64,000 bases of DNA from Halorhabdus sp. CBA1104 (GTDB lineage: Archaea > Halobacteriota > Halobacteria > Halobacteriales > Haloarculaceae), in the NCBI RefSeq assembly GCF_009690625.1, contig NZ_CP033878.1, forward strand, positions 496,001 to 560,000, written 5' to 3'. Shown here piece after piece: positions 1 through 64,000 of this stretch. The notes under the pieces were generated by a model that had not been told where the DNA came from, made no database searches, and saw only the letters and a list, made by a program, of their open reading frames with translations. A program made the translations under genes and the position numbers. Position 1 is the stretch's first letter. Each line of letters starts with the position of its first letter.

Positions 1-188
1 AAGAGCAGGTCGACCGCATGGGACATCCCACTCTGCCAGACCCCGATCCCGACGCGGCACTGTCTGGCCTGGGCGTCAACGGTTCGAGTGGTGGGGGCGG
101 CCGATCGGGTTCGAGCGGGTCCCGCCGCTCGCGACGCAATTCCCGGTCGGGATCGAACCCTGTCGCGGACGTCTGGGACACCGAGTGA
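1..188 (+). CDS. C-terminal fragment of an unidentified Ser/Gly/Arg-rich protein
   Basis: The reading frame is already open at the left edge (first full codon at base 3) and stops with TGA at 186-188, so only the last 61 residues are visible. They begin EQVDRMGHPTLPDPDPDAAL, then run through a low-complexity Gly/Ser/Arg stretch, and end PVADVWDTE. The basic, disordered tail is unusual for an otherwise acidic haloarchaeal proteome and could contact nucleic acid or a partner (inference). I do not recognise the protein; its N-terminal domain lies outside the window. It runs in the same direction as the purine nucleoside phosphorylase gene but is separated from it by a promoter. Confidence 0.55.
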   Translation, partial: EQVDRMGHPTLPDPDPDAALSGLGVNGSSGGGGRSGSSGSRRSRRNSRSGSNPVADVWDTE

Positions 189-230
189 GGGCCACGAACA
201 GACCGTGAGAGCCGTCGGCACGATCACACC

Positions 231-257
231 CTTTTTATACTAATCCGGTATAAAAAG
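231..257. promoter_or_regulatory. Perfect 10-bp inverted repeat containing the TATA box of the PNP gene
   Basis: The sequence ctttttatac, a 7-base spacer (taatccg), then gtataaaaag form a perfect dyad ending 5 bp before the ATG at 263. The left arm contains a TATA-like element 24-32 bp upstream of the start codon, the right distance for a leaderless haloarchaeal transcript. The right arm presents a second TATA in the opposite orientation. It could be a repressor operator overlapping the core promoter, or a promoter symmetrical by chance. Confidence 0.6.
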
Positions 258-262
258 AACGT

Positions 263-1084
263 ATGACGACACCCGACGACTACCTCCGAGAACAGCTTGC
301 GGAAAACGACCTCTCGACCCCCGACACTGCGATGGTGCTCGGGTCCGGGCTCGGCGGTATGACCGCAGAGATGGATATCGCGCTGTCGATCCCCTACGAG
401 GAAGTCCCGACGCTCGAAGCTTCGACCGTCGAAGGCCACGTGGGCCGGTTCGTCGTCGGGACGGTTGGCGACGTCGACGTTCTGGCGATGGACGGCCGCG
501 TCCACTATTATGAGTCCGGTGACATGGCACCGATCGTGGCCCCGATCCAGACGCTCGGTGAACTCGGCTGTGAACGGCTCGTCATCACGAACGCCGCCGG
601 CGGGGTCAACGCTGACTTCGAGCCCGGCGACATCATGCTCATCGAGGATCATCTCAACATGATGGGGACCAACCCACTGCTCGGCCGGGCGGGACTGGGC
701 GACGGACCGATGTTCCCGGACATGACCAACGCCTACAGCCCGGACCTGCTCGCGGAGGCTCGGGACCTGGCTGATGAATCCGACTTGACCATCTACGACG
801 GTGGCGTCTATGCGGGCATGATGGGGCCGAGCTACGAGACGCCGGCCGAGATCGAGATGCTCGACACCCTCGGTGCGGACGCCGTCGGCATGTCGACGGT
901 GCCCGAGACGATCGTCGCCAATCAGGTGGGGATGGACGTCGTTGGGATGTCCACCATCACGAACTACGCCGCCGGGGTCGTCGGCGACCCGCTCTCCCAC
1001 GAGGAAGTCGTCGAAACGATCGACGAAATCGAGGACAACCTCCGGACGTACGTCGCGACGCTGCTAGAGCGAATCGACGAGTAA
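263..1084 (+). CDS. Purine nucleoside phosphorylase (class I, COG0005)
   Basis: A 273-residue PNP/MTAP-superfamily enzyme that phosphorolyses purine nucleosides to base and (deoxy)ribose-1-phosphate in salvage. Recognisable signatures are the phosphate-binding VLGSGLGG near residue 26, EGHVGRF, the GRVHYYESGD loop, TNAAGGVN around residue 112, and the GMSTVPE/TNYAAG segments of the base pocket. NAAGG fits a purine nucleoside phosphorylase better than the methylthioadenosine phosphorylase variant, but exact specificity (inosine/guanosine versus methylthioinosine) cannot be settled from sequence. The ATG at 263 lies directly behind a TATA-containing dyad, indicating leaderless transcription. 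A convergent microprotein gene follows. Confidence 0.9.
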   Translation: MTTPDDYLREQLAENDLSTPDTAMVLGSGLGGMTAEMDIALSIPYEEVPTLEASTVEGHVGRFVVGTVGDVDVLAMDGRVHYYESGDMAPIVAPIQTLGELGCERLVITNAAGGVNADFEPGDIMLIEDHLNMMGTNPLLGRAGLGDGPMFPDMTNAYSPDLLAEARDLADESDLTIYDGGVYAGMMGPSYETPAEIEMLDTLGADAVGMSTVPETIVANQVGMDVVGMSTITNYAAGVVGDPLSHEEVVETIDEIEDNLRTYVATLLERIDE

Positions 1085-1110
1085 CGTTCGAGCGACAGCG
1101 GCACCACTTT

Positions 1111-1197
1111 TTAGATGATGCTGATGGCAGCGTAGCCGACCGACGATCCGATCATCAACACGACGAGGAATACTGCGAGCATCTGCTGGCGATCCAT
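1111..1197 (-). CDS. 28-residue single-span membrane microprotein
   Basis: Reading the minus strand from 1197 gives an ATG-initiated 28-codon frame starting MDRQQMLAVFLVVLMIGSSV and ending GYAAISII, stop TAA at 1111-1113. It is a short polar N-terminus followed by one hydrophobic segment, as expected for a one-helix membrane protein. My recollection is that very similar short proteins are annotated in other haloarchaea near this position, but I could not check. The composition is unlike random GC-rich DNA (Ile/Val/Leu/Met-rich). Function unknown. It lies between the convergent PNP and taw2 genes. Confidence 0.6.
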   Translation of the reverse strand: MDRQQMLAVFLVVLMIGSSVGYAAISII

Positions 1198-1249
1198 ACC
1201 CGCCAGTCGTGACTCCGCGGAGAAAGGTGTTATCCTCGCCGCCGGCGCG

Positions 1250-2395
1250 TCAGTCTACCCGTGCGTCGATCACGACGTGGGCGACTCCTTCGCTGTAGGT
1301 CTTTATCTCGTTGGTGTCGAGAATCTCGACGGTCCGACCACGCTCGGATGCGGCCGTTCGCAGGCGCTCGATCGGTCGTTCGAAGACCAGGCGCTGTGGT
1401 GTGGCTTCGTGGAGGTGGACGACTCCACCGGGTTCGAGTGCCTCGAGTGCGGCGTCGAGATACTCGTAGGCGTCGTAGTAACCCATGACCACACGCTCGG
1501 CATCGACCCGCTCGACGACGTCCCGACAATCCGCTCGGTAGGGCCGCACGTGATCGGTCACGTCGTTGAGGCGCGCGTTCTCGAGTAAGTACTGGAAGGC
1601 CGTGGGATTACGCTCGACGGCCGTCACGTCCGCGCCCGCCCGGGCCATCGGGAGCGTGAAGTAGCCGATCCCGGCGAACATGTCCAGCACTGACTCGTCC
1701 GCGTCGCCCTCGACATCGCTGCTTGCGGCTTTGGCGCTCGCTCGATCCGTCGTCTCGCTTTGCTCGACGACGCGCCCCATCCGAGCGCGTTCCTCCTTGT
1801 TGCCGGGCGAGAACATAACCTCGCTGAGATCGAGCGCGTAACGCGTGCCGTGTTCTGTGTGGATCGTTTCTGTATCGCCCTCGCCAGCGATCACCTCGAC
1901 ATCGGGCTCGCGATGCTCACCGGCGATGCCACCGCGATCGAGAACGGTGTCGGCCTCGCCGTGGATCGATAGTAACGCCTCGCCGAGTTCGTGTGGGCGA
2001 GGCGCGTCCCCGCTGTCGACGAGGACGACGCTGCCGATCACGGCCCACGACGACGGTGCCTGGGTAATCTCCGTGTCAGTCCAGCCACGCTCTCGCAGGT
2101 GATCGGGCAGTGTCCGCAATCGGGGGTCGCCGACTTGCCGGACGACCTCGCGAAAGTCGACTGCTTTGGGGACTGTCGTCACCGGGATCGAGACCCCGCC
2201 GTCGCCGTCGGCCCGAACGTGCCGATCGCTGTCGTAGACGCCTGCCTCCTGCAGGGCGTCGATCGCCTGCTGGGCACGGGGCCGCTCGACGACGACGGCC
2301 AGATCACCCTCGGCACTGACGGCCTCGATCGCGGTATCCGCGTTCGGATCGTCGCCACTGTCCGTGTGGCCACTGTCTTTCGGCGGCTCACTCAT
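1250..2395 (-). CDS. taw2: Taw2/Trm5-like tRNA-modifying enzyme (likely Taw2 aminocarboxypropyltransferase)
   Basis: A 381-residue class I SAM-dependent protein of the Trm5/Tyw2 family (COG2520). Family role: Taw2 moves the aminocarboxypropyl group of SAM to C7 of 4-demethylwyosine at position 37 of tRNA-Phe. Seen: a Rossmann motif DMFAGIGYFTLPMARAGA at about residues 240-258, then AVERNP, and VVMGYYDAYEYLDAAL followed by GGVVHLHEATP. This last region resembles the Tyw2/Taw2 type (GG.LH.H) rather than the NLP motif of Trm5 methyltransferases, hence the call. An N-terminal extension of about 100 residues precedes the conserved part. The start (ATG at 2395) overlaps the end of the nmd3 frame by 8 bp, so the two are probably co-transcribed. 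Confidence 0.8.
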   Translation of the reverse strand: MSEPPKDSGHTDSGDDPNADTAIEAVSAEGDLAVVVERPRAQQAIDALQEAGVYDSDRHVRADGDGGVSIPVTTVPKAVDFREVVRQVGDPRLRTLPDHLRERGWTDTEITQAPSSWAVIGSVVLVDSGDAPRPHELGEALLSIHGEADTVLDRGGIAGEHREPDVEVIAGEGDTETIHTEHGTRYALDLSEVMFSPGNKEERARMGRVVEQSETTDRASAKAASSDVEGDADESVLDMFAGIGYFTLPMARAGADVTAVERNPTAFQYLLENARLNDVTDHVRPYRADCRDVVERVDAERVVMGYYDAYEYLDAALEALEPGGVVHLHEATPQRLVFERPIERLRTAASERGRTVEILDTNEIKTYSEGVAHVVIDARVD

Positions 2396-3506
2396 TTTCG
2401 TCCCTCGGCAGCACGTGCAATCCGGCTCTCGATTTCAACACAGGGACTTCGTCGCTACCCTCCTCGAGGTAGTCCGGCCGCGGGATCGACTTCGTCTCGT
2501 AGGTGTCTGGATCGAGTACTTGGACGGCGTTTTCGTCCTCGATTGCGACGAGGGTCGTTCGGACGCTATCGCTCCGGTCGCCCAGTCGCGTCGCGTCCGG
2601 CGCGTCACCGTCCTCGAAACCCGCTTCGTAGTCTCTGCCGGTCTTCAGTCGCGTCCCCTTGAGGTTACTCTGGACACTCCGGACCAGGACGGGGCCATCG
2701 CCGTCCTCGGGATCGATAATCTCGCCCGGCGCGTAGGGCGGCAGTCGGACCGCGTAGGTGACCCGGTAGACCTTCTCGCCGTCCTCGTCTTCGGTGATGA
2801 GTCGCTCGGAATCCGAAAACGAGCCGCCAAACTCCGAGACGAGGCGCTGGGCGATCTTCTGGCCGATCTTCGTCGTCGAGACTTTGATGTTCAGCCCGCC
2901 ATCGACCGAGCCGACATCGGTGACGAACGCCTCACGATCACCCGTCGCTTCCATCTCGGCGACGATCTCTCGGGCGATCGCCTCGGCGCGTTCCTCCTCC
3001 TCGTCGGTCGGCGTCCGATCGACAGCCCGGATCTGGACGGTACTGGCAAAGGAGCCCCCGGCGATGCGGCCACACCGCTTGCAGGTCTCCCGAGAAATCT
3101 TTACCGGGACGATAACTTCCTCCGAGAGGGCTGTTCCCCGAACGACGCCCGTGAACGTACAGTGCATGCGGATCGTGTTGCGATCGACCTGTTCGGGCGC
3201 GACCTGCCAGGAAACGTCCGTCGCCTCGATATGGACGCCCAGGGCCTCGCTGGTGACGTCGACGGCGACATCGGTGTAATCCTCGGCACCTACGTCGACC
3301 CAGCGGTTGCCCCGGTGGACGGCCCCACACTGTGAACAGACCCGTACCTCGATCCGGTCGGGCGCGTCCACGAGGTCGAACTGCTCGAAGTAACAGCTAT
3401 CACAGAGCGCACTATCCGGATCGCGGGCCTCGCTTCCCGGCCGATTGCGCGGATCTTTCTCGAGAGGATCACCACAGCGCGGACAGAACGCACCCGATCG
3501 CGTCAT
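2388..3506 (-). CDS. NMD3-family ribosomal subunit protein
   Basis: A 372-residue archaeal homologue of the eukaryotic 60S export adaptor NMD3 (COG1499). The N-terminus has the diagnostic zinc-binding cysteine pairs: FCPRCG, LCDSCYFEQF, VCSQCGAVHRG and later CKRCGRIAGG. In archaea the protein is thought to act on the large ribosomal subunit, since there is no nucleus. The frame is open further upstream, but the ATG at 3506 (MTRSGAFCPRCG) is preferred: it directly precedes the first zinc motif and has a TATA-like element (gtttttaca on the minus strand) 24-32 bp upstream. The residues upstream of it look like out-of-frame noise. First gene of the nmd3-taw2 pair. Confidence 0.85.
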   Translation of the reverse strand: MTRSGAFCPRCGDPLEKDPRNRPGSEARDPDSALCDSCYFEQFDLVDAPDRIEVRVCSQCGAVHRGNRWVDVGAEDYTDVAVDVTSEALGVHIEATDVSWQVAPEQVDRNTIRMHCTFTGVVRGTALSEEVIVPVKISRETCKRCGRIAGGSFASTVQIRAVDRTPTDEEEERAEAIAREIVAEMEATGDREAFVTDVGSVDGGLNIKVSTTKIGQKIAQRLVSEFGGSFSDSERLITEDEDGEKVYRVTYAVRLPPYAPGEIIDPEDGDGPVLVRSVQSNLKGTRLKTGRDYEAGFEDGDAPDATRLGDRSDSVRTTLVAIEDENAVQVLDPDTYETKSIPRPDYLEEGSDEVPVLKSRAGLHVLPRDENE

Positions 3507-3673
3507 CGCACGAACGTATGGCCCAGCTCTGTAAAAACGACGCGTTATCGCCGGCATCCTTCTGGCGCGTGATCGGCTGGGTGGAGTGACTGTTTCGTGG
3601 GTGAGAACCTGGCGTGTCGATGGTTTACTTGGGAGGCCAACACTTTTGGCTCGGTCCGACAAAGTTCTCACGT

Positions 3674-4804
3674 ATGCTTCCAATTATACCGCTCCAACTG
3701 GGAGAAATGGGGATCATCCCCATTGTCGGATTAATACTGTTGGCCATTGCCGTGGTGACCGTCTGGCAGATGGTCGTCATTACCGACGCGACTGAGAAGA
3801 AAGCCCTCACCGTCCTCGGGGAGTATCGGAAGCTCCTCGAACCCGGGATCGCGTTCGTGCCCCCGTTCGTCTCGGCGACTCACACCTTCGACATGCGGAC
3901 ACAGACCTTAGACGTCCCGCGCCAGGAAGCGATCACGCGGGACAACTCCCCGGTGACCGCCGACGCCGTCGTCTACATCAAGGTCATGGACGCAAAGAAG
4001 GCGTTCCTCGAAGTCGACGACTACAAACGGGCTGTCTCGAACCTCGCCCAGACGACGCTGCGGGCCGTCCTTGGCGACATGGAACTGGACGACACGCTGA
4101 ACAAACGCCAGGAGATCAACGCCAAGATCCGCCGGGAACTCGACGAACCCACAGACGAGTGGGGCATCCGCGTCGAGAGCGTCGAAGTCCGGGAGGTCAA
4201 CCCGAGCAAGGACGTCCAGCAGGCCATGGAGCAACAGACCTCCGCCGAGCGCCGCCGCCGCGCCATGATCCTCGAAGCCCAGGGTGAACGCCGCTCCGCC
4301 GTCGAGGAGGCCCAGGGTGAGAAGCAATCGAACATCATCCGTGCCCAGGGTGAAAAGCAGAGCCAGATCCTCGAAGCCCAGGGTGACGCAATTTCGACCG
4401 TCCTGCGCGCCAAATCCGCCGAGTCGATGGGCGAACGGGCGGTCATCGAACGTGGGATGGAGACCCTCGAAACGATCGGCGAAGGCGAGTCGACGAAGTT
4501 CGTCCTGCCACAGGAACTGACGTCGCTCGTCGGCCGGTACGGCAAGCACCTGACGGGTTCAGACACCCAGACCGACAGCGAGATGCTCGAAGGCCTCGAC
4601 TTCGACGAACAGACCCGCGAGATGCTCGGCCTGGACGACATCGAAAAGATCCTCGGCCAGATCGATCAGGAAGCCGAAGTGGACGTCGCAGAGATGGAAG
4701 AGCAGGCCCAGGCAGTCAAATCCGGCGCGGAAACGGCCGACATCAAGAACCCCGACGAAGTGATCGAGGAGATGGACGCCGACCTCGAAGCCGACGACAG
4801 CTGA
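3674..4804 (+). CDS. SPFH/band 7 (stomatin-prohibitin) membrane protein
   Basis: A 376-residue protein with one N-terminal membrane anchor (about residues 10-32), then a band-7 domain (EKKALTVLGEYRKLLEPGI through VREVNPSKDVQQAM). A long charged coiled coil follows, with regular AQGE repeats (EAQGERRSAVEEAQGEKQSN), ending in an acidic tail. SPFH proteins oligomerise and organise membrane microdomains or regulate membrane proteases; the exact partner is unknown. The ATG at 3674 is chosen over an in-frame upstream ATG because it begins the hydrophobic anchor directly. No NfeD or membrane protease gene is adjacent, so context gives no extra clue. Confidence 0.85.
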   Translation: MLPIIPLQLGEMGIIPIVGLILLAIAVVTVWQMVVITDATEKKALTVLGEYRKLLEPGIAFVPPFVSATHTFDMRTQTLDVPRQEAITRDNSPVTADAVVYIKVMDAKKAFLEVDDYKRAVSNLAQTTLRAVLGDMELDDTLNKRQEINAKIRRELDEPTDEWGIRVESVEVREVNPSKDVQQAMEQQTSAERRRRAMILEAQGERRSAVEEAQGEKQSNIIRAQGEKQSQILEAQGDAISTVLRAKSAESMGERAVIERGMETLETIGEGESTKFVLPQELTSLVGRYGKHLTGSDTQTDSEMLEGLDFDEQTREMLGLDDIEKILGQIDQEAEVDVAEMEEQAQAVKSGAETADIKNPDEVIEEMDADLEADDS

Positions 4805-4849
4805 CCAGAGGCGAAGCCGTTTTGTCACTCGGTACCGTCTTCCCCGATA

Positions 4850-5452
4850 ATGGCCGACGAGCCAGTCGACGAGAGCAAGCGGGCGACGCTTCGTCGATTC
4901 GCGGCACTGGGGGCCGCCAGCCCGCTCGTTGCCCTCGCTGATTCAGGAAGCGACAGCACTGCCCCGGATGCCATCGCCGGCTATCTCTCGCGGACGCCCG
5001 GGGCACACTTCTCGAAGATTCGCGACGATTTGCAACTGGGAACGGGCGAGACCCAGCACCACCTCCGCCAGCTACTCACCGAGGGGACGATCGAAAGCGA
5101 GCGCGACGGGGAGTATCGGCGGTTCTTCCCGGCCGACCGCTTCGACGCCTTCGAGCGAACTGCCCTGGGGTATCTCCGTCGTGAGACGCCACGCGGGATG
5201 ATCGTCACTCTCCTCGAACGACCGGATGCGACCGCCAGTGAGGTTGCCGATCGCCTAGACGTTTCGACCCCGACCGTCAGCAAACACGCCGGGCGACTCG
5301 AAGAAGCAGGTCTCCTGACGCGAGAAGACGGCTACGAACTCAGACAGCCCGAGACGCTCCTGTTGCTCGTCGTTCAGTACGCGGACTCGTTTGGCCCGGA
5401 CGCCATCGCTTTTGCGGCCACTGCCGACGAGCACATCTCTTATGAAACATAA
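4850..5452 (+). CDS. Two-domain winged-helix transcription regulator with Tat-like N-terminus
   Basis: A 200-residue protein with two winged helix-turn-helix domains. The first covers about residues 45-95 (APDAIAGYLSRTPGAHFSKI, then TGETQHHLRQLL). The second covers about residues 118-170 (ATASEVADRLDVSTPTVSKH, then EEAGLL). This is a haloarchaeal arrangement of unknown target. Oddly, the first 30 residues read KRATLRRFAALGAASPLVALA, which resembles a twin-arginine signal (RRF plus an Ala-rich hydrophobic run), although a DNA-binding protein should stay in the cytoplasm. It may be a membrane-tethered regulator or chance similarity. It converges on the DUF7123 gene. Confidence 0.75.
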   Translation: MADEPVDESKRATLRRFAALGAASPLVALADSGSDSTAPDAIAGYLSRTPGAHFSKIRDDLQLGTGETQHHLRQLLTEGTIESERDGEYRRFFPADRFDAFERTALGYLRRETPRGMIVTLLERPDATASEVADRLDVSTPTVSKHAGRLEEAGLLTREDGYELRQPETLLLLVVQYADSFGPDAIAFAATADEHISYET

Positions 5453-5462
5453 CGCGACGCTC

Positions 5463-5711
5463 TCAGGCGTCGACCATCCAGGTCGTCGACGAGGAGTACC
5501 CCCACTTCTCGACGGAGATGTCGAAGTTGCCCTCCGCAATCGCCGTCATGTTCGTCCCGACTTCCTTGGCCGATAAGTCGAGTTCCTCGCCGATGAGCCG
5601 TGATTTGAAGTACGTTTGGTCGTCGGCGTTGCCACGAAGATACTCGAGGATCCGGCGTTGTTTCTTCGAGAGCGGCTGGGTTTCGTTGTCACCGACGGTT
5701 CGAACACTCAT
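5463..5711 (-). CDS. Small DUF7123-type winged-helix-like protein
   Basis: An 82-residue protein of a haloarchaeal family I recognise as DUF7123. Core pattern: KKQRRILEYLRGNAD, then YFKSRLIGEELDLSAKEVG, then ISVEKWGYSSSTTW. The K-S-R/K-x-I-x-x-E-x-x-L-S-x-K-E-x-G segment looks like a helix-turn-helix with a wing (VEKW.Y.S.TTW), so a DNA-binding role is plausible but unproven. A paralogue sharing the same core lies at 57239-57499. The gene converges on the regulator at 4850. Its upstream region (5712-5869) carries no other gene. Confidence 0.7.
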   Translation of the reverse strand: MSVRTVGDNETQPLSKKQRRILEYLRGNADDQTYFKSRLIGEELDLSAKEVGTNMTAIAEGNFDISVEKWGYSSSTTWMVDA

Positions 5712-5869
5712 ATCTGCTAGTTCGGCCGAGACCGGTTTAGGGGATTTGGTACAGTCGGTTAAACCGGCTGCTGTCTGTCGATTTTCATTCGACGGTATCG
5801 CGATTATAGCGGTGAGCGGCCCGTCGTCCGGTCCGGTCTGGTACAGGCGGGAAAACAGGAGGGAGGGGC

Positions 5870-6268
5870 TTAGATGTCTTCTTCGATGATCTCGCCGACG
5901 GCGAAGTTCGACTTGACTTCGGTGACTTCGACTTTGACACGATCACCCACGTCAGCACCGGGGACGATGATGACGTAGCCACGCTCGACACGGGCGATAC
6001 CGTCGCCTTGCTTGCCGATGTCTTCGATTTCGACGTACCTGATTTCGCCGTTTTCGACCGGCGGTTGGGGCTCTGACGGTGGCCCCTCGCTGGTCGGCTG
6101 TTCTTCGGCCGATTCCGCGTCGCCGGAGATGACCGCAACCCGGTAGGTGTCCCCGGGATCGATCGAGCCGGTCTCGATTTCCCGGCGAGGGACTTCGACG
6201 ACGTATCGGTCGTCTTCGGCCGTCACTTCCGCACTGAACAGACACAAGAGCTTCTCTGAGATTTCCAC
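5870..6268 (-). CDS. TRAM domain protein
   Basis: About 132 residues. The N-terminal part (MEISEKLLCLFSAEV, RYVVEVPRREIETG) is followed by an acidic/proline linker and a C-terminal TRAM domain (IEDIGKQGDGIARVERGYVI, then PGADVGDRVKVEVTEVKSNF). TRAM is a small OB-like RNA-binding fold; free-standing archaeal TRAM proteins bind RNA and some act as RNA chaperones. The start is a judgement: a TTG at 6274 is in frame, but GTG at 6268 yields the usual family opening (M-E-I-S). It is divergent from the aldo/keto reductase, sharing about 145 bp. Confidence 0.75.
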   Translation of the reverse strand: MEISEKLLCLFSAEVTAEDDRYVVEVPRREIETGSIDPGDTYRVAVISGDAESAEEQPTSEGPPSEPQPPVENGEIRYVEIEDIGKQGDGIARVERGYVIIVPGADVGDRVKVEVTEVKSNFAVGEIIEEDI

Positions 6269-6413
6269 AGTCAATCCTCCGTTCGCGGCGTCGGCGCCCT
6301 CCCTAAAGAACTTGACGACGCCATCCCCGGTAGAGAGTGTCGGTAACTCGGCTCAATCGGACAGTTACCGCCCTGGCAGTGGACTTTTAGCGTGGCTGGG
6401 CGAGAGAGGGCGT

Positions 6414-7181
6414 ATGGACGACCTCCAGGCCGTTGGCCTCGGGACGATGGGTATCGACGACCCCGCGACGATCGAGACAGCGATCGAGCTCGGGTACCGC
6501 CACCTCGATACGGCCCAGATTTACGGCAACGAGTCCATCGTTGGCGAGGGGATCGAACGATCGGCGCTCGATCGAGACGCCCTCTTCGTGGCGACGAAAG
6601 TGTGGATCGACAAGCTTGGGCCAGAGAGCATCGAGGAATCGACGGCGGCCAGTCTGGACCGATTGGGACTGGCGAACGTCGATCTGCTGTCTGTCCACCG
6701 ACCCCGTGGTGACTACGACCCCGAAACGACGTTGCCGGCCTTCGACGACCTCCGGGCGCGGGGCGTGATCGAACACGTCGGCGTCTCGAATTTCACCGTC
6801 GAACAACTCGAAACCGCCCGTGAATACCTGGCGGTACCGATCTTCGCCAATCAGGTCGAGTACCACCCATTGTACCAGCCAACGGCGGCACTCGCGGACG
6901 CCCAGGCCCACGACTACTATCTCGTAGCATATTCGCCGCTGGCAAACGGGCGAGCGAACGACATCCCCGAAGTCGTCGAGATCGCCGACAAACACGATGT
7001 GACACCGCAGGCGGTCTGTCTCGCCTGGCTCACTGCAAAGGATAATCTCGTCACGATCCCGAAAGCGAGCAGGGAAACGCACCTGCGTGCGAATCGCGAG
7101 GCCCCAGACCTGACGCTCGATCCGGCGGATCACGAGACGATCGACAGTATCCAACGCGAGGACGAAATCTTCCCGGAGTGA
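6414..7181 (+). CDS. Aldo/keto reductase
   Basis: A 255-residue NAD(P)H-dependent oxidoreductase of the AKR superfamily, a TIM barrel that reduces aldehydes or ketones. Visible motifs: GLGTMGIDD, the signature GYRHLDTAQIYGNE with catalytic D and Y (about residues 33-46), VATKVW with the catalytic lysine, VSNFTVEQL, NQVEYHP, and the cofactor-binding VTIPKAS near the C-terminus. It is slightly shorter than typical AKRs (about 270-330). The ATG at 6414 follows a TATA-like cttttagcg by about 27 bp. Substrate unknown. Confidence 0.88.
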   Translation: MDDLQAVGLGTMGIDDPATIETAIELGYRHLDTAQIYGNESIVGEGIERSALDRDALFVATKVWIDKLGPESIEESTAASLDRLGLANVDLLSVHRPRGDYDPETTLPAFDDLRARGVIEHVGVSNFTVEQLETAREYLAVPIFANQVEYHPLYQPTAALADAQAHDYYLVAYSPLANGRANDIPEVVEIADKHDVTPQAVCLAWLTAKDNLVTIPKASRETHLRANREAPDLTLDPADHETIDSIQREDEIFPE

Positions 7182-7208
7182 CGCGCTATCGACGGTGTGG
7201 CTCGGCAG

Positions 7209-7859
7209 TCATCGTGATCCATCCAGGGACGTCCCGTCCGGTCGTTTCTGCCCCTCCGAATCGTGGACGACTACGCCATCGGCGTCGACTGGCTCGTAGT
7301 TGTCCCGGACCGCGATAGCCTCTTCGAGTTCTCGAATCGCCCGCTCTTTGAGGGTTGCCGCCAGTTCCTCGGCTTCTTCCCGCGTGATATCCCGGCCGAG
7401 TCCTTCACACTCGTGGGCACGGACTGGGCCATCGGTGTCGACAACGCTGCCCATCGGCTCGCTCGTACCGACATCGTCCTCGCCGAGTGTGATACTGAAC
7501 GGGTAGGTCTCACAGAGGAGCGGTCGATCGTCGTAGATCGAACACGCCTCGCCGTCGGCGTCGTAGAACGTACAATCACCACAAACGTCGGTCTGGAGCG
7601 CCCACTCGAAGGTATCGCCACTCGGGTCGTCGTCCGCGAGTCCGAACGGCATCGGGCGAGCGACGTCCCGCCAGTCGTACTCCTCGGAAGCTTGAACCGC
7701 TCGGATTTCGTCGGGAAAGACCGTCGCCGTATGCTCCTCGCCCATCCCGCGACAGCAGTGCCCACAGCGCGTACACTCGAAGCCGATTCGGTGCACAGCC
7801 TCGGCAATCTCACCCACGTCCAACTCGCGGGCGGCGGCCAACTCGGATTCGAGCGTCAT
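7209..7859 (-). CDS. YkgJ-type cysteine-cluster protein
   Basis: A 216-residue member of the YkgJ/CxxCxxCC zinc- or iron-chelating family (COG0727). The defining cluster is FECTRCGHCCRGMG at about residue 29. It is followed by CGDCTFYD, EACSIYDDRPLLCETYPF, and a final conserved CEG, giving the eight-cysteine layout of the family. It probably binds a metal ion or Fe-S cluster; no enzymatic activity is established for most members. Conserved in archaea. It is followed closely upstream by a minus-strand regulator gene with only 55 bp between them. Confidence 0.8.
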   Translation of the reverse strand: MTLESELAAARELDVGEIAEAVHRIGFECTRCGHCCRGMGEEHTATVFPDEIRAVQASEEYDWRDVARPMPFGLADDDPSGDTFEWALQTDVCGDCTFYDADGEACSIYDDRPLLCETYPFSITLGEDDVGTSEPMGSVVDTDGPVRAHECEGLGRDITREEAEELAATLKERAIRELEEAIAVRDNYEPVDADGVVVHDSEGQKRPDGTSLDGSR

Positions 7860-7914
7860 ACAACCGGTATCCGATCAGGGGAGAAAAACGCGTCGGGCCG
7901 CGACCGGGGCCGGT

Positions 7915-8193
7915 TCACTCGCTGGTCAGGTAGTACACCTGTTTGCGGGCGTCACGGAAGCTGTACCGAGCCGAAACGAGTTCGGCGTCTTCCAGCCGAT
8001 TCAGTGCGTACCGGACGGTCCGATCGGGCAGGAGTGACTCTTCGGCGAGTTCGCCCTGCGAGAGTGGCTGGTCCGTCTCCAGAACTTTCGCGATCAACTT
8101 TGCGCTCGGTGGCAGTTCGCGCAGGCGCTCACGGAACTCCGCGGCCGTGAGGACGACTTCCGTCCGGGACCCGTCTTCGACTGTCGTGCTCAT
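7915..8193 (-). CDS. Small winged-helix (MarR/TrmB-like) regulator
   Basis: A 92-residue single-domain regulator. It has an N-terminal helix (AAEFRERLRELPPSAKLIAK), the helix-turn-helix LSQGELAEESLLPDRTVRYA with recognition helix, and a wing (VSARYSFRDARKQVYYL). It is too short for an effector domain, so it may act as a simple DNA-binding switch, possibly on its own promoter, which contains the inverted repeats listed next. Its target is unknown; the divergent methyltransferase gene at 8336 shares the control region and is a natural candidate (inference). Confidence 0.75.
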   Translation of the reverse strand: MSTTVEDGSRTEVVLTAAEFRERLRELPPSAKLIAKVLETDQPLSQGELAEESLLPDRTVRYALNRLEDAELVSARYSFRDARKQVYYLTSE

Positions 8194-8228
8194 ATCTCTC
8201 AGGTCACCGGCAGCGACTGGTAAAGTTT

Positions 8229-8266
8229 GTCTATATGGAAGACATAATTCCTTAATTTATTTAAGG
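8229..8266. promoter_or_regulatory. AT-rich double inverted repeat between regulator and methyltransferase genes
   Basis: Two dyads sit in the otherwise GC-rich divergent intergenic region. One is tgtc-N9-gaca around 8229-8245. The other is a perfect ccttaa-tttat-ttaagg at 8250-8266. Both are 36-73 bp upstream of the regulator start (8193), overlapping its likely TATA region. They are good candidates for the binding site of the winged-helix protein encoded at 7915-8193. Confidence 0.45.
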
Positions 8267-8335
8267 TCATTCGCCCCGTCGAGAGCGATAGCGATCAATA
8301 CCGTTTTAGTCACCCCGAGGTGAACACGGAGTAGC

Positions 8336-9040
8336 GTGAAAGGACAGGAGTGGTACCAGGCCGACGAGATCGCCGAGGCCTACGAGGACAAGCGATTCTC
8401 AGGTGGCGGACGGCTCATCGATCGCCGCGAGAAGCGAGCGGTACTCGAAGCGATCGGCCCCGTCGAGGACAAACGAGTCCTCGAAATTGCCTGCGGGACC
8501 GGCCGCTTTACCGTCATGCTCGCCGAGCGCGGCGCTGACGTCGTCGGTCTGGACATCTCGACACCGATGCTCCAGCAGGGCCGAGAGAAGGCCCGGGCGG
8601 CCGGCGTCGACGAGCATCTCCAGTTTTTCCGGGGCGACGCCGGGCGGCTCCCGTTCCCCGACGATCACTTCGACGCCGTGGTGGCGATGCGGTTTTTCCA
8701 CCTCGCAGATACGCCGGGTGCGTATCTTGCGGAGATGCGGCGGGTCTCCAAGGAGGTCGTCTTCTTCGATACGTTCAACCGCTTTAGTGCCCGATCGGTT
8801 TACAACTGGGCGCTCCCGATGGGGTCGCGACTGTACTCCCGATGGGAAGTCGACAACTTGCTCGAGGAAGCCGCTCTCGAGCTCGTCGGGTCAGATCACG
8901 ACTTCATCGTGCCGTATGGGTTCTACCGAGCGATCCCCGACGGGCTTGCCTCGGCATTCCGGAGCGTCGATCGGGCGGTGGGTGCGGTCCCGGGTGGCGA
9001 TCGACTGGCGTCAGTCTCCTACTGGAACTGTCGGGTCTGA
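8336..9040 (+). CDS. Class I SAM-dependent methyltransferase
   Basis: A 234-residue Methyltransf_11/25-type enzyme. SAM-binding motif I is VLEIACGTGRF (about residues 44-54), followed by VVGLDIS (motif post-I, acidic), RGDAGRLPFPDDHFDAVVAM (motif II), and a C-terminal cap with RFSARSVYNWALPM. The presumed start is GTG at 8336 (MKGQEWYQADEIAEAY), consistent with the family opening. Substrate unknown; the fold is shared by lipid, quinone and small-molecule methylases. It lies 52 bp upstream of a glycosyltransferase in the same direction, but the latter has its own promoter. Confidence 0.82.
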   Translation: MKGQEWYQADEIAEAYEDKRFSGGGRLIDRREKRAVLEAIGPVEDKRVLEIACGTGRFTVMLAERGADVVGLDISTPMLQQGREKARAAGVDEHLQFFRGDAGRLPFPDDHFDAVVAMRFFHLADTPGAYLAEMRRVSKEVVFFDTFNRFSARSVYNWALPMGSRLYSRWEVDNLLEEAALELVGSDHDFIVPYGFYRAIPDGLASAFRSVDRAVGAVPGGDRLASVSYWNCRV

Positions 9041-9071
9041 GGTGGATCCGATCCCGCGACGTTTTTACTCG

Positions 9072-9097
9072 TCCATAGCGCTATAGCGTACTATGGA
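9072..9097. promoter_or_regulatory. Nested dyads across the glycosyltransferase start
   Basis: tccatag-N12-ctatgga (7-bp arms, 9072-9078 and 9091-9097) encloses the 10-bp palindrome atagcgctat (9075-9084). The right arm overlaps the ATG at 9093. A TATA-like gtttttactc lies at 9061-9070, so the dyad surrounds the predicted leaderless transcription start. It could be an operator. Confidence 0.4.
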
Positions 9098-9995
9098 CCT
9101 GTCCGTGGTCGTCCCGACACTCAACGGGCGCGAACAACTGGCGGCGACGCTCGATTCGCTGTCCGCCAACGCGCCCGACGCCGAGGTGATCGTCGTCAAC
9201 GGTCCCTCGACGGACGGCACGACAGGTATGGTTCGCCAGCGCGACGATGTCGACGTCCTCGTCGAGATCGCCGACCGCTCGGTCAACGCCGCACGGAACG
9301 CTGGGATCGAGTACGCCTCGGGGGACGCCATTACACTTCTCAATCAGGGACTGTCCCTGACCGACTCCTGGCTGGATGCCCTCGAATCCGGTTTCCAGCG
9401 TGCCCCTGTCGTCACCGGACCGACTCACCGGCCGGTTCGGGCCGGAAAGACGACCGAGGATGCCGAAACACGCACCATCTGTGGCCGGTCGATCACGTAC
9501 GTCAACCCCGGCAATCTGGCCGTCACGCGGAAGCTGATCGACGACCTCGACGGATTCGACGAATACCTTGCGGTCGGTGGCGCACGCGACCTCTCACACC
9601 GTATCGCCGGGATGGATCGAGACGTGACTTTCGAGCGCCGGATGGCCGTCGAAGCAGTCGTCGGCGCCGATGGCGGGAGTCCGGAGGAAGACTGGGGCTG
9701 GAAGTATCGCTCGCTCGCCTATCGCCTCGTGAAAAACTACGGGGTCCGCCCCTCGATCGTGGGCCGTCTCGGCCGCCACGCCGTCGGTGACGCCGCCGAC
9801 ACGTTCCGAGACCTTCTCGACGGTGAGCGTCCTGCTTCGGCGTGGCTTGCCAGTGGCCGTGACGTCCTCGTTGGGAACACTACCGGGTTCAAGGACGGAC
9901 TGGTCGCCCGGGCGAGCGATCGCACAGATCGACGCAATCCACACGGACGGTCCGTCCACCGCGATCGGGTCGTCACCGATTACGACACCAGGTGA
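9093..9995 (+). CDS. Family 2 glycosyltransferase
   Basis: A 300-residue GT-A fold enzyme. It opens with the GT2 signature LSVVVPTLNGREQLAATLDS, then AEVIVVNGPSTDGT and RSVNAARNAGIEYASGDAI. The position where a DxD usually sits reads LLNQGLSLTD, so the metal-binding aspartates are altered. Later conserved parts include NPGNLAVTRK and LDGFDEYLAVGGARDLSHRI. Such enzymes build archaeal N-glycans or surface polysaccharides from nucleotide sugars; the changed DxD makes the activity less certain. Leaderless ATG behind a TATA box. It converges on the amidohydrolase gene. Confidence 0.8.
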   Translation: MDLSVVVPTLNGREQLAATLDSLSANAPDAEVIVVNGPSTDGTTGMVRQRDDVDVLVEIADRSVNAARNAGIEYASGDAITLLNQGLSLTDSWLDALESGFQRAPVVTGPTHRPVRAGKTTEDAETRTICGRSITYVNPGNLAVTRKLIDDLDGFDEYLAVGGARDLSHRIAGMDRDVTFERRMAVEAVVGADGGSPEEDWGWKYRSLAYRLVKNYGVRPSIVGRLGRHAVGDAADTFRDLLDGERPASAWLASGRDVLVGNTTGFKDGLVARASDRTDRRNPHGRSVHRDRVVTDYDTR

Positions 9996-10022
9996 CGACC
10001 GCGACCAGGGACTCGGGGGCGT

Positions 10023-10832
10023 CTACGGCGCCAGGGCGTCGACGACGCGACTCGGATTTTTCGAGAGTACTTTCACCATCGCGTCCTCGGGCACGTCGAG
10101 CGTTAGTATCTCCATGATCGCCACGGTTGGATGTGCACACGGTGCCCCACTCCCGAACATGATCCGGTCCGGGTGTTCCCGAAGCGCGCGTTCGATCGGC
10201 TCTCGGAACCGGACGAAGCTCGTGTCCAGATAGCACTGGTCGTTGCGATCGAGCAGCGCGATGGCTTCGTCCATGCGGTCCCGTCGGAGCGGGTACCCGC
10301 CGAAGTGGGCGACGATCGTCGGAATATCGTACGAGAGGATTGTCTCTTCGACCGACATCGGGGGAAACGACTCGCCGCCGTGGACGATCAGCGGGAGGCC
10401 CGCGTCTTCGAGCGCTTCGAAGACGGCCTCGTCGGGGAGTCCGTCTGCCTCGGGATGGAGCTTGAATCCGACGAACCGGTCGTCGTAGGCGTACTGTTCG
10501 ATATCCGCGGGTGACGTGTGCTCGTCTTCGCGGCTCGCAGTGAGATTTCGTAGGCGCGATCCTGGCCCCTCCCCTGGGTCCCGCGGCCCGTTGATGCGGG
10601 CGACGGCCACGAACGGGCGCCCGACACTCATTCTGGCGATCGCGTTGTTGGCTTTCAAGTAGTCGTCTGTCTGGGTGTCCGGGAACACCAGCGAGCGAAC
10701 GATTCCCGCCTGATGCATCTCCCGTTCTAGGCGTTCCGGACTGCCGGCGGCCTCACCTGATCGGCTGTCGGCCCCAGGCTCGAGTCTGGCGTGGACGTCG
10801 ACCACCCGGAACTCGTGTTCCAGCTCCAGCAT
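10023..10832 (-). CDS. Amidohydrolase-superfamily (TIM-barrel) protein
   Basis: A 269-residue member of the amidohydrolase 2 group. Seen: VVDVHARL at the N-terminus, GFKLHPEADGLPD, LPLIVHGGESFPP, TIVAHFGGYP and MFGSGAPCAHP. These match the strand-end positions that carry metal ligands and acidic residues. The first motif is D-V-H-A-R rather than D-x-H-x-H, so the second histidine of the first metal site is absent; hydrolase activity may be altered or lost. Substrate unknown. The promoter carries a 7-bp inverted repeat between TATA and start codon. Confidence 0.72.
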   Translation of the reverse strand: MLELEHEFRVVDVHARLEPGADSRSGEAAGSPERLEREMHQAGIVRSLVFPDTQTDDYLKANNAIARMSVGRPFVAVARINGPRDPGEGPGSRLRNLTASREDEHTSPADIEQYAYDDRFVGFKLHPEADGLPDEAVFEALEDAGLPLIVHGGESFPPMSVEETILSYDIPTIVAHFGGYPLRRDRMDEAIALLDRNDQCYLDTSFVRFREPIERALREHPDRIMFGSGAPCAHPTVAIMEILTLDVPEDAMVKVLSKNPSRVVDALAP

Positions 10833-10843
10833 CTCCCCCGAAC

Positions 10844-10866
10844 TACCGCAGGTTGCGGTATTAAAT
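10844..10866. promoter_or_regulatory. Inverted repeat and TATA upstream of the amidohydrolase
   Basis: taccgca-ggt-tgcggta is a perfect 7-bp dyad at 10844-10860, 12-28 bp upstream of the minus-strand start at 10832. Read on the minus strand it is preceded by the TATA-like atttaa (10861-10866). A dyad placed between TATA and the start fits an operator that blocks RNA polymerase entry. Confidence 0.45.
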
Positions 10867-11038
10867 CATCGTTCCCGACCAACGATCGGATCGAGTCCAC
10901 GCTTCCCTCAGTGGCCGTCGTTCTCTGGGACGTATCGCCAGTGAGGACGGCTGTCCCTCCATGTCCATCGTTAGATCCTGTCGGTGAGGGAAATTAGAGC
11001 GGGCGAAACTACTGACAGGCTACGGGCTGTCTGCCGGC

Positions 11039-11665
11039 TCAATCGGCGAGCATCGACAGTGCCCGCGGCGGATCGCCATTCATCCGTTCGAGCAGCGACC
11101 GACAGTGCTCTTTGACCGTCGTGTCGACCTCGACGTGTACCATCCCTGCGCCCGGTTGACCATAGACGACGCTCGCTCCATCCGGTGCGGCTACAATCGC
11201 TGGGAGGGTTGCCAGATCTTCCTCGCCGTAGACGGTAACAATCGTCGGCGGCCCACCATCGAGCGCCGCGAGGAGTGCCTCGAGCAGGGACACCGTCAGC
11301 GTCGCCGAGGGATTGGCGACTTCGAAGCGACGATCGAACCACGCTTCTCCGTTGCCGACGACCGTCTTTCTGACACCGTTATCGATCGCCGATCGCTCGG
11401 TCCGCTCGTCGACGAATGCCACGTCTGGCGGACGGCCAGCTTCGACGAGATGATAGGTTACCATGTCGCCGACGGCGATCACCGACTCGCCGGCAACCGA
11501 AAGCAGGGCCGCTGGCTCCTCGAAGATCGGCCCCAGCGGATCCTTGAGTTCGGCTCGCAACCCATCTGGTAACTCGAGGACGATCTCGGTTTCCGGTTGG
11601 GACTCGGCGCTTTTGACGTCAACAGTTGCACCGCTTTCCGCCTCCGTAGATGGCTCGTCCGTCAC
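11039..11665 (-). CDS. GTP-dependent dephospho-CoA kinase (DUF359 family)
   Basis: A 208-residue member of the archaeal DUF359/COG1909 family, shown in Thermococcus to phosphorylate dephospho-CoA with GTP, the last step of coenzyme A synthesis. Visible family features are KDPLGPIFE, VIAVGDMVTYHLVEAG with the conserved GD, PDVAFVDERTER, NPSATLTVSLLEAL, and VTVYGEEDL. It has a longer acidic N-terminus (about 30 residues) than thermophilic homologues, as usual in halophiles. Last gene of the eif2g-PIN-rpoE1-spt4 operon, only 3 bp after spt4, an arrangement also seen in other archaea. Confidence 0.85.
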   Translation of the reverse strand: MTDEPSTEAESGATVDVKSAESQPETEIVLELPDGLRAELKDPLGPIFEEPAALLSVAGESVIAVGDMVTYHLVEAGRPPDVAFVDERTERSAIDNGVRKTVVGNGEAWFDRRFEVANPSATLTVSLLEALLAALDGGPPTIVTVYGEEDLATLPAIVAAPDGASVVYGQPGAGMVHVEVDTTVKEHCRSLLERMNGDPPRALSMLAD

Positions 11666-11668
11666 GAT

Positions 11669-11866
11669 CTATCTGACCTTCAGCGCGTACTTGCCGGCTT
11701 CGCTAACGTCCATTTCCGCAGCGATCTCGCTGTCTGCTGGGTGGGCGATCACGACGTACCCTGCCCAGTCTTCGGTGAGGGAGCTCGATCCACAAGCCTG
11801 GCAGATCTCGACTTCCGGCTGGTCTTGGACGCGGTGACACTCCCGACAGACGTACCGGTCAGCCAT
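11669..11866 (-). CDS. spt4: Transcription elongation factor Spt4 (RNA polymerase subunit E'')
   Basis: A 65-residue zinc-ribbon protein. Four cysteines in two CxxC pairs bind zinc: YVCRECHRV and EICQACGSSSL. The conserved LTEDWAGYVVI follows, and the C-terminus is GKYALKVR. Spt4 pairs with Spt5 to keep RNA polymerase processive. The full expected length is present. Its start codon overlaps the stop of rpoE1 by one base, so the genes are translationally coupled. Confidence 0.93.
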   Translation of the reverse strand: MADRYVCRECHRVQDQPEVEICQACGSSSLTEDWAGYVVIAHPADSEIAAEMDVSEAGKYALKVR

Positions 11867-12438
11867 CAGTTCTCACCCGCAGTCTTCTCACGTTCCTTGC
11901 GCTCCTCGTCGAGCCAGCCGTGCTTGCCCAGCCCCACCTGCTTTGCGGTGAGACCGATCTTCGAATCACGGGGATTGCGCTCGTCGATAGACTTGGTGAC
12001 GATGCGTGCACGAACGCTGTCACCGACCGTCATCGACCGGTTTGAGTCCCGGGAGGCAAGCGTCTGGTTCTCCTCGTCGTATGCCAGATACTCATCGGAG
12101 ATCTGGGAGACGTGGAGAAGCCCATCCACCGGTCCGATCCCGACGAACGCACCGAAGCTGACGACTTCGACGATCTCGCCGTCGACGACTTCCTGCATCT
12201 GGGGATCGAACGTGAGTGCGTCGAACTCGGCTTCGTAGTAGACGCCGGGCTCGTTGGGGACGACCGCCCCTTCACCGACGTCGTGGACCTCGGTCACACT
12301 GACGACGCTGCCGACGTCCTCATCCATGCGACCCTCCAGTTTGTCTTGCAGTAGTTTCTTCACCAGCTCCGGCGTCACGTCCGCCAGATGCTCGGGCGGT
12401 ACCTCGACCGTATCGCGGAGACGAACCCGTTTGTACAT
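11866..12438 (-). CDS. rpoE1: DNA-directed RNA polymerase subunit E' (Rpo7)
   Basis: A 190-residue homologue of eukaryotic Rpb7 and bacterial S1-domain proteins. The N-terminal RNP-like domain (MYKRVRLRDTVEVPPEHL) is followed by an S1/OB domain (VDGEIVEVVSFGAFVGIGPV, DGLLHVSQISDEY, then KIGLTAKQVGLG). With Rpo4 it forms the stalk of the archaeal RNA polymerase, helping promoter opening and holding the transcript. A charged C-terminal tail ends EKTAGEN. It lies 1 bp downstream of the PIN-domain gene. Confidence 0.94.
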   Translation of the reverse strand: MYKRVRLRDTVEVPPEHLADVTPELVKKLLQDKLEGRMDEDVGSVVSVTEVHDVGEGAVVPNEPGVYYEAEFDALTFDPQMQEVVDGEIVEVVSFGAFVGIGPVDGLLHVSQISDEYLAYDEENQTLASRDSNRSMTVGDSVRARIVTKSIDERNPRDSKIGLTAKQVGLGKHGWLDEERKEREKTAGEN

Positions 12439-12439
12439 G

Positions 12440-12810
12440 TTATGGTTGAGTGATCGCGAGTTTGTTCCGGCCCCTTAAACCAATTACTGGAACGTCTTGG
12501 GCCAGCAGCCGTTCTTTGAGTGGCCCATCGTTGGTGACGGCGTAGGTCTCTTCGGCAGTGGCGAGTTCCAGTACCGCATCGTCAGCGTAGTCGACCTCGT
12601 GATCGCGGACTGTACAGCGATCGACGAGATCCCGACCGACACTCGCCGCCGTGGCTTCCTCGGACGCACCCGCAGAGAGGTCGTCGAGTTCGGCAACGAC
12701 GGCCCGGGGAACCAGCCGCTGGCCGGCACCCAGTAACCGATCGAGTTCCTCGAAAACTCGAACGTCACATTCGACAGGCATCATCAGGGCGTTTGTATCC
12801 AGTACAGCAG

Positions 12811-12814
<4 letters not shown>
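12440..12814 (-). CDS. Fcf1/Utp24-like PIN domain protein
   Basis: A 124-residue PIN-domain nuclease of the COG1412 type, related to eukaryotic Fcf1/Utp24 which cut pre-rRNA. The acidic active-site positions are present: [10 protein letters not shown] (D6), [16 protein letters not shown], and [12 protein letters not shown] with the last aspartate. In archaea it is likely an rRNA maturation endonuclease; a toxin role is less likely because there is no antitoxin gene and it lies in a conserved information-processing operon. It overlaps eif2g by 4 bp (ATGA). Confidence 0.82.
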
Positions 12815-14046
<1,232 letters not shown>

Positions 14047-14052
14047 CTCCAC

Positions 14053-14464
14053 AGTAATCGTGCCCGAACTTTCCCCCGTGGCGAAGATAAACTTACTGTT
14101 CTTGGGTCGCTGACTCGAGTGGGTCCAATCGACAGGCAGACTCAGCTATCGCCCCGGTGGGTCCACCCGGCTCCGACGCGCCGGTTTGCCAGCACGACGA
14201 GGGGACCGTCTGATCTAACTCTCTTTGTGTGACCAGTTTCGATCATCGTGCTTGGCCATATTCTAACGCTCTCGAAATGGCCAGGGGCACTGGCGTTCTC
14301 CGTAGAGCGTGTCCGCTACGAGCGCGACCCTCCAATCGAGCGCGATGATAGTTTCGCCCGAACGACTAGCCAGGCCGTCGAACGCCAGTGTGCGATCGAA
14401 ACTGTGGGCGGCAGTTTCCGCCCGTTCCGCGGTACTTAGTGGCTTGGCGCCCTACAGGGTTGGT
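14053..14464. other. Intergenic region between eif2g and the lipoprotein gene
   Basis: About 410 bp between divergent genes with no convincing coding frame. It holds the eif2g promoter near 14089-14096 (minus strand) and a TATA-like tacttag near 14435-14441 serving the lipoprotein. I looked for tRNA arms and repeats and saw none. Confidence 0.4.
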
Positions 14465-15292
14465 ATGGAATGGCGTCTCAGTGCGATGGTGGTTCTGATC
14501 GCGCTGGCGGGGTGTAGCGGCTTCGGCGGCGAGACCCCGACAGAGACGTTGAGCCCTGTTCCTGTTCCAAGCGAGGCCCCCGAAAGCGGCCCCGGGTCGA
14601 CGATCCTCCCCGGTATCTCGCCCGACGGGACAATCGAGTCGGCTGTGTTAGCGGATGCCCACCGCAGTGCCCTCAGGAACCGCTCGTTCGTCTGGACGGA
14701 GTCTTACGAACGGCGCGCCCGCTTCGGTAGCGTGACGGATCGAAAACAGGCCGATCGGCACCTCGTTTTCGAAAGTCCAACGGAGTACTTCTACAGTGCT
14801 TCGGAGCCCGTTCTCTGGCGTGACAGCACCTCCGTGTTCCTCGATGGCAGTGCAGTCTACGCTGACGGCGACTATCGATATATTCGCCGTTCTGCCGACG
14901 GTGACGTCCGATACGATCGCCGGTCGTTGGATACTGCTGCGCCAGCACGCTTCCGATCGCTCTCGGCACGGGCAGTCGAGCGCTATCTCGCCCTTGACTC
15001 GGTCGACGTGACGCCGATCCAGGTGGCTGGAACGCGCCAGTACCGCTTGGTCGGCGGACGCCCGGCCGGCAACTGGAGTGACCAGCTCGATGCGTTCAAC
15101 GTCACTGCTCGCGTCACAGCTGAGGGGCTCGTCCGCAATCTCTCGGTGTCGTACGCCCTCGGCGGTAACAGTTCGTCTCGATACATCACCTATCAGTTTG
15201 ACTTCACGGCAGTCGGTGCCGCGAGTCCGACCGAGCCGCCGTGGCTGACGGCCGCCAGAAACGCCTCCGACGCACCGACTGTGAGCGGCTGA
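14465..15292 (+). CDS. Secreted lipoprotein of unknown function
   Basis: A 275-residue protein with a classic lipoprotein signal: MEWRLSAMVVLIALAGC, the lipobox LAGC placing the modified cysteine at residue 17. A Thr/Pro/Ser-rich spacer follows (PTETLSPVPVPSEAP). The mature part is acidic and beta-rich: SFVWTESYERRARFGS, VLWRDSTSVFLDGSAVYADG, then VEGxRQYRLVGG-type segments. It resembles halobacterial lipoproteins of the DUF7537 kind (recollection, not checked), and the layout is reminiscent of LolA/LppX-like lipid-binding folds (weak inference). The gene's last about 100 bp are overlapped in antisense by the remains of the GIDE-like gene. Confidence 0.75.
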   Translation: MEWRLSAMVVLIALAGCSGFGGETPTETLSPVPVPSEAPESGPGSTILPGISPDGTIESAVLADAHRSALRNRSFVWTESYERRARFGSVTDRKQADRHLVFESPTEYFYSASEPVLWRDSTSVFLDGSAVYADGDYRYIRRSADGDVRYDRRSLDTAAPARFRSLSARAVERYLALDSVDVTPIQVAGTRQYRLVGGRPAGNWSDQLDAFNVTARVTAEGLVRNLSVSYALGGNSSSRYITYQFDFTAVGAASPTEPPWLTAARNASDAPTVSG

Positions 15293-15704
15293 AAACGCCC
15301 AATGCTGCTTTCGGTCGCGAGTGTGTTGGGGTCCGCCCCTGTGGGGTCGACCGCCACCGTTCCGGTCTCATCGCGAACGTGAAACGGTTCGCCTTCCGTT
15401 CCCATCTCTTCGATATGATAATTGGACTCTCGGTTATCACCCGTACTGCCTGCGTCTCTGTCATGGTGCTCCCACTCGTACGTCAGACACGTCTGCTCGG
15501 CGTATTTTCCTGTTACAGTCCCGTTGAGTTTCGCCGCCGTCCGGTGAACTCGACGGGACCGTCGCTGGCTGTTTTGACAGTCTGGATATCATCCGGATCG
15601 TTCTGTCCGAGACGGAATGCTCTGTAGAAGTGCGTGCCCCCGAACAGTACTGTTGGCAGGATGACCACCACGACGAGAACCACAACCACCAGTGGTATTG
15701 TCAC
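15193..15704 (-). pseudogene. Frameshifted, C-terminally truncated GIDE-like membrane protein gene
   Basis: From 15704 (ATG) the minus strand encodes a membrane anchor (MTIPLVVVVLVVVVILPTVL), a juxtamembrane stretch and DGPVEFTG. The frame then shifts by one base at about 15540/15541. The next frame continues the same protein without a gap: TAAKLNGTVTGKYAEQTC, YEWEHHDRDAG, then EGEPFHVRDETGTVAVDPTG. These are hallmarks of the GIDE/E3-ligase-like domain of archaeal membrane proteins (VE..G.., T.C..Y.WE, F.V.D.TG...VDP.GA). Restoring one base joins them. The C-terminal membrane part of the family is missing; the frame runs out at 15193 inside the antisense of the lipoprotein gene. Either a decaying gene or a sequencing error plus a real truncation. 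Confidence 0.7.
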
Positions 15705-15980
15705 AGATATATCGATCGTTGATTCGACGACAACGTAACCGATTCACCGACGTCTCTCTGTGAGAAACGAAGTCACCGTGCTGACTGCACTCTCTGTATG
15801 CCGGTCTTCTGTAGTCACAATTCCCTAATACGTTTTACGCCGGTTGTACCGCAGTAAATGGGCTGTGAATGGTTCTACGACGTGGCCCTCATGCACTGTC
15901 ACACTGACTGACTTGCGGCGGTGGCGACGGTCGGCTCCGGCCCGCAGGGGCTTTAGTCCCCCAGTGGCTACCGGAGTGCA

Positions 15981-17057
15981 ATGAGCCAGCCAAGTCCGGA
16001 CGTCTACGAGGAGGGGCGGGGCATGGACGCCCACAACCAGGTGATGCGGGAGATCCGTGCCCGCAACGATGCGTCGTACGAACCCGACGAACCGACGAGA
16101 GTCTGGATCGACGAGGACAACACGCCAGCGGGCGTGCTCGATTCGCTGACGATCGTCCTCAACACCGGCGGGTGTCGCTGGGCGCGAGCCGGCGGGTGTA
16201 CGATGTGTGGCTACGTCGCCGAGAGTGTCGACGGCGGGACGGTTGCCCACGAGGACCTCCTCGCCCAGATCGACGCCGCTCTCGACCAGGAACGTGAGAC
16301 CCACGACGGGACCTGCCGCCAGGTCAAGATCTACACCTCTGGCAGTTTCCTCGACGAACGGGAGGTCCCCGCAGAGACGCGCCGGGCAATCGCCGAGCGC
16401 TTTGGGGATCGCGACCGGATCGTCGTCGAGTCACTGCCCGATTTCGTCGACCGCGAGAAGATCGCCGACTTCCGCGACCAGGACCTCGAAACCGACGTCG
16501 CGATCGGCTTAGAGACCGCGACCGATCGGGTTCGTCACGACTGCATCAACAAGTACTTCGACTTTGCCGATTTCGAGGCTGCTTGTGAAGAAGCTGTCGC
16601 CGCCGACGCCGGCGTGAAGGCGTACCTGCTCATGAAACCACCCTTCCTCAGCGAACGCGAGGCGATCGAAGACATGATCTCTTCGATCGAGCGTTGCGGG
16701 GCCGTCGAGGGGTGTCACACCGTCTCGATGAACCCGACGAACGTCCAGCGCTACACGATGGTCGAACAACTCTACTTCGATGGCGGCTATCGCCCGCCGT
16801 GGCTCTGGAGCGTCGTCGAAGTGCTCCGAGAGACCGCCGATCAGGCCGTGACGGTCGTCTCCGACCCCGTCGGACACGGCTCAGACCGGGGGCCACATAA
16901 CTGCGGGGAGTGTGACGATCACGTTCAGACCGCGATCAAGGACTTCAACCTCCGGCAAGACGAGAGTGTCTTCGCACAAGTCGACTGTGCGTGTGAGCGT
17001 ACGTGGGAGGAAGTACGGGACCGCGAGCGAAGTTACTCGCTTCCCTTGGCACAATAA
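15981..17057 (+). CDS. raSEA: Archaeosine synthase radical SAM subunit RaSEA
   Basis: A 358-residue radical SAM protein that, with ArcS, converts the preQ0-lysine adduct at tRNA position 15 to archaeosine. The cluster-binding cysteines lie in GGCRWARAGGCTMCGYVAES (C65, C73, C76), spaced differently from the canonical CxxxCxxC as in the Elp3-like relatives. Other landmarks: VKIYTSGSFLD, VVESLPDFV, DVAIGLETATDRVRHDCINK, and a C-terminal cysteine group (NCGEC, VDCACERTW). Its partners arcS and tgtA lie about 20 kb away in this window. It converges on purQ, 35 bp apart. Confidence 0.92.
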   Translation: MSQPSPDVYEEGRGMDAHNQVMREIRARNDASYEPDEPTRVWIDEDNTPAGVLDSLTIVLNTGGCRWARAGGCTMCGYVAESVDGGTVAHEDLLAQIDAALDQERETHDGTCRQVKIYTSGSFLDEREVPAETRRAIAERFGDRDRIVVESLPDFVDREKIADFRDQDLETDVAIGLETATDRVRHDCINKYFDFADFEAACEEAVAADAGVKAYLLMKPPFLSEREAIEDMISSIERCGAVEGCHTVSMNPTNVQRYTMVEQLYFDGGYRPPWLWSVVEVLRETADQAVTVVSDPVGHGSDRGPHNCGECDDHVQTAIKDFNLRQDESVFAQVDCACERTWEEVRDRERSYSLPLAQ

Positions 17058-17092
17058 GGTCGTTCTCGTTGTCGCTGGCTCAATGCGGTCGA

Positions 17093-17767
17093 TCAGGCGA
17101 ACCCTTCCAGCACGCCTCGGCCGTCCGTCGGACCGATATCTGGCAGGGACATGCGCTCGGGGTGGGGCATCATGACGGCGACGGACTCGTCCTCGCCAGT
17201 GACGCCCGCGACGTTGTGTTTCGAGCCGTTGGGATTTGCGTCTGGCGTGACCGCCCCGTCGGGCTCACAGTACCGAAACAGGATGCGGTCGTCGGCTTCG
17301 AGGGTGTCGAGCCGATCGTCGCTGATCTCGAAGCGGCCTTCGCCGTGGGCGATCGGCAATTGGATGATCTCGCCCTCGTCGTAGGCACGGGTCCACGGCG
17401 TGTCGGCGTTTTCGACCCGGAGGTGGACGTGTTCACACTGGAAGCGAGCGCTCTCGTTGGTCGTGAACGCGCCGGGTGTCAGTGAGGCTTCACAGCCGAT
17501 CTGGGCGCCGTTGCAGATGCCAAGGACAGGCGTCCCGGCGTCGGCGGCCGCACGGACCCCGTCCATGATCGGCGACTGGGCGGCCATCGCGCCTGCACGC
17601 AAGAAGTCACCGTACGAGAACCCGCCGGGAAGGACGATGCCCTCGACGCCCTCGGGTAAGTCGTCTTCGTGCCAGACCAGTTCTGCCTCGACGCCGACGG
17701 ACTCCAGTGCCTGGACGGTATCTCGGTCGCAGTTACTCCCGCCAAACTGGATTACAGCCACCGTCAT
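17093..17767 (-). CDS. purQ: Phosphoribosylformylglycinamidine synthase subunit PurQ
   Basis: A 224-residue class I glutamine amidotransferase that supplies ammonia to PurL in step four of purine synthesis. It opens MTVAVIQFGGSNCDRDT. The oxyanion region LPGGFSYGDFLRAGAMAA and the nucleophile elbow VLGICNGAQIG (Cys at about residue 85) are followed by the catalytic His/Glu in MPHPERM. Its ATG overlaps the purS stop by 4 bp. No purL is in the window. Confidence 0.95.
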   Translation of the reverse strand: MTVAVIQFGGSNCDRDTVQALESVGVEAELVWHEDDLPEGVEGIVLPGGFSYGDFLRAGAMAAQSPIMDGVRAAADAGTPVLGICNGAQIGCEASLTPGAFTTNESARFQCEHVHLRVENADTPWTRAYDEGEIIQLPIAHGEGRFEISDDRLDTLEADDRILFRYCEPDGAVTPDANPNGSKHNVAGVTGEDESVAVMMPHPERMSLPDIGPTDGRGVLEGFA

Positions 17768-18015
17768 CGTTGTTCGACGTCGATTTCGTAGTCGTGGATC
17801 GTTGGATTCGCCAATAGGCGCTCGGTCATCGCTTCGGCACGCTCGTGAGCCGTCTCGTCGTCGGTCGCTTCGAAGTCGATCTCGAAGCGCTCGGCCGAGC
17901 GCAGCGACTCCAGTTCGAACCCGAGCCGTTCCAGGGCTTGCTGGGTCGTCTCGGCCTCGGGATCGAGGACCCCCGCCTTGAGCCTGACAGTGACGATCGC
18001 CGTATAGCCAGTCAT
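17764..18015 (-). CDS. purS: Phosphoribosylformylglycinamidine synthase subunit PurS
   Basis: An 83-residue small subunit that bridges PurQ and PurL. Features: MTGYTAIVTVRLKAGVLDPE, then QQALERLGFE, LRSAERFEIDFEA and the C-terminal helix MTERLLANPTIHDYEIDVE. The ATG at 18015 gives the usual family start; an upstream in-frame ATG would add seven non-conserved residues. The minus-strand promoter appears as agttttcgc 26-35 bp upstream. It is divergent from the hydrogenase operon. Confidence 0.93.
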   Translation of the reverse strand: MTGYTAIVTVRLKAGVLDPEAETTQQALERLGFELESLRSAERFEIDFEATDDETAHERAEAMTERLLANPTIHDYEIDVEQR

Positions 18016-18190
18016 CGCCTGAACGGGAGAGGCCACCCGCGAAAACTCTTGTGGAACGCCGTTGGCACCGCTGGGCTATCGGTGGGGAGTACGTATGCCG
18101 CTCCGCCTGGGTGCTCTCCGCTCGGAGTGGACTTCCTGGATTCGTCTCTATTACCTTTGAAGGCACTCCTCTAGCCACAATCGAGGGAAG

Positions 18191-18199
18191 CTTTATCTG
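18191..18199 (+). promoter_or_regulatory. TATA-like promoter of the hydrogenase operon
   Basis: ctttatctg lies 26-34 bp before the ATG at 18225, the usual spacing for a leaderless haloarchaeal transcript. No other TATA-like element appears in the divergent region on the plus strand, so the cluster from 18225 to at least 22205 is probably driven from here. Confidence 0.45.
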
Positions 18200-18224
18200 C
18201 GCTACGTCACAATTTCTAGGCACT

Positions 18225-18575
18225 ATGGAGCCTGCGTTTCTTTTGGCGCCCCCGGTCGCGTTTGGGCTGTTCTTACTGCTAGTCGCCCTTATTGATCGTG
18301 TTGGCGATATGATCTCGACTGAGCGGGTGAATCCGGGCGACGCGCTCGAGACGTCGTGGGCGAGTGGCGAGGCCCACCCCAACCGAGCAACTGAGCCCCG
18401 CTATCGCATGTATCATATCGGGATTGGCTTTACGATCGTCCACGTCGCCGTCTTGCTGGTCGCAACAGTTCCCGTCACCGTCGAGGGCGCTGTCCTGGCT
18501 CTGCCGCTGCTGGCGGTCGTGGGGCTTGGATTGTTCGCGTTGCTCGATTCGGATACGCCACACCCAGGGAGGTAA
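18225..18575 (+). CDS. NuoA-like membrane subunit of the hydrogenase complex
   Basis: A 116-residue protein with three hydrophobic segments (about residues 5-24, 64-84 and 89-108). The loop between the first two, LETSWASGEAHPNRATEPRY followed by RMYHIGIGFTIVHVAVLL, sits where complex I subunit A has its YECG...R(F)...Y/F-x-V motif. The hydrophobic pattern agrees, but the cysteine is absent. The call therefore rests on length, topology and being the first gene of a complex I-like operon. Classical Ech/Hyf hydrogenases have no clear A subunit, so its presence is notable. The ATG at 18225 follows a TATA box; 5 bp separate it from the small-subunit gene. Confidence 0.55.
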   Translation: MEPAFLLAPPVAFGLFLLLVALIDRVGDMISTERVNPGDALETSWASGEAHPNRATEPRYRMYHIGIGFTIVHVAVLLVATVPVTVEGAVLALPLLAVVGLGLFALLDSDTPHPGR

Positions 18576-18580
18576 CACAC

Positions 18581-19162
18581 ATGGGACGCATCATCGATTG
18601 GGCACGGAATCGGTCGCCGTGGATACTCCACCTCAACTGCGGGAGTTGCAACGGCTGTGATATCGAGACGCTCGATGCACTGATGCCGCGGTACGACATC
18701 GAACGGTTTGGAATCCGCAAGAAAGACACACCCCGACACGCAGACATCCTTGTTGCGACTGGTCCCGTCACCAAGCAGATGGCCCCCCGGCTCGAGCGCG
18801 TCTACGAGCAGATGCCCGAGCCGAAACTGGTGCTCGCTGCCGGTTCGTGTGCATCGACTGGCGGTGTCTTCCACGACTGCTATAACTGTCACGAGGGCGT
18901 CGACGACGTCATCCCCGTGGATATGTACGTCCCCGGCTGTCCAACCTCGCCGGAGGCACTGATCGACGGGATCGTCAAACTGCTTGACGAGGCTGGCCAG
19001 AAAGCACAGGCCGAACGGCTCGCCGACGCCAAACCCGAGATCATCGAAGAAGGCGCACGGATCGATCAGGCCGTCCCACCCGTCGACGAATCGACCGCAC
19101 AACCGAGTGCCGAGGATAGCCAGGAGGGGCAAACGGATGAATCCGAGCCAGTTGAAGCGTGA
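18581..19162 (+). CDS. [NiFe]-hydrogenase small subunit (EchC/HycG/NuoB-like)
   Basis: A 193-residue iron-sulfur subunit that passes electrons from the two-cluster subunit to the Ni-Fe site. The proximal 4Fe-4S ligands are recognisable: the LNCGSCNGCDIETLDAL box (C20, C23, C26), AAGSCASTGGVF (C90) and VPGCPTSPEAL (C120). GCNGCDIE-type boxes mark group 4 hydrogenases; complex I NuoB instead has a CC pair in this region. Two further cysteines (C100, C103 in HDCYNCH) might hold an extra site. An acidic, Glu/Gln-rich tail of about 50 residues follows the domain. The frame overlaps the next gene by 26 bp. Confidence 0.9.
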   Translation: MGRIIDWARNRSPWILHLNCGSCNGCDIETLDALMPRYDIERFGIRKKDTPRHADILVATGPVTKQMAPRLERVYEQMPEPKLVLAAGSCASTGGVFHDCYNCHEGVDDVIPVDMYVPGCPTSPEALIDGIVKLLDEAGQKAQAERLADAKPEIIEEGARIDQAVPPVDESTAQPSAEDSQEGQTDESEPVEA

Positions 19163-19610
19163 GCTCGACGAGCAGTTCGCCGACGTGCTCGCCGCCTCGA
19201 ACGAACGCGAGGACGGCCGCCTGGAGTTCATCCTGGCGGACCGAGACAACCTCGGAACGGCAGTTCGGACGCTTCGAGACGCCGGCATCACGCACCTGAT
19301 CACCATCACCGGTGTCGACAGCGACGAGCAAGTCGACGTCCTGTATCACTTCCTCAAGTACGGTGAGTACGATGCTGGCGACCTCGGAGAGGGTATCGAA
19401 CTGACACTCCGGGTGACTGTGCCCGATGCGGACCCAACCATCGAGACCATCACCGATCAGATCCCGGCTGCGGGCCTCTACGAACGCGAACTGATGGACA
19501 TGCTCGGTGTCGAGGTGGCGGGCCATCCCAACCCCAAGAAACTCCTGTTGCCTGACGACTACGACGGTGGGCCACCGCTCCGGGCCGAGAACGTCGAGGT
19601 GACCGACTGA
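19137..19610 (+). CDS. NuoC/HycE-N-like hydrogenase subunit
   Basis: A 157-residue homologue of the 30-kDa complex I subunit (NuoC). Family signature: AGITHLITITGVDSDEQVDV and LYHFLKYGEYD, then the diagnostic IPAAGLYERELMDMLGVEVA, in which E-R-E-x-x-D/M-x-G contacts the large subunit, ending in PNPKKLLLPDDYDG. In haloarchaeal respiratory complex I this domain is normally fused to D (nuoCD); here it is a separate gene, as in Ech/Mbh-type hydrogenases. The start (ATG 19137) lies inside the end of the small-subunit gene, and its stop overlaps the start of the large-subunit gene by one base. Confidence 0.85.
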   Translation: MNPSQLKRELDEQFADVLAASNEREDGRLEFILADRDNLGTAVRTLRDAGITHLITITGVDSDEQVDVLYHFLKYGEYDAGDLGEGIELTLRVTVPDADPTIETITDQIPAAGLYERELMDMLGVEVAGHPNPKKLLLPDDYDGGPPLRAENVEVTD

Positions 19611-20863
19611 TGGCAGACCAATCTGCCGGGACGGAGATTCCGGTCGGCCCCCAGCACCCCTCGCTGAAAGAGCCCGCCAACTTCACCCTGACCGTCGACG
19701 GCGAGGTCATCACCGGCGCGGAGATGAAACTCTCGTACAACCACCGCGGGATCGAGCAGGCCGTACTGGGTAACTCCTACATCGAGAACATCTACCTGCT
19801 CGAACGGATCTGCGGGATCTGCTCACACGCCCATACCTCGGCGTTCACGCAGGGCGTCGAGGAACTGCTGGATCTGGACGTCCCACCCCGTGCCCGCTAT
19901 ATCCGGACGCTGATCGGGGAACTCGAACGCATCCACAGCCACATGCTCTGGCTCGGCGTCGCGGGCCACGAGATCGGCTTCGATACGCTCTGGCAGTACG
20001 CCTGGCGCGATCGGGAGATCGTGATGGACCTCTTAGAGGAGATCACGGGCAACCGCGTCCACTACTCGATCAACACGATCGGCGGCGTTCGCGAGGACCT
20101 GACCGACGAGCAGCGTGAGACGATCCTTGAGGGCATGGACGACCTGCAAGAGCGGATCGACTTCTATCAGGAGACGGTTCCCAACGAGCAAACCGTCCGG
20201 ATGCGCTGTGAAGACGTCGGGATCGTGCCGGAAGATCTCGCCCGGGAATACTGTGCGGTCGGGGCGGTCGGCCGCGCTTCCGGCGTCCCGACGGACGTTC
20301 GCAAGGACGCCCCGTACGCCGCCTACGACGACGTTGACTTCGACGTGATCACCGATGATCGAGGCGACCTACTGGCCCGGACGGTCGTCCGGATCGGTGA
20401 GATCGCCCAGGCAATCAGGATCATTCGGCAGGTCACAGAACGGATCCCAGCGGGCGACCTGAAAGCCAGCGCGAAACCGCCCCAGGCGTTGCTCGCCCAG
20501 GTGCCCGAAGACGACGTTGTCAGCCGCTACGAGGCACCTCGCGGGGAGTTGATTCACTACATCCGCTCGGATGGGACGGACACGCCCGCCCGCGTCCACA
20601 TCCGAGTCCCGACCCTGGCCAACTGGCCGACCGTCGTCGAGTCGCTGAAAGGGAGTTACATCGCGGACACGCCGATCGTCGTCGCGGGGATCGATCCCTG
20701 CATCTCCTGTACGTCCCGGATCGGCGTCGAGACCGACGGCAGCCACGGCGGCGAGAATGCCTTCGATCTGGACGAACTCCGGGCATACGGCATCGAGTGG
20801 TACGACGAGCGCGGCGACGTCGAGCGACCGTCAGTCGATGCCCAGAGAGGTGAGCGTCCGTGA
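19610..20863 (+). CDS. [NiFe]-hydrogenase large (catalytic) subunit, group 4
   Basis: A 417-residue homologue of EchE/HycE/NuoD. The decisive observation is that all four nickel-binding cysteines are present: ERICGICSHAH (C68 and C71) near the N-terminus and DPCISCTSR (C364 and C367) near the C-terminus. Complex I NuoD lacks both pairs. After CTSR a tail of 47 residues remains, matching the extension that a HycI-type protease removes after the Arg/His two residues past the last cysteine. Other conserved parts are LERIHSHMLWLGVAGHEIGF and GAVGRASGVPTDVRKD. Probable role: proton reduction or H2 oxidation coupled to ferredoxin. It overlaps both neighbours by one to four bases. Confidence 0.92.
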   Translation: MADQSAGTEIPVGPQHPSLKEPANFTLTVDGEVITGAEMKLSYNHRGIEQAVLGNSYIENIYLLERICGICSHAHTSAFTQGVEELLDLDVPPRARYIRTLIGELERIHSHMLWLGVAGHEIGFDTLWQYAWRDREIVMDLLEEITGNRVHYSINTIGGVREDLTDEQRETILEGMDDLQERIDFYQETVPNEQTVRMRCEDVGIVPEDLAREYCAVGAVGRASGVPTDVRKDAPYAAYDDVDFDVITDDRGDLLARTVVRIGEIAQAIRIIRQVTERIPAGDLKASAKPPQALLAQVPEDDVVSRYEAPRGELIHYIRSDGTDTPARVHIRVPTLANWPTVVESLKGSYIADTPIVVAGIDPCISCTSRIGVETDGSHGGENAFDLDELRAYGIEWYDERGDVERPSVDAQRGERP

Positions 20864-21849
20864 GTCTGGAACTCGATCTGGCGACCGGGTTGCTGTATCT
20901 GCTGGTGTTTCCCGGGTTCGCGTTCCTGTTCGCCTACGGCCTGACCGCTGAGTTCCTCGACCGGAAGTTGTACGCACGCCTACAGAACCGCGTCGGCCCG
21001 CCGCCGCTACAGCCCCTGGCGGACTTCCTGAAACTGCTCTCGAAGGAATCGGTCGTCCCGGAGAACGCGACCGCCCGCATCTACAACGCTGCCCCGTTGA
21101 CGGGGCTCGCTGGCGTGTTCACCGCGATGTTGTACATTCCGGTTTGGACCGAACAGGCTGCATTTGCCTTCGAGGGTGATCTGGTCGTCGTCCTCTTTTT
21201 CCTCTCGTTGCCGTCCTTTTCGCTGTTTTTCGGCGGCTGGTACTCCGGGAACGTCTTCAGCCGGATCGGGACCACGCGGACGATAACCCAGTTGTTCGGC
21301 TACGAGATCCCGTTCTTCCTGGCGGCATTTGCGCCCGCCGTTGCTGCCGGGTCGCTGTCGACCTCCGAGATCACCACCTTCATCGGGGCCAACCCCTGGT
21401 ACGTCGCGGTGCTGCTACCGGCCTTTGCGATCGCGCTGCTCTCCCTGCAGGCCAAACTCGAACGTATCCCCTTCGACATTCCCGAAGCCGAGACGGAACT
21501 GGCGACGGGGACGCTCGTCGAATACTCGGGCCGGAAGCTGGCGCTGTTCCGTCTGACGAAAGACGTCGAGCTGGTCGTCGGCGCGGCACTGCTGTCGGCG
21601 CTGTTCCTCGGTGGCCCGTATCCTGCGGGGGCGATCGAAGGGACAGTCGGCATCGCCGCGGGCCTGGGGGTCTTCCTCGCCAAGACGCTCGCAGTCATCG
21701 CGCTGCTGACGGTGCTGAAGGCCGTCGTCGCCCGCCTGCGTATCGAGCAGATGGTCAGCGTCTTCTACCGGGTACTCGTCCCGGTGACGTTGGCCCAGAT
21801 CGCCGTCGTCCTGCTGGTCGGACTGTACACGGAGGGACTGATCCCATGA
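20860..21849 (+). CDS. NuoH/HyfC/EchB-like membrane subunit
   Basis: A 329-residue membrane protein with about eight hydrophobic spans. It anchors the catalytic arm and forms the link to the ion-pumping arm. Typical family stretches: ARLQNRVGPPPLQPLADFLK, then LLSKE, the loop ERIPFDIPEAETELATGTLVEYSG (highly conserved in NuoH/HycD, rich in acidic residues that conduct protons near the quinone-like cavity), and KDVELVVGAALLSALFLGG. It starts with GTG at 20860, overlapping the large-subunit stop (GTGA). Length is normal for the family. Confidence 0.9.
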   Translation: MSLELDLATGLLYLLVFPGFAFLFAYGLTAEFLDRKLYARLQNRVGPPPLQPLADFLKLLSKESVVPENATARIYNAAPLTGLAGVFTAMLYIPVWTEQAAFAFEGDLVVVLFFLSLPSFSLFFGGWYSGNVFSRIGTTRTITQLFGYEIPFFLAAFAPAVAAGSLSTSEITTFIGANPWYVAVLLPAFAIALLSLQAKLERIPFDIPEAETELATGTLVEYSGRKLALFRLTKDVELVVGAALLSALFLGGPYPAGAIEGTVGIAAGLGVFLAKTLAVIALLTVLKAVVARLRIEQMVSVFYRVLVPVTLAQIAVVLLVGLYTEGLIP

Positions 21850-22205
21850 GCATTCCAGGCAAACTCATTCCAGAAGCACTGAAAACGCTGGGCAAAGACC
21901 GCGCGACCGTATCGTACCCGAAAGACAAGCGGACCATGCCCGATCGGTTCCGCGGGGCCGTCGAGTTCGAACCCGACCCCTGTACCGGCTGTGGCATGTG
22001 CGAGCGCCACTGTGCGGCCGACGCGATCACCGTCGAGACCGACGCCGACGGCAACGTCACCTGGTGTTACGACGTCGCCAAGTGCATGTTCTGTGGCCAG
22101 TGTGAGGAATCCTGCCCGACCGACGCCATCGAGATGGGGCAGAAATTCGAACTCGCCGGCAGCGACAAGCCGCGTTTCGAAGAGCGCTACACGTTCGAGC
22201 GGTGA
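21846..22205 (+). CDS. Two-[4Fe-4S] ferredoxin subunit (NuoI/HyfH/EchF-like)
   Basis: A 119-residue polyferredoxin that receives electrons from soluble ferredoxin. Two clusters: CTGCGMCERHC (C46, C49, C52, C56) followed by AADAI, and CMFCGQCEESCP (C80, C83, C86, C90) followed by TDAIEMG. The first 40 residues (IPEALKTLGKDRATVSYPKD) form the usual membrane-arm docking segment. It overlaps the H subunit by 4 bp (ATGA). It is the last gene before the minus-strand protease gene interrupts the operon; the membrane-arm genes resume at 22956. Confidence 0.9.
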   Translation: MSIPGKLIPEALKTLGKDRATVSYPKDKRTMPDRFRGAVEFEPDPCTGCGMCERHCAADAITVETDADGNVTWCYDVAKCMFCGQCEESCPTDAIEMGQKFELAGSDKPRFEERYTFER

Positions 22206-22344
22206 CCGTCACTCGCTGAGTGCCCGTTACGCCTTGATCGAGCGGCAAAGATTCGCGCGTGCTCGGGGACAGATAACACAGACAGTCAGTGACTCGTCCC
22301 GATCGTCTCGGCTAATCGTCCGGCCAGGTCGTCGAGACGCTCGG

Positions 22345-22770
22345 TCACTGCCGAAGACAGCCCCTCCCCTGCTCGATCTCGGCCGGTTGGACGCCGAACA
22401 GTGCGACCTCTGCCCCGGTCTCCCGGGCAAGGAAGGTCCGCAACATCGCGGGCGTCGACTTGTGTGAGGAGAACGATTCGCCACCGAGGTCGCCGGGATC
22501 GACCCACTTGCCCGACCCAGGGTCAGCGCCAAAGTCGACGGCATCGACGAGGACGATCCAGTCCGGGTCGAACCGCCTGATGACCCCAGTATGGTTCTCC
22601 GGGGCGACCCCGCCTTCGACGAACAGCAACCGGTCGGCTGCTGAGGCACCTGTCCGGGATTCTAGCCGTCTGAGTAGTTCGAGTCCGGCTGCGTCATCCC
22701 CACGCAGCTCCGACCCGATGCCCAGAATGGCGACAGACTCGCCGAGGTCGATCGACGGTGGGTCAGTCAC
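22345..22770 (-). CDS. HycI-type hydrogenase maturation protease, C-terminus frameshifted
   Basis: A 141-residue endopeptidase of the HycI/HyaD family that clips the C-terminal tail of the large subunit after nickel insertion. Motifs: VAILGIGSELRGDDAAGLEL (metal-binding Asp), FVEGGVAPENHTGVIR, IVLVDAVDFGADPG (second acidic ligand), FSSHKSTPAMLRTF (His ligand) and VALFGVQPAEIEQG. After EQG the frame ends abruptly as RGCLRQ. The next frame carries a natural ending, EGLSSAVTERLDDLAGRLAE and then TIGTSH, to a stop at 22286-22288. One missing G in the run at 22361-22369 explains it; the repaired protein would have 161 residues. The core ligands are intact. It lies antisense to the operon between the ferredoxin and antiporter-like genes. 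Confidence 0.85.
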   Translation of the reverse strand: MTDPPSIDLGESVAILGIGSELRGDDAAGLELLRRLESRTGASAADRLLFVEGGVAPENHTGVIRRFDPDWIVLVDAVDFGADPGSGKWVDPGDLGGESFSSHKSTPAMLRTFLARETGAEVALFGVQPAEIEQGRGCLRQ

Positions 22771-22955
22771 GGTCCCTCCAACGTCACACGCCGCCTAAAG
22801 CGACGTGATAGGCTACTAGATGACCGGCGAGAGCCAGCACTCGACCAGCCGCCCTTATGCGCCCAGATGCCGACGAAGGTACTTGCACGTCCGAATAATT
22901 CAAGGCCGATTCCGACCAAACTTGCCGGTATGGACATTCCCAGGAGTGTGGTCGT

Positions 22956-24455
22956 GTGAGTGGCACACCTCTCGCTATCGCACCGTTCGTGGCGCTGTCT
23001 GGCGGTGTGTTTGGCACCTATCTGGTAGGTCGATCCCCGCGTGGCCGGTCGGTCGCCTGGGCGGGTGTCGTCGCCTCTGTGGCGGTGCTTCTCGCGTCGG
23101 GGACGACCTGGCTCCTGTGGTTGCGATCGCTCCCGATCGAGTACGCGCTGTTTGGTGAGGGCGTCGGTGTGCGGGTCACCGCACTGAGCGTGTTCCTCTC
23201 GACGGTGGCCTGCCTGGTCGGTCTGGCCGTGATCGTCCACGCGGCGGGAAGTACCGACAGCAAGGACGCTCCCGAGTTGTACTATCCGCTCGTCCTCGCA
23301 ACCCTCGCCGGCGTCGTCGGTATCGGCCTCTCTGCAGACCTCTTCTCGCTGTACGTCTTCTTCGAAGTGATGGCCGTTGGGACCTACGCGCTGGTCCCCT
23401 TCGCGGTCGACCGAGCGACGGCCGTCGAAGCAGGTCTCAAGTACGTGATCATGAACGCCGCGGGCTCGTTGCTCGCCATCTTCGGCATATCGCTCGTCTA
23501 TGCCCACACTGGCGGCGTGCTCGACTTCGCGACACTCTCCGGGGAACTTGCCGCGACAACCGGCCCGGGACCCCTGGAGGCGGCCGTCCTCTTTCTCGTC
23601 GTCGGGTTCGGCGTCAAGGCAGCGGTCGTCCCGCTCCACACCTGGCTGCCGGACGCTTACACGGAGTCGCCCGCGAGCGCGAGCGCGCTGCTTGCGGCCC
23701 TGGCGACGCCGGCCGCGATCGTGGCGATGGGCAAGGCACTCTCGGTAGTTCCTGACGGTGTCTCGGTCGGACTCCTGTTACTGGTGGTTGGTGCGCTGAC
23801 GATGACTGTCGGCAACTTCCTGGCACTGGGCCAGCGCGATCTGAAGCGTCTGCTGGCCTATTCGTCGATCCCACACGTCGGCTACATTCTCTTTGGACTC
23901 GGTGTTGGCTTCTACGGCGGGTTCGGTATTGCCTTCGACGGCGCACTTTTTCACGTCCTTGCGAACGCGTTCATGAAGGGCGGTGCCTTCCTCGCGGTCG
24001 GCGCGATCGCCTATCGGCTGGCTGGGGCCGAGGGCAAGCACCGAACGCTCGGGGCACTTGCCGGTGTGGGCTATCAGATGCCAGTCGCCGCAGGCGCGAT
24101 TGCCGTCGCCGTGCTGGCGCTTGCGGGCGTTCCGCCGCTTGCGGGCTTCTGGGGTAAGTTGTTCATCGTCCTCGGAAGCGCCGAAGTCTCGGGGGCAGTC
24201 GGCGTCGGCCTCGCTGTCCTCGTGATCGGCAACTCCTTTCTCTCGCTGGGATACTACCTCCCGGTGCTGGGGGCCATGTTCGATAGCCCGACTGACGCCG
24301 TGTCGTCGCTCGACCGGACACCAACACGACTCGCCGTACCGATCCTGGCGCTGACTGGCGGGACGATCCTGCTCGGACTCGCCCCGGCGTTCGGCCTGGA
24401 TCTGGTCGGGCCAGCAGCCGACGTCTTGCAGCATGGACTGGAGGTGACGCCATGA
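22956..24455 (+). CDS. Antiporter-like membrane subunit (NuoN/HyfF/MrpD type)
   Basis: A 499-residue polytopic protein of the proton-conducting antiporter-like family with about 14 hydrophobic spans. The key pumping residues are present: the glutamate in SLYVFFEVMAVGTYALVPF, the lysine in VGFGVKAAVVPLHTWLPDAY (conserved PLHxWLPDA), and LGQRDLKRLLAYSSIPHVGY. LAGVPPLAGFWGK near the end is also typical. The start is GTG at 22956, since no suitable ATG begins the first helix. A nine-codon frame (22930-22959) overlaps it. The promoter region is shared with the divergent protease gene. Confidence 0.88.
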   Translation: MSGTPLAIAPFVALSGGVFGTYLVGRSPRGRSVAWAGVVASVAVLLASGTTWLLWLRSLPIEYALFGEGVGVRVTALSVFLSTVACLVGLAVIVHAAGSTDSKDAPELYYPLVLATLAGVVGIGLSADLFSLYVFFEVMAVGTYALVPFAVDRATAVEAGLKYVIMNAAGSLLAIFGISLVYAHTGGVLDFATLSGELAATTGPGPLEAAVLFLVVGFGVKAAVVPLHTWLPDAYTESPASASALLAALATPAAIVAMGKALSVVPDGVSVGLLLLVVGALTMTVGNFLALGQRDLKRLLAYSSIPHVGYILFGLGVGFYGGFGIAFDGALFHVLANAFMKGGAFLAVGAIAYRLAGAEGKHRTLGALAGVGYQMPVAAGAIAVAVLALAGVPPLAGFWGKLFIVLGSAEVSGAVGVGLAVLVIGNSFLSLGYYLPVLGAMFDSPTDAVSSLDRTPTRLAVPILALTGGTILLGLAPAFGLDLVGPAADVLQHGLEVTP

Positions 24456-24982
24456 TCGCACTCACCACGGGCGCACTCGCGATCACGCTCGTGCTTGGCT
24501 TTGCCGCCGTCGCCGCGCGGGACTTTCTGGTCTCGATTCTCTCGCTATCCGGCGGGAGCGTTGCCCTGGCGGTGTACTTCTTCTTGGCTGGGGCGCCGAT
24601 CGCGGCCGTCTTCGAGGCGGTCGTCGCCGCTGGACTCATAACCGTCCTCTTTCTGTTCGTGATCAGCCTGACCGAGACCGACACGGCCCAACGCGTCCAC
24701 CCCGCCAAGCGCACGGTCGTCGGGCTCGCACTCGGGGGCCTCCTCGGTGTCGGGATCGTTGTTTGGGCACTACTCGACCCTGCGGCCGGCGAGGCTACCA
24801 CGGTGACGACCTTCGCCCAGGAACTGTGGAGTGGCCGGTCGATCGACGTCCTCGCCGTCACGATACTCATGTTCGTTGGCGTCCTCGCCGTCGTCCGGTT
24901 GACGGCTGAGCATCTCGACCCTGCGACCGACACGGGAGAGGACCAACCAGGAGCGACCGCTCCTCCGGAGGGAGATACATGA
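24452..24982 (+). CDS. NuoJ-like membrane subunit
   Basis: A 176-residue protein with about five hydrophobic spans. The pattern matches complex I subunit J: AARDFLVSILSLSGGSVALA, then AVYFFLAGAPIAAVFEAVVAAGLITVLFLFVISL. The conserved V-E-A-V-V-x-A-G segment forms the pi-bulge helix in known structures. A second hydrophobic part (DVLAVTILMFVGVLAVVRL) resembles the MbhD/MrpB-like extension. It carries a Gly/Pro/acidic tail. It overlaps the previous and next genes by four bases each. Confidence 0.75.
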   Translation: MIALTTGALAITLVLGFAAVAARDFLVSILSLSGGSVALAVYFFLAGAPIAAVFEAVVAAGLITVLFLFVISLTETDTAQRVHPAKRTVVGLALGGLLGVGIVVWALLDPAAGEATTVTTFAQELWSGRSIDVLAVTILMFVGVLAVVRLTAEHLDPATDTGEDQPGATAPPEGDT

Positions 24983-25263
24983 CTGCACTCGCCTACGGCG
25001 TCGCTGTGGCGCTACTGGTGATCGGTATGGCGAGCATCGTCGCCGGGCGAAACGTGGTACAGACGTTGATCGGCGTCGAGCTCGCCTCGAAGGGCGTCCT
25101 CGTCAACTTCGTGGCGACCGACCCGGCAGGTAGCCAGGGGATCGTCGTCCTCCTCATCCTGATCGATGCCGTCGTCGTCGCCGTGCTGCTGGGCGTGGCC
25201 GTCGCGGCGTATCGACAGTACGGAACGCTCGATCTCGACGCTATCGGGAGGTTGACATGGTAA
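24979..25263 (+). CDS. NuoK-like membrane subunit
   Basis: A 94-residue three-span protein (about residues 5-22, 28-47 and 55-78). The pattern GRNVVQTLIGVELASKGVLVN retains the conserved membrane glutamate of NuoK/MrpC (in GVELASKG). IVVLLILIDAVVVAVLLG corresponds to the third helix, with an acidic residue in place of the second NuoK glutamate. It is part of the proton path between J and the antiporter subunits. It overlaps both neighbours. Confidence 0.85.
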   Translation: MTALAYGVAVALLVIGMASIVAGRNVVQTLIGVELASKGVLVNFVATDPAGSQGIVVLLILIDAVVVAVLLGVAVAAYRQYGTLDLDAIGRLTW

Positions 25264-27137
25264 CGAACCGTCGCACGCTACTCGCATCGACGCCCGGCTT
25301 GGTTGTCGCCGGCGCACTCCTGGCCGCTGTCGCGGTGATGGCACCCGGCCAGCCGACACCGGCCGTCTTGGCCCTCGGCGCGATTGTGGTGCCGCTGGTC
25401 GGTGCCGTCGTGTTGCCGTTCGTGGCCGTCGCCGGCGATCGCGTCCGGAACGGGGCGGCCGTGTCGATCGGCCTCGCGACCGCTGGCCTGACGCTGGCAC
25501 TCCTCCCGACGGCCCTGTCGGGCGATCCGACTGTCGTTCAGTACGACCTCGCCTGGGTGCCGGCCGCCGACGTGTCCTTCGGCCTCTACCTGGACGTACT
25601 GGGTGTCATGATGGCGACGATCGCGGGGGTCGTCGGCGCGCTCGCACTCGTCTTCTCGACGCGCTTTATGGAACGGGAGGGCGGGCTGACCCGCTACTAC
25701 GCGCTCACGTTGCTGTTCGTCGGCGGCATGATCGGGTTCGTGCTGACCGACAGCCTCGTCGCGCTGTACGCCTTCTGGGAAGTGCTTGGACTGTGTTCGT
25801 TTGGCCTGATCGCCTTCTGGCTGGACGAGGAGACCTCTTTCGCGGCGGGCGTGAAGGCCTTCGTCACGACCCGCTTTGGCGACATCGGCCTGCTTGCCGG
25901 GATCGCCGTCCTGTGGGTCGGCGGCGGCACGTTCTCGATCCGCGAACTGATCGATCAGGCCGCGAGCGGCGCACTACCGGAGTGGACACTCGCCGCCGCT
26001 GGCGGACTCTTTATCCTCGCCGCGGTCGGCAAGTCCGCACAGTTCCCCTTACACGTCTGGCTCCCCGACGCGATGGAGGCCCCGACGACGAGTACGGCAC
26101 TGATCCACGCCGCCTGTATGGTCAACGCCGGGCTGTACTTGCTGGTCCGGACCCGCCCGATCTTCGACGGACTCGAATGGTGGACGACCGCCGTGCTGGC
26201 CATCGGGACGATCACCGCATTCCTGGCCGCCGTGCTCGCAACTGTCGAAAACGACTTCAAGCGTGCGCTGGCCTATTGTACGATCAGCCAGCTTGGCTAC
26301 GTGACCGCGGCGATTGGCCTCGCCGGCGGTGTCCTGCCCGCGAGCTACCACCTCCTGAGTCACTCGATCTTCAAGGCCTTGCTCTTCCTCGCAGCGGGGT
26401 CGGTCATCTACGGGATCGGCGGGACGGTCCACAAACACGTCGACATGTTCGAGTACCGCGGCGTGGGTAACCGCGAGCAGATGCCCCTGACCAACGTCGC
26501 CTTCCTCGTCGGCATTTTGGGACTGATCGGCGTGCCCGGGTTCAACGGCTTCTGGAGCAAGGAACTGATCCTCTCGACGGCACTGGAAGGCAGCGCCATC
26601 GAGCAGGTCGCCTTCGCCGTGCTGGCAGTGACGGCCGTGCTGACCGCGGTTTACTCGATCAGGATCTACTATCTCGTCTTCTACGCTGAGCCGACGGCGA
26701 GTGCCGAGGAGTCGCCCCTCGCGATGACCGGCCCGCTGGCCATGTTGGCTGGCCTGACCCTCACTTCCTGGCTGGCGATCGGGCCGCTCTCTTCGGGTCT
26801 GGAAACGTATTTCCCGGGCGCGGAGATCCACGGCTATACGATCGTGGGCTTCGTCGAGCACACGCTGACGCCCCGGACGGCAGTCCTGACGGCTGGCATC
26901 CTCGGCTTCGGCTATCTCGGCTTCCACTCCCGGGCATCGATCAACGACGCCGCACCCGGTGGACTTCTGGCTGTCCTTGAGGCCGGCTACGGCTTCGACC
27001 AGCTATACGAAGGGTTCGTCGCGGCCTACCGCTGGTTGTGTACCCGCACGCGGGCCATCCAGACGGGTGATGTGAACTACAACGCCGTCGGCATTGTCGT
27101 TGCGCTGGTGATCGCCGCGGTCGTCCTCGTCATCTGA
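25257..27137 (+). CDS. NuoL-like antiporter membrane subunit
   Basis: A 626-residue membrane protein resembling NuoL/HyfB. Pumping residues: the glutamate in SLVALYAFWEVLGLCSFGLI, the lysine in AVGKSAQFPLHVWLPDAMEA, the broken-helix signature PTTSTALIHAACMVNAGLYL, and NDFKRALAYCTISQLGYV, all well preserved. The C-terminal part (GGLLAVLEAGYGFDQLYEGF) is the lateral extension typical of L subunits. Only two antiporter-like subunits (N- and L-like) are encoded here, compared with three in respiratory complex I, so the pumping arm should be shorter. The ATG at 25257 overlaps nuoK by 7 bp. Last gene of the cluster. Confidence 0.9.
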   Translation: MVTNRRTLLASTPGLVVAGALLAAVAVMAPGQPTPAVLALGAIVVPLVGAVVLPFVAVAGDRVRNGAAVSIGLATAGLTLALLPTALSGDPTVVQYDLAWVPAADVSFGLYLDVLGVMMATIAGVVGALALVFSTRFMEREGGLTRYYALTLLFVGGMIGFVLTDSLVALYAFWEVLGLCSFGLIAFWLDEETSFAAGVKAFVTTRFGDIGLLAGIAVLWVGGGTFSIRELIDQAASGALPEWTLAAAGGLFILAAVGKSAQFPLHVWLPDAMEAPTTSTALIHAACMVNAGLYLLVRTRPIFDGLEWWTTAVLAIGTITAFLAAVLATVENDFKRALAYCTISQLGYVTAAIGLAGGVLPASYHLLSHSIFKALLFLAAGSVIYGIGGTVHKHVDMFEYRGVGNREQMPLTNVAFLVGILGLIGVPGFNGFWSKELILSTALEGSAIEQVAFAVLAVTAVLTAVYSIRIYYLVFYAEPTASAEESPLAMTGPLAMLAGLTLTSWLAIGPLSSGLETYFPGAEIHGYTIVGFVEHTLTPRTAVLTAGILGFGYLGFHSRASINDAAPGGLLAVLEAGYGFDQLYEGFVAAYRWLCTRTRAIQTGDVNYNAVGIVVALVIAAVVLVI

Positions 27138-27165
27138 CGGCCGAAAACGCACCCTTTTTGCTCGC

Positions 27166-27226
27166 GTGGCCGCCATGACTGGACAATGAGCGCCAGTACG
27201 CGACCCACGAGGTGGCGGCCATGACT
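27166..27226 (+). promoter_or_regulatory. Duplicated start region with two short upstream reading frames before purU
   Basis: A 15-bp segment (gtggccgccatgact, 27166-27180) recurs with one mismatch at 27212-27226, where it contains the purU ATG. A TATA-like cctttttg lies at about 27152-27159. The first ATG after it (27175) opens a four-codon frame ending TGA 27187-27189. This overlaps an ATG at 27186 opening a 12-codon frame (MSASTRPTRWRP) whose TGA (27222-27224) overlaps the purU ATG. It looks like a coupled leader, or a duplication accident. Confidence 0.4.
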
Positions 27227-28177
27227 CGCGATCTGACCGAGATCACCGTCGTCGGCGACGACTCGACTGGATTGATCGCTGAAGTCACGTCGCTACTCTT
27301 CGAGCGCGGGGTCAACATCGAAGATGTCGATCAGGCTGTCCGGGAGGGCGTCTTCCGGATGACGACGATGGTCGACACCAGCGAGATGATCGTTACCCAG
27401 GAAACCCTGCGGGAAGATCTGCAGGAACTGGCCGACGACCTCGGGGTCGACATCACTGTCCGATTCCCCGAGGATCGGGACACCCAGTCCATCGCTGTCC
27501 TCGTCACCAAAGAGAGTCACTGCCTGGAAGCCATCTTCGAGGCCTGGGCCAGCGGCGATATCGACGCCGACGTCGAGGTCGTCATCGGCAACCACCCGGA
27601 TCTCCAGCCGCTCGCTGAGAAGTACGACGTTCCCTTCCACGACATCGGTGACGAGAAGGGCACGCCCGACGAGGACGAACTTCTGGATCTGCTCGCCGAA
27701 TACAACGCGGACCTGATCGTCCTCGCGCGGTACATGCGCATCCTCAGCCCGGACGTTGTCTTCCGCTACGAGAGCCGGATTATCAACGTTCACCCGTCCC
27801 TCCTTCCTTCCTTCCCCGGGGCTTCGGCGTACATGCAGGCCATCGAGGAAGGTGTCCGGATTGCCGGCGTCACCGCCCACTACGTGACGACCGACCTCGA
27901 TCAGGGACCGATCATCTCTCAACGCGTGTTCAACGTCCCACCCGAGGCGACCGAGGAAGAACTCCAGCAGATCGGCCAGCCCTTAGAGGCCCAAGCACTG
28001 CTCGAGGCGATCGATCTCCACCTCAATGACGAGATCTACGTCCACCGTGGCCGGACTCGGTTGCGCGACCCCGAGGAGACCGACGCCCAGCTCGGTGCAC
28101 CCGAGCAACTCGAGCAACTCAATCCGGATCGGCCGATCGACGGACTCGGTGAAATCGTCAGCGACGCTGACGACTGA
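27221..28177 (+). CDS. purU: Formyltetrahydrofolate deformylase PurU-like
   Basis: A 318-residue protein: an ACT regulatory domain (EITVVGDDSTGLIAEVTSLL, residues 1-85), then a formyltransferase fold (SIAVLVTKESHCLEAIFEAW; active-site region LIVLARYMRILSP; NVHPSLLPSFPGASAY; VTAHYVTTDLDQGPIISQ). Family reaction: 10-formyltetrahydrofolate plus water gives tetrahydrofolate plus formate. The conserved N-H-D triad positions are recognisable (VIGNHPD, NVHPS, TDLDQGP). Compared with bacterial PurU (about 280 residues) it has an acidic C-terminal extension. ATG 27221 is favoured over the in-frame GTG at 27212 because of overlap with an upstream leader frame. It sits between the hydrogenase cluster and purC. 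Confidence 0.88.
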   Translation: MTRDLTEITVVGDDSTGLIAEVTSLLFERGVNIEDVDQAVREGVFRMTTMVDTSEMIVTQETLREDLQELADDLGVDITVRFPEDRDTQSIAVLVTKESHCLEAIFEAWASGDIDADVEVVIGNHPDLQPLAEKYDVPFHDIGDEKGTPDEDELLDLLAEYNADLIVLARYMRILSPDVVFRYESRIINVHPSLLPSFPGASAYMQAIEEGVRIAGVTAHYVTTDLDQGPIISQRVFNVPPEATEEELQQIGQPLEAQALLEAIDLHLNDEIYVHRGRTRLRDPEETDAQLGAPEQLEQLNPDRPIDGLGEIVSDADD

Positions 28178-28227
28178 GCAGTCAGCCTCTGTGTTGGGCC
28201 GGCGAGTGCCGCCGGGAGAAAAACCGC

Positions 28228-28449
28228 TTATTCGAGGCCCAGATCTGCGAGTGAGTGGGTGTGCTGCCACGCGCCAGCGACCGCACCGACGTCGAAGGTA
28301 AGAACGCCGTCTGTGAGTTCGAGTCGAACCGTGTCGCCGTCGATCTCGGTGTCGTGGAGGTGAAGCTCAAGCGGCTGGCCGAAGTCCGCGACTGCGACCA
28401 TCAGCTCACCGTTCGTTTCGAGCATTTCCTGTAGTTCGTTTGCTTCCAT
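28228..28449 (-). CDS. Small conserved haloarchaeal protein of unknown function
   Basis: A 73-residue acidic protein: MEANELQEMLETNGELMVAV, followed by a beta-rich stretch (ADFGQPLELHLHDTEIDGDT, VRLELTDGVLTFDVG) and ending HTHSLADLGLE. No catalytic motif is visible; it looks like a small beta-sheet domain. The ATG at 28449 gives the compact form; a longer in-frame start would add ten unlikely residues. It converges on purU, 50 bp apart, and shares a dyad-rich upstream region with the zinc microprotein gene. Confidence 0.6.
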   Translation of the reverse strand: MEANELQEMLETNGELMVAVADFGQPLELHLHDTEIDGDTVRLELTDGVLTFDVGAVAGAWQHTHSLADLGLE

Positions 28450-28539
28450 AGCACTCGCTGGTAGGCCCGAACGGCCCAAAAAGATTGCTACGTCATGGAT
28501 ATTCCCGACGTTCGTTCCCGCCGTGAGTGGCGCCAGTGT

Positions 28540-28564
28540 CTGTTTTTGGCCGGCCTAAAAACAG
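28540..28564. promoter_or_regulatory. 25-bp palindromic element between divergent small genes
   Basis: ctgttttt, a 9-base centre (ggccggcct, itself containing the palindrome ggccggcc), then aaaaacag: perfect 8-bp arms. It lies 91 bp upstream of the minus-strand gene start (28449) and 55 bp upstream of the plus-strand microprotein (28619). It could be an operator for both, or a bidirectional terminator-like hairpin. Confidence 0.5.
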
Positions 28565-28618
28565 GCAGAACCCGCCTCTTCTAGAAGGGCTAAACACGTC
28601 GGTCCCCGCGCTTTGGAC

Positions 28619-28729
28619 ATGCAGGTCACCCATTACGACACGTGCCAAGACTGTGGTGCCGAACTCACCGAGACCACGACCTACCGCAAACACGCCTACT
28701 GTGGCGATTGTGGCGGGACACTCGCGTGA
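28619..28729 (+). CDS. 36-residue zinc-finger microprotein
   Basis: ATG at 28619, TGA at 28727. The protein begins MQVTHYDTCQDCGAELTETT and ends YCGDCGGTLA, with two CxxC pairs (C9/C12 and C29/C32) that should bind one zinc ion in a rubredoxin-like knuckle. A TATA-like gctaaac sits 25-31 bp upstream, so it appears to be a leaderless gene. Small two-CxxC zinc proteins are abundant in haloarchaea, where some affect swarming or biofilm formation; the role here is unknown. Confidence 0.7.
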   Translation: MQVTHYDTCQDCGAELTETTTYRKHAYCGDCGGTLA

Positions 28730-28781
28730 GCGACGATAGAAACAGTCTGCACAGCGTGGCTTTCACCCCACAGCAGTCTAC

Positions 28782-29810
28782 TTACAGCCGCTCGACCCGC
28801 TCGAGTGTGTCCTCGATAGCTGGTGCGTCGAAGACCTCTTGGCCCACATACGCGTTCGTTCCTGCCTGATAGAGGTTACTCGCGACCTCGATACTGTGAC
28901 CTTCGAGCGGTTCGGGCTGGCGTTCACACAGTGCTTTCCAGTCGGCACGGTTCCGTTCACTCGCCGTCGCTTTTGCCTCGCTGACGGCCTCGACCCACGC
29001 CGGCTGCGTTCGCTTGTGATACTGCCGAATGACTTCTTTGCTGACCTCCTTGCCCTCGTAAGAAAAGCGGTTCTCGTCGAACGTCCCTACGACGTCGGCA
29101 ACGTAAATCTCTCCCTGGTAGTAGAGACATTCGATTTTGCCGTCTTCGTGAGCGAAACCTGCCTCGGCGGCCTGCCGGTTGAGGTACTCGTTGACCTCCC
29201 GTGCGACGGCTTCGAGGGCGTCGATATCGGCTTGGCCGGCGATCCGGTCGGCTTCCTCGCGTGGGAGGTAACGGTCCTGTTCCTCGTACTTCGTCGAGAA
29301 TTCGACGACCGGCTCGGGCAACTCGACCACCTCGTCGGGCCACTCCGCAGTATCGAGTCCGTGGTCTGGCGGGGCCGAGCGCTCGCGTAGACTCGACCCG
29401 ACAGGGACGGTGTTGCGAAAGACGATCTCCAGGGGCACGAGGTAGTTTTCACCGGCCGTGTCGTGATAGGCTTCGTAGTCGTATCCGTCTGTCTCGTGTG
29501 GTAGCTTCGGGACTTGCGTCAGACTGATCGCCATCTCGCGTGGTTGGCTGCCCGCGTCGATGGCCGTCTGTAGGTCCGTCAGTTCCCCGTCGACGAGGAC
29601 ACCCTCGTAGTGGGTTCCGATCCCGGCTGCATCCAGTTGTTCGAAGTTGTACGCGCCCATCGTACACAGCGACGCCCCTTTGGCCGGGATCTCGTCGGGC
29701 ATCTTCCCCCAGTCGAACACCGAGTAGTCGTCAGTGAAGACAAACGCCCCCTTGCCCAACTCGGTCGCGGTCGGCTCCTCGTCGATCCGGAACTCCTTGA
29801 CGCTGGTCAT
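28782..29810 (-). CDS. purC: Phosphoribosylaminoimidazole-succinocarboxamide synthase
   Basis: A 342-residue SAICAR synthetase (purine step eight: CAIR plus aspartate plus ATP). Motifs: [20 protein letters not shown] (nucleotide loop with S-x-F-D), [25 protein letters not shown] (the family R-N-x-x-x-G-S), [20 protein letters not shown] (metal-binding D/E) and [15 protein letters not shown]. It is longer than bacterial PurC (about 240), as is usual in haloarchaea. ATG 29810 ([13 protein letters not shown]) is chosen over an upstream in-frame ATG. With purS, purQ and purU it makes this a purine-synthesis neighbourhood. Confidence 0.92.
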
Positions 29811-30108
29811 CGAATCGGGGTTCCGAGCCGGCGACCTTAGAGGTTGTACATCCACACAGACGCGCGCGTCGCCGTCGAGTGGAACCTACTCACCTCACAG
29901 GCATCTCTGCAACTGCTGTGAACGGCGCCCGTCCGTCTCAGTATCGATACTCATGCTACGTGTGTACCCCGGGGACTCAAGAATGGTTATCAGTTACCGA
30001 ACTGTCGCCCATCTGGAGTAGCTGGCTGAAACGTGAGCCAAATTTATACCAGTGGCTTTTGTTATCAAGATAGACAGAGCCACTCATAGCAACGGCCTCC
30101 ATTCTACA
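29811..30108. other. Divergent intergenic region purC / histidine kinase
   Basis: About 300 bp with no credible gene. It contains a TATA-like atttatacc at 30042-30050, suitable for the kinase gene with a short 5' leader (about 30-40 bases), and lower GC content near 29990-30070. No repeat or RNA signature seen. Confidence 0.35.
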
Positions 30109-31881
30109 ATGTGCCCCCAAGACGTTCACATTCTCTACGTTCCTGCCCTCACTCCCGATCGGGAGATCGGGACGCGACTTGCCAATATCGACCGATACGA
30201 CGTACATAGGAAGACACGCATTCAGGCGGCGCTTGACGCCGTCGCGACCGAGGACATCGATTGCATCGTCACAATCGACGACGGGAGCGACGCCAGCACC
30301 ACGCTGCTCCGCCGTCTCAGGTCGCGAGAGGGCGATACGACACCGTTCGTATTCCTCGCGGCAGATCCGGATGAAACGATAGTACGAGAAGCGTTAAACG
30401 CCGGTGCCGATCGATTTCATCGCGTCGACGCGGTTGTCGACGACCCGACGCTGTTGGCTACTGCGATCGACGAGAGTGTTCAGCCTCCGCGCCGAGACTG
30501 GCACGCCGCCCAGCAACGGTGGGAGTGTGAGCGGTTGTTCGAACACATGAACGTGGGGGTTGCCTCGCAACGAATCATCACCGATGACGAACACGACCCC
30601 ATCGATTACGAGTTCGTCGACGTCAACGGAGCTGGCTGTGACACTCTCGGAATCGACTCGGCCCAGGCGTTGCCCGTCTCGGCGTCGGCGCTGTTCGAGC
30701 AGGACCCACCGCCGCTTCTCGACCGGTATCAGACTGTCCTCGAAACGGGCGAGCCACTCTCTTTCGAAACGTACCTCCAATCGCTGGAATCGTGGTACAG
30801 CAGTGTTGCATACTCGCCCGACGGCACTCGCATTGTGACGGTTTTCGAAGACGTGACGGCCAGACGGGAACGGCAACGCGAGCTAGAACTGTTCCGGGAG
30901 ATGGCCGACCAGGCCCAGGACGCAATTTTCGTCACCGACGCGGAGACGGGGATCATCGAAGACGTCAACGAGACCGCGTGTGATCGCCTCGGATACGAAC
31001 GCTCGGAACTAGAGGGTGCAGGCGTCTGGGACATCTCGGGTTACTTTTCGGACCGAGCGGCATTTCGACGCCATCTCCGCCAACAGGACGGTGACCCGTC
31101 GTCACACATCGAGACAGTCCACGAGCGCAAAGACGGGACCGAGATCCCCGTCGAGATAATGGCTTCGACCGTCGAGATGGACGAGCATACGTGTCGGGTC
31201 GCAATGGCCCGTGATATTACCGAACGCAAAGCGCGTGAACGGGAACTCAGAGACGAAAAAGAGCGCCTCGAAGAGTTTGCAAGTGTGTTGAGTCACGACC
31301 TCCGGACGCCTCTGGAAGTGGCGACGGGACGCCTCGAGTTGGCGAGTGAAACAGTCGAATCCGACCACTTGTCCTCGGCCAAGCGAGCGCTCACACGTAT
31401 CGACGAGATCATCGAAGACGTCCTCACGCTTGTCCGGGACGGGAGCACGGTCGACGCCGACGCGATCGAGACCGTCTCGTTGGCGTCGGTCGCGCGCTCG
31501 TGCTGGCAGACAGTGAGCACGGCCGAGGCAGCCCTGCGAGTCGAAACGGACAACCGGATCGACGCTGACCCGGGGCGGCTCCGAGAACTGTTCGAGAATC
31601 TCTATCGCAACGCGGTCGAGCACGGCGGGGACGACGTGACTGTCGTGGTCGGTGACTTCGAGGATGGGTTTTACATCGCCGACGACGGCGCAGGGATTCC
31701 ACCGACAGACCGGGAGGCCGTCTTCGAGGCAGGGTACTCGACCCGGGAGTGTGGCTCAGGGCTGGGCTTGAGTATCGTCGAGTCGATCGCCCAGGCCCAC
31801 GGGTGGTGTGTCGACATCACCGAAAGCGAGCGTGGGGGCGCCCGATTCGAGTTCACTGGCCTGGAAGCGAGCATCGACTGA
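30109..31881 (+). CDS. PAS-domain sensor histidine kinase with degenerate receiver
   Basis: A 590-residue soluble kinase. Order: receiver-like domain (about 1-125), PAS-like domain (135-250), second PAS with PAC (260-372), HisKA (385-450; SHDLRTPL with phospho-His at 396) and HATPase (N box ENLYRNAVEHGG, G1 DDGAGIPP, G2 GSGLGLSIV). In the receiver, haloarchaeal relatives read D-C-V-V-T-D, but here it is DCIVTID, placing Ile at the phospho-acceptor position with an aspartate one residue later; phosphorylation there is doubtful. No membrane span, so it would sense an internal signal such as redox or oxygen (inference). ATG 30109 follows a short leader. Confidence 0.85.
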   Translation: MCPQDVHILYVPALTPDREIGTRLANIDRYDVHRKTRIQAALDAVATEDIDCIVTIDDGSDASTTLLRRLRSREGDTTPFVFLAADPDETIVREALNAGADRFHRVDAVVDDPTLLATAIDESVQPPRRDWHAAQQRWECERLFEHMNVGVASQRIITDDEHDPIDYEFVDVNGAGCDTLGIDSAQALPVSASALFEQDPPPLLDRYQTVLETGEPLSFETYLQSLESWYSSVAYSPDGTRIVTVFEDVTARRERQRELELFREMADQAQDAIFVTDAETGIIEDVNETACDRLGYERSELEGAGVWDISGYFSDRAAFRRHLRQQDGDPSSHIETVHERKDGTEIPVEIMASTVEMDEHTCRVAMARDITERKARERELRDEKERLEEFASVLSHDLRTPLEVATGRLELASETVESDHLSSAKRALTRIDEIIEDVLTLVRDGSTVDADAIETVSLASVARSCWQTVSTAEAALRVETDNRIDADPGRLRELFENLYRNAVEHGGDDVTVVVGDFEDGFYIADDGAGIPPTDREAVFEAGYSTRECGSGLGLSIVESIAQAHGWCVDITESERGGARFEFTGLEASID

Positions 31882-31951
31882 GAATCGTCTGACTACTACC
31901 TTGCGTGGCGCTTCGAGTGGCTTATGTCGATCGCGCTACAATGGCCCGGAG

Positions 31952-33301
31952 ATGAGCAATCCGGAGCGTGACGTCGTCGAATTCGTCCTGACAGCGGCCG
32001 TTTATACCGATCAGGATGACCTCGAACCCGACGATCTGCCACCCGAATATCGGGCGGTGTTCTGGGAGGATGGGACGATCGAGCGACCGGTCGTCGCGAC
32101 CGCTGAAGCGGCACGGGAAGCGACGGGCGTCGAGCGACCCTGGGCGGCCGTCTCGGAACTGATGTTTACCGACCGCGACGAATTCACCGGGGAAATCGAG
32201 TTCACGGATCGGGAGATGGCCCACGAGTGGCTCGAAAAGCGCGTCGACGCCGCACACGTACTCGAGAACCCGACCCTCGCAGCGGCCTTCGAGGACAGTT
32301 TCGAAGACGTCGGCCGCGAGCAGGCTCGCCAGCAGGTCCGCCCCGCGCGGGCCGATCGGGCCTGGATCGACAGTCTGCTACAGGAGTACTTCGCCGAGGA
32401 AGAAGAAGAGGAGATGCTCGATCTCGTGGAGATCCGCGCCCCTGAGGAAGTCGACATGACTCTCGACGAACTCGTCCTCACGTCGGATCAAGAAGACGAG
32501 ATCAACAAGCTCGTCAAGGCGATCGAACACCGCGAGTATCTCGCGAAGATCGGCCTCCGAGAGATCGGGAAACTCCTGTTCGTCGGTCCACCAGGCACGG
32601 GCAAGACGAGTGTCGCGCGCGCACTTGCCCACGACCTGGATCTGCCGTTCGTCGAGGTGAAACTGTCGATGATTACCTCTCAGTATCTCGGCGAGACTGC
32701 CAAAAACGTCGAGAAGACCTTCGAGGTGGCAAAGCGCCTCTCGCCGTGTATCCTGTTCATGGACGAGTTCGACTTCGTGGCCAAGACTCGGGCCAGCGAC
32801 GAACACGCCGCCATCAAGCGCGCGGTGAACACGCTCTTGAAATCGATCGACGAGGTGAGTCTGATCCAGGACGACGTGCTGTTGATCGGCGCGACCAACC
32901 ACCCGGATCAACTCGATGCCGCAGCCTGGCGACGCTTCGACGAGATCGTCAACTTCCCCAAACCGGACGACAAGATGCGTGCAGACATTCTGGGCGTCGT
33001 CACTCGCGACATGGAGATCGTCGACTTCGATCCCGCGGCCCTGGCGGAGATGACAGAAGGGCTGACTGGCAGCGACCTCCGACTCGTTCTCAGGGAAGCA
33101 GTCCTGGATGCACTGACCGAAGAGCGGACGACGCTCACTCAGACTGACCTCGAAGACGCCGTTGCCAACTTCGAGGAACGGGATAACCTCAAGAACCTCG
33201 ATATGATCGAGGGAGACCACGACGCTCTGGTCGCCGGCGGGACTCCGGACACGGGTGACGAGCACGATCACGCCGAACACGCAGACCACGCCCAGGATTG
33301 A
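31952..33301 (+). CDS. AAA-family ATPase
   Basis: A 449-residue protein. The N-terminal about 190 residues are unique to haloarchaeal relatives. The AAA module then has Walker A VGPPGTGKTSVA, Walker B PCILFMDEFDF, sensor 1 (LLIGATNHPD) and the arginine finger region AAWRRFDEIVNFPKPD, then a lid (LTGSDLRLVLREAVLDAL). The closest relatives are single-ring AAA proteins such as proteasome-like or Cdc48-type modules. The C-terminus is a histidine/acidic tail (DEHDHAEHADHAQD) that might bind metal. Possible roles are protein remodelling or chaperone work; no partner gene is nearby. ATG 31952 is the first convincing start after the kinase gene. Confidence 0.82.
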   Translation: MSNPERDVVEFVLTAAVYTDQDDLEPDDLPPEYRAVFWEDGTIERPVVATAEAAREATGVERPWAAVSELMFTDRDEFTGEIEFTDREMAHEWLEKRVDAAHVLENPTLAAAFEDSFEDVGREQARQQVRPARADRAWIDSLLQEYFAEEEEEEMLDLVEIRAPEEVDMTLDELVLTSDQEDEINKLVKAIEHREYLAKIGLREIGKLLFVGPPGTGKTSVARALAHDLDLPFVEVKLSMITSQYLGETAKNVEKTFEVAKRLSPCILFMDEFDFVAKTRASDEHAAIKRAVNTLLKSIDEVSLIQDDVLLIGATNHPDQLDAAAWRRFDEIVNFPKPDDKMRADILGVVTRDMEIVDFDPAALAEMTEGLTGSDLRLVLREAVLDALTEERTTLTQTDLEDAVANFEERDNLKNLDMIEGDHDALVAGGTPDTGDEHDHAEHADHAQD

Positions 33302-33367
33302 TCGTCGTCCGCTCCCCCGAGTCTTTGTCGACCCAATCTTTATTCTCCGTCCCTGGGTGAGTTCCCT

Positions 33368-34516
33368 ATGACGATCGATATCGGCATCGTTGGTGCTGGG
33401 GATCGCGGGCACACCCACGCAGGTGGGTACGCAGCAATCGACGCGGCCTCGGTCGTCGCCGTCGCAGACGTCGATCGAGAAGCAGCGACGGAACTCGCCG
33501 AGGCGTTCGACGTTCCGGCCGTCTACGAAAGTGTCCGAGCGATGCTTGCGGACGCGGATCTCGACGCGGTCAGCGTCTGTGTACACAACAACTTGCACCG
33601 GCCCGTGGTTGAAGCCGCAGCCGAGGCCGGCGTCGATGCCTTCTGTGAGAAACCCCTGGCTGGGACCTATGCCGATGCGAAAGCGATGGTTGAGGCTGCT
33701 GAGGGTGCGAGAATCGAAGTTGGCGTCCAAAACGATGACTTGTTCTCCCCGGAGACGCGGGCTGCAAAGACACTCATCGAGGGTGACGATCTCGGCGACC
33801 CGTACTACGCTCGTGGCGTCGTCTCCCGGCGGCGTGGGCGACCGTTCGTCGACGGGTACGGCACTCCGGAGTTCGTCTCGAAGGAATCTGCAGGCGGCGG
33901 ACCAGTCATCGATATCGGGACCTACGTCCTGGGCCAGTTGCTCTATCTGCTCGGGAACGCCCGCGTCCAACGAGTCGGTGGCGCCACCTTCGAGCACACC
34001 GACGCTACCTACGACGCCGCCCTCGTCGGCGAGAACCGAGACACCTACGCCGACCGACTGGCGTCGTCGGGCTACGATGTCGAAGATGTGGGTCTCGGGT
34101 GGGCGCATCTGGCCGATGGCTCGGTACTCGAACTTCGGGCTGCCTGGCACATGTTCCTCCCCGATCGCCCGAGTGTCGTCGCCGGGACACAGGGCGGCCT
34201 CCAGCTCGACCCCTTCGAGTTCTACACGACGACCGAAGACTACGAGGCGACCGTTTCGATCGACCTCGAAGAGTACGAAACCCGCCAGGCACTCTTAGAG
34301 AGCGAGAGTGGCTACGACTTCGAGCGGGACGTCGGTCAGTTCCGCCACTGGATCGAGACGATCGACGGTCGGGCCGAAAATCCGATCGATACGGCCGGGC
34401 TGGCGCTGAACGCCATGCGGATCATGGACGGAATTTATCTGTCGGCAGCGGCCGGACGCGAACTGACCAGCGAAGAGATCGCCCAGCGCTCGGGCTCAAC
34501 CGCCGCCGATCTGTGA
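33368..34516 (+). CDS. Gfo/Idh/MocA-family oxidoreductase
   Basis: A 382-residue NAD(P)-dependent dehydrogenase. The N-terminal Rossmann domain is IGIVGAGDRGHTHAGGYAAI, then VVAVADVDREAA. The conserved lysine motif appears as CEKPLAGTYADAKAMVEAAE (E-K-P). The C-terminal alpha/beta sheet domain has GPVIDIGTYVLGQLLYLLG, with the usual H replaced (D-I-G-T in place of D-x-G-x-H). Substrates of the family are sugars, inositol or related alcohols; the specific one is unknown. The promoter has a TATA-like ctttatt about 25 bp before the ATG. Confidence 0.85.
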   Translation: MTIDIGIVGAGDRGHTHAGGYAAIDAASVVAVADVDREAATELAEAFDVPAVYESVRAMLADADLDAVSVCVHNNLHRPVVEAAAEAGVDAFCEKPLAGTYADAKAMVEAAEGARIEVGVQNDDLFSPETRAAKTLIEGDDLGDPYYARGVVSRRRGRPFVDGYGTPEFVSKESAGGGPVIDIGTYVLGQLLYLLGNARVQRVGGATFEHTDATYDAALVGENRDTYADRLASSGYDVEDVGLGWAHLADGSVLELRAAWHMFLPDRPSVVAGTQGGLQLDPFEFYTTTEDYEATVSIDLEEYETRQALLESESGYDFERDVGQFRHWIETIDGRAENPIDTAGLALNAMRIMDGIYLSAAAGRELTSEEIAQRSGSTAADL

Positions 34517-34652
34517 GCCTCGGTCCGGCGAGTCTGGCCCCTCCCATGGACACCGTTCCGGCACGACCCGAGCCTGTGTAGACGTTCCGGGACGGAGACT
34601 GGCCGACTCCCAATCGTGTGCTTTAGGCGCCTCCGGAGCGTGGCAGGCCTCG

Positions 34653-35531
34653 ATGGAAGTCACCCTCCTCGGGACGGGCGATACGACTGGCACGCCGACG
34701 GTCGGCTGTGACTGTGCGGTCTGTCACCGTGCCAGGAACCCCGAGCCGTCCCTCCGTGACAAACTCGACACGCGCGGCGTCGAGATCGGACCCCGCGGCG
34801 TCGAACGAACACGGTTCTCGCTTCACATTCGCAACGAGCACACCGACGAGACACTGCTGATCGATGCCAGTCCGGACTTTCGGCGGCAATTTCTCCGCGA
34901 GGACTTCGATCCCCCGGATGCCGCTCTTATCACGCACGTCCACTTCGACCACCTCGACGGGCTGGGCAACGCCTATCGGCTCTGTCGAGAGCTGCCGGTA
35001 TACGCCTCGGGCGTGGTCGATCCGGAAACGGGCCAAAGCGTCGCCGAACACGTCCGTGATCGCTACGACTACCTCGACCCGCTCGATGTCCGGGCTCGCC
35101 AGCCGTTCGAGTCGTTTTCGGTCTGTGGACTCACGATCCGACTGGTGCCTGTCGACCACCCCCCGCTCGATACGTACGGCGTGGTCGTCGAAGATCCCAA
35201 CACCGGCGGGCAACTCTCGGTTACGGGCGATACGAGCTATCAGCTTCCAGCTGAATCGAAGGACGTACTGGCCGAGCCAGACTTGCTCGTCGCAGACGGG
35301 ATCCTCCCGGCGGATCGCTGTGAGTCCCACCCGGCCGGGGGAACCCATCACGACGAGCACGGCGTCCCGATGACCTATGGCACCAAGCATATGACCATCG
35401 AGGGAACGCAATCCCTTGCTGCCGATCTCGGCGCGACCGAGATGCGTGTCGTCCACCTCTCACACTATCTCCCGGCTGAGACAGCGTTCGACCGTCCGCT
35501 TGGTGTCGACGGCGAGCGGTTCTCACTGTGA
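34653..35531 (+). CDS. MBL-fold metallohydrolase (PhnP-like)
   Basis: A 292-residue metallo-beta-lactamase-fold enzyme close to PhnP, the phosphoribosyl 1,2-cyclic phosphate phosphodiesterase. It opens with LLGTGDTTGTPTVGCDCAVC, whose cysteine cluster (CDCAVC) is the extra zinc site of PhnP. The catalytic box is THVHFDHLDGLG, followed by a histidine in VPVDHPPLD and the aspartate in SVTGDTSYQLP, and a final histidine in VVHLSHYLP. No phn transport or C-P lyase genes are adjacent, so the substrate is open. A TATA-like gctttag lies about 30 bp upstream. Confidence 0.82.
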   Translation: MEVTLLGTGDTTGTPTVGCDCAVCHRARNPEPSLRDKLDTRGVEIGPRGVERTRFSLHIRNEHTDETLLIDASPDFRRQFLREDFDPPDAALITHVHFDHLDGLGNAYRLCRELPVYASGVVDPETGQSVAEHVRDRYDYLDPLDVRARQPFESFSVCGLTIRLVPVDHPPLDTYGVVVEDPNTGGQLSVTGDTSYQLPAESKDVLAEPDLLVADGILPADRCESHPAGGTHHDEHGVPMTYGTKHMTIEGTQSLAADLGATEMRVVHLSHYLPAETAFDRPLGVDGERFSL

Positions 35532-35607
35532 GTGTGGCCGAGCCTCTCTCGGAACTGGCACTCGACGCCCAGCATAAGGCCTTTGTGCTGGCGACCGAAG
35601 CCAGCGC

Positions 35608-35841
35608 ATGGACATCGATTCGGAGCTCGATCCGGCGACGGTCGAAGGGTTGCCCGCCCAGCGGCCCCTCGTCGCGATCGGCCTCGCCGCCGTCGTCGCG
35701 ACGGTCGTCTACCTGGCGATCCAGCTGGCGATGGATGGGACGGTCGAACTCGTCGAAACAGCCGCGTTTACGATCGTCTTCACTGGCGTCTACGTCGCTT
35801 TCTTGTACCTCCGACGCCAGCTCCAGACGTCCGAATCGTAA
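35608..35841 (+). CDS. Small two-span membrane protein
   Basis: A 77-residue protein with a short acidic N-terminus (MDIDSELDPATVEGLPAQRP) and two hydrophobic helices (about residues 21-42 and 50-67) separated by a short polar turn, ending in a charged tail. Function unknown. It lies 76 bp after the MBL gene and its stop nearly touches the convergent DUF5787-like gene (1 bp apart). Confidence 0.65.
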   Translation: MDIDSELDPATVEGLPAQRPLVAIGLAAVVATVVYLAIQLAMDGTVELVETAAFTIVFTGVYVAFLYLRRQLQTSES

Positions 35842-35842
35842 T

Positions 35843-36835
35843 TCACTCGTAGCGATCGAGCCCCGCCTGCCGTCGTGTCCGCCCTTCTGGATCGGGCCGC
35901 CACGGACTGGCGTTGGCCCGTCTTGCCGTCAGATCGACAGGCGGACACTCGCCCGACTCGTATCCCCGACAATCCGGCCCGCACTCACTCGCCGGGTCGA
36001 CGATCCGACCGGCCCATTCGCAGTATGGGGCTGTCTCGGTCGGGCCATCACCGGGGACACACCGTGTACAGCCCGGATAGTCGAACGTGCGCCACCCTTT
36101 CCCGTATGCACGCTCGGCAAGTCGGCGACGCGCCCGTGCCTTCTCACTTGGTGAGACTGTTCGAATGTCAGTCTGTCCCGGCATTCGATCGAGGATTTCG
36201 ATGCCCGTCCGGTCGGTAGCAAGCGACGTCGGATCCCTGAGGACGTCTCGCTCACCCGACTCGGGATCGAACTGCCAGATGCCGACTTCTTCGGGGATCC
36301 GGTTTCGGTGGGCACCGGTCACGTGGGAGGCCGTCGCCAGCACGACCGCATCGAAGATACCCAGCGAGACGTCGGTCTGGAGTTGGCCCTGGAGATCGCC
36401 AGGCCGGTCGAGATCCGGCTTGTTCTCGATGCCGACGAGTCGGTCGAACCACCGTTCGGGATAGCGACACACTTGCCGGACTGCCGGGTCACCACCGACC
36501 CGCTCGCGCTCGAAAAAGCCCGCTTGCACGGCCCGCTCGACGAGCCGCCCGCGTTGCTCGGGACGCCGATCTGGAAAGACATCTCGGAGCGCCCTGGCAG
36601 TCCCCGGGCCGACTGGCGCCTCGATCGCGGCGGATGGGATCGTCCCATCGGTGATCGCGGCCCGACGATCGACGGCTGGCCCCGGCTCGATGGCGACGAC
36701 ATCGATGATGCGACGGCCCTGGACGTGTGCGCCCAACTGGCGAGCAACGAGTGTCTCCTCGTCTTCGATCGCTCCACACAGCGCCAGTTCGAACGCGTAC
36801 TCGCGCACGCCAATTGCTCCGGTAGCGACGCGCAA
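35843..36835 (-). CDS. DUF5787-like protein, nuclease-like fold with C-terminal cysteine cluster
   Basis: A 330-residue haloarchaeal protein that I recognise as the DUF5787 type. The middle reads CRYPERWFDRLVGIENKPDL, then GQLQTDVSLGIFDAVVLA; an E-N-K next to a charged strand, followed by Q..x..D, recalls the PD-(D/E)xK nuclease core (inference). The C-terminal region is rich in cysteines (YPGCTRCVPGDG, PYCEWAG, SECGPDCRG, GECPPVD), which could hold an Fe-S cluster or zinc, as in RecB/Cas4-type nucleases. It precedes a VanZ-like gene read from the same strand. Confidence 0.62.
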   Translation of the reverse strand: MRVATGAIGVREYAFELALCGAIEDEETLVARQLGAHVQGRRIIDVVAIEPGPAVDRRAAITDGTIPSAAIEAPVGPGTARALRDVFPDRRPEQRGRLVERAVQAGFFERERVGGDPAVRQVCRYPERWFDRLVGIENKPDLDRPGDLQGQLQTDVSLGIFDAVVLATASHVTGAHRNRIPEEVGIWQFDPESGERDVLRDPTSLATDRTGIEILDRMPGQTDIRTVSPSEKARARRRLAERAYGKGWRTFDYPGCTRCVPGDGPTETAPYCEWAGRIVDPASECGPDCRGYESGECPPVDLTARRANASPWRPDPEGRTRRQAGLDRYE

Positions 36836-36868
36836 AAACGTCTCGCCCGGGCGGTCGGCCCCCTCCTC

Positions 36869-37282
36869 TCACCAGCGACGAGATTCAAGATCGCCAAGCC
36901 AGCGACGGCCCAGCGACCAGACGACCGCGACGAGTACCGCGCCGGCGGCGTTCGTGAGGATGTCCCCGATGGCAAAGGTCCGATACGGCAGCGTCGCCTG
37001 GAGGAGTTCGATGACTGCCCCGAACCCACTCACTGCGATCGGAACTGTGGCGGCCGAGACGGCGGTTTTGAGGGGGCTTGCAAGTAGCGCGTAATAGACG
37101 GTCAGGGTCAGAAACCCGTAGCCGCCGAGATGGGACCACCTCGCCCACGTCAGCCCGAGCGGGCCGGAACGAGCGATGCCAGCCCCCGGATCGACGACCG
37201 AGCCGAGAACAATCGCCGTCGCGACGACGATCGCCAGGAGCCATCGGATCGTCCGGGGAACGCGACGCGACACGTGAGCCAT
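36869..37282 (-). CDS. VanZ-like membrane protein
   Basis: A 137-residue protein with four hydrophobic spans. The VanZ pattern is visible: WARWSHLGGYGFLTLTVYYA (conserved K/R-x-x-H-...-F/Y-L), then AVIELLQATLPYRTFAIGDILTNAAGAVLG-type residues (E-x-x-Q...R....D...N..G), the family core. VanZ proteins affect membrane or teichoic-acid related functions in bacteria; archaeal members are uncharacterised. It lies between arcS and the DUF5787-like gene on the same strand, 36 and 33 bp away. Confidence 0.8.
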   Translation of the reverse strand: MAHVSRRVPRTIRWLLAIVVATAIVLGSVVDPGAGIARSGPLGLTWARWSHLGGYGFLTLTVYYALLASPLKTAVSAATVPIAVSGFGAVIELLQATLPYRTFAIGDILTNAAGAVLVAVVWSLGRRWLGDLESRRW

Positions 37283-37318
37283 AGCTCCCGTTTCCGGGGC
37301 CCCAGACTAAACTCCTTC

Positions 37319-39067
37319 TCAGCGCTCGGTGACGTGGCGGACGTCACTGGCGATACCGCGTGTGCTCTGTACCATCTCCGGACCGCTCATGTTCGCCCGG
37401 CCGACCGCGAGCGCCGACGGCCCCTCAAAGACCACTTCGTCCCCGACGCGGATCGACTCGTCGGCGTCGACGATACCCGGTGCGAGGACGCTGCCGTGGG
37501 GCACGAAGTCGTCGATCTCGACGCGCTTGACCGGAACGTCTGCCTCCAGCCAGCGGCGCGCACCGGCAAGCGTCAACGAGAGGACGCCGTACTCGGGGAC
37601 CATCGCGGCGAGTTGTTCGCCATCGGCATCGTTGACTCGAAGCTTCGGATAGCGACTTTCGACCTGCAGATCGTCGAACAGCGCGTCGCCGGCTCCCTCG
37701 CCGAACTGGTAGTCCGCAATCGCCCGGACGACGTTGTGCTGGCGCTCGCGCTTGCGGTATTTGGACTCGCCAGCGAGAGTTTCCGAGAGAGTCGACAGCG
37801 ACTCCTCGGTCGTCGGGTGATCGGCGACCGTGTACTCGAAGGACTCGCCGAGCCGTTCTTCGACGCGTTCGGTAATCTCACGGTAGTCCTCGGGGACGTG
37901 GGCGATCACGCGCGGATAGTCGTTGTCTCGGAGATACGCCTCCAGTACGTCGGCGACGAATGCGATCTCCGTCTCTGACCAGCGTCCGGTCACGACGGTG
38001 TCGTAGTGCTGGGCGGGATAGGTGAGTTCCAGTTCCTGGGGGACGACGCCGATGGGCGACGTGATCGAGGCCAGATGGCCCCGGAAGTTGATCGCGTCGT
38101 GGAACTGGTCGTGACTCTGGGACTCGCTGTAGGGTTTCGTCGCCGAACACGGGACGAGCACCAGCGGCGCGTCGAAGCGACACTGATAGCGCTCGGTGAC
38201 CCGCTCGGCAAAACGCTGGATCTCGACTCGGCCGAGCGTGTCGTCACTTGCCGCGGTTATCTCGGCTTTCCGGACCAGCGGCGTCCGGGTTTCGAGATAG
38301 TCGTACTCGTCGTCGAGCCGCCGCATCGTGGCCGTCAACCACTGTTCGTGACGGGCCTGGCCTTCGAGGTAGTCTCGCAGTCGGCCCTGTCGAATCCGAT
38401 TGCGGACCGTCCGGAGTTCGGCTTCGAGGGTCGCGACGTTGTGCTCGACACAATCCTCGCGATCGAACGCCTCGATCCCCTGCTGGCAGGCCGAACAGGC
38501 ACAGGGCAGTTCGTCCAGATTGTCGAGGCGGTACTCGCCGTCCGCGGTGAGATACCACCCCTGTGTGCCCCGGACGACGGCCCGGTCGGTGTCGAACAGA
38601 TCCGCGCCGGCGGCGGCGAGCGTCGCGACGTTGCCGGGCGTCGCGATCCCCGGGAGGTACACTCCGGCGTCCGGGGGGATCGCCTCTCGGGTCGCAATGA
38701 TCGCCTCGACGAAGGCCGCACTGTGGCCCGTAAACCCGGACGCGCCAGCGAGGACGTACGCGTCAGTCCCGTGGTCGCCGGCTGTCTCGGGCGAGACGAC
38801 AGCGGCACTCGGGAACGCGACGTCAGGATAGTTCGGCTCGAAGGCTGTTTGGACTTCTGTGGGCGTCCCAGCGGGGAACGCGCGGTGGGGCAGTACCGAT
38901 AGCGTCGATTCGTCCCCGTCGGGAACGGCCTGCTCGCCACTCCAGAGACTGCCTGTCTCCTCGAGAACGTCGTCGACGAGGGCCGGCGTGGTGATCGCGT
39001 CCGCGAGCCGCAGGGTGCCGATCCTGGCGGCCCCGTCGCGGTCGATCACTTCGAAGTACTCGGTCAT
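37319..39067 (-). CDS. arcS: Archaeosine synthase subunit alpha ArcS
   Basis: A 582-residue enzyme that attaches lysine to preQ0 at tRNA position 15; RaSEA then completes archaeosine. The N-terminal half is a TGT-like barrel without the catalytic aspartates (VYLPGIATPGNVATLAAAGA, then LFDTDRAVVRG; cysteines CACSACQQG). The middle contains the ArcS-specific LVPCSATKPYSESQSHDQFH. The C-terminus is a PUA RNA-binding domain (VEIDDFVPHGSVLAPGIVDA through EVVFEGPSALAVGRANMSG). ATG 39067 (MTEYFEVIDRDG) is preferred; an ATG two codons upstream is possible. It directly follows tgtA with a 27-bp gap, so they are probably one transcript. Confidence 0.92.
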   Translation of the reverse strand: MTEYFEVIDRDGAARIGTLRLADAITTPALVDDVLEETGSLWSGEQAVPDGDESTLSVLPHRAFPAGTPTEVQTAFEPNYPDVAFPSAAVVSPETAGDHGTDAYVLAGASGFTGHSAAFVEAIIATREAIPPDAGVYLPGIATPGNVATLAAAGADLFDTDRAVVRGTQGWYLTADGEYRLDNLDELPCACSACQQGIEAFDREDCVEHNVATLEAELRTVRNRIRQGRLRDYLEGQARHEQWLTATMRRLDDEYDYLETRTPLVRKAEITAASDDTLGRVEIQRFAERVTERYQCRFDAPLVLVPCSATKPYSESQSHDQFHDAINFRGHLASITSPIGVVPQELELTYPAQHYDTVVTGRWSETEIAFVADVLEAYLRDNDYPRVIAHVPEDYREITERVEERLGESFEYTVADHPTTEESLSTLSETLAGESKYRKRERQHNVVRAIADYQFGEGAGDALFDDLQVESRYPKLRVNDADGEQLAAMVPEYGVLSLTLAGARRWLEADVPVKRVEIDDFVPHGSVLAPGIVDADESIRVGDEVVFEGPSALAVGRANMSGPEMVQSTRGIASDVRHVTER

Positions 39068-39094
39068 GGCCATCCGGACGGTCCGGGCGATGAA

Positions 39095-40585
39095 TTATCT
39101 TTCCTTGTCGTCGGTGGTCTCACGCGCATCGATCACTGTTAGCGCCGCCGGTAGCGACGCGAGGGCGGCCGCAGGCCACCCGTCGTGAGCGAACGTAATC
39201 GACCCGTCACTCTCGGCCACGAGCCGATCGATTCCCCGGGCCGCTGCTCGGTAGGCTGCCCGATCGGTCCGGTCGGGCAACTCGGCCGTCAGCGGATAGG
39301 TCTGGTCGAGTTCTGGTGGAACAGGGCCAAAGGGTGGAACGACCGTCCAGGTCTCGTCGTACTCGCCGTCCGGTCGCGTCGCGTCCTCGGCGACCAGCAG
39401 GAGCTCACCGGCGGGCCCAATCCGGTCGAGGCGGTCGTGATGTCGCCGCACCTCCGGGCGTCGGGCGCTCTCGGCCGAGAGGTAGAACAGCGCGTCTTTC
39501 GAGGCCGGATCGGTCGTCTCTAGTTGGTCTGTGTGATCGAGCAACGCGCGATACCCGTCAAGCATTGTCGGGTGGGCACGCGCTCTGGCCTCGACGAGTT
39601 CGAGCAACTCACCGCGGCGGATGGCCTGCTTGATCCGGCGCATCTCACCGAAGGAGACGTAGAGATTGTGTTCGGCCAGTTTCTCGACGCGCTGATCTTC
39701 GGGGAGATTCCGGACCTCCTCGGGACCGAATCGTGAACAGATCGGACACTCACACGGGAAGTATTCGAGTTCGTCTAAGTGTTTGGTCCCGCGAACGGTC
39801 AGATACCGCCCGTCTCTGGCGTACAGCGCGTAGGCTGCCGAGTCGAACAGATCACAGCCGAGCGCGACCGCCAGGGCAAACATCATGGGGTGGCCCGCCC
39901 CGAACAGGTGGACTGGCGCGTCAGCCCCGAGCCCACGTTTGGCTGCGGCGACAGCAGCAACCATGTCCGCGAATCGATACTCGTTCATCAGGGGGACGAT
40001 CGCGCCGATGGGAAACACGTCCAGGCCGCTGGCGTAGGCGTCTCGGGCCGCCCGCTCTCGGAGGTCGGGATACGTCGATCCCTGGACTGGCGCGTTGACC
40101 AACATCTCACCGAGATCCATCTCTGTCGCGGCTTCGATCCGCTCGGCCGTCGTCGCGAGTTCCGATTCAGCCTGTTCCCGACTGACGTCCGGTGGCGTCG
40201 GGAGGTCGACGGGCGTCCCGATATCGGAGCCGATCTCCTGTTGGAACCGGAGGATCTCCGGGCTCGTAACGTCGATCTCCCCGTACTCGGCCAGTTGGAA
40301 CGACCCCGAGTCGGTCATGATCGCGCCGTCAAACTCGAGCAGATCGTGCAAGCCATCTTCGAGGGCCGGCTCTCGGACCTCCTCGCTCCCGTAGATGACG
40401 TAGCTGTTGGTGATGAGCATCTCGGCTCCGAACTCCCCGAGACGGCTGGGTGCGATCGTTTCGTGGTGCGGGTTGATCACCGGCAACAGGGCGGGCGTCT
40501 CGACGGTGGTATTTGCCCGTGGGACAGTTAGCTCTCCTAACCGCCCACTGGCGTCGTACCCCTGGAGTTCGAAGTGCTCGCGCAT
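39095..40585 (-). CDS. tgtA: tRNA-guanine(15) transglycosylase TgtA
   Basis: A 496-residue enzyme that swaps guanine-15 for preQ0 in archaeal tRNAs, the first step to archaeosine. Motifs: [36 protein letters not shown] (nucleophilic Asp), [63 protein letters not shown] and the zinc site ECPICSRFG with a downstream His. The C-terminus is shorter than in thermophilic TgtA and I see no PUA domain; ArcS next door carries one. ATG 40585 ([15 protein letters not shown]) is the conserved start. Confidence 0.93.
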
Positions 40586-40632
40586 GACCGCTCGTGGGGA
40601 GTCGGCGGGCCTAAGCATTCCGTTTCGCCGGC

Positions 40633-41181
40633 CTATCGCTCGAACAGCGCGTAGTACAGGACACCGAGCATCGTCCGCCCGTCCCGGAGGTCGTCCTCGC
40701 GGGCGGCCGCGATGAGGGCCTCGATAGTCGTCGTTTCGACCCGTATGGACTCGTTGTCATCCAGATCGCGTTCCCCGGTTGGTGCACAGTCCTCGGCCAG
40801 GAAGTAATGGAAGACAGCATCGGCAAAGCCGTTGGCCGGCTCGACGGTCGTGAGATGCTCGACCTGGCCAGGCTGGTAGCCCGTCTCCTCTTCGAGTTCG
40901 CGGTGGACTGCCGCCGCGGGGTCCCCGTCGTCGGGTTCGAGGCTCCCGGCGGGCAACCCGTAGTTGATAGCACCGACGGCCTGGCGCCACTCCTCGATGA
41001 CGACAACCTCCTCGTCGGTCGTCACCGGGAGTATCACGACGCTCTCGCCTTCCGTGAGATAGTCGAACTTCGTTTCGGTGTCGTCGGGCAGTGCAACGGT
41101 GTCGGTCACCACATCGAATCCCGGACAGGTGTAGGCGGTCTGGCTTGAGAGTGTTTCCCAGGCGAGGTCAGATCGCTCCAT
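40633..41181 (-). CDS. Nudix hydrolase (ADP-ribose pyrophosphatase-like)
   Basis: A 182-residue Nudix enzyme. Nudix box: [24 protein letters not shown] (G-x5-E, REL-x-EE-x-G-Y), with an upstream [20 protein letters not shown] that matches ADP-ribose pyrophosphatases. The reaction would be hydrolysis of an X-linked nucleoside diphosphate such as ADP-ribose; exact substrate unknown. ATG 41181 is clean. The gene lies 47 bp upstream of tgtA and might extend that transcript, but functional linkage is not evident. Confidence 0.83.
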
Positions 41182-41489
41182 GCACGGCGATTTATCCGGA
41201 CACGGAAAACTGGCAGGGATGGCGAGGCTCTATGAGAAACCTGCGGCAGTGCACAATAAACGACAATGAACATACTATAGCTAGGTATTATTCAGATCCG
41301 TCATATGAGTGCTAGATAGATCAACGATCCGACCGTAGGTCCGTGAACGTGTACAAATAAGCGAGCTTTTGGAACTCCAAATAATGTTTCCGTCCAAATA
41401 CTGCTCCTGGGATAGTTCCCAGAACGTGAAAATCACGGACTCCATTAATATACGGAACTGGTGAACATCTGTACGTGAGGTAGACACGA
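41182..41489. promoter_or_regulatory. AT-rich region with two inverted repeats upstream of the DoxX operon
   Basis: About 300 bp, clearly more AT-rich than its surroundings, with no coding frame. It contains tttgga-ac-tccaaa (41368-41381), ctggga-tagt-tcccag (41407-41422) and a near-repeat of tccaaata at 41376 and 41393. AT-rich TATA candidates include attaatata near 41444-41452, about 40 bp before the ATG at 41490. It is likely the control region of the DoxX pair. Confidence 0.45.
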
Positions 41490-42014
41490 ATGGCAAACAC
41501 CGAGGTGGATACGACCCTGTTCGGGACAGACGTATCGTACGAGATAGATGGACGGTGGTTGGCGTATTTCACGTTCCTCCTACGCGCCGTCGTGGGTTAC
41601 TGGTTCTTCCACGCTGGCATCACGAAGATCATCGATGGGTTCAGCGCGGAAGGGTATCTGAAGTTCGCGGCCGACTATACGATCATGGAACCGATCGTGA
41701 GTCCGTTCGCAAGCGGGATCGGACTCGAGTTCGCGAACTTCATGATCCCCGTCGGGGAGACGCTCATCGGGCTCGGCGTGTTAGTCGGGCTACTCGTCAG
41801 GCTCGCGTCGTTCTTCGGCGTGTTCCTGATGCTGTTCTTCGTGACGATCAACAACGGCTGGGGCCACAGTATCGTGACCAGTGATCTGATGGGATTGTTG
41901 CTCTTCGTGGCAATGATCGTGCTCGGTGCTGGTCGCGTCTGGGGGCTGGACGCCTACGTCGAGAAGATGGCGTTCGTCCAGAACAACCCGTGGCTTCGAT
42001 ACTTGCTCGGTTAA
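41490..42014 (+). CDS. DoxX-family membrane protein
   Basis: A 174-residue protein with four hydrophobic spans of the DoxX/DoxD superfamily. The pattern is FTFLLRAVVGYWFFHAGITKI, followed by NFMIPVGETLIGLGVLVGLL and ASFFGVFLMLFFVTIN. DoxX relatives form quinone-linked oxidoreductases (for example the small subunit of thiosulfate:quinone oxidoreductase) or help assemble redox complexes; no redox partner other than the next gene is adjacent. The gene starts ATG at 41490 behind an AT-rich control region. Confidence 0.78.
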   Translation: MANTEVDTTLFGTDVSYEIDGRWLAYFTFLLRAVVGYWFFHAGITKIIDGFSAEGYLKFAADYTIMEPIVSPFASGIGLEFANFMIPVGETLIGLGVLVGLLVRLASFFGVFLMLFFVTINNGWGHSIVTSDLMGLLLFVAMIVLGAGRVWGLDAYVEKMAFVQNNPWLRYLLG

Positions 42015-42022
42015 GGAGGTGA
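42015..42022 (+). promoter_or_regulatory. Strong Shine-Dalgarno sequence ggaggtga
   Basis: Directly after the DoxX stop (42012-42014) and 6 bp before the next ATG (42029), complementary to the 3' end of 16S rRNA. Haloarchaeal genes often lack such a site, so this marks the second gene as internally initiated within a shared transcript. Confidence 0.6.
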
Positions 42023-42028
42023 CACACT

Positions 42029-42340
42029 ATGGCAACTAACACAGACAACATGACGCTGGCAGATCAGATCGCAATGGGCCTCGGCGGCGGACTCTTCTTG
42101 CTCGGGACCGTCGGTATTGGCCTGCTCGAAATAATCGCAGGGAACATGAACCCGATGGTCGTCGGTACCAACGCCGACGGCGAAACCGTCAACGCGATAT
42201 CGGAAGCTGCCGTCGAATCCGTGCAAAACGCACCAGTCATCCCGCCGAACGTGCGGGCATACCTGCTCACGTTCGGCCTCGTCATCCTGGGCGTCTTCGC
42301 GATCTACGCGTTCGCGACCCATCAACACCTCTACGAGTAG
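42029..42340 (+). CDS. Small membrane protein co-transcribed with DoxX
   Basis: A 103-residue protein with two hydrophobic spans: ADQIAMGLGGGLFLLGTVGI (about residues 10-36) and VRAYLLTFGLVILGVFAIYA (about residues 72-95). Between them is an acidic soluble loop (GTNADGETVNAISEAAVESV). No known motif is visible. A strong Shine-Dalgarno sequence precedes it and it begins 14 bp after DoxX, so the two are expected to work together, perhaps as a two-subunit membrane unit (inference). Confidence 0.65.
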   Translation: MATNTDNMTLADQIAMGLGGGLFLLGTVGIGLLEIIAGNMNPMVVGTNADGETVNAISEAAVESVQNAPVIPPNVRAYLLTFGLVILGVFAIYAFATHQHLYE

Positions 42341-42423
42341 CACAGTCGTCCCCCGTTTTGCACTCGCCACCGTTTCTAGGCCGACCGAAGGAAAGTTGAG
42401 TCTCGGCCCCCGAGTATTGCCTG

Positions 42424-43671
42424 ATGACGGTACGTGAAGCAGGGGACTTCGACGTCGAGGCTATCCGTGAGGACTTTCCGATCTTGGAACGGGAGTTCGA
42501 TGGCACGCCGTTGGTTTATCTCGACAACGCAGCGACGACCCACACACCCGAACCGGTCGTCGACGCCATTGTCGAGTACTACGAGCGCTACAACGCCAAC
42601 GTCCACCGCGGACTCCATCACCTCAGCCAGGAGGCATCGGTAGCCTACGAGGAGGCCCACGACCGCGTCGCCGAATTCGTCGGCGCGAGTGGCGGCCGCC
42701 AAGAGTTGATCTTCACGGGCAACACCACCGAATCGGAGAACCTCGTGGCCTACGCCTGGGGGCTGAACGAACTCGGTCCCGGTGACGAAGTGGTTCTCAC
42801 GGAGATGGAACACCACGCCTCGTTGGTCACCTGGCAACAGATCGCAAAGAAGACTGGCGCGACGGTCCGGTACATTCGGGTGACCGATGACGGCCATCTC
42901 GACATGGACCACGCCAAAGAGCTGATTGGCTCCGATACGAAGATGGTGTCGGTCCTGCACGTCTCGAACACGCTCGGGACGATCAACCCCGTCGCGGACC
43001 TCGCCGACCTCGCTCACGCCGAGGACGCGTTGCTCTTCGTCGACGGGGCACAGGCCGCCCCCAACCGGCCAGTCGACGTCGAGGCCATCGACGCCGACTT
43101 CTATGCCTTTTCCGGCCACAAAATGGCCGGGCCGACCGGGATTGGTTGCCTCTACGGTAAGAAACAGATTCTCGAAGACATGGAGCCGTTCAACTACGGC
43201 GGCGACATGATCACGAAGGTCACCTTCGATGATGCCACCTGGAACGAGTTGCCCTGGAAGTTCGAAGCCGGGACCCCGAAAATCGCCCAGGGGATCGCAC
43301 TGGCGGAAGCTGTCGACTATCTCGACGAGATCGGTATGGAGACGGTCGCCCGCCACGAGAACGAACTCGCCCAGTATGCCCTCGAACGTCTCGACGAATT
43401 CGACGATATCGAGACGTTCGGTCCGCCTGCGGGCCAAGAGCGTGGTGGGTTAGTCTCGTTCAACCTGGGTTCGGTCCACGCCCACGACCTCTCGTCGATC
43501 CTCAACGACTACGCGGTCGCCATCCGGGCGGGCGATCACTGTACCCAACCCCTACACGACAAACTCGGCGTCGCCGCGACGGCCCGAGCCTCGTTTTACA
43601 TCTACAACACGCGGGAAGAAATCGACGTACTGATCGATGCCATGGACGACGCCCGCGAACTGTTTGGGTGA
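42424..43671 (+). CDS. sufS: Cysteine desulfurase SufS
   Basis: A 415-residue PLP enzyme that strips sulfur from cysteine for Fe-S cluster assembly. Motifs: YLDNAATTHTPEPVVDAI, NVHRGLHHLS, NTTESENLVAY, EMEHHASLVTWQ, FVDGAQAAPN, the PLP-lysine at FSGHKMAGPTGIG (K233), and the persulfide cysteine in RAGDHCTQPLH (C373). This is a class II (SufS-type) desulfurase with the short active-site loop. Its usual partner sufU is 3.2 kb downstream at 46903-47337, with two unrelated genes inserted between. Confidence 0.93.
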   Translation: MTVREAGDFDVEAIREDFPILEREFDGTPLVYLDNAATTHTPEPVVDAIVEYYERYNANVHRGLHHLSQEASVAYEEAHDRVAEFVGASGGRQELIFTGNTTESENLVAYAWGLNELGPGDEVVLTEMEHHASLVTWQQIAKKTGATVRYIRVTDDGHLDMDHAKELIGSDTKMVSVLHVSNTLGTINPVADLADLAHAEDALLFVDGAQAAPNRPVDVEAIDADFYAFSGHKMAGPTGIGCLYGKKQILEDMEPFNYGGDMITKVTFDDATWNELPWKFEAGTPKIAQGIALAEAVDYLDEIGMETVARHENELAQYALERLDEFDDIETFGPPAGQERGGLVSFNLGSVHAHDLSSILNDYAVAIRAGDHCTQPLHDKLGVAATARASFYIYNTREEIDVLIDAMDDARELFG

Positions 43672-43726
43672 GCAGACGCGGCCTGTGACCGCATTTCGCC
43701 GATCCGAGGCGAGGCCGAAATAGCCC

Positions 43727-45040
43727 TTAGTCGCCGCCCCACTCCCACTTGGTCCGGTCGATCTTTTCGTTGATCGCGTCGATCTGCTTCTCGTAGTCGT
43801 CGGCGTCGATCGACGATGCCGTCTCGGCGACGGACTGGGCGTCTCGTAGCCGATCGACCGCTCGCTCGTACTGCTCTCTGGCGTCCTCGGCGTCTTCGTC
43901 TTCGCGTTGCTCGCCCGTCGTTTCGAGTTGCTCGGCGTGGGTCTCCAGCGCCTCGAGCGTCGACGCCGCGATCGACGAGAGGTCGACAGCCACGTCGAGG
44001 GTCGCGATGCCGTCGATCCGGTTCCAGCCGGCCTCACTGGCGGCGTTGATCCGGCGATACGCCTCGAGCCAGCGTGTCGCAGCGACGTCGGATCGATCAG
44101 CTTCCCGGGCGACTTCGAACGTCTTCGTGGTCGCCGAGACGTACTGTTCGTCCAGCCCCTCGACGCGATCGGCCAGCGAGTCGATCCGCTCGCCGGCGTT
44201 GTCTGGCGTTGCCTCGACGTCGTCGATCGCCTCTCGGAGCCTCGAAAGCGCTCTGACAGCTGTCGTATACGCCCCACAGAACGGTTCGAACTCCTCGCCA
44301 GCTAGCGCGTCTTCAGCCCGCTCGATGTCAGTCTCGCCGCGGTCCAGCCAGACGGCAACGTATCGGCGATCGCACTCTCGGGCGACCGACTCGATGCGCT
44401 CTTCGAGTTTCTCGGCTAGAACGTCGTCGCCCTCGTCGCCGAGCGGATGCGTGTCAGTGAGGCTGCTGACCTGATGGCGCGCATCCGAGAGTTGCGATCG
44501 TGCACGGAGTCGGAGGTTCTGCGTGGCGGTACCGCGTTGCTGCCCGGTCTCCCCCTCGATCTTCGATTCCAGTGTGTCGATTACGTCTCTGGCTGCCCCA
44601 ATCGACCGGTCGACAGATCGGTATACGTCGGCGACGTTCTGGATGTAGTCCGTAACTCGATCGGGATCGCCGTCGGTCGGGGCGAAGTGAATCGATTCCG
44701 TCTCGTGCCCGACGACGAGTTTGGTGTTCAGAAACCCGCTCTTCAGCTTACACGTCGTCACCGATTCGAAGTCGAAGGCGATCTCGACGACCTCGGGTTG
44801 GTCGCCCAGGACGACCAGCAGTCGCTCGTCGGTCACGACGAGGTAGGCATCGTGGTCCCCCTCCGGCTCGACGGTTGTCGTTCGGCCTTCAGTCGTGTGC
44901 TCGACGCTATCGCTGGCCAGGACGTGCTCGGGACGTTCTCCATTGTCGAGCAATGCAGCGAAGGGGCCGGCGTCCAACTCGGCTTCACTGTCGTTCCCAC
45001 CGATCAACGATCCCGACAGGTCGTTTACTCTCTCGAACAT
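43727..45040 (-). CDS. Haloarchaeal PH-like/helical protein, paralogue A
   Basis: A 437-residue protein of no family I can name. The N-terminal domain (about residues 20-115) resembles a PH-like sheet (YLVVTDERLLVVLGDQPEVV, then GFLNTKLVVGHETESIHF), as in short bacterial PH domains. The remaining 300 residues are acidic and helical (coiled-coil or TPR-like), ending in the signature KWEWGGD. It is clearly homologous to the protein at 45490-46746 along its whole length. An AT-rich TATA-like stretch lies about 50 bp upstream, as for its paralogue. No enzymatic motif. Confidence 0.7.
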   Translation of the reverse strand: MFERVNDLSGSLIGGNDSEAELDAGPFAALLDNGERPEHVLASDSVEHTTEGRTTTVEPEGDHDAYLVVTDERLLVVLGDQPEVVEIAFDFESVTTCKLKSGFLNTKLVVGHETESIHFAPTDGDPDRVTDYIQNVADVYRSVDRSIGAARDVIDTLESKIEGETGQQRGTATQNLRLRARSQLSDARHQVSSLTDTHPLGDEGDDVLAEKLEERIESVARECDRRYVAVWLDRGETDIERAEDALAGEEFEPFCGAYTTAVRALSRLREAIDDVEATPDNAGERIDSLADRVEGLDEQYVSATTKTFEVAREADRSDVAATRWLEAYRRINAASEAGWNRIDGIATLDVAVDLSSIAASTLEALETHAEQLETTGEQREDEDAEDAREQYERAVDRLRDAQSVAETASSIDADDYEKQIDAINEKIDRTKWEWGGD

Positions 45041-45489
45041 GGTCTCTTGGGAATCATCACTTCGTACCCCAAGCTGTGCAGACGTGGGATATTAATAGTG
45101 CGCCTTTCGGCGGTTGCTGTGTGAAACAGCTAGCTGCGTGGCCCTCGCCGCCGGCTGACGTTTTGTGGCACCGCTAGGTGTGTCCAGTCTCGCCAGCAGT
45201 ATGCACTTCCAACGCCGTCTCGCTCACGAGACGTACTCACGCCAGCACGCAGGCATCGCAGGCCCAACGCTTTGTTTCTCGGGACACAGCCGCCCTGGAG
45301 AGGCACGACCCACAGCAGCGGGCAAGAACCGACGACGCGACGACTCAGTGACGCGACGGCCAACGACCTCACTGTCGCATCTCGGCCATGTGGCTTCTGA
45401 TTCGGCCTACCTGGCGGCCCACTGAGAGGCCTTACACTGCCCGGTGGCGGCCGCTGCCACCGACCAAACAGTTCAGTCACTGGAAGTGA
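45041..45489. other. Intergenic region with several hairpins between two paralogous genes
   Basis: About 450 bp without a convincing coding frame (a minus-strand frame at 45130-45480 is Arg/Pro-rich shadow sequence). Perfect hairpins include cgtctcg-ctca-cgagacg (45216-45233), cagtga/tcactg near 45345-45375 and ggtggc/gccacc near 45440-45460. A structured non-coding RNA is possible; I matched it to no known RNA. Confidence 0.35.
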
Positions 45490-46746
45490 TCAATCCGTTC
45501 CCCACTCCCACTCGGTGACTTCGACTTTCTCTTTGAGTTCCGTGAGCCGCTGATCGATCGCTGCACTGTCTCCGACTGGCTGTGTGTCGACGATCTCGTG
45601 GGCCTGGCGCATACGCGTAACTCCCTGCTCGAAGTAGCGCCGAGCTTCGGCGGCATCCGTCTCGAGTTCCTGCTCACCGGCTTTCTGGAGCGTATCGGCG
45701 TGATGCTCTAAGGCATCGACTGTCGCCTCGGCGATCGGTTCGATCTCCGAGAGTGGCAGCGCACACGAATCGACTGCTGTCGCCCAGCCGGCGTCGCGGG
45801 CGGCCCGCACACGCCGGTAGGTTTCGAGCCAGCAATTGGCAGTCACTGCGGGGTCGTCACTCTCTGTTGCGTTCTCGTGTGCCTCGCGGGTCGATTCGAC
45901 GTACCTCTCGGCGAATTCCTCGAGTTTGTGGTCCATCTCGGCCGCTTCGCTGGTCACTTCTTCGGACGGGGAATCGAGATCAGCGAGTACGTCCTGCAGT
46001 GAAGCCACCCCATCCGTCGCCTCGACGTAAGCCTCGCAAAATGCCGCATACTCGCCTTGGTCGAGTGCGGTCTCGGCTTGTCCAACTGTGTCGCGAACGC
46101 GGTCGATCCAGGCGTCGGCGTACCGTCGGTTGAGTTCCGTCTCGGTGGTTTCGACTCGTTCGAGCAGTCGGTCAGTCTGTACTGCCTCCCGTGTGACCGA
46201 CTGGCGTGCGTCGGATAGTTCTGACTGGACTTGGAGGCGAAGATAGCCAATCTTGCCGCCCTCTCGGACCTTCGTTTCGAGTTCTTCGGTCATCTCCTTG
46301 GCCGACGCGATGGCGTCTTCGACATCGGTGTAGGCCTCTGCCATCACCGTAATGTACTCTGCGACCGCTTGTGCATCGCCGTGTGTGGGCGAGACCCGTA
46401 TCGATTGGTCTCCCTGCTCGACGACGAGCGTCGTGTTCAGTAACCCGCTATTGACCGCTGCTCGCGATATCGATGGTAACTCGAACTCGATCTCGCACTC
46501 GGAGGGCTGTTCTCCAAGTACGACCAACACGCGTTCGTCGGTTGCAATCAGATAGGTGTGGTACTCACCGTCGGGCTCTACCGTCGTCGTCCGTTCTCCC
46601 GTCGTGTACTCGACGCTCTCGCCCACCAAGACAGTCCGTGGCTGCTCGTGTTCTCTCAGCAATCCGTCTATCGGATCGCTCACCGAGCCAGCCCCGGCAA
46701 CGTTTCCTAGCGCCGTGTCCGGCAACTCCTGTATGCTATCGAACAT
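45490..46746 (-). CDS. Haloarchaeal PH-like/helical protein, paralogue B
   Basis: A 418-residue paralogue of the protein at 43727-45040. Shared features include VESVEYTTGERTTTVEPDG-like N-terminus, TYLIATDERVLVVLGEQP, LNTTLVVEQGDQSIRVSP, a long acidic helical domain and the C-terminal VTEWEWGTD. Matching segments such as WLETYRR and ALEHHADTLQ against ALETHAEQLE show that the helical parts are also homologous. A TATA-like taatatta lies about 50 bp upstream. Function unknown; placement beside sufU may hint at membrane or metal-stress biology, but this is speculation. Confidence 0.7.
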   Translation of the reverse strand: MFDSIQELPDTALGNVAGAGSVSDPIDGLLREHEQPRTVLVGESVEYTTGERTTTVEPDGEYHTYLIATDERVLVVLGEQPSECEIEFELPSISRAAVNSGLLNTTLVVEQGDQSIRVSPTHGDAQAVAEYITVMAEAYTDVEDAIASAKEMTEELETKVREGGKIGYLRLQVQSELSDARQSVTREAVQTDRLLERVETTETELNRRYADAWIDRVRDTVGQAETALDQGEYAAFCEAYVEATDGVASLQDVLADLDSPSEEVTSEAAEMDHKLEEFAERYVESTREAHENATESDDPAVTANCWLETYRRVRAARDAGWATAVDSCALPLSEIEPIAEATVDALEHHADTLQKAGEQELETDAAEARRYFEQGVTRMRQAHEIVDTQPVGDSAAIDQRLTELKEKVEVTEWEWGTD

Positions 46747-46860
46747 TTACGTGCCCCTCGTTGCAACCAACGACCGGATACACTGTACGGGGGACCATAA
46801 TATTACTGATGAAATTCATTTCGCGAGGCTGGAGGGGCCGTTCACATGAGAGGATTTGCC

Positions 46861-46877
46861 GCGGAACGTTTTTCCGC
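46861..46877. promoter_or_regulatory. Inverted repeat in the sufU promoter
   Basis: gcggaa-cgttt-ttccgc is a perfect 6-bp dyad located 26-42 bp upstream of the sufU ATG (46903), overlapping the T-rich TATA position. An iron- or redox-responsive repressor could bind here (inference). Confidence 0.4.
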
Positions 46878-46902
46878 CGGTATCGCTAATCGTTTCCTAC
46901 CA

Positions 46903-47337
46903 ATGGGCATCGGCGGCAGCGATATGTATCGACAGCAGATCCTCGATCACTACAAGAACCCACGCAATTACGGCGAGATCGAGGACGCGACGTTCACCCA
47001 CGTCGGCGAGAATCCGATGTGTGGCGACACTATCGAGATGGATGTCGTCCTCGACGACGACGAAGAGACTATCGACGCCGTCGCCTTCCAGGGAGATGGC
47101 TGTGCGATCTCCCAGGCGTCGGCGTCGATGCTCTCGGAGCGACTCGAAGGCATGTCGATCGAGGACTTAGAGGCGCTGGATCGTGACGACGTCATCGATA
47201 TGCTCGGCGTCGATATCTCGCCGATGCGCGTCAAGTGTGCTGTCCTGGCTGAAAAAGTCGCCCAGGACGGCGCCGAAATTTACTTCGGCGAGAAAGACCT
47301 CGAAGAGACGACGACTGAAGACGACGATCCCGAATAA
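46903..47337 (+). CDS. sufU: Fe-S cluster scaffold SufU-like protein
   Basis: A 144-residue scaffold or sulfur-acceptor protein. The four metal ligands of SufU are visible: ENPMCGDTI (C40 and D42), GDGCAISQASAS (C67) and MRVKCAVLAEK (C112). The extra segment around residues 85-105 (GMSIEDLEALDRDDV) is the insertion that distinguishes SufU from IscU. It takes persulfide from SufS. ATG 46903 (MGIGGSDMYRQQILDHYKNP) is the family start. It has its own promoter with an inverted repeat. Confidence 0.9.
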   Translation: MGIGGSDMYRQQILDHYKNPRNYGEIEDATFTHVGENPMCGDTIEMDVVLDDDEETIDAVAFQGDGCAISQASASMLSERLEGMSIEDLEALDRDDVIDMLGVDISPMRVKCAVLAEKVAQDGAEIYFGEKDLEETTTEDDDPE

Positions 47338-47348
47338 CTCCCGTCTCG

Positions 47349-47699
47349 TCATTCTGGTGCGTGGACGATCGTTTCGTGGCCATCGTCACCGACGAGCGTG
47401 ACGTCGTGATTCGTGTGGCGGGCGTGCGTTGCTGCCCACCGACGGGCGCCACGTTCTTCTAAGCGCTGTACTGATTCGGGACAGTGCCGACAGTCTGCCT
47501 GCCAGACAGCCAGTCCATCCGGGAAGTGCCCGGTGTGTCGCTGATGATCGAGCGCGAACTGCTCGATCGCTTGGTTGCCAACGGCCATCGCTTCGAGTTC
47601 GTAGCCGAGGTCCCACTCGCGTCCGCAACGATCGCAACTCACGGTCGGGACGTTTTCCTCGCTCGCTGGTGGCTCCTCGTCAGTTTTGTGGTCTGCCAT
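47349..47699 (-). CDS. Zinc-ribbon-like conserved haloarchaeal protein
   Basis: A 116-residue acidic protein. Two cysteine pairs, CDRCGREWDLG and ADCRHCPESV, are separated by about 45 residues with several histidines (DHQRHTGHFPDG), so a structural zinc site is likely. The C-terminus (WAATHARHTNHDVTLVGDDG) has further histidines. I do not know its function. It converges closely on sufU (11 bp) and lies just downstream of the PitA gene on the same strand. Confidence 0.62.
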   Translation of the reverse strand: MADHKTDEEPPASEENVPTVSCDRCGREWDLGYELEAMAVGNQAIEQFALDHQRHTGHFPDGLAVWQADCRHCPESVQRLEERGARRWAATHARHTNHDVTLVGDDGHETIVHAPE

Positions 47700-47799
47700 C
47701 GCCTGTGGTAGGCTCGGCGAAGGCTTGAAGCTGTGTTTCGATCCCGAGCGAGGCGATCGTCCACTCCGAGAGATAGCTCTCGGGCGGGGGAAAACGGCT

Positions 47800-49788
47800 T
47801 CAGGCCAGGAAGACGTGCCGTGGTCGATCAGCGAGTACCTCACGGCCCCATTCGACGGTATCACGGAAGTCTTCGGAGCGGAAAAACGCCATCGCGTCCT
47901 CGCGGCTGGCCCAATTCGAAGCGATGAACATGTCGTTCTCGTTTTCGTGGTTGACCAGTAGTGCGGTGCCGTAGTGGCCGTCCATCGTCCCGAGCGTTTC
48001 ACCGACAGTCTCGAAGGTCTCGAGGAATTCCTCGCGGTACTCCGATTTGACGGTGTAGAACATCCCCATCGTCCCGAACCCTTCGCCTTCACCGGCCCGG
48101 CCGACGACTTCCGGTAGGTCAGCGAGGGCGTCTCCGGCCGCTTGGGCTGCTGATTCGGTTTCCCAGCGGCTCACGACCGCTGTCGGCTCGGTATCGTCGA
48201 CGGCCGCAACCTCGCCGGGTCCGGTCTCGTAGACCGCTGTCTCGATGTGAGCGTCGTCGGCCCGGAACGTCTCCCGGAGCTCGGCGACGTCGCTCATTAG
48301 TGACTCGATACCGGCCGTCGAATAGACGACCAGTGCGTAGACGTCTTCGCCGTGGGGCTGGCCGGCGTAGACGTCGTGCTCGGCGAGCTCACGCCTGATA
48401 GCCTCACTGGCGGTGTCGGTCCCGTCGTCTGTGGTACTGTCCTGGGCAGACGACGCCTCGTGAGAGTCGAGTACCCCGCCGTATCGTTCGTCGATTCCCG
48501 GCAGATCACCCAGGAAGCCAGCAGCGGTCTCGGCGGCGTCTTCGGCCGTCCACAGCGACGCGACCGCCGAACGCCCGCTCGAGGCTCGTACGACTGTGGC
48601 GACGTGTCGGTCGTAGTGATCGAAGTTTTCCCGCAACCCGGCGACGTCCTCAGCCAACTCCTGGGCGTCGACATTCGAATAAAACAGGAGGCCATACTCG
48701 CCACCCTCGTAGTCCGCTCCCTCACGAATACCAAGCTGGAACAGTCGCTGTTCGAGGTCGTCGACAGTCGCATACTCGCTGTCCGAGACATCCGGTCGAG
48801 AGCCGCCCCCCGGATGCCCGCTGTCACCGTCATCCTCCGGTTCGGCGTGGGGATCGTCACTCTCTGAGGCCTGCTCGGCGTGGGGATGGCCGTCGTCGGT
48901 CGCTTTACCGTGTGGGTGGCCCGACGTATCGCCGTCGTGCTCGACGGCATCGGCCGGCGTTGCCGGCGCAGCCTGCCCCTCAGCGGTCTCACCCGTCTCA
49001 GGGGCGATCGCATCTCCAGCGAGATACGCGTCGAGGTCTGCCGGGGCCAGTCGACGGCCGATCGTGAAGGGGCCAAACTCGGCGTACTTCGAACTCGACG
49101 GGTCAAAACGCATCTCGTAGAGCAGATCCTTGACGTCGGTGAGATCGTCGGCCCACAGCGTCACGCCCCACTCCCAGTCGTCCAGGCCGATCGCACTGGA
49201 GATCATCTGGGTGACCTTGCCGGCGTAATCGCGACCGATATCCCCGTGGGCGTCCATATGTTCGGCCCGTTCCTCGAAGGGCAGGTCGTACCAGTTGTAC
49301 TCCGGTTCACGCCGTTTGTCCATCGGATAGAAGCTCACGTGCTCGGCGTCTGGGATGTCGGGCTCGATCCGTGAGCGCATGTACTTCGCGAGGCCGGAAC
49401 TCTCGTCGAGATCACCGTCGAAGAACTCTCGGGCACGCTCGGAGTACCCTGATGCTTCCGTCACCGAGACAAACGAGTCTGTTCGCTCGGTAAACCTGGC
49501 TAGTGTCGTCTGTTCGAAGGCCCGCTCTAGGTGATCGAGAGCGGCGGTCGTCGGTCGCAGGTGGACGAACATGAGATCGGCTTCCTGGCCCAAGACACCG
49601 TAGAGTGCCGATGTGCCTTCTTGGGCATCGGCCACCGAAACCGCGTCTTCGAGGTGTTTTTGGCCCTCTTTGAGGGCTGCATCCCGCGTTCGCTGGGGTG
49701 CGTCCCGCCAGTCGTCCCACGCGATCGTTCGGAAGTCGTGTAGCACGTACCACCCTTCCGCCGTGGGCGGCGCTTTTCGTCTGCTCAT
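47800..49788 (-). CDS. pitA: PitA-type fusion of chlorite dismutase/HemQ-like and antibiotic-monooxygenase-like domains
   Basis: A 662-residue protein. Residues 10-250 form a Cld/HemQ-like domain (EGWYVLHDFRTIAWDDW; FYPMDKRREPEYNWYDLP; MDAHGDIGRDY with the probable heme-binding His181; GLDDWEWGVTLWADD). Residues 270-335 form a histidine-rich linker (SGHPHGK, GHPHAEQ, DPHAEP, GHPGGG). Two ferredoxin-like domains resembling ABM folds follow (about 340-440 and 465-565), then a canonical C-terminal ABM domain (572-662; MGMFYTVKSEYREEFLETFE, FIASNWASREDAMAFF). Two-domain PitA is common in haloarchaea; this one appears to have extra internal copies. HemQ relatives decarboxylate coproheme in heme synthesis. 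Confidence 0.85.
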   Translation of the reverse strand: MSRRKAPPTAEGWYVLHDFRTIAWDDWRDAPQRTRDAALKEGQKHLEDAVSVADAQEGTSALYGVLGQEADLMFVHLRPTTAALDHLERAFEQTTLARFTERTDSFVSVTEASGYSERAREFFDGDLDESSGLAKYMRSRIEPDIPDAEHVSFYPMDKRREPEYNWYDLPFEERAEHMDAHGDIGRDYAGKVTQMISSAIGLDDWEWGVTLWADDLTDVKDLLYEMRFDPSSSKYAEFGPFTIGRRLAPADLDAYLAGDAIAPETGETAEGQAAPATPADAVEHDGDTSGHPHGKATDDGHPHAEQASESDDPHAEPEDDGDSGHPGGGSRPDVSDSEYATVDDLEQRLFQLGIREGADYEGGEYGLLFYSNVDAQELAEDVAGLRENFDHYDRHVATVVRASSGRSAVASLWTAEDAAETAAGFLGDLPGIDERYGGVLDSHEASSAQDSTTDDGTDTASEAIRRELAEHDVYAGQPHGEDVYALVVYSTAGIESLMSDVAELRETFRADDAHIETAVYETGPGEVAAVDDTEPTAVVSRWETESAAQAAGDALADLPEVVGRAGEGEGFGTMGMFYTVKSEYREEFLETFETVGETLGTMDGHYGTALLVNHENENDMFIASNWASREDAMAFFRSEDFRDTVEWGREVLADRPRHVFLA

Positions 49789-49916
49789 GGTACTCGGTGG
49801 TTCGAGCCTCTTGGTAAGGAACCTTGCCCTCCCGACAAAGCCGCCCCCTTCCGATCGACTGCGAGGGTTGCAGCCGAGGGGAGGGTTTTAACCGCCGACG
49901 GCAGTCAGAGTCCAGT

Positions 49917-50270
49917 GTGAGCGAGGACCGCGACGACGGAGAGTTGCTCGCCCTTTTAGAGGACGATTATGCTCGAGCGATCCTCGCAGCCACGAGTGCC
50001 CAACCCATGTCAGCCGAACGGCTCAGCGAGCGGTGTGACGCCTCGGATTCGACAATTTACCGGCGCGTCGACCGCCTGCAAGACCACGATCTGCTCGACG
50101 AACAGACGCGGATCGATCCGGACGGTCACCACTACAGCGTCTACATTTCACAACTGGAGTCGGTGACCGTCACGTTCGAAGACGGCGACTACCGGATCGA
50201 CCTGCAACGACGCCAACCCACGGCGCCGGACCCGGCGGACCGATTCACCAGGATGTGGCAAGATCTATGA
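49917..50270 (+). CDS. Winged-helix regulator paired with a small membrane protein
   Basis: A 117-residue ArsR-like regulator: LLALLEDDYARAILAATSAQ, then the helix-turn-helix MSAERLSERCDASDSTIYRR, and a wing (DEQTRIDPDGHHYSVYI). The start is GTG at 49917, placed about 27 bp after a TATA-like ggttttaacc, so it is probably leaderless. The following gene overlaps by 4 bp (ATGA). This two-gene layout, a winged-helix protein plus a two- or three-span membrane protein, recurs in haloarchaea and may form a membrane-linked sensory module (inference). Confidence 0.78.
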   Translation: MSEDRDDGELLALLEDDYARAILAATSAQPMSAERLSERCDASDSTIYRRVDRLQDHDLLDEQTRIDPDGHHYSVYISQLESVTVTFEDGDYRIDLQRRQPTAPDPADRFTRMWQDL

Positions 50271-50575
50271 TCGATCTCGTTCCCGTCGAGGTGGCGACGA
50301 TCTCGATTCCGCTGGCGTCGGCCGCTCTCGGCCTGGTGATCGGCTATCAGGCCTATCGGGGCTTTCGTCGCCACGACAGCCCGTCGATGCGCTACCTCTC
50401 GCTCGGGTTGATACTGTTGACGGCTGTCTCCTATTCGCTTGCAGCGTTCGGGACGCTGTTGATCCGCTGGCGGCTCTTGCCCCTTGCTGCCGAGACGCCA
50501 CTCCTGCTCGTGGCCCGAATTACGCAGTTTGCCGGCCTGGCGTTGATCACCTACTCGCTGTATCGACGTCCGTAG
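50267..50575 (+). CDS. Small membrane protein (DUF7521-like)
   Basis: A 102-residue protein with three hydrophobic spans: VATISIPLASAALGLVIGYQ, MRYLSLGLILLTAVSYSLAA and LLLVARITQFAGLALITYSL. The conserved charged stretch YRGFRRHDSPSMR between the first two spans is typical of the haloarchaeal family found behind small winged-helix genes. It overlaps the regulator gene by four bases, so it is translationally coupled. Molecular role unknown. Confidence 0.75.
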   Translation: MIDLVPVEVATISIPLASAALGLVIGYQAYRGFRRHDSPSMRYLSLGLILLTAVSYSLAAFGTLLIRWRLLPLAAETPLLLVARITQFAGLALITYSLYRRP

Positions 50576-50877
50576 GGCGGACACCTGGGTTGGGCACACC
50601 CTTTGGCCGCTGCGGCCGGCGTCGGCACCGTCCAGTCTAGACGAGTAGCTGGGGGGCTGTGGACCACAAAGCGGGCCAAGCTGGGTACAACCTGGGACGC
50701 CAATCGAAAAGTGGGCACGGGCAGTCCGTCGCAGTCTCGACGGAAGTTCTGTAAACCGGCGGATTGGAGGGCCGATGGCGTCAACCGGGATCCGGCAATA
50801 CACGCTCGGTCCTGGGTCCCCTTAGTACACGAACCTGACCTTCCGGTCTGGCAGCCCGGGGAAAGGTTTAAACCCAC
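50576..50877. other. Intergenic region with palindromic TATA-like element
   Basis: About 300 bp without a coding frame. At 50865-50874 the palindrome ggtttaaacc could serve as a TATA box in either direction. About 15-30 bp downstream on the minus strand lies a hairpin, gacc-ggaa-ggtc (50840-50851), closed by a GNRA-type loop. Transcription to the left could yield an RNA of up to about 260 bases. I could not match it to SRP RNA or RNase P RNA. Confidence 0.3.
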
Positions 50878-52644
50878 TCACGAGAGCAGGAGCGGCCCAA
50901 ACAGCATGAGCATGAGGCTGGCAAACATCACCAGCCCTACCGAGACCGTCACGGTCCGGACCACCCAGCGCTTTGCAAACGGCGTCCGACTGGTGATCGC
51001 TTCCGCACTTGCCCGCAACAGGTGACCGCCGTCCAGTGGGAACAGTGGAATCAAGTTGAACACACCCAGGTTGACGTTGACCCAGGCGGTCCAAAAGAGC
51101 AAATTCGCGAGCGTGAACACGCCTCCACCCAGGAACGCGAGCGGTCCGGAGATCGTATAGAAGTTCGTTATTGGCCCCAGAAAGCCGGCGAAGTTGTAGG
51201 GAATGATCGCATTCGCGACAGTGGCAAAGGGCAGCGTGACGATCGAGAGGATCTGGCGGCCGAGGGGGAGATTCGTGTCTGCTCCGCCATTGCCGCCGAG
51301 AATCGTCAAATACGCTTCTGCGGGGTACTCTCGGATACCGAAGTCGTCGATAGCAACGCCGCTGATCCCCGGCTGGATGCCGGTGACGCCGAGAAAGCCA
51401 CTGTCATCGCGCGGATTCTCCCCGAGCGTGACGGTGAATGGCTTGAGGCGGCCCTGGACGGACGCTTGCACCTGGACCGACTGGTTGGGAACCGTCCGGT
51501 CGAGGGCGGTAGCGAGATCCGTCTGGGAGACGATCCGTTCGCCACCGAAGCGTGTGATGACAAGCGACCCGCCAGCTGGCGCGCCAGCCTGTGCAAGTGG
51601 CTTGCCCGGGGCGACGCGACTCACGTACGCGCCGATCGGTCCCGTGGTCTCGGTCCCATTCTCGGTCTGTAGGGTCGCTATCGTCCGGTTTTCGAGTGCG
51701 GCTGTCAGCTCAGTGACCGTCGAGACGGCTGTCCCGTTGACGGCTGCGATCCGGTCGCCGCTGTCGACGGCGAGTGGCCCGCTCTTTAGGGCCGACGTGA
51801 CGAAGACGGAACGTTCGATCTGGACAGCCTGGCCGTCGTGGACGGACACGGTGACCGTTTGTTCGTCCGTCTCAGCGAGTGTCTCCGTGAGGGCAGTCCT
51901 GTTCGAGACTGGAGTGCCGTCGACGTCGGTGATGACGGTCCCTTGCCCGAGGCCCGCGGTGTCGGCCGGCGAACCGGGAATCGCACCACCGACAGCGACG
52001 CCGCCGACGGCCTGAATCGACCCGGCGACGGGACCGAACAACAGCAATAGCGCGACGATTGCCAGTGCGAAATTGTTGGTGACGCCCGCCGCGAACATCC
52101 GCGTTTGCGCACCGCGATCGGCGTCCTGGCGGTCCTGTTCGTCGGGTTCGACGAAGGCACCGATCGGAATGATGGTGAACAGTGCCAGCCCCATCGACTC
52201 GATATCGATGTTTTCGACTCGGCACAACAGTCCGTGGCCCCCCTCGTGAACGACGAGCGCGAGGACCAACCCAAAGATGATCTCTGGGGCCGCTGCCAGT
52301 GGGAGGAAATCGTTGAATCCGGGGATCACCAGCGCGTTTTTGGGCTCTTGGATCGGGTTCGTCCCTGGTTGCTGGAGACTCATAATCCCGGAGACCACGA
52401 CCGTCAGAAACATGCCGACGAGGACCAGCAGGCCAAAGCCGATCCCGACGTTGGCCCAGGCTCGAAAGAACCGGCGGTGGCGCGCCAGGCGATCGAGCAG
52501 TGCCTTTCCACGCTCGGTATGAATCGTCGTGATCGGCCCGGAGACGTGCAAATACGAGGGCAGATACCCGCGGCGTCGAAGGGCACCCATCCCAGCGACG
52601 TAGGCGAGAACGCCAGCGAGGACGAGCGTGAGCGTATCGACCAT
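50878..52644 (-). CDS. Site-2 protease family M50 membrane protease with PDZ domains, paralogue A
   Basis: A 588-residue zinc metalloprotease that cuts within membranes. Zinc ligands: VVHEGGHGLLCR (H133, E134, H137) and the third ligand in LIPLFPLDGGHLLR. Between them are two PDZ-like domains (about residues 215-300 and 330-420; GSPADTAGLGQGTVITDVDG, then APAGGSLVITRFGGE) that would gate substrates. Several membrane helices at both ends. Family members activate anchored transcription factors. A close paralogue lies directly upstream (52750-54456), probably a tandem duplicate. Confidence 0.88.
   Translation of the reverse strand: MVDTLTLVLAGVLAYVAGMGALRRRGYLPSYLHVSGPITTIHTERGKALLDRLARHRRFFRAWANVGIGFGLLVLVGMFLTVVVSGIMSLQQPGTNPIQEPKNALVIPGFNDFLPLAAAPEIIFGLVLALVVHEGGHGLLCRVENIDIESMGLALFTIIPIGAFVEPDEQDRQDADRGAQTRMFAAGVTNNFALAIVALLLLFGPVAGSIQAVGGVAVGGAIPGSPADTAGLGQGTVITDVDGTPVSNRTALTETLAETDEQTVTVSVHDGQAVQIERSVFVTSALKSGPLAVDSGDRIAAVNGTAVSTVTELTAALENRTIATLQTENGTETTGPIGAYVSRVAPGKPLAQAGAPAGGSLVITRFGGERIVSQTDLATALDRTVPNQSVQVQASVQGRLKPFTVTLGENPRDDSGFLGVTGIQPGISGVAIDDFGIREYPAEAYLTILGGNGGADTNLPLGRQILSIVTLPFATVANAIIPYNFAGFLGPITNFYTISGPLAFLGGGVFTLANLLFWTAWVNVNLGVFNLIPLFPLDGGHLLRASAEAITSRTPFAKRWVVRTVTVSVGLVMFASLMLMLFGPLLLS
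52005..52086. repeat. 82-bp block identical to 53817-53898 in the paralogous protease gene
   Basis: By eye every base matches, offset 1812 bp. It covers the start of a membrane helix after the zinc-binding helix (coding on the minus strand). Flanking stretches remain similar but differ at several third-codon positions, while the PDZ parts diverge strongly. This pattern suits recent gene conversion or strong local constraint. Confidence 0.7.
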
Positions 52645-52749
52645 CTACCGGTGTGACGGGTTCACCAGCCAAGAGAATTGCGTCATCTCGTCTCCGTGTC
52701 CACTCGGCACCTGCCGTGAGATGCGCGACCAGTACCCGACAACACCACC

Positions 52750-54456
52750 TTACCCGAGCACTTGCCCCGCGAACAACATCGCCACGAGGCTGGCGAACAT
52801 CACCAGCCCTACCGAGACCGTCACGGCTCGGACCGCCCAGCGCTTGTTCAACCGCGTCCGGGCGACGATCGCTTCTGTCCCTGTTCGCAGCAGGTGCCCA
52901 CCATCGAGCGGAAACAGCGGAATCAGATTGAACATGCCGACGTTGACGTTGATCCAGGCGGTCCAAAAGAGGACGTTTGCCAGCGTGAACACGCCCCCGC
53001 CCAGGAACGCGAGCGGCCCAGAGAGCGTATAGAAATTCGTCACCGGCCCCAGGAAGCCGGCAAAGCCAAAGGCACTAGGATCGAGCAGCGAGATGAACGG
53101 GACCATCAAAAACCAGAAGAACTGTTCGGCAAACGACAGCGAGAGTCCAGTCCCTTCTCCACCCAGAACTGCGAGGTTCCGCTCGGTGGGATACTCCTGG
53201 ACACCAAAGCCAAAGTCCCCGACCTCAAGGCCAGAAAAGCCGGCTTGTAGCCTCGCGACGCCGAGGAACGCACTGCCGTCGTCCGGATGTTTGCCGAGCG
53301 TAACGGCATACGTCGACCGATCGCCCTCGACGTATGCTTCGACCTTGATCTCGTCGCCGGGGGCCGTGCCGTTCAACGCCGAGAGGAGGGCCGCTCTGTC
53401 TCGCGTCCGATCGCCATCGACGCGCGTAATTACTGCTGGTTTCCCAGCCGGCACACCGGCGCCTGCAAGGGGTTCGCCTTCGAGGACTGTGCCCACGTAT
53501 GCACCGACCGGAGCGGTCGTCTCGGTGCCATCGGGTGTCCGGAGCGTCGCTACTGTCCGGTTCCCGACGGCCTTCCGGAACTCTTGGAGCGTCTCGATCG
53601 CGGTCCCGTTGACACTGGCGATCGTGTCGTTGGCCGCAAGGTCGAAGGGCCCGTCGACGACCGCCCGCGTCACGACGACTGACCGTTCGAGCGGGACTGT
53701 CCCTTTCTCCTGGAGTGTGATCGTCGTCTCGTTGAGGCCCGTGATGACGTCTCCGCGCTCGATTCCAGTCTGATCAGCCGGCGACCCCGCGGCGACGCCA
53801 CCCACCGCGACACCGTCGACGGCCTGAATCGACCCGGCGACGGGACCGAACAACAGCAATAGCGCGACGATTGCCAGTGCGAAATTGTTGGTGACGCCAG
53901 CGACGAACATCCGCATCTGTGCGCCTCGGTCGGCGTCCTGGCGGTCCTGTTCGTCCGGATCGACGAAGGCACCGATCGGAATGATGGTGAACAATGCCAG
54001 CCCCATCGACTCGATATCGATGTTTTCGACTCGGCACAACAGTCCGTGACCGCCCTCGTGGACGATCAGACCGAGGGCAAGCCCGAAGATGATCTCGGGG
54101 GCGGCTGCCAGTGGTAGAAAGTCGTTGACACCCGGGATGACGAGGGCATCGGTCGGTTCTCTGATCGGGTTGGCCGACGGTTGCTGGAGGGCGAGGATCC
54201 CAGAGAGGACGACAGTACCGAACATGCCCACGAGCACGAGCAGCCCGAATCCGAGGCCAACGTTGGCCCAGGCCCGAAAGAAGCGACGGTGGCGAGCCAG
54301 CCAGTCGAGGAATGCCTTGCCACGCTCGGTATGCAGTGTCGTGATGGGACCCGACACGCGCAGAGACGAAGGGAGATATCCCCACTGCTGGAGTGCCATC
54401 GCCCCAATCGAATACGCGAGAACCCCAACCAGTATCAGCGTAAGCGTCCCGACCAT
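52750..54456 (-). CDS. Site-2 protease family M50 membrane protease with PDZ domains, paralogue B
   Basis: A 568-residue paralogue of the neighbouring protease with the same layout: N-terminal helix, LIVHEGGHGLLCRVENIDIE with the zinc-binding HEGGH, PDZ-like domains (GSPADQTGIERGDVITGLNE; GVPAGKPAVITRVDGDR), and NLIPLFPLDGGHLLR near the C-terminus. The PDZ regions differ clearly from paralogue A, so substrate choice may differ. ATG 54456 (MVGTLTLILVG) corresponds to the start of the paralogue; an upstream in-frame ATG is possible. A third M50 protease lies at 57635. Confidence 0.87.
   Translation of the reverse strand: MVGTLTLILVGVLAYSIGAMALQQWGYLPSSLRVSGPITTLHTERGKAFLDWLARHRRFFRAWANVGLGFGLLVLVGMFGTVVLSGILALQQPSANPIREPTDALVIPGVNDFLPLAAAPEIIFGLALGLIVHEGGHGLLCRVENIDIESMGLALFTIIPIGAFVDPDEQDRQDADRGAQMRMFVAGVTNNFALAIVALLLLFGPVAGSIQAVDGVAVGGVAAGSPADQTGIERGDVITGLNETTITLQEKGTVPLERSVVVTRAVVDGPFDLAANDTIASVNGTAIETLQEFRKAVGNRTVATLRTPDGTETTAPVGAYVGTVLEGEPLAGAGVPAGKPAVITRVDGDRTRDRAALLSALNGTAPGDEIKVEAYVEGDRSTYAVTLGKHPDDGSAFLGVARLQAGFSGLEVGDFGFGVQEYPTERNLAVLGGEGTGLSLSFAEQFFWFLMVPFISLLDPSAFGFAGFLGPVTNFYTLSGPLAFLGGGVFTLANVLFWTAWINVNVGMFNLIPLFPLDGGHLLRTGTEAIVARTRLNKRWAVRAVTVSVGLVMFASLVAMLFAGQVLG
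53817..53898. repeat. 82-bp block identical to 52005-52086
   Basis: Second copy of the perfect repeat described for the first protease paralogue; the copies are in direct orientation. Confidence 0.7.
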
Positions 54457-54504
54457 CGTATCAGTGAAGAACAATTCCCCTCAAAAAGGCGTTGCGATCG
54501 CTGC

Positions 54505-56144
54505 TCAGCGCTCGCGGCGCAACCGACCGACGACGAACTCCTGATCTAACGCCGCGAGGAACGGCCCGAGCTTTGGCCCTTCATCGAGGTCGAACAGCAA
54601 CCGATAGCCGGCCGAAAAGAAGTCGCCGACGTCTAGGTCGTATTCGTCGGCGAGTTCGTAGATCCGACTCTGGATCGCCTCGCCGTCTTGCCCTGCCGCG
54701 ACGAACTCGGCGAGATCGTCCAGTGCGGCTGCCGTCTCGGTGTCGAACTCGACGGCCGGGAGTTCCTCGCGTTTGAGATCGTAGTTGAAGGCGTTGTCCG
54801 TCCGACGCGCCCACGTCCGGGCCTTCTCGACGCGATCGAGGGCGTCTTCGACAGCCCACGCCGGCGCATCATCGGGAATGTGGCCCTCGCGCCGGGCGAT
54901 CTCTTCCCGGAGGTCGGGGTCGTCGGTCATGGCCAGTACGGCGGCGAACGTGTAGGGAATCCGGACGCGTTCTTCACGCGGGTTCCCAACGGCGATGGGG
55001 TAGACCTGTGTGGCCCGCTCGCGCTCGTCGGTGTCGGCGTCGATCTCGCCGAAGTACACCCGTTCGAGGCGGTCGAATTCGTCGACGAGCTGATCGATGT
55101 TGGCGATATTGAAGTCACGCTGTTTGCGTGGGTCCTTACAGAAAAAGTACCGGAACACTTCCGGTTCGAGCAAGTCCAGGACTTCCGCGGCCGTGACGAC
55201 GTTCCCAGCCGAGGAGGACAGCGCATCGCCGTTCAGCGTGAACCACTCATAGACCATTGCGACCGGCGGCTCGACGTCAAGGACGTTCTGGGCGATGTCG
55301 ACACCCGACGGCCAGGACCCTCGGCGTGATCCTTGCCGAACGGCTCGAAGTCGACGTTGAGGACGCTCCACTGGGCCGGCCACTCGAAGCGCCACGGGAG
55401 TTTCCCGTCTTGGATGCCGACTGTCCCTTCGTGGCCACAGCCCGCAATGGTCTCGTCACCGACAGTAACGTCCTGGCACGTATACGAGACCGTCCCGGCG
55501 TCGGGATCGACGTCGGTGATGCCGTCCGTGAGGATCCCACAGGACTGGCACTCGGCCTGGAACGGGACGTAAGCCTCCCCGACGCTGTCTTGGTAGTCGG
55601 CCAGCACGTCACGGGCTGCTTGCTGGTTGGCCAGAACGTGTTTGGTAAGCTCCTCGAACGTCCCGTCTGCGTACAGATCGGTATTCGAGACGACCTCGAT
55701 CGGGATATCGAGCAGCTCCGCACTGCGAGCTAGCAGGGTCGTGAAGTGTGCCCCGTAGGAGTCACAACAGCCGAACGGGTCTGGAATCGCCGTATAGGGT
55801 TTGCCCAGATTGCGCCCGAGCGCGCCCGCGTCAACGTCTCCCAGTTCGACGATATTCCAGTCGAGATCGGCGAGCCGCCGGGGCAGCTTCCGTAGTCGGT
55901 CCTTGTCGTCACTCGTGAATACCTGCCGAACGTCGTGCCCACGATCGCGCAGGACTTCCGCGACGACGTACCCGCGGACGATCTCGTTGAGGTGGCCGAT
56001 GTGTGGGACACCTGACGGTGAGACTCCGCCCTTGATCACGATGGGTTCTGTCGGCTCACGCGCTTCGATCGCGTCTGCGACGGCCTGTCCCCAGAACGCG
56101 CGGTCGCTCTCTTCGATTGTCGTGTATGGATCGTGCTCAGTCAT
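54505..56144 (-). pseudogene. lysS: Class I lysyl-tRNA synthetase, split by a one-base frameshift
   Basis: Charges tRNA-Lys. The first part, from ATG 56144, has the HIGH box GVSPSGVPHIGHLNEIV, the lysine pocket, cysteine pairs (QAECQSCGI; AGCGHEG) and FEPFGKDHAEG. The frame then shifts near 55313-55322 and would end at 55233. The following frame continues exactly where the protein should: SWPSGVDIAQNVLDVEPPVA, the KMSKS-like LNGDALSSSAGNV, and the helical anticodon-binding domain to a stop at 54505. One restored base after the two G of the GAG-GG segment rejoins them to a normal length of about 546 residues. As this enzyme is normally the only lysyl-tRNA synthetase in haloarchaea, an error in the sequence is quite possible. 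Confidence 0.85.
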
Positions 56145-56204
56145 GGTTCGGTGGCGTCGATAGACAATCGCGTTCTGCGTTTACGTTCCGGTACATTGCA
56201 TACA

Positions 56205-56897
56205 CTAGGCGTCGTGGTCCGGAACGATCTCTGTCCCCTCGTGGGCGTCGTCCAGGACGGCGTTGACGATCCGCTGGGGCTCGCTGCCATCGAGGACAAT
56301 GGCCCTGATGCCGGACCGTTGGATGAGCTTGGCAGCCAGCAGATCGACGGGTGCGTTGCTCCCGGCGTTCATCTCGATATCGGCGATCACATCGACCAGC
56401 TTGCCGACAGACAGTTCGTCGAACTTTGCGGCGTCGGGATCGACGTCCGGATCGGCACTGAACACGCCAGGCACACTCGTCGCATAGACGAGCAGATCGG
56501 CATTGACGTACTCGGCGAAAGCCGCGCCCACGGCGTCAGTCGTCTGGCCGGCGACCATGCCGCCCAATACCGGCAGGTCGCCCCGTCGAAGGGCCTCACG
56601 ACCAGCTTCGTAGCTTTCGATCGGTTCGGGGGCCGCTCGATCGCCCAGTGCGGCGATCAACAGCCTGGCGTTTAGCCGTGTCGCGGCGATCCCGATATGA
56701 TCGAGTTCCATCTCGTTGGCGTCGAGTGCCCGCGCTGTCCCGATGTAGTCTCTGGCGACGCTGCCGCCACCAGTGACAGCGCCAACCTCGTGGCCAGCAG
56801 CTGCCAGTTCGGTCAAGGCCTCTGCGTGTTCGGCCACGCGCGCTTCGTTCAGATCGGGCGCAAGTACGCTCCCACCGATCGAGACGACTATCTTCAT
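56205..56897 (-). CDS. pyrH: Uridylate kinase (archaeal type)
   Basis: A 230-residue UMP kinase of the amino-acid kinase fold: UMP plus ATP gives UDP plus ADP. Motifs: MKIVVSIGGSVLAPDLN, GAVTGGGSVARDYIGTARAL, ADLLVYATSVPGVFSADPDV, and NAPVDLLAAKLIQRSGI near the end. The ATG at 56897 is chosen because it begins the conserved M-K-I/V-V-V-S-I-G-G; eight residues upstream in the frame are not conserved. It lies 60 bp upstream of lysS on the same strand, an arrangement known in other haloarchaea. Confidence 0.92.
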   Translation of the reverse strand: MKIVVSIGGSVLAPDLNEARVAEHAEALTELAAAGHEVGAVTGGGSVARDYIGTARALDANEMELDHIGIAATRLNARLLIAALGDRAAPEPIESYEAGREALRRGDLPVLGGMVAGQTTDAVGAAFAEYVNADLLVYATSVPGVFSADPDVDPDAAKFDELSVGKLVDVIADIEMNAGSNAPVDLLAAKLIQRSGIRAIVLDGSEPQRIVNAVLDDAHEGTEIVPDHDA

Positions 56898-57238
56898 TGG
56901 GTCGCCGTAGCTTCGATTCACTCTTAAGGGTTGTCAAGCAGTGCGTCTACGGCCCGTGTGAACCGACCACTCGATGGCCCAGAGCGTCACTCTCTCACGC
57001 CGAATGTGGTAGTATACCCGTGATTTCGACGGTTTGCATCTGGTTTATGGCGAATATATTCTCAATATACTACTAAGAAATAATCTCTAAGACACTCTTA
57101 TGAAAAATCTTATCGGATCTAAAAACGTCCTAAAAGGTACCAGTTCACGACGTCGGTGCCTAAAACGTCCCGAACCAACCCGAAGCTTCTCCCCTATATA
57201 TACCCCTCCATGCAATACTGATGGGTGAGGTGACTCAC
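56898..57238. promoter_or_regulatory. AT-rich divergent control region, pyrH / DUF7123 gene
   Basis: A marked AT-rich stretch at about 57045-57135 stands out from the GC-rich background. It contains the palindrome gaatatattc (57052-57061), the repeated taaaa(a)cgtcc motif (about 57118 and 57161) and a strong TATA ctatatatac at 57193-57202 for the DUF7123 gene. No coding frame seen. Confidence 0.5.
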
Positions 57239-57499
57239 ATGAGCGCAGAAACCCAGCCCTCCGGGGAACGCGACGAGACCGCAACAGCAAACAAAGAAGA
57301 GCGACTCCGCTCGTTCCTCAAGCAGAAAGCCGCCGACGGAGAGATGTACTTCAAGAGCAAGTTCATCGCTGACGAGGTCAATCTCTCACCAAAGGAGATC
57401 GGGGCACTCATGGTGAAATTGCGCGAGTCGGCGAGTGACCTCTCCGTCGAGAAGTGGTCGTACACGAGCGCCACCACCTGGCGCGTCGAACCAGCCTGA
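57239..57499 (+). CDS. Small DUF7123-type protein, second copy
   Basis: An 86-residue paralogue of the protein at 5463-5711. Core: RLRSFLKQKAADGEMYFKSK, FIADEVNLSPKEIGALMVKL, and SVEKWSYTSATTWRVEPA, likely a winged-helix fold. A gaggtga Shine-Dalgarno (57227-57233) precedes the ATG at 57239. An in-frame ATG at 57221 lies only about 20 bp after the TATA box and would add six residues. The strong TATA and ribosome-binding site suggest high expression. A nucleic-acid-binding role is an inference from the fold only. Confidence 0.72.
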   Translation: MSAETQPSGERDETATANKEERLRSFLKQKAADGEMYFKSKFIADEVNLSPKEIGALMVKLRESASDLSVEKWSYTSATTWRVEPA

Positions 57500-57634
57500 T
57501 ACGTCCACCACAACTACGTCTGGTCTGTCCACCACGACCGCCCGCATGGTCCTCCCGCCGGGCGGTGCTCGTGTGCCGTTTTGGCCCAGTCGGGCGTCGG
57601 TGTTTTACGTGCGAAATCCCTTATCCACATATTG

Positions 57635-58783
57635 ATGTCTGCCGAGGAGTCGTCCGACGATCCACCTGCTGTTGGTGCCCTTGCGTCAGCCTTCCATGCC
57701 TATCGAGTCGAACGCGAGGGGGAGACGGTCCGGTACATCGGCGAGCCCCTGGTCTCTCCGCGAGAGCTCGGCGAGGAACTCGCCCCGCTGTTTGCCCGTC
57801 GTGGCTACGAGATCACTGTCGAGCGACGCAACGACCGTCAGGGTGCACCAGCCCCCTACGCTATCGTCGCTGAGCCGAAATCGGTCGGTGTCGATGGCAT
57901 TCCCTGGGGGAACGTCATCATGTTCGTGCTCACAGTGGTCACGACGCTGTACGCGGGCACGTGGTGGTATCACATCGATCTGGCGAACGATCCACTGGCG
58001 ATCGTCGAGGCCTGGCCCTTTACCGCGGCCGTCCTTGGCGTCCTTGCGACCCACGAACTCGGCCACTACGTCGTCAGCCGGTACTACAGCGTCGATGCTA
58101 GTCTGCCGTACTTCATCCCGGTGCCGCCACCGATCGGGACGATGGGTGCTATCATTCGAATGCGAGGGCGCATTCCAACTCGCAAGGCACTGTTCGACAT
58201 CGGCATTGCCGGCCCGCTGGCCGGCCTGGTCGCGACGATCGTCGTGACAGTTATCGGATTACAACTGGATCCAATCACCGTCCCGGGATCAGTTGCCCAG
58301 GCAACCGGGGAGGGAGGCGGCTACATCCGGTTCAACGACCCACTCCTGATGGACCTCTTGGCTGATCTGGTCGGGCAGCCGACTGACTATGCCAGCGACC
58401 CGACCAAAGCCGTCAACCCAGTCGTCTTCGGTGGCTGGGTCGGCATGTTCGTGACGTTCCTGAATCTGATCCCCGTTGGCCAACTCGACGGTGGCCATAT
58501 CCTTCGTGCCGCGCTCGGTAACCGCCACGAGACCGTCGCGGCAGCTATTCCAGGGCTGCTCCTCTCGCTTGCCGCCGGCCTGTACTTCTTGACGGACTAC
58601 ACACACTCGGTTGTGCTGTGGGTGATCTGGGGCGTGATCGCGTTCGTCATGGTTCGGGCAGGCTCGGCAACCCCCCTCGACGAAGCGCCGATCGGCCCCT
58701 GGCGATGGGGACTGGCTGCAGTGACCGTTGGCCTCGGGGCACTTTGTTTCATGCCAGTACCGGTCGAAATAGTCCTCGCTTGA
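57635..58783 (+). CDS. M50-family membrane metalloprotease
   Basis: A 382-residue site-2-like protease of the EGY1-like type. A soluble N-terminal part (about 1-105) carries YEITVERRNDRQG. Membrane helices hold the zinc box VLATHELGHYVVSRYYSVDA and the third ligand in NLIPVGQLDGGHILRAA, with PYFIPVPPPIGTMGAIIRMR as the conserved cytoplasmic loop. It has no PDZ domain, unlike the pair at 50.9-54.5 kb. The ATG at 57635 begins the first conserved acidic segment; an earlier in-frame start would add 18 unlikely residues. Confidence 0.88.
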   Translation: MSAEESSDDPPAVGALASAFHAYRVEREGETVRYIGEPLVSPRELGEELAPLFARRGYEITVERRNDRQGAPAPYAIVAEPKSVGVDGIPWGNVIMFVLTVVTTLYAGTWWYHIDLANDPLAIVEAWPFTAAVLGVLATHELGHYVVSRYYSVDASLPYFIPVPPPIGTMGAIIRMRGRIPTRKALFDIGIAGPLAGLVATIVVTVIGLQLDPITVPGSVAQATGEGGGYIRFNDPLLMDLLADLVGQPTDYASDPTKAVNPVVFGGWVGMFVTFLNLIPVGQLDGGHILRAALGNRHETVAAAIPGLLLSLAAGLYFLTDYTHSVVLWVIWGVIAFVMVRAGSATPLDEAPIGPWRWGLAAVTVGLGALCFMPVPVEIVLA

Positions 58784-58870
58784 GAAAATTGCGACCGAAC
58801 AACGAAGGCTTTTCACTGGGTGCCAAATTACGAATCAGTGATCATTGTGCTGTCCCTCCCAGAGCCGTTG

Positions 58871-59770
58871 ATGTCGTTCGTCCGGTGGTTCCCCGAAGAG
58901 TTCTCTACCTGGAGTGTCCTCAAACGGGAGGCCAAAACCCGTTTTGTGAGACCGTTCGTCCGTAACGAGATCGACGCAATCTCGTTCGTCGATCGGGACT
59001 GGGATTCGCTGGTCGTCTTAGACGCGTGTCGCTACGACATCTTCGACGAGCACAACCCGTTCGAACGCGAGGCCAAACGAGTCCACTCCAACGCGAGTCA
59101 TACCGGCGATTTCTTGCGCCGCAACTTCGCCGACAGCTATCCGGATACGGTCTACGTGACTGCGAGCCCGCAGGTAGCCCAGCTCGGGGGTGAATTCGCC
59201 CACGTCGAGCACGTCTGGCAAGACGACTGGGACGAAAGTGAGCGGACCGTCTTGCCCGAGAAGGTGACTGACCGTGCACTCGAACTCGCCGATCGGTTCC
59301 CGCACAAGCGGCTAGTAGTTCACTACATGCAACCCCACTTTCCGTTCATCGGGCCCACAGGAGAGAACTCACACTCACAGGGCTCGTTTCTGAACGGGCA
59401 TCGGAACCGTACGTATCCGTCTGTCTGGGAGCGACTCGACGCTGGCGAGGCTGACATCGAACTGGTCAGGGACGCCTACGCGGAGAATCTAGAAGTCGCG
59501 TTGCCGGCCGTCGAACGATTAGTCGATACCCTCGATGGGAAGTCAGTTGTCACCAGCGACCACGGCAACCTCTATGGAAAACGCGTTTCCCCACTCCCAG
59601 TCCGGCTGTACGGGCACCCACCAGGAATCCCCGACCCGGAGCTGACGGCCGTTCCGTGGGTCGAGTTGCCTTTCGAATCTCGGCGTGACATCACCGCATC
59701 GACGACGAGCGCCGCCGAAACGGACTCCGGGCGCACACAGGAACGATTACGCGCCCTCGGCTACGTCTGA
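58871..59770 (+). CDS. Alkaline phosphatase/sulfatase-fold protein
   Basis: A protein of about 299 residues resembling haloarchaeal sulfatase-like enzymes. Seen: WDSLVVLDACRYDIFDEHNP, where D-A-C-R-Y takes the place of the usual metal/nucleophile motif; LVVHYMQPHFPFIGPTG (conserved HYMxPHxPF); and SVVTSDHGNLYGKR (D-H-G). These are the metal-binding positions of the superfamily, so phosphate- or sulfate-ester hydrolysis, perhaps of sugars or lipids, is likely. The start is uncertain: ATG 58871 is listed, but a GTG at 58820 is also in frame and would add 17 residues. Confidence 0.75.
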   Translation: MSFVRWFPEEFSTWSVLKREAKTRFVRPFVRNEIDAISFVDRDWDSLVVLDACRYDIFDEHNPFEREAKRVHSNASHTGDFLRRNFADSYPDTVYVTASPQVAQLGGEFAHVEHVWQDDWDESERTVLPEKVTDRALELADRFPHKRLVVHYMQPHFPFIGPTGENSHSQGSFLNGHRNRTYPSVWERLDAGEADIELVRDAYAENLEVALPAVERLVDTLDGKSVVTSDHGNLYGKRVSPLPVRLYGHPPGIPDPELTAVPWVELPFESRRDITASTTSAAETDSGRTQERLRALGYV

Positions 59771-59812
59771 CCGAGGAGACGACCCTCTCAGAGTGGCTGT
59801 ACCGAGAGGCGT

Positions 59813-60694
59813 TCACTCGGCCTCCCCGTGCGTGTAGCCACGGTCGGGCAGTGAGTCACCTGCGAGTGTCACACTCTTGTCCGCCGTGACGTGACCGATC
59901 GGCGTCAGCCGAACTGGCGAGGCTTCGCGGGCCGCAGCGACCTCTTCCGGCTCGATCGCACAGACGAGTTCGAAATCTTCACCGAAGAACACGCCCAGTT
60001 CCTGACGCTCTGTCTCGTCGGCCGCCACCTCTTCGACCACATCGTCGATCGGCAACGGCGAGTCGATAGCGATCCCGACGTCGCTCGCTTCGGCGAGTTG
60101 ATGCAGCGAGCGGGCGAGCCCGTCGCTGGAATCCATCATCGCCGTTGCGTACTGACCGAGAACACGACCAGCAGCAACTCGGGGCACAAACTGGAAGAGA
60201 TCGTTGCCGCGATCGGCTTCTCCGTCGGCGAACAACGCGAGTGCGCCGGCCGTCCGACCGAGTGTCCCGGTCACACAGACGACGTCACCGGCTTGTGCGC
60301 CCGACCGCAAAACGGGTGTGTCCGTCCGTCCGACCGCAGCCGTTGCCGCCGAGAACTCCGGGTGTTCGTCGAGATCGCCGCCGACGTATTCGCCACCAAC
60401 CGCCTCACAGACGTCGCGTGCGCCATCGACGAAGGCGAGCAATTCCTCGTTTTGCAGAGACGGGGCGGCGTAGACGGCGACCGCGGCGACCGGATCGGCC
60501 CCCATCGCCGCAATATCCGACAGTGACGCGCCGACAGCCCGCCACCCGGCCGTATACCGTGTCGTGCCGGCGGGAAAATCAGTCGACTCGTGGAGCATGT
60601 CGATAGTTACAACCAGATCGTCGACGACTGCTGCGTCGTCACCGACGGGCCCGAGCCGGTCGGCCAGTACCGACAGGGCGGTCCGCTCGTCCAT
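59813..60694 (-). CDS. thiL: Thiamine-monophosphate kinase ThiL
   Basis: A 293-residue ATP-dependent kinase making thiamine diphosphate. Motifs: GDDAAVVDDLVVTIDMLHES (metal/ATP loop), SDIAAMGADPVAAVAVYAAP, VGGEYVGGDLDEHPEFS, VCVTGTLGRTAGAL, MMDSSDGLARSLHQLAEAS (D-S-S-D-G-L) and the C-terminal PIGHVTAD. The ATG at 60694 gives the conserved opening (MDERTALSVLADRLG); in-frame sequence further upstream is not conserved. Diverges from the flippase-like gene. Confidence 0.9.
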   Translation of the reverse strand: MDERTALSVLADRLGPVGDDAAVVDDLVVTIDMLHESTDFPAGTTRYTAGWRAVGASLSDIAAMGADPVAAVAVYAAPSLQNEELLAFVDGARDVCEAVGGEYVGGDLDEHPEFSAATAAVGRTDTPVLRSGAQAGDVVCVTGTLGRTAGALALFADGEADRGNDLFQFVPRVAAGRVLGQYATAMMDSSDGLARSLHQLAEASDVGIAIDSPLPIDDVVEEVAADETERQELGVFFGEDFELVCAIEPEEVAAAREASPVRLTPIGHVTADKSVTLAGDSLPDRGYTHGEAE

Positions 60695-60822
60695 ACCTGC
60701 GGTTCGGTTCGGTGGTATTAACACCCGACGATGACGGGTGAGACGAACGTGGCGCTTGCCACACGCCAACAGCGCTGCGGGTTTCGGTGGGTTCAAGCCG
60801 ACGGTGACCCAGGGACACGGAC

Positions 60823-61851
60823 ATGGAGGCCGATCGCCAGACGACGATCGCCGGGTTCGCAGGTGCCGGTATCGTGCTGGCAATCCTGTTCTGGGTCGTC
60901 GGGATCGGAGAGATGACTGCAATACTCGGGCGCTCGGACCCCTACGCCCTGATTGGTGTCGTCGCGTTTTCGGCGTGCTGGATGATCTGCTGGGGGCTGT
61001 CGATGCATACCGTCCTCGGAGCGATCGGCGCACCTGTCGGCCGACCGACGGCGGTGCTTGCGTTCAGCGCGTCGATGTTCACGAACGCGATCACACCGTT
61101 CGGGCAGGCAGGTGGGGAACCGATCGCGGCACTGCTCATTTCCGAAGCCGCCGACAGCGACTACGAGACCGGACTGGCAGCGATCGCCAGCGTCGACACC
61201 TTACACTTCGTGCCGTCGATCGGTCTCGCAACCGTCGGGCTAGGCGCGACCGTCGTGCAGTCGGTGGCACTAACGCAGAACATGTATTTCGCCGGATTCG
61301 CTGTGGCATTGCTTGGCAGTGTCTTCCTCGTTGGCGTCCTGCTCGGGTGGTTGTATCGGCAGAAAATCGAACGTGTCGTCGTGCGTGCATTCACGCCGCT
61401 CATTCGACGAGTTGGGGCCGCAATCCCGATATTCGAACCGCCTACGAAAGCCGATATTGAGGCGAGTATCGAGGGGTTCTTCTCGTCGATCGATCGTGTG
61501 GCGACGAGTCGACGAGCACTTCTGTTGGCCTCGTTGTTCTCTCTGATCGGCTGGCTGTCGTTGTCGGTCGCGTTGTGGCTGTCGCTGCTGGCGATCGGCT
61601 ACACCGTCCCGTTCGTCGCTGCGCTGGTCGTCGTCCCCGTCGGAAGTATCGCAGCCGTCACACCGTTGCCGGGTGGGCTTGGTGGGATCGAAGCGGCGTT
61701 TATCGGACTCACGATCTCGACGACGAGCGTCGCCGCGTCCGTGGCCGCTGCCGGCGTCGTGATCTATCGAGTGGCGACCTACTGGCTACCGTTGCTCGTC
61801 GGTGGGAGTTCTGCTGCGGTTCTGGGCGCCCGGCGGCGACAGTCAGACTGA
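60823..61851 (+). CDS. UPF0104/AglD-like flippase-type membrane protein
   Basis: A 342-residue protein with about eight membrane helices of the lysylphosphatidylglycerol-synthase transmembrane family (DUF2418/UPF0104-like). Conserved parts: ACWMICWGLSMHTVLGAIGA, SMFTNAITPFGQAGGEPIAA (typical N/T-P-x-x-x-x-G), VVPVGSIAAVTPLPGGLGGI (P-G-G-L-G), and EAAFIGLTISTTSVAAS. Relatives translocate or modify lipid-linked sugars or lipids in the membrane; the archaeal substrate is unknown. ATG 60823 is the natural start ahead of the first helix. Confidence 0.8.
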   Translation: MEADRQTTIAGFAGAGIVLAILFWVVGIGEMTAILGRSDPYALIGVVAFSACWMICWGLSMHTVLGAIGAPVGRPTAVLAFSASMFTNAITPFGQAGGEPIAALLISEAADSDYETGLAAIASVDTLHFVPSIGLATVGLGATVVQSVALTQNMYFAGFAVALLGSVFLVGVLLGWLYRQKIERVVVRAFTPLIRRVGAAIPIFEPPTKADIEASIEGFFSSIDRVATSRRALLLASLFSLIGWLSLSVALWLSLLAIGYTVPFVAALVVVPVGSIAAVTPLPGGLGGIEAAFIGLTISTTSVAASVAAAGVVIYRVATYWLPLLVGGSSAAVLGARRRQSD

Positions 61852-61925
61852 CTCGACAGTGTTCGTGGCAACCGTCGCTCCGCGAGACGATGCGCTTAAA
61901 TGACGCCACGGGGAAGAAGACGGTA

Positions 61926-62387
61926 ATGGCGACACTCTACGACGTTCCGGCCGAAGACCTCATCGAGGCCGTTGCCGAGGAGCTACAGGCAGCAGACCCA
62001 ATCGAAGCCCCCGAGTGGCTCGAGTACACCACGACCGGCACGGGCCGCGAACTGGCCCCCGAACAGGACGACTTTTGGGAGCGCCGCGCTGGCAGCCTCC
62101 TGCGGAAGGTGGCCGTCGACGGGCCTGTCGGCGTCGGCACGCTCGCGACTGCCTACGGTGGCACCAAACAGGGATCGAACCGCTATCAGGTCCGACCGAG
62201 CCAGCAGGCTGATGGCAGCCGCAATATCGTTCGAACGGCTCTTCAGCAGCTCGAGGACGCGGGCTACGTCCTGACTGCTGAGGGTGAAGGGCGACGAATC
62301 ACCGCCGACGGTCGTGCGCTGCTCGACGAGATCGCCGAGGATGTCCTCGAAGACCTCGACGATCCCGCACTCGAACGGTACGCCTGA
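61926..62387 (+). CDS. rps19e: Small-subunit ribosomal protein S19e
   Basis: A 153-residue ribosomal protein shared by archaea and eukaryotes, needed for late 40S/30S assembly. The protein shows the family pattern: [20 protein letters not shown], then [60 protein letters not shown], and [25 protein letters not shown]-like gcttaaat lies at about 61892-61899, 27 bp before the ATG. First gene of a same-strand set with PDCD5 and the PP-loop protein. Confidence 0.95.
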
Positions 62388-62464
62388 TTACCGTCGCCGA
62401 TCGAGTCGATTCTTCTCGCAGTAGCGTAATCGTTTTGCCCGAGACCCGACAACGTTCGAGCACC

Positions 62465-62821
62465 ATGAGTGGCGAGCCATCCGACGACGAAATGGAACGA
62501 CTCCGAGAGGAGCGAATGGAACAGCTACGTGAGCAAAAAGAGCAACAACAGGGTGGTGACGGCGGCGGCCGCGAAGCTGCCCAACAGCGCGCCGAGGCCC
62601 AGAAGAAAGCAGTCCTCCGCAAACACCTGACCGACGACGCGCGAAAGCGCCTCAACACGCTGAAAATGTCGAAACCCCAGGTCGCCGAGCAAGTCGAGAG
62701 CCAGATCGTCGCGATCGCCCAGAGCGGGCGGATCCAGGGCAAGATCGACGACGAGAAGATGCGCCAGTTGCTAGAAGAGATGACGCCCGATTCGAAGAGT
62801 TTCGACATCAAACGTCGGTAA
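62465..62821 (+). CDS. PDCD5-family DNA-binding protein
   Basis: A 118-residue archaeal homologue of human programmed cell death 5. A charged, Glu/Arg/Gln-rich N-terminal helix ([20 protein letters not shown], then a Gly-rich turn) is followed by the three-helix bundle core: [40 protein letters not shown] and [20 protein letters not shown]. Archaeal members bind nucleic acids or ribosome-related partners; the exact role is undetermined. It sits directly after rps19e, as in many archaea, and its stop overlaps the next ATG by one base. Confidence 0.92.
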
Positions 62822-63414
62822 TGGACCTGGCGCTGTGTTTCAGCGGGGGCAAGGATTCGGCCCTGGCCGCGTTGCTCGCAGACCCCTTCTTCGATGTGAC
62901 GCTCGTGACGGCCTCGTTTGGCCTCACTGACGCGACCGCACACGCCCGTGAGGCTGCCAATGCCCTCGGGTTCGACCACGAGACGGTGGGCCTCGAGCGA
63001 GCCATCGCTCAACAAGCGGTCGAACGCATGGTCGAAGACGGCTATCCACGCAACGGTATCCAGCAGGTCCACGAAGCGACTCTCGAAGCGGTAGCCGCGG
63101 CTGGGTACGACGCCATCGGCGACGGGACCCGACGTGACGACCGCGCGCCGACGGTATCGCGACCGTTTGCCCAGAGTCTCGAAGACCGTCACGACGTCGA
63201 GTACGTTGTGCCCCTCGCTGGCTACGGACGGAGCGCCATCGATACTCTCGCGGCCGAGCGGCTGGCAATCGAACAGGGGCCAAGCGACTCGCTGGCCAAA
63301 GGCGATTACGAACACGAACTCCGGACGCTACTGGCAAGCGAACACGGCAACAGTGCCGTCGCTGAGGTCTTTCCGGAACACACCCAGTCCGTCGTCCGGG
63401 GTCGCCGAACGTAA
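62821..63414 (+). CDS. PP-loop ATPase of the COG2117/DUF7411 type
   Basis: A 197-residue protein. N-terminal PP-loop LALCFSGGKDSALAALLADP (pyrophosphate-binding SGGKDS), a following ATASFGLTDATAHAREAA strand, and AGYDAIGDGTRRDDRAPTVS, a conserved family segment with two acidic residues that may bind magnesium. Such N-type ATP pyrophosphatases adenylate a substrate, often tRNA; the small archaeal form is uncharacterised. It overlaps PDCD5 by one base, indicating one transcript with rps19e-PDCD5. Confidence 0.82.
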   Translation: MDLALCFSGGKDSALAALLADPFFDVTLVTASFGLTDATAHAREAANALGFDHETVGLERAIAQQAVERMVEDGYPRNGIQQVHEATLEAVAAAGYDAIGDGTRRDDRAPTVSRPFAQSLEDRHDVEYVVPLAGYGRSAIDTLAAERLAIEQGPSDSLAKGDYEHELRTLLASEHGNSAVAEVFPEHTQSVVRGRRT

Positions 63415-63483
63415 CTCGCCGAATACTGCGACGACGGCTCTCGTCGTCTGCATCGACAGCGACGAGAACCACGATTACCCGCG

Positions 63484-64000
63484 TCAGTCGCCCCCAGGGA
63501 TCGCCCAGTCGCCGGCCGCGATCGTATCGACAGCATCGTCGAGTGTTCGCTCACGACGATCGAGGTGGACGTAGCCCATACCGGTCCGAGCGGCGAACTC
63601 GCGATCGCTGTCACGATCGCCGACGTAGACGTACTTGCCGTCCCCGAGCGCGTCGGCGACGGGTTCGAACATCGCGGTGTCGGGTTTGAGATGGTCCAGT
63701 GCTGCCCGTGAGTGGCCACGGCCGACGGTGACGACGAACTCGCCGGCCAAGTCAGTCGTTTCGAGAAAGGCGTCGACGACGGCCTGTGGCGAGTTGCTCA
63801 CGCAGAACAGCGTTTCGTCCGTTACTCGATCGAGGGCGTCTATATCAGCGTAGGGGCAGATCTCGCCAGTTCTGATCGCCTCGACTTTCGCCTCAGTGTA
63901 GTTGTGAGTGCGGACCTGCCAGAGCCGGTCCGGCTCGACGCCGAACTCGTCGGCGACGGATTCGAGATCCGCCAAAGCGTCGGGATAGAGGCTGCGGCGG
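63484..64000 (-). CDS. HAD-superfamily hydrolase, 5' end beyond the window
   Basis: The frame is open through the right edge, so the N-terminal part with the first HAD aspartate (DxD) is not visible. Seen: a helical cap (SLYPDALADLESVADEFGVE), TLFCVSNSPQAVVDAFLETT (motif II S/T-N), the lysine in DHLKPDTAMFEPVADALG (motif III) and YVYVGDRDSDREFAARTGMG (motif IV GDxxxD). These indicate a phosphatase of the phosphoglycolate-phosphatase-like group. A TTG inside (63975) is not a true start, because conserved-looking coding sequence continues upstream. Confidence 0.8.
   Translation of the reverse strand, partial: RRSLYPDALADLESVADEFGVEPDRLWQVRTHNYTEAKVEAIRTGEICPYADIDALDRVTDETLFCVSNSPQAVVDAFLETTDLAGEFVVTVGRGHSRAALDHLKPDTAMFEPVADALGDGKYVYVGDRDSDREFAARTGMGYVHLDRRERTLDDAVDTIAAGDWAIPGGD

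Follow-up and report, generated by a model that had tools for sequence, protein, structure and literature searches.

Haloarchaea are supplied with lysine-charged tRNA by a class I lysyl-tRNA synthetase (LysRS; TIGR00467, PF01921), which is encoded by a single-copy gene, carries HIGH and KMSKS-type motifs and contains the sequence KDHAEGSW. The lysS gene of Halorhabdus sp. CBA1104 shares all of these features and its joined product has the common length of 546 aa, the sole difference being a junction that is one base short in the assembled DNA. Two kinds of described systems are close to such a locus. Long-read assemblies are well known to contain indel errors by which genes are fragmented (PMC12007338, Kastor), and the present assembly is like those in that scattered single-base errors split conserved genes and are exposed by comparison with reference genomes; unlike in those cases, the clean events here are losses at G/C runs, and there is about one in every 26 kb of the coding sequence that was compared. 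Genes with programmed -1 frameshifting, such as dnaX and those of transposases, also consist of two frames with a -1 step (PMC3711429), but lysS has neither the slippery heptamer, nor the conservation in relatives, nor the unusual downstream structure. Known programmed frameshift sites cluster in related genes, and singletons are likely to be indel mutations or sequencing errors (PMC3711429).

The genome is one contig of 2,628,395 bases (2.63 Mb, 99.99% complete), and the window, that is, the whole stretch of 64,000 nucleotides that was analysed, corresponds to its positions 496001-560000. The class I LysRS gene (window 54505-56144, minus strand) lies in two reading frames joined by a -1 shift, and a single open reading frame for the enzyme is absent from the assembled sequence (Table 1). 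The initial annotation had the frames meeting at about 55313-55322, and both its coordinates and its reading were right, the break being narrowed to the site given in Table 1 in agreement with three congeners.

Table 1. Parts of the interrupted lysyl-tRNA synthetase gene, in window coordinates
Feature	Position	Strand	Description
N-terminal part, class I lysyl-tRNA synthetase	55320..56144	-	275 codons, HIGH motif, frame 1; PF01921 and TIGR00467 matches
C-terminal part, same lysyl-tRNA synthetase	54505..55320	-	271 codons, KMSKS-type motif LSSSAGN, one frame back; PF01921 and TIGR00467 matches
Junction, one base short at G run	55316..55322	-	gene strand GAGGGTC; three congeners and 80 haloarchaeal loci

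The N-terminal open reading frame (55233-56144, minus strand) corresponds to positions 2-250 of PF01921 (E 8e-67) and the C-terminal one (54505-55395, minus strand) to positions 249-355 (E 4e-23), and because of these E values the matches of adjacent frames to consecutive halves of one family are not due to chance. The TIGR00467 profile of 515 positions is matched over its whole length, 2-240 in the N frame and 239-511 in the C frame, and the HIGH motif takes the form PHIGHLNE. On the gene strand the frames meet at GCC GAG followed by GGTCCTGG, and the join reads GCC GAG GGT CCT GG with the second frame restarting as GGG TCC TGG, a -1 step. The last in-frame codon of the N frame is GAG at 55322-55320 and the C frame resumes from 55320; therefore the sequence is one base short somewhere within about 55316-55322. 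When the halves are joined by the -1 step, with one base read twice, the protein is as long as its orthologue in H. salina, and the two share about 90% identity on either side of the join. The break is located at the identical base with each of the three congeners as a separate reference, it interrupts the otherwise invariant motif KDHAEGSW, and the junction peptide of a full-length enzyme would cover KDHAEGSWPSGVDIAQ. Substitutions relative to H. salina fall at third codon positions in 92 of 110 and 101 of 125 cases on the two sides of the break. Because such substitutions dominate in both halves, these are under the same protein-level constraint, and the whole protein has been selected until very recently, as expected of an intact gene.

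With a probability of roughly 96%, lysS is intact in the organism and the frame break is an assembly artefact caused by a base lost at the G run. The gene would then be an ordinary functional class I LysRS gene, of which one base of the short G run at about 55316-55322 would have been dropped from the assembled sequence, presumably through a consensus error of the sequencing technology; the intact true sequence and the consensus error are what we infer, rather than read directly, from the assembly. The word "broken", which had been applied to the gene, most likely describes the assembly and not the organism. This explanation is preferred because many equivalent single-base losses occur in other conserved genes, including that for RNA polymerase subunit B'.

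These losses were counted in two non-adjacent parts of the genome, 296001-760000 and 1720001-2120000 (0.86 Mb in total), by comparing the contig open reading frames of H. salina, the closest congener, with them by tblastn and retaining genes whose substitutions were mainly at third codon positions, which gave 428 orthologues and about 410 kb of coding sequence. A looser first count of frame breaks, 57 genes, was superseded after this filter on the codon-position substitution pattern, and apparent breaks near window position 4803 and genome position 357690 were rejected, the first segment not being constrained as coding. Among the 428 genes 21 frame breaks were found, 16 of which passed as strictly clean losses of one base, the surrounding alignment having no further gap; the strict filter for clean events retained losses only, and not one of the 21 was a clean single-base gain (+1). 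In the reverse comparison of the genome's own open reading frames with H. salina, the +1 events mirrored these losses, and once they were set aside about one comparable loss was left in H. salina. In-frame stops were dropped as a measure of error; they mostly reflect antisense or false open reading frames, because they were as frequent or more so in the reverse comparison.

Several unrelated conserved genes are thus broken alike, and the breaks are concentrated at homopolymer runs. All 16 clean losses have a G/C run of at least three within two bases, as compared with 17.5% of random positions, and 13 have a run of at least four, against a random expectation of 4.6%. The LysRS site is among the weaker ones, with a run of only three G as assembled. 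Clustering of this sort is what homopolymer consensus error produces. A point on the other side is that long G/C runs are only slightly rarer than in the congeners (runs of six, 140 per Mb versus 178-203), and, since the difference is only slight, run compression is not global and affects a small share of the runs. If the sampled rate holds, about a hundred G/C-run deletion errors would be expected in this assembly.

RNA polymerase subunit B' (genome C1:305278-307100) is the clearest sign of assembly error. Its gene lacks one base at a C run and falls into two frames, which share 98% and 99% identity with H. salina, and a further copy was sought in the genome and not found. A viable cell cannot lack this subunit; the missing base here, at any rate, must therefore be an error, and its signature recurs in the other losses. 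Genes for NAD kinase, ribose-phosphate diphosphokinase, uridine phosphorylase, the archaellum protein ArlJ, the DNA repair protein NreA, NADH-quinone oxidoreductase subunit A and RNase HI and an asparagine synthase-like gene are also split by the loss of a single base. Topoisomerase I, with a -1 break near its start and coding-type substitutions on both sides, has probably been hit in the same way too. Nulls in all these genes together would hardly be bearable for a living cell.

A second possibility is that a real and recent one-base deletion arose in the sequenced culture, as a pseudogene or in a mutant subpopulation, and that another enzyme, encoded for example on an unassembled plasmid, charges lysine. 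The local sequence would look no different after a very recent mutation; from the lysS break alone mutation and error are indistinguishable, and a plasmid could be missing from a single-contig assembly. However, a substitute was not found. The profiles PF01921 and TIGR00467 revealed no second class I LysRS in the whole genome, only the two halves being matched, and PF00152 and TIGR00499 revealed no class II LysRS, their sole match being one 434-aa protein. The initial annotation had offered a class II enzyme as a possible replacement, but this protein is an aspartyl-tRNA(Asn) ligase according to NCBIfam (599.6 bits, cut-off 353) and was rejected as such. Class I LysRS, taken in that annotation as the usual type in haloarchaea, occurs in every one of the family's 96 good genomes (146 genomes in the family set). 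Because of this ubiquity and because the genome contains no other LysRS, a true lysS null would have no visible substitute, although an unassembled plasmid is formally possible. Moreover, a real mutation would require RNA polymerase B' and NAD kinase to be true nulls too, and the losses cluster at G/C runs, so this possibility is considered very improbable. Still less credit can be given to a split enzyme whose halves are translated separately and assemble into an active synthetase. In favour of a split LysRS, the HIGH and KMSKS motifs do come to lie on opposite sides of the break, and there are precedents in other organisms, such as the split LeuRS and AlaRS of some prokaryotes; but the split would cut inside the invariant KDHAEGSW, translation of the C-terminal open reading frame from its first start (GTG 55395) would add 25 residues that are out of frame, the LysRS gene is open and undivided in all congeners, and the other broken genes are left unexplained.

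Full-length LysRS might also be made from a truly shifted gene by programmed -1 frameshifting, which the initial annotation had likewise put forward, or by transcriptional slippage, and precisely the expected protein would result if a single tRNA slipped by -1 at the junction, from GGT to GGG. Nevertheless this is extremely unlikely: the junction has no X_XXY_YYZ slippery heptamer and a run of three G only, and no frameshift site is conserved, KDHAEGSW being in frame in 80 of the 80 haloarchaeal homologues examined in GTDB genomes (only one of these loci has a short open reading frame, next to the end of its contig, and the motif is retained there). In addition, shuffled sequences fold at least as well as the 82 nt that follow the site, in a model without pseudoknots (z +0.76), and the LysRS shift is a singleton, which for frame-shifted genes points to indels or errors (PMC3711429). 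It is just as hard to believe that the organism truly carries many G/C-run losses, in LysRS, RNA polymerase B' and others, with the frame restored by slippage in transcription or translation, because there are thousands of G/C runs of at least four per Mb and they lie mostly in normally reading genes. Real shifts would oblige this archaeon to recode LysRS and RNA polymerase by a mechanism for which we know of no precedent. Of the explanations first offered for the two frames, sequence error is thus strongly supported by equivalent losses in many conserved genes, while a replacement enzyme and programmed frameshifting are contradicted.

An assembly error at lysS implies nothing unusual about the organism, and it is mainly a warning about data quality: without the reads, no gene should be called lost or a pseudogene on the strength of this assembly. 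In another genome of the family (G030, C1:1509454-1511033) the class I LysRS is also split in two frames, elsewhere in the protein (profile position ~127), and this is probably an assembly error too. There are two ribose-phosphate diphosphokinase genes in the present genome (C1:2305020-2305871 and 483931-484635), one of which is split by a missing base, while the other is matched with one TGA. Topoisomerase I (C1:382505-386665, minus strand) is interrupted in frame by an insert of some 530 aa, which is absent from H. salina and shows an intein splicing match, below its cut-off, together with LAGLIDADG matches.
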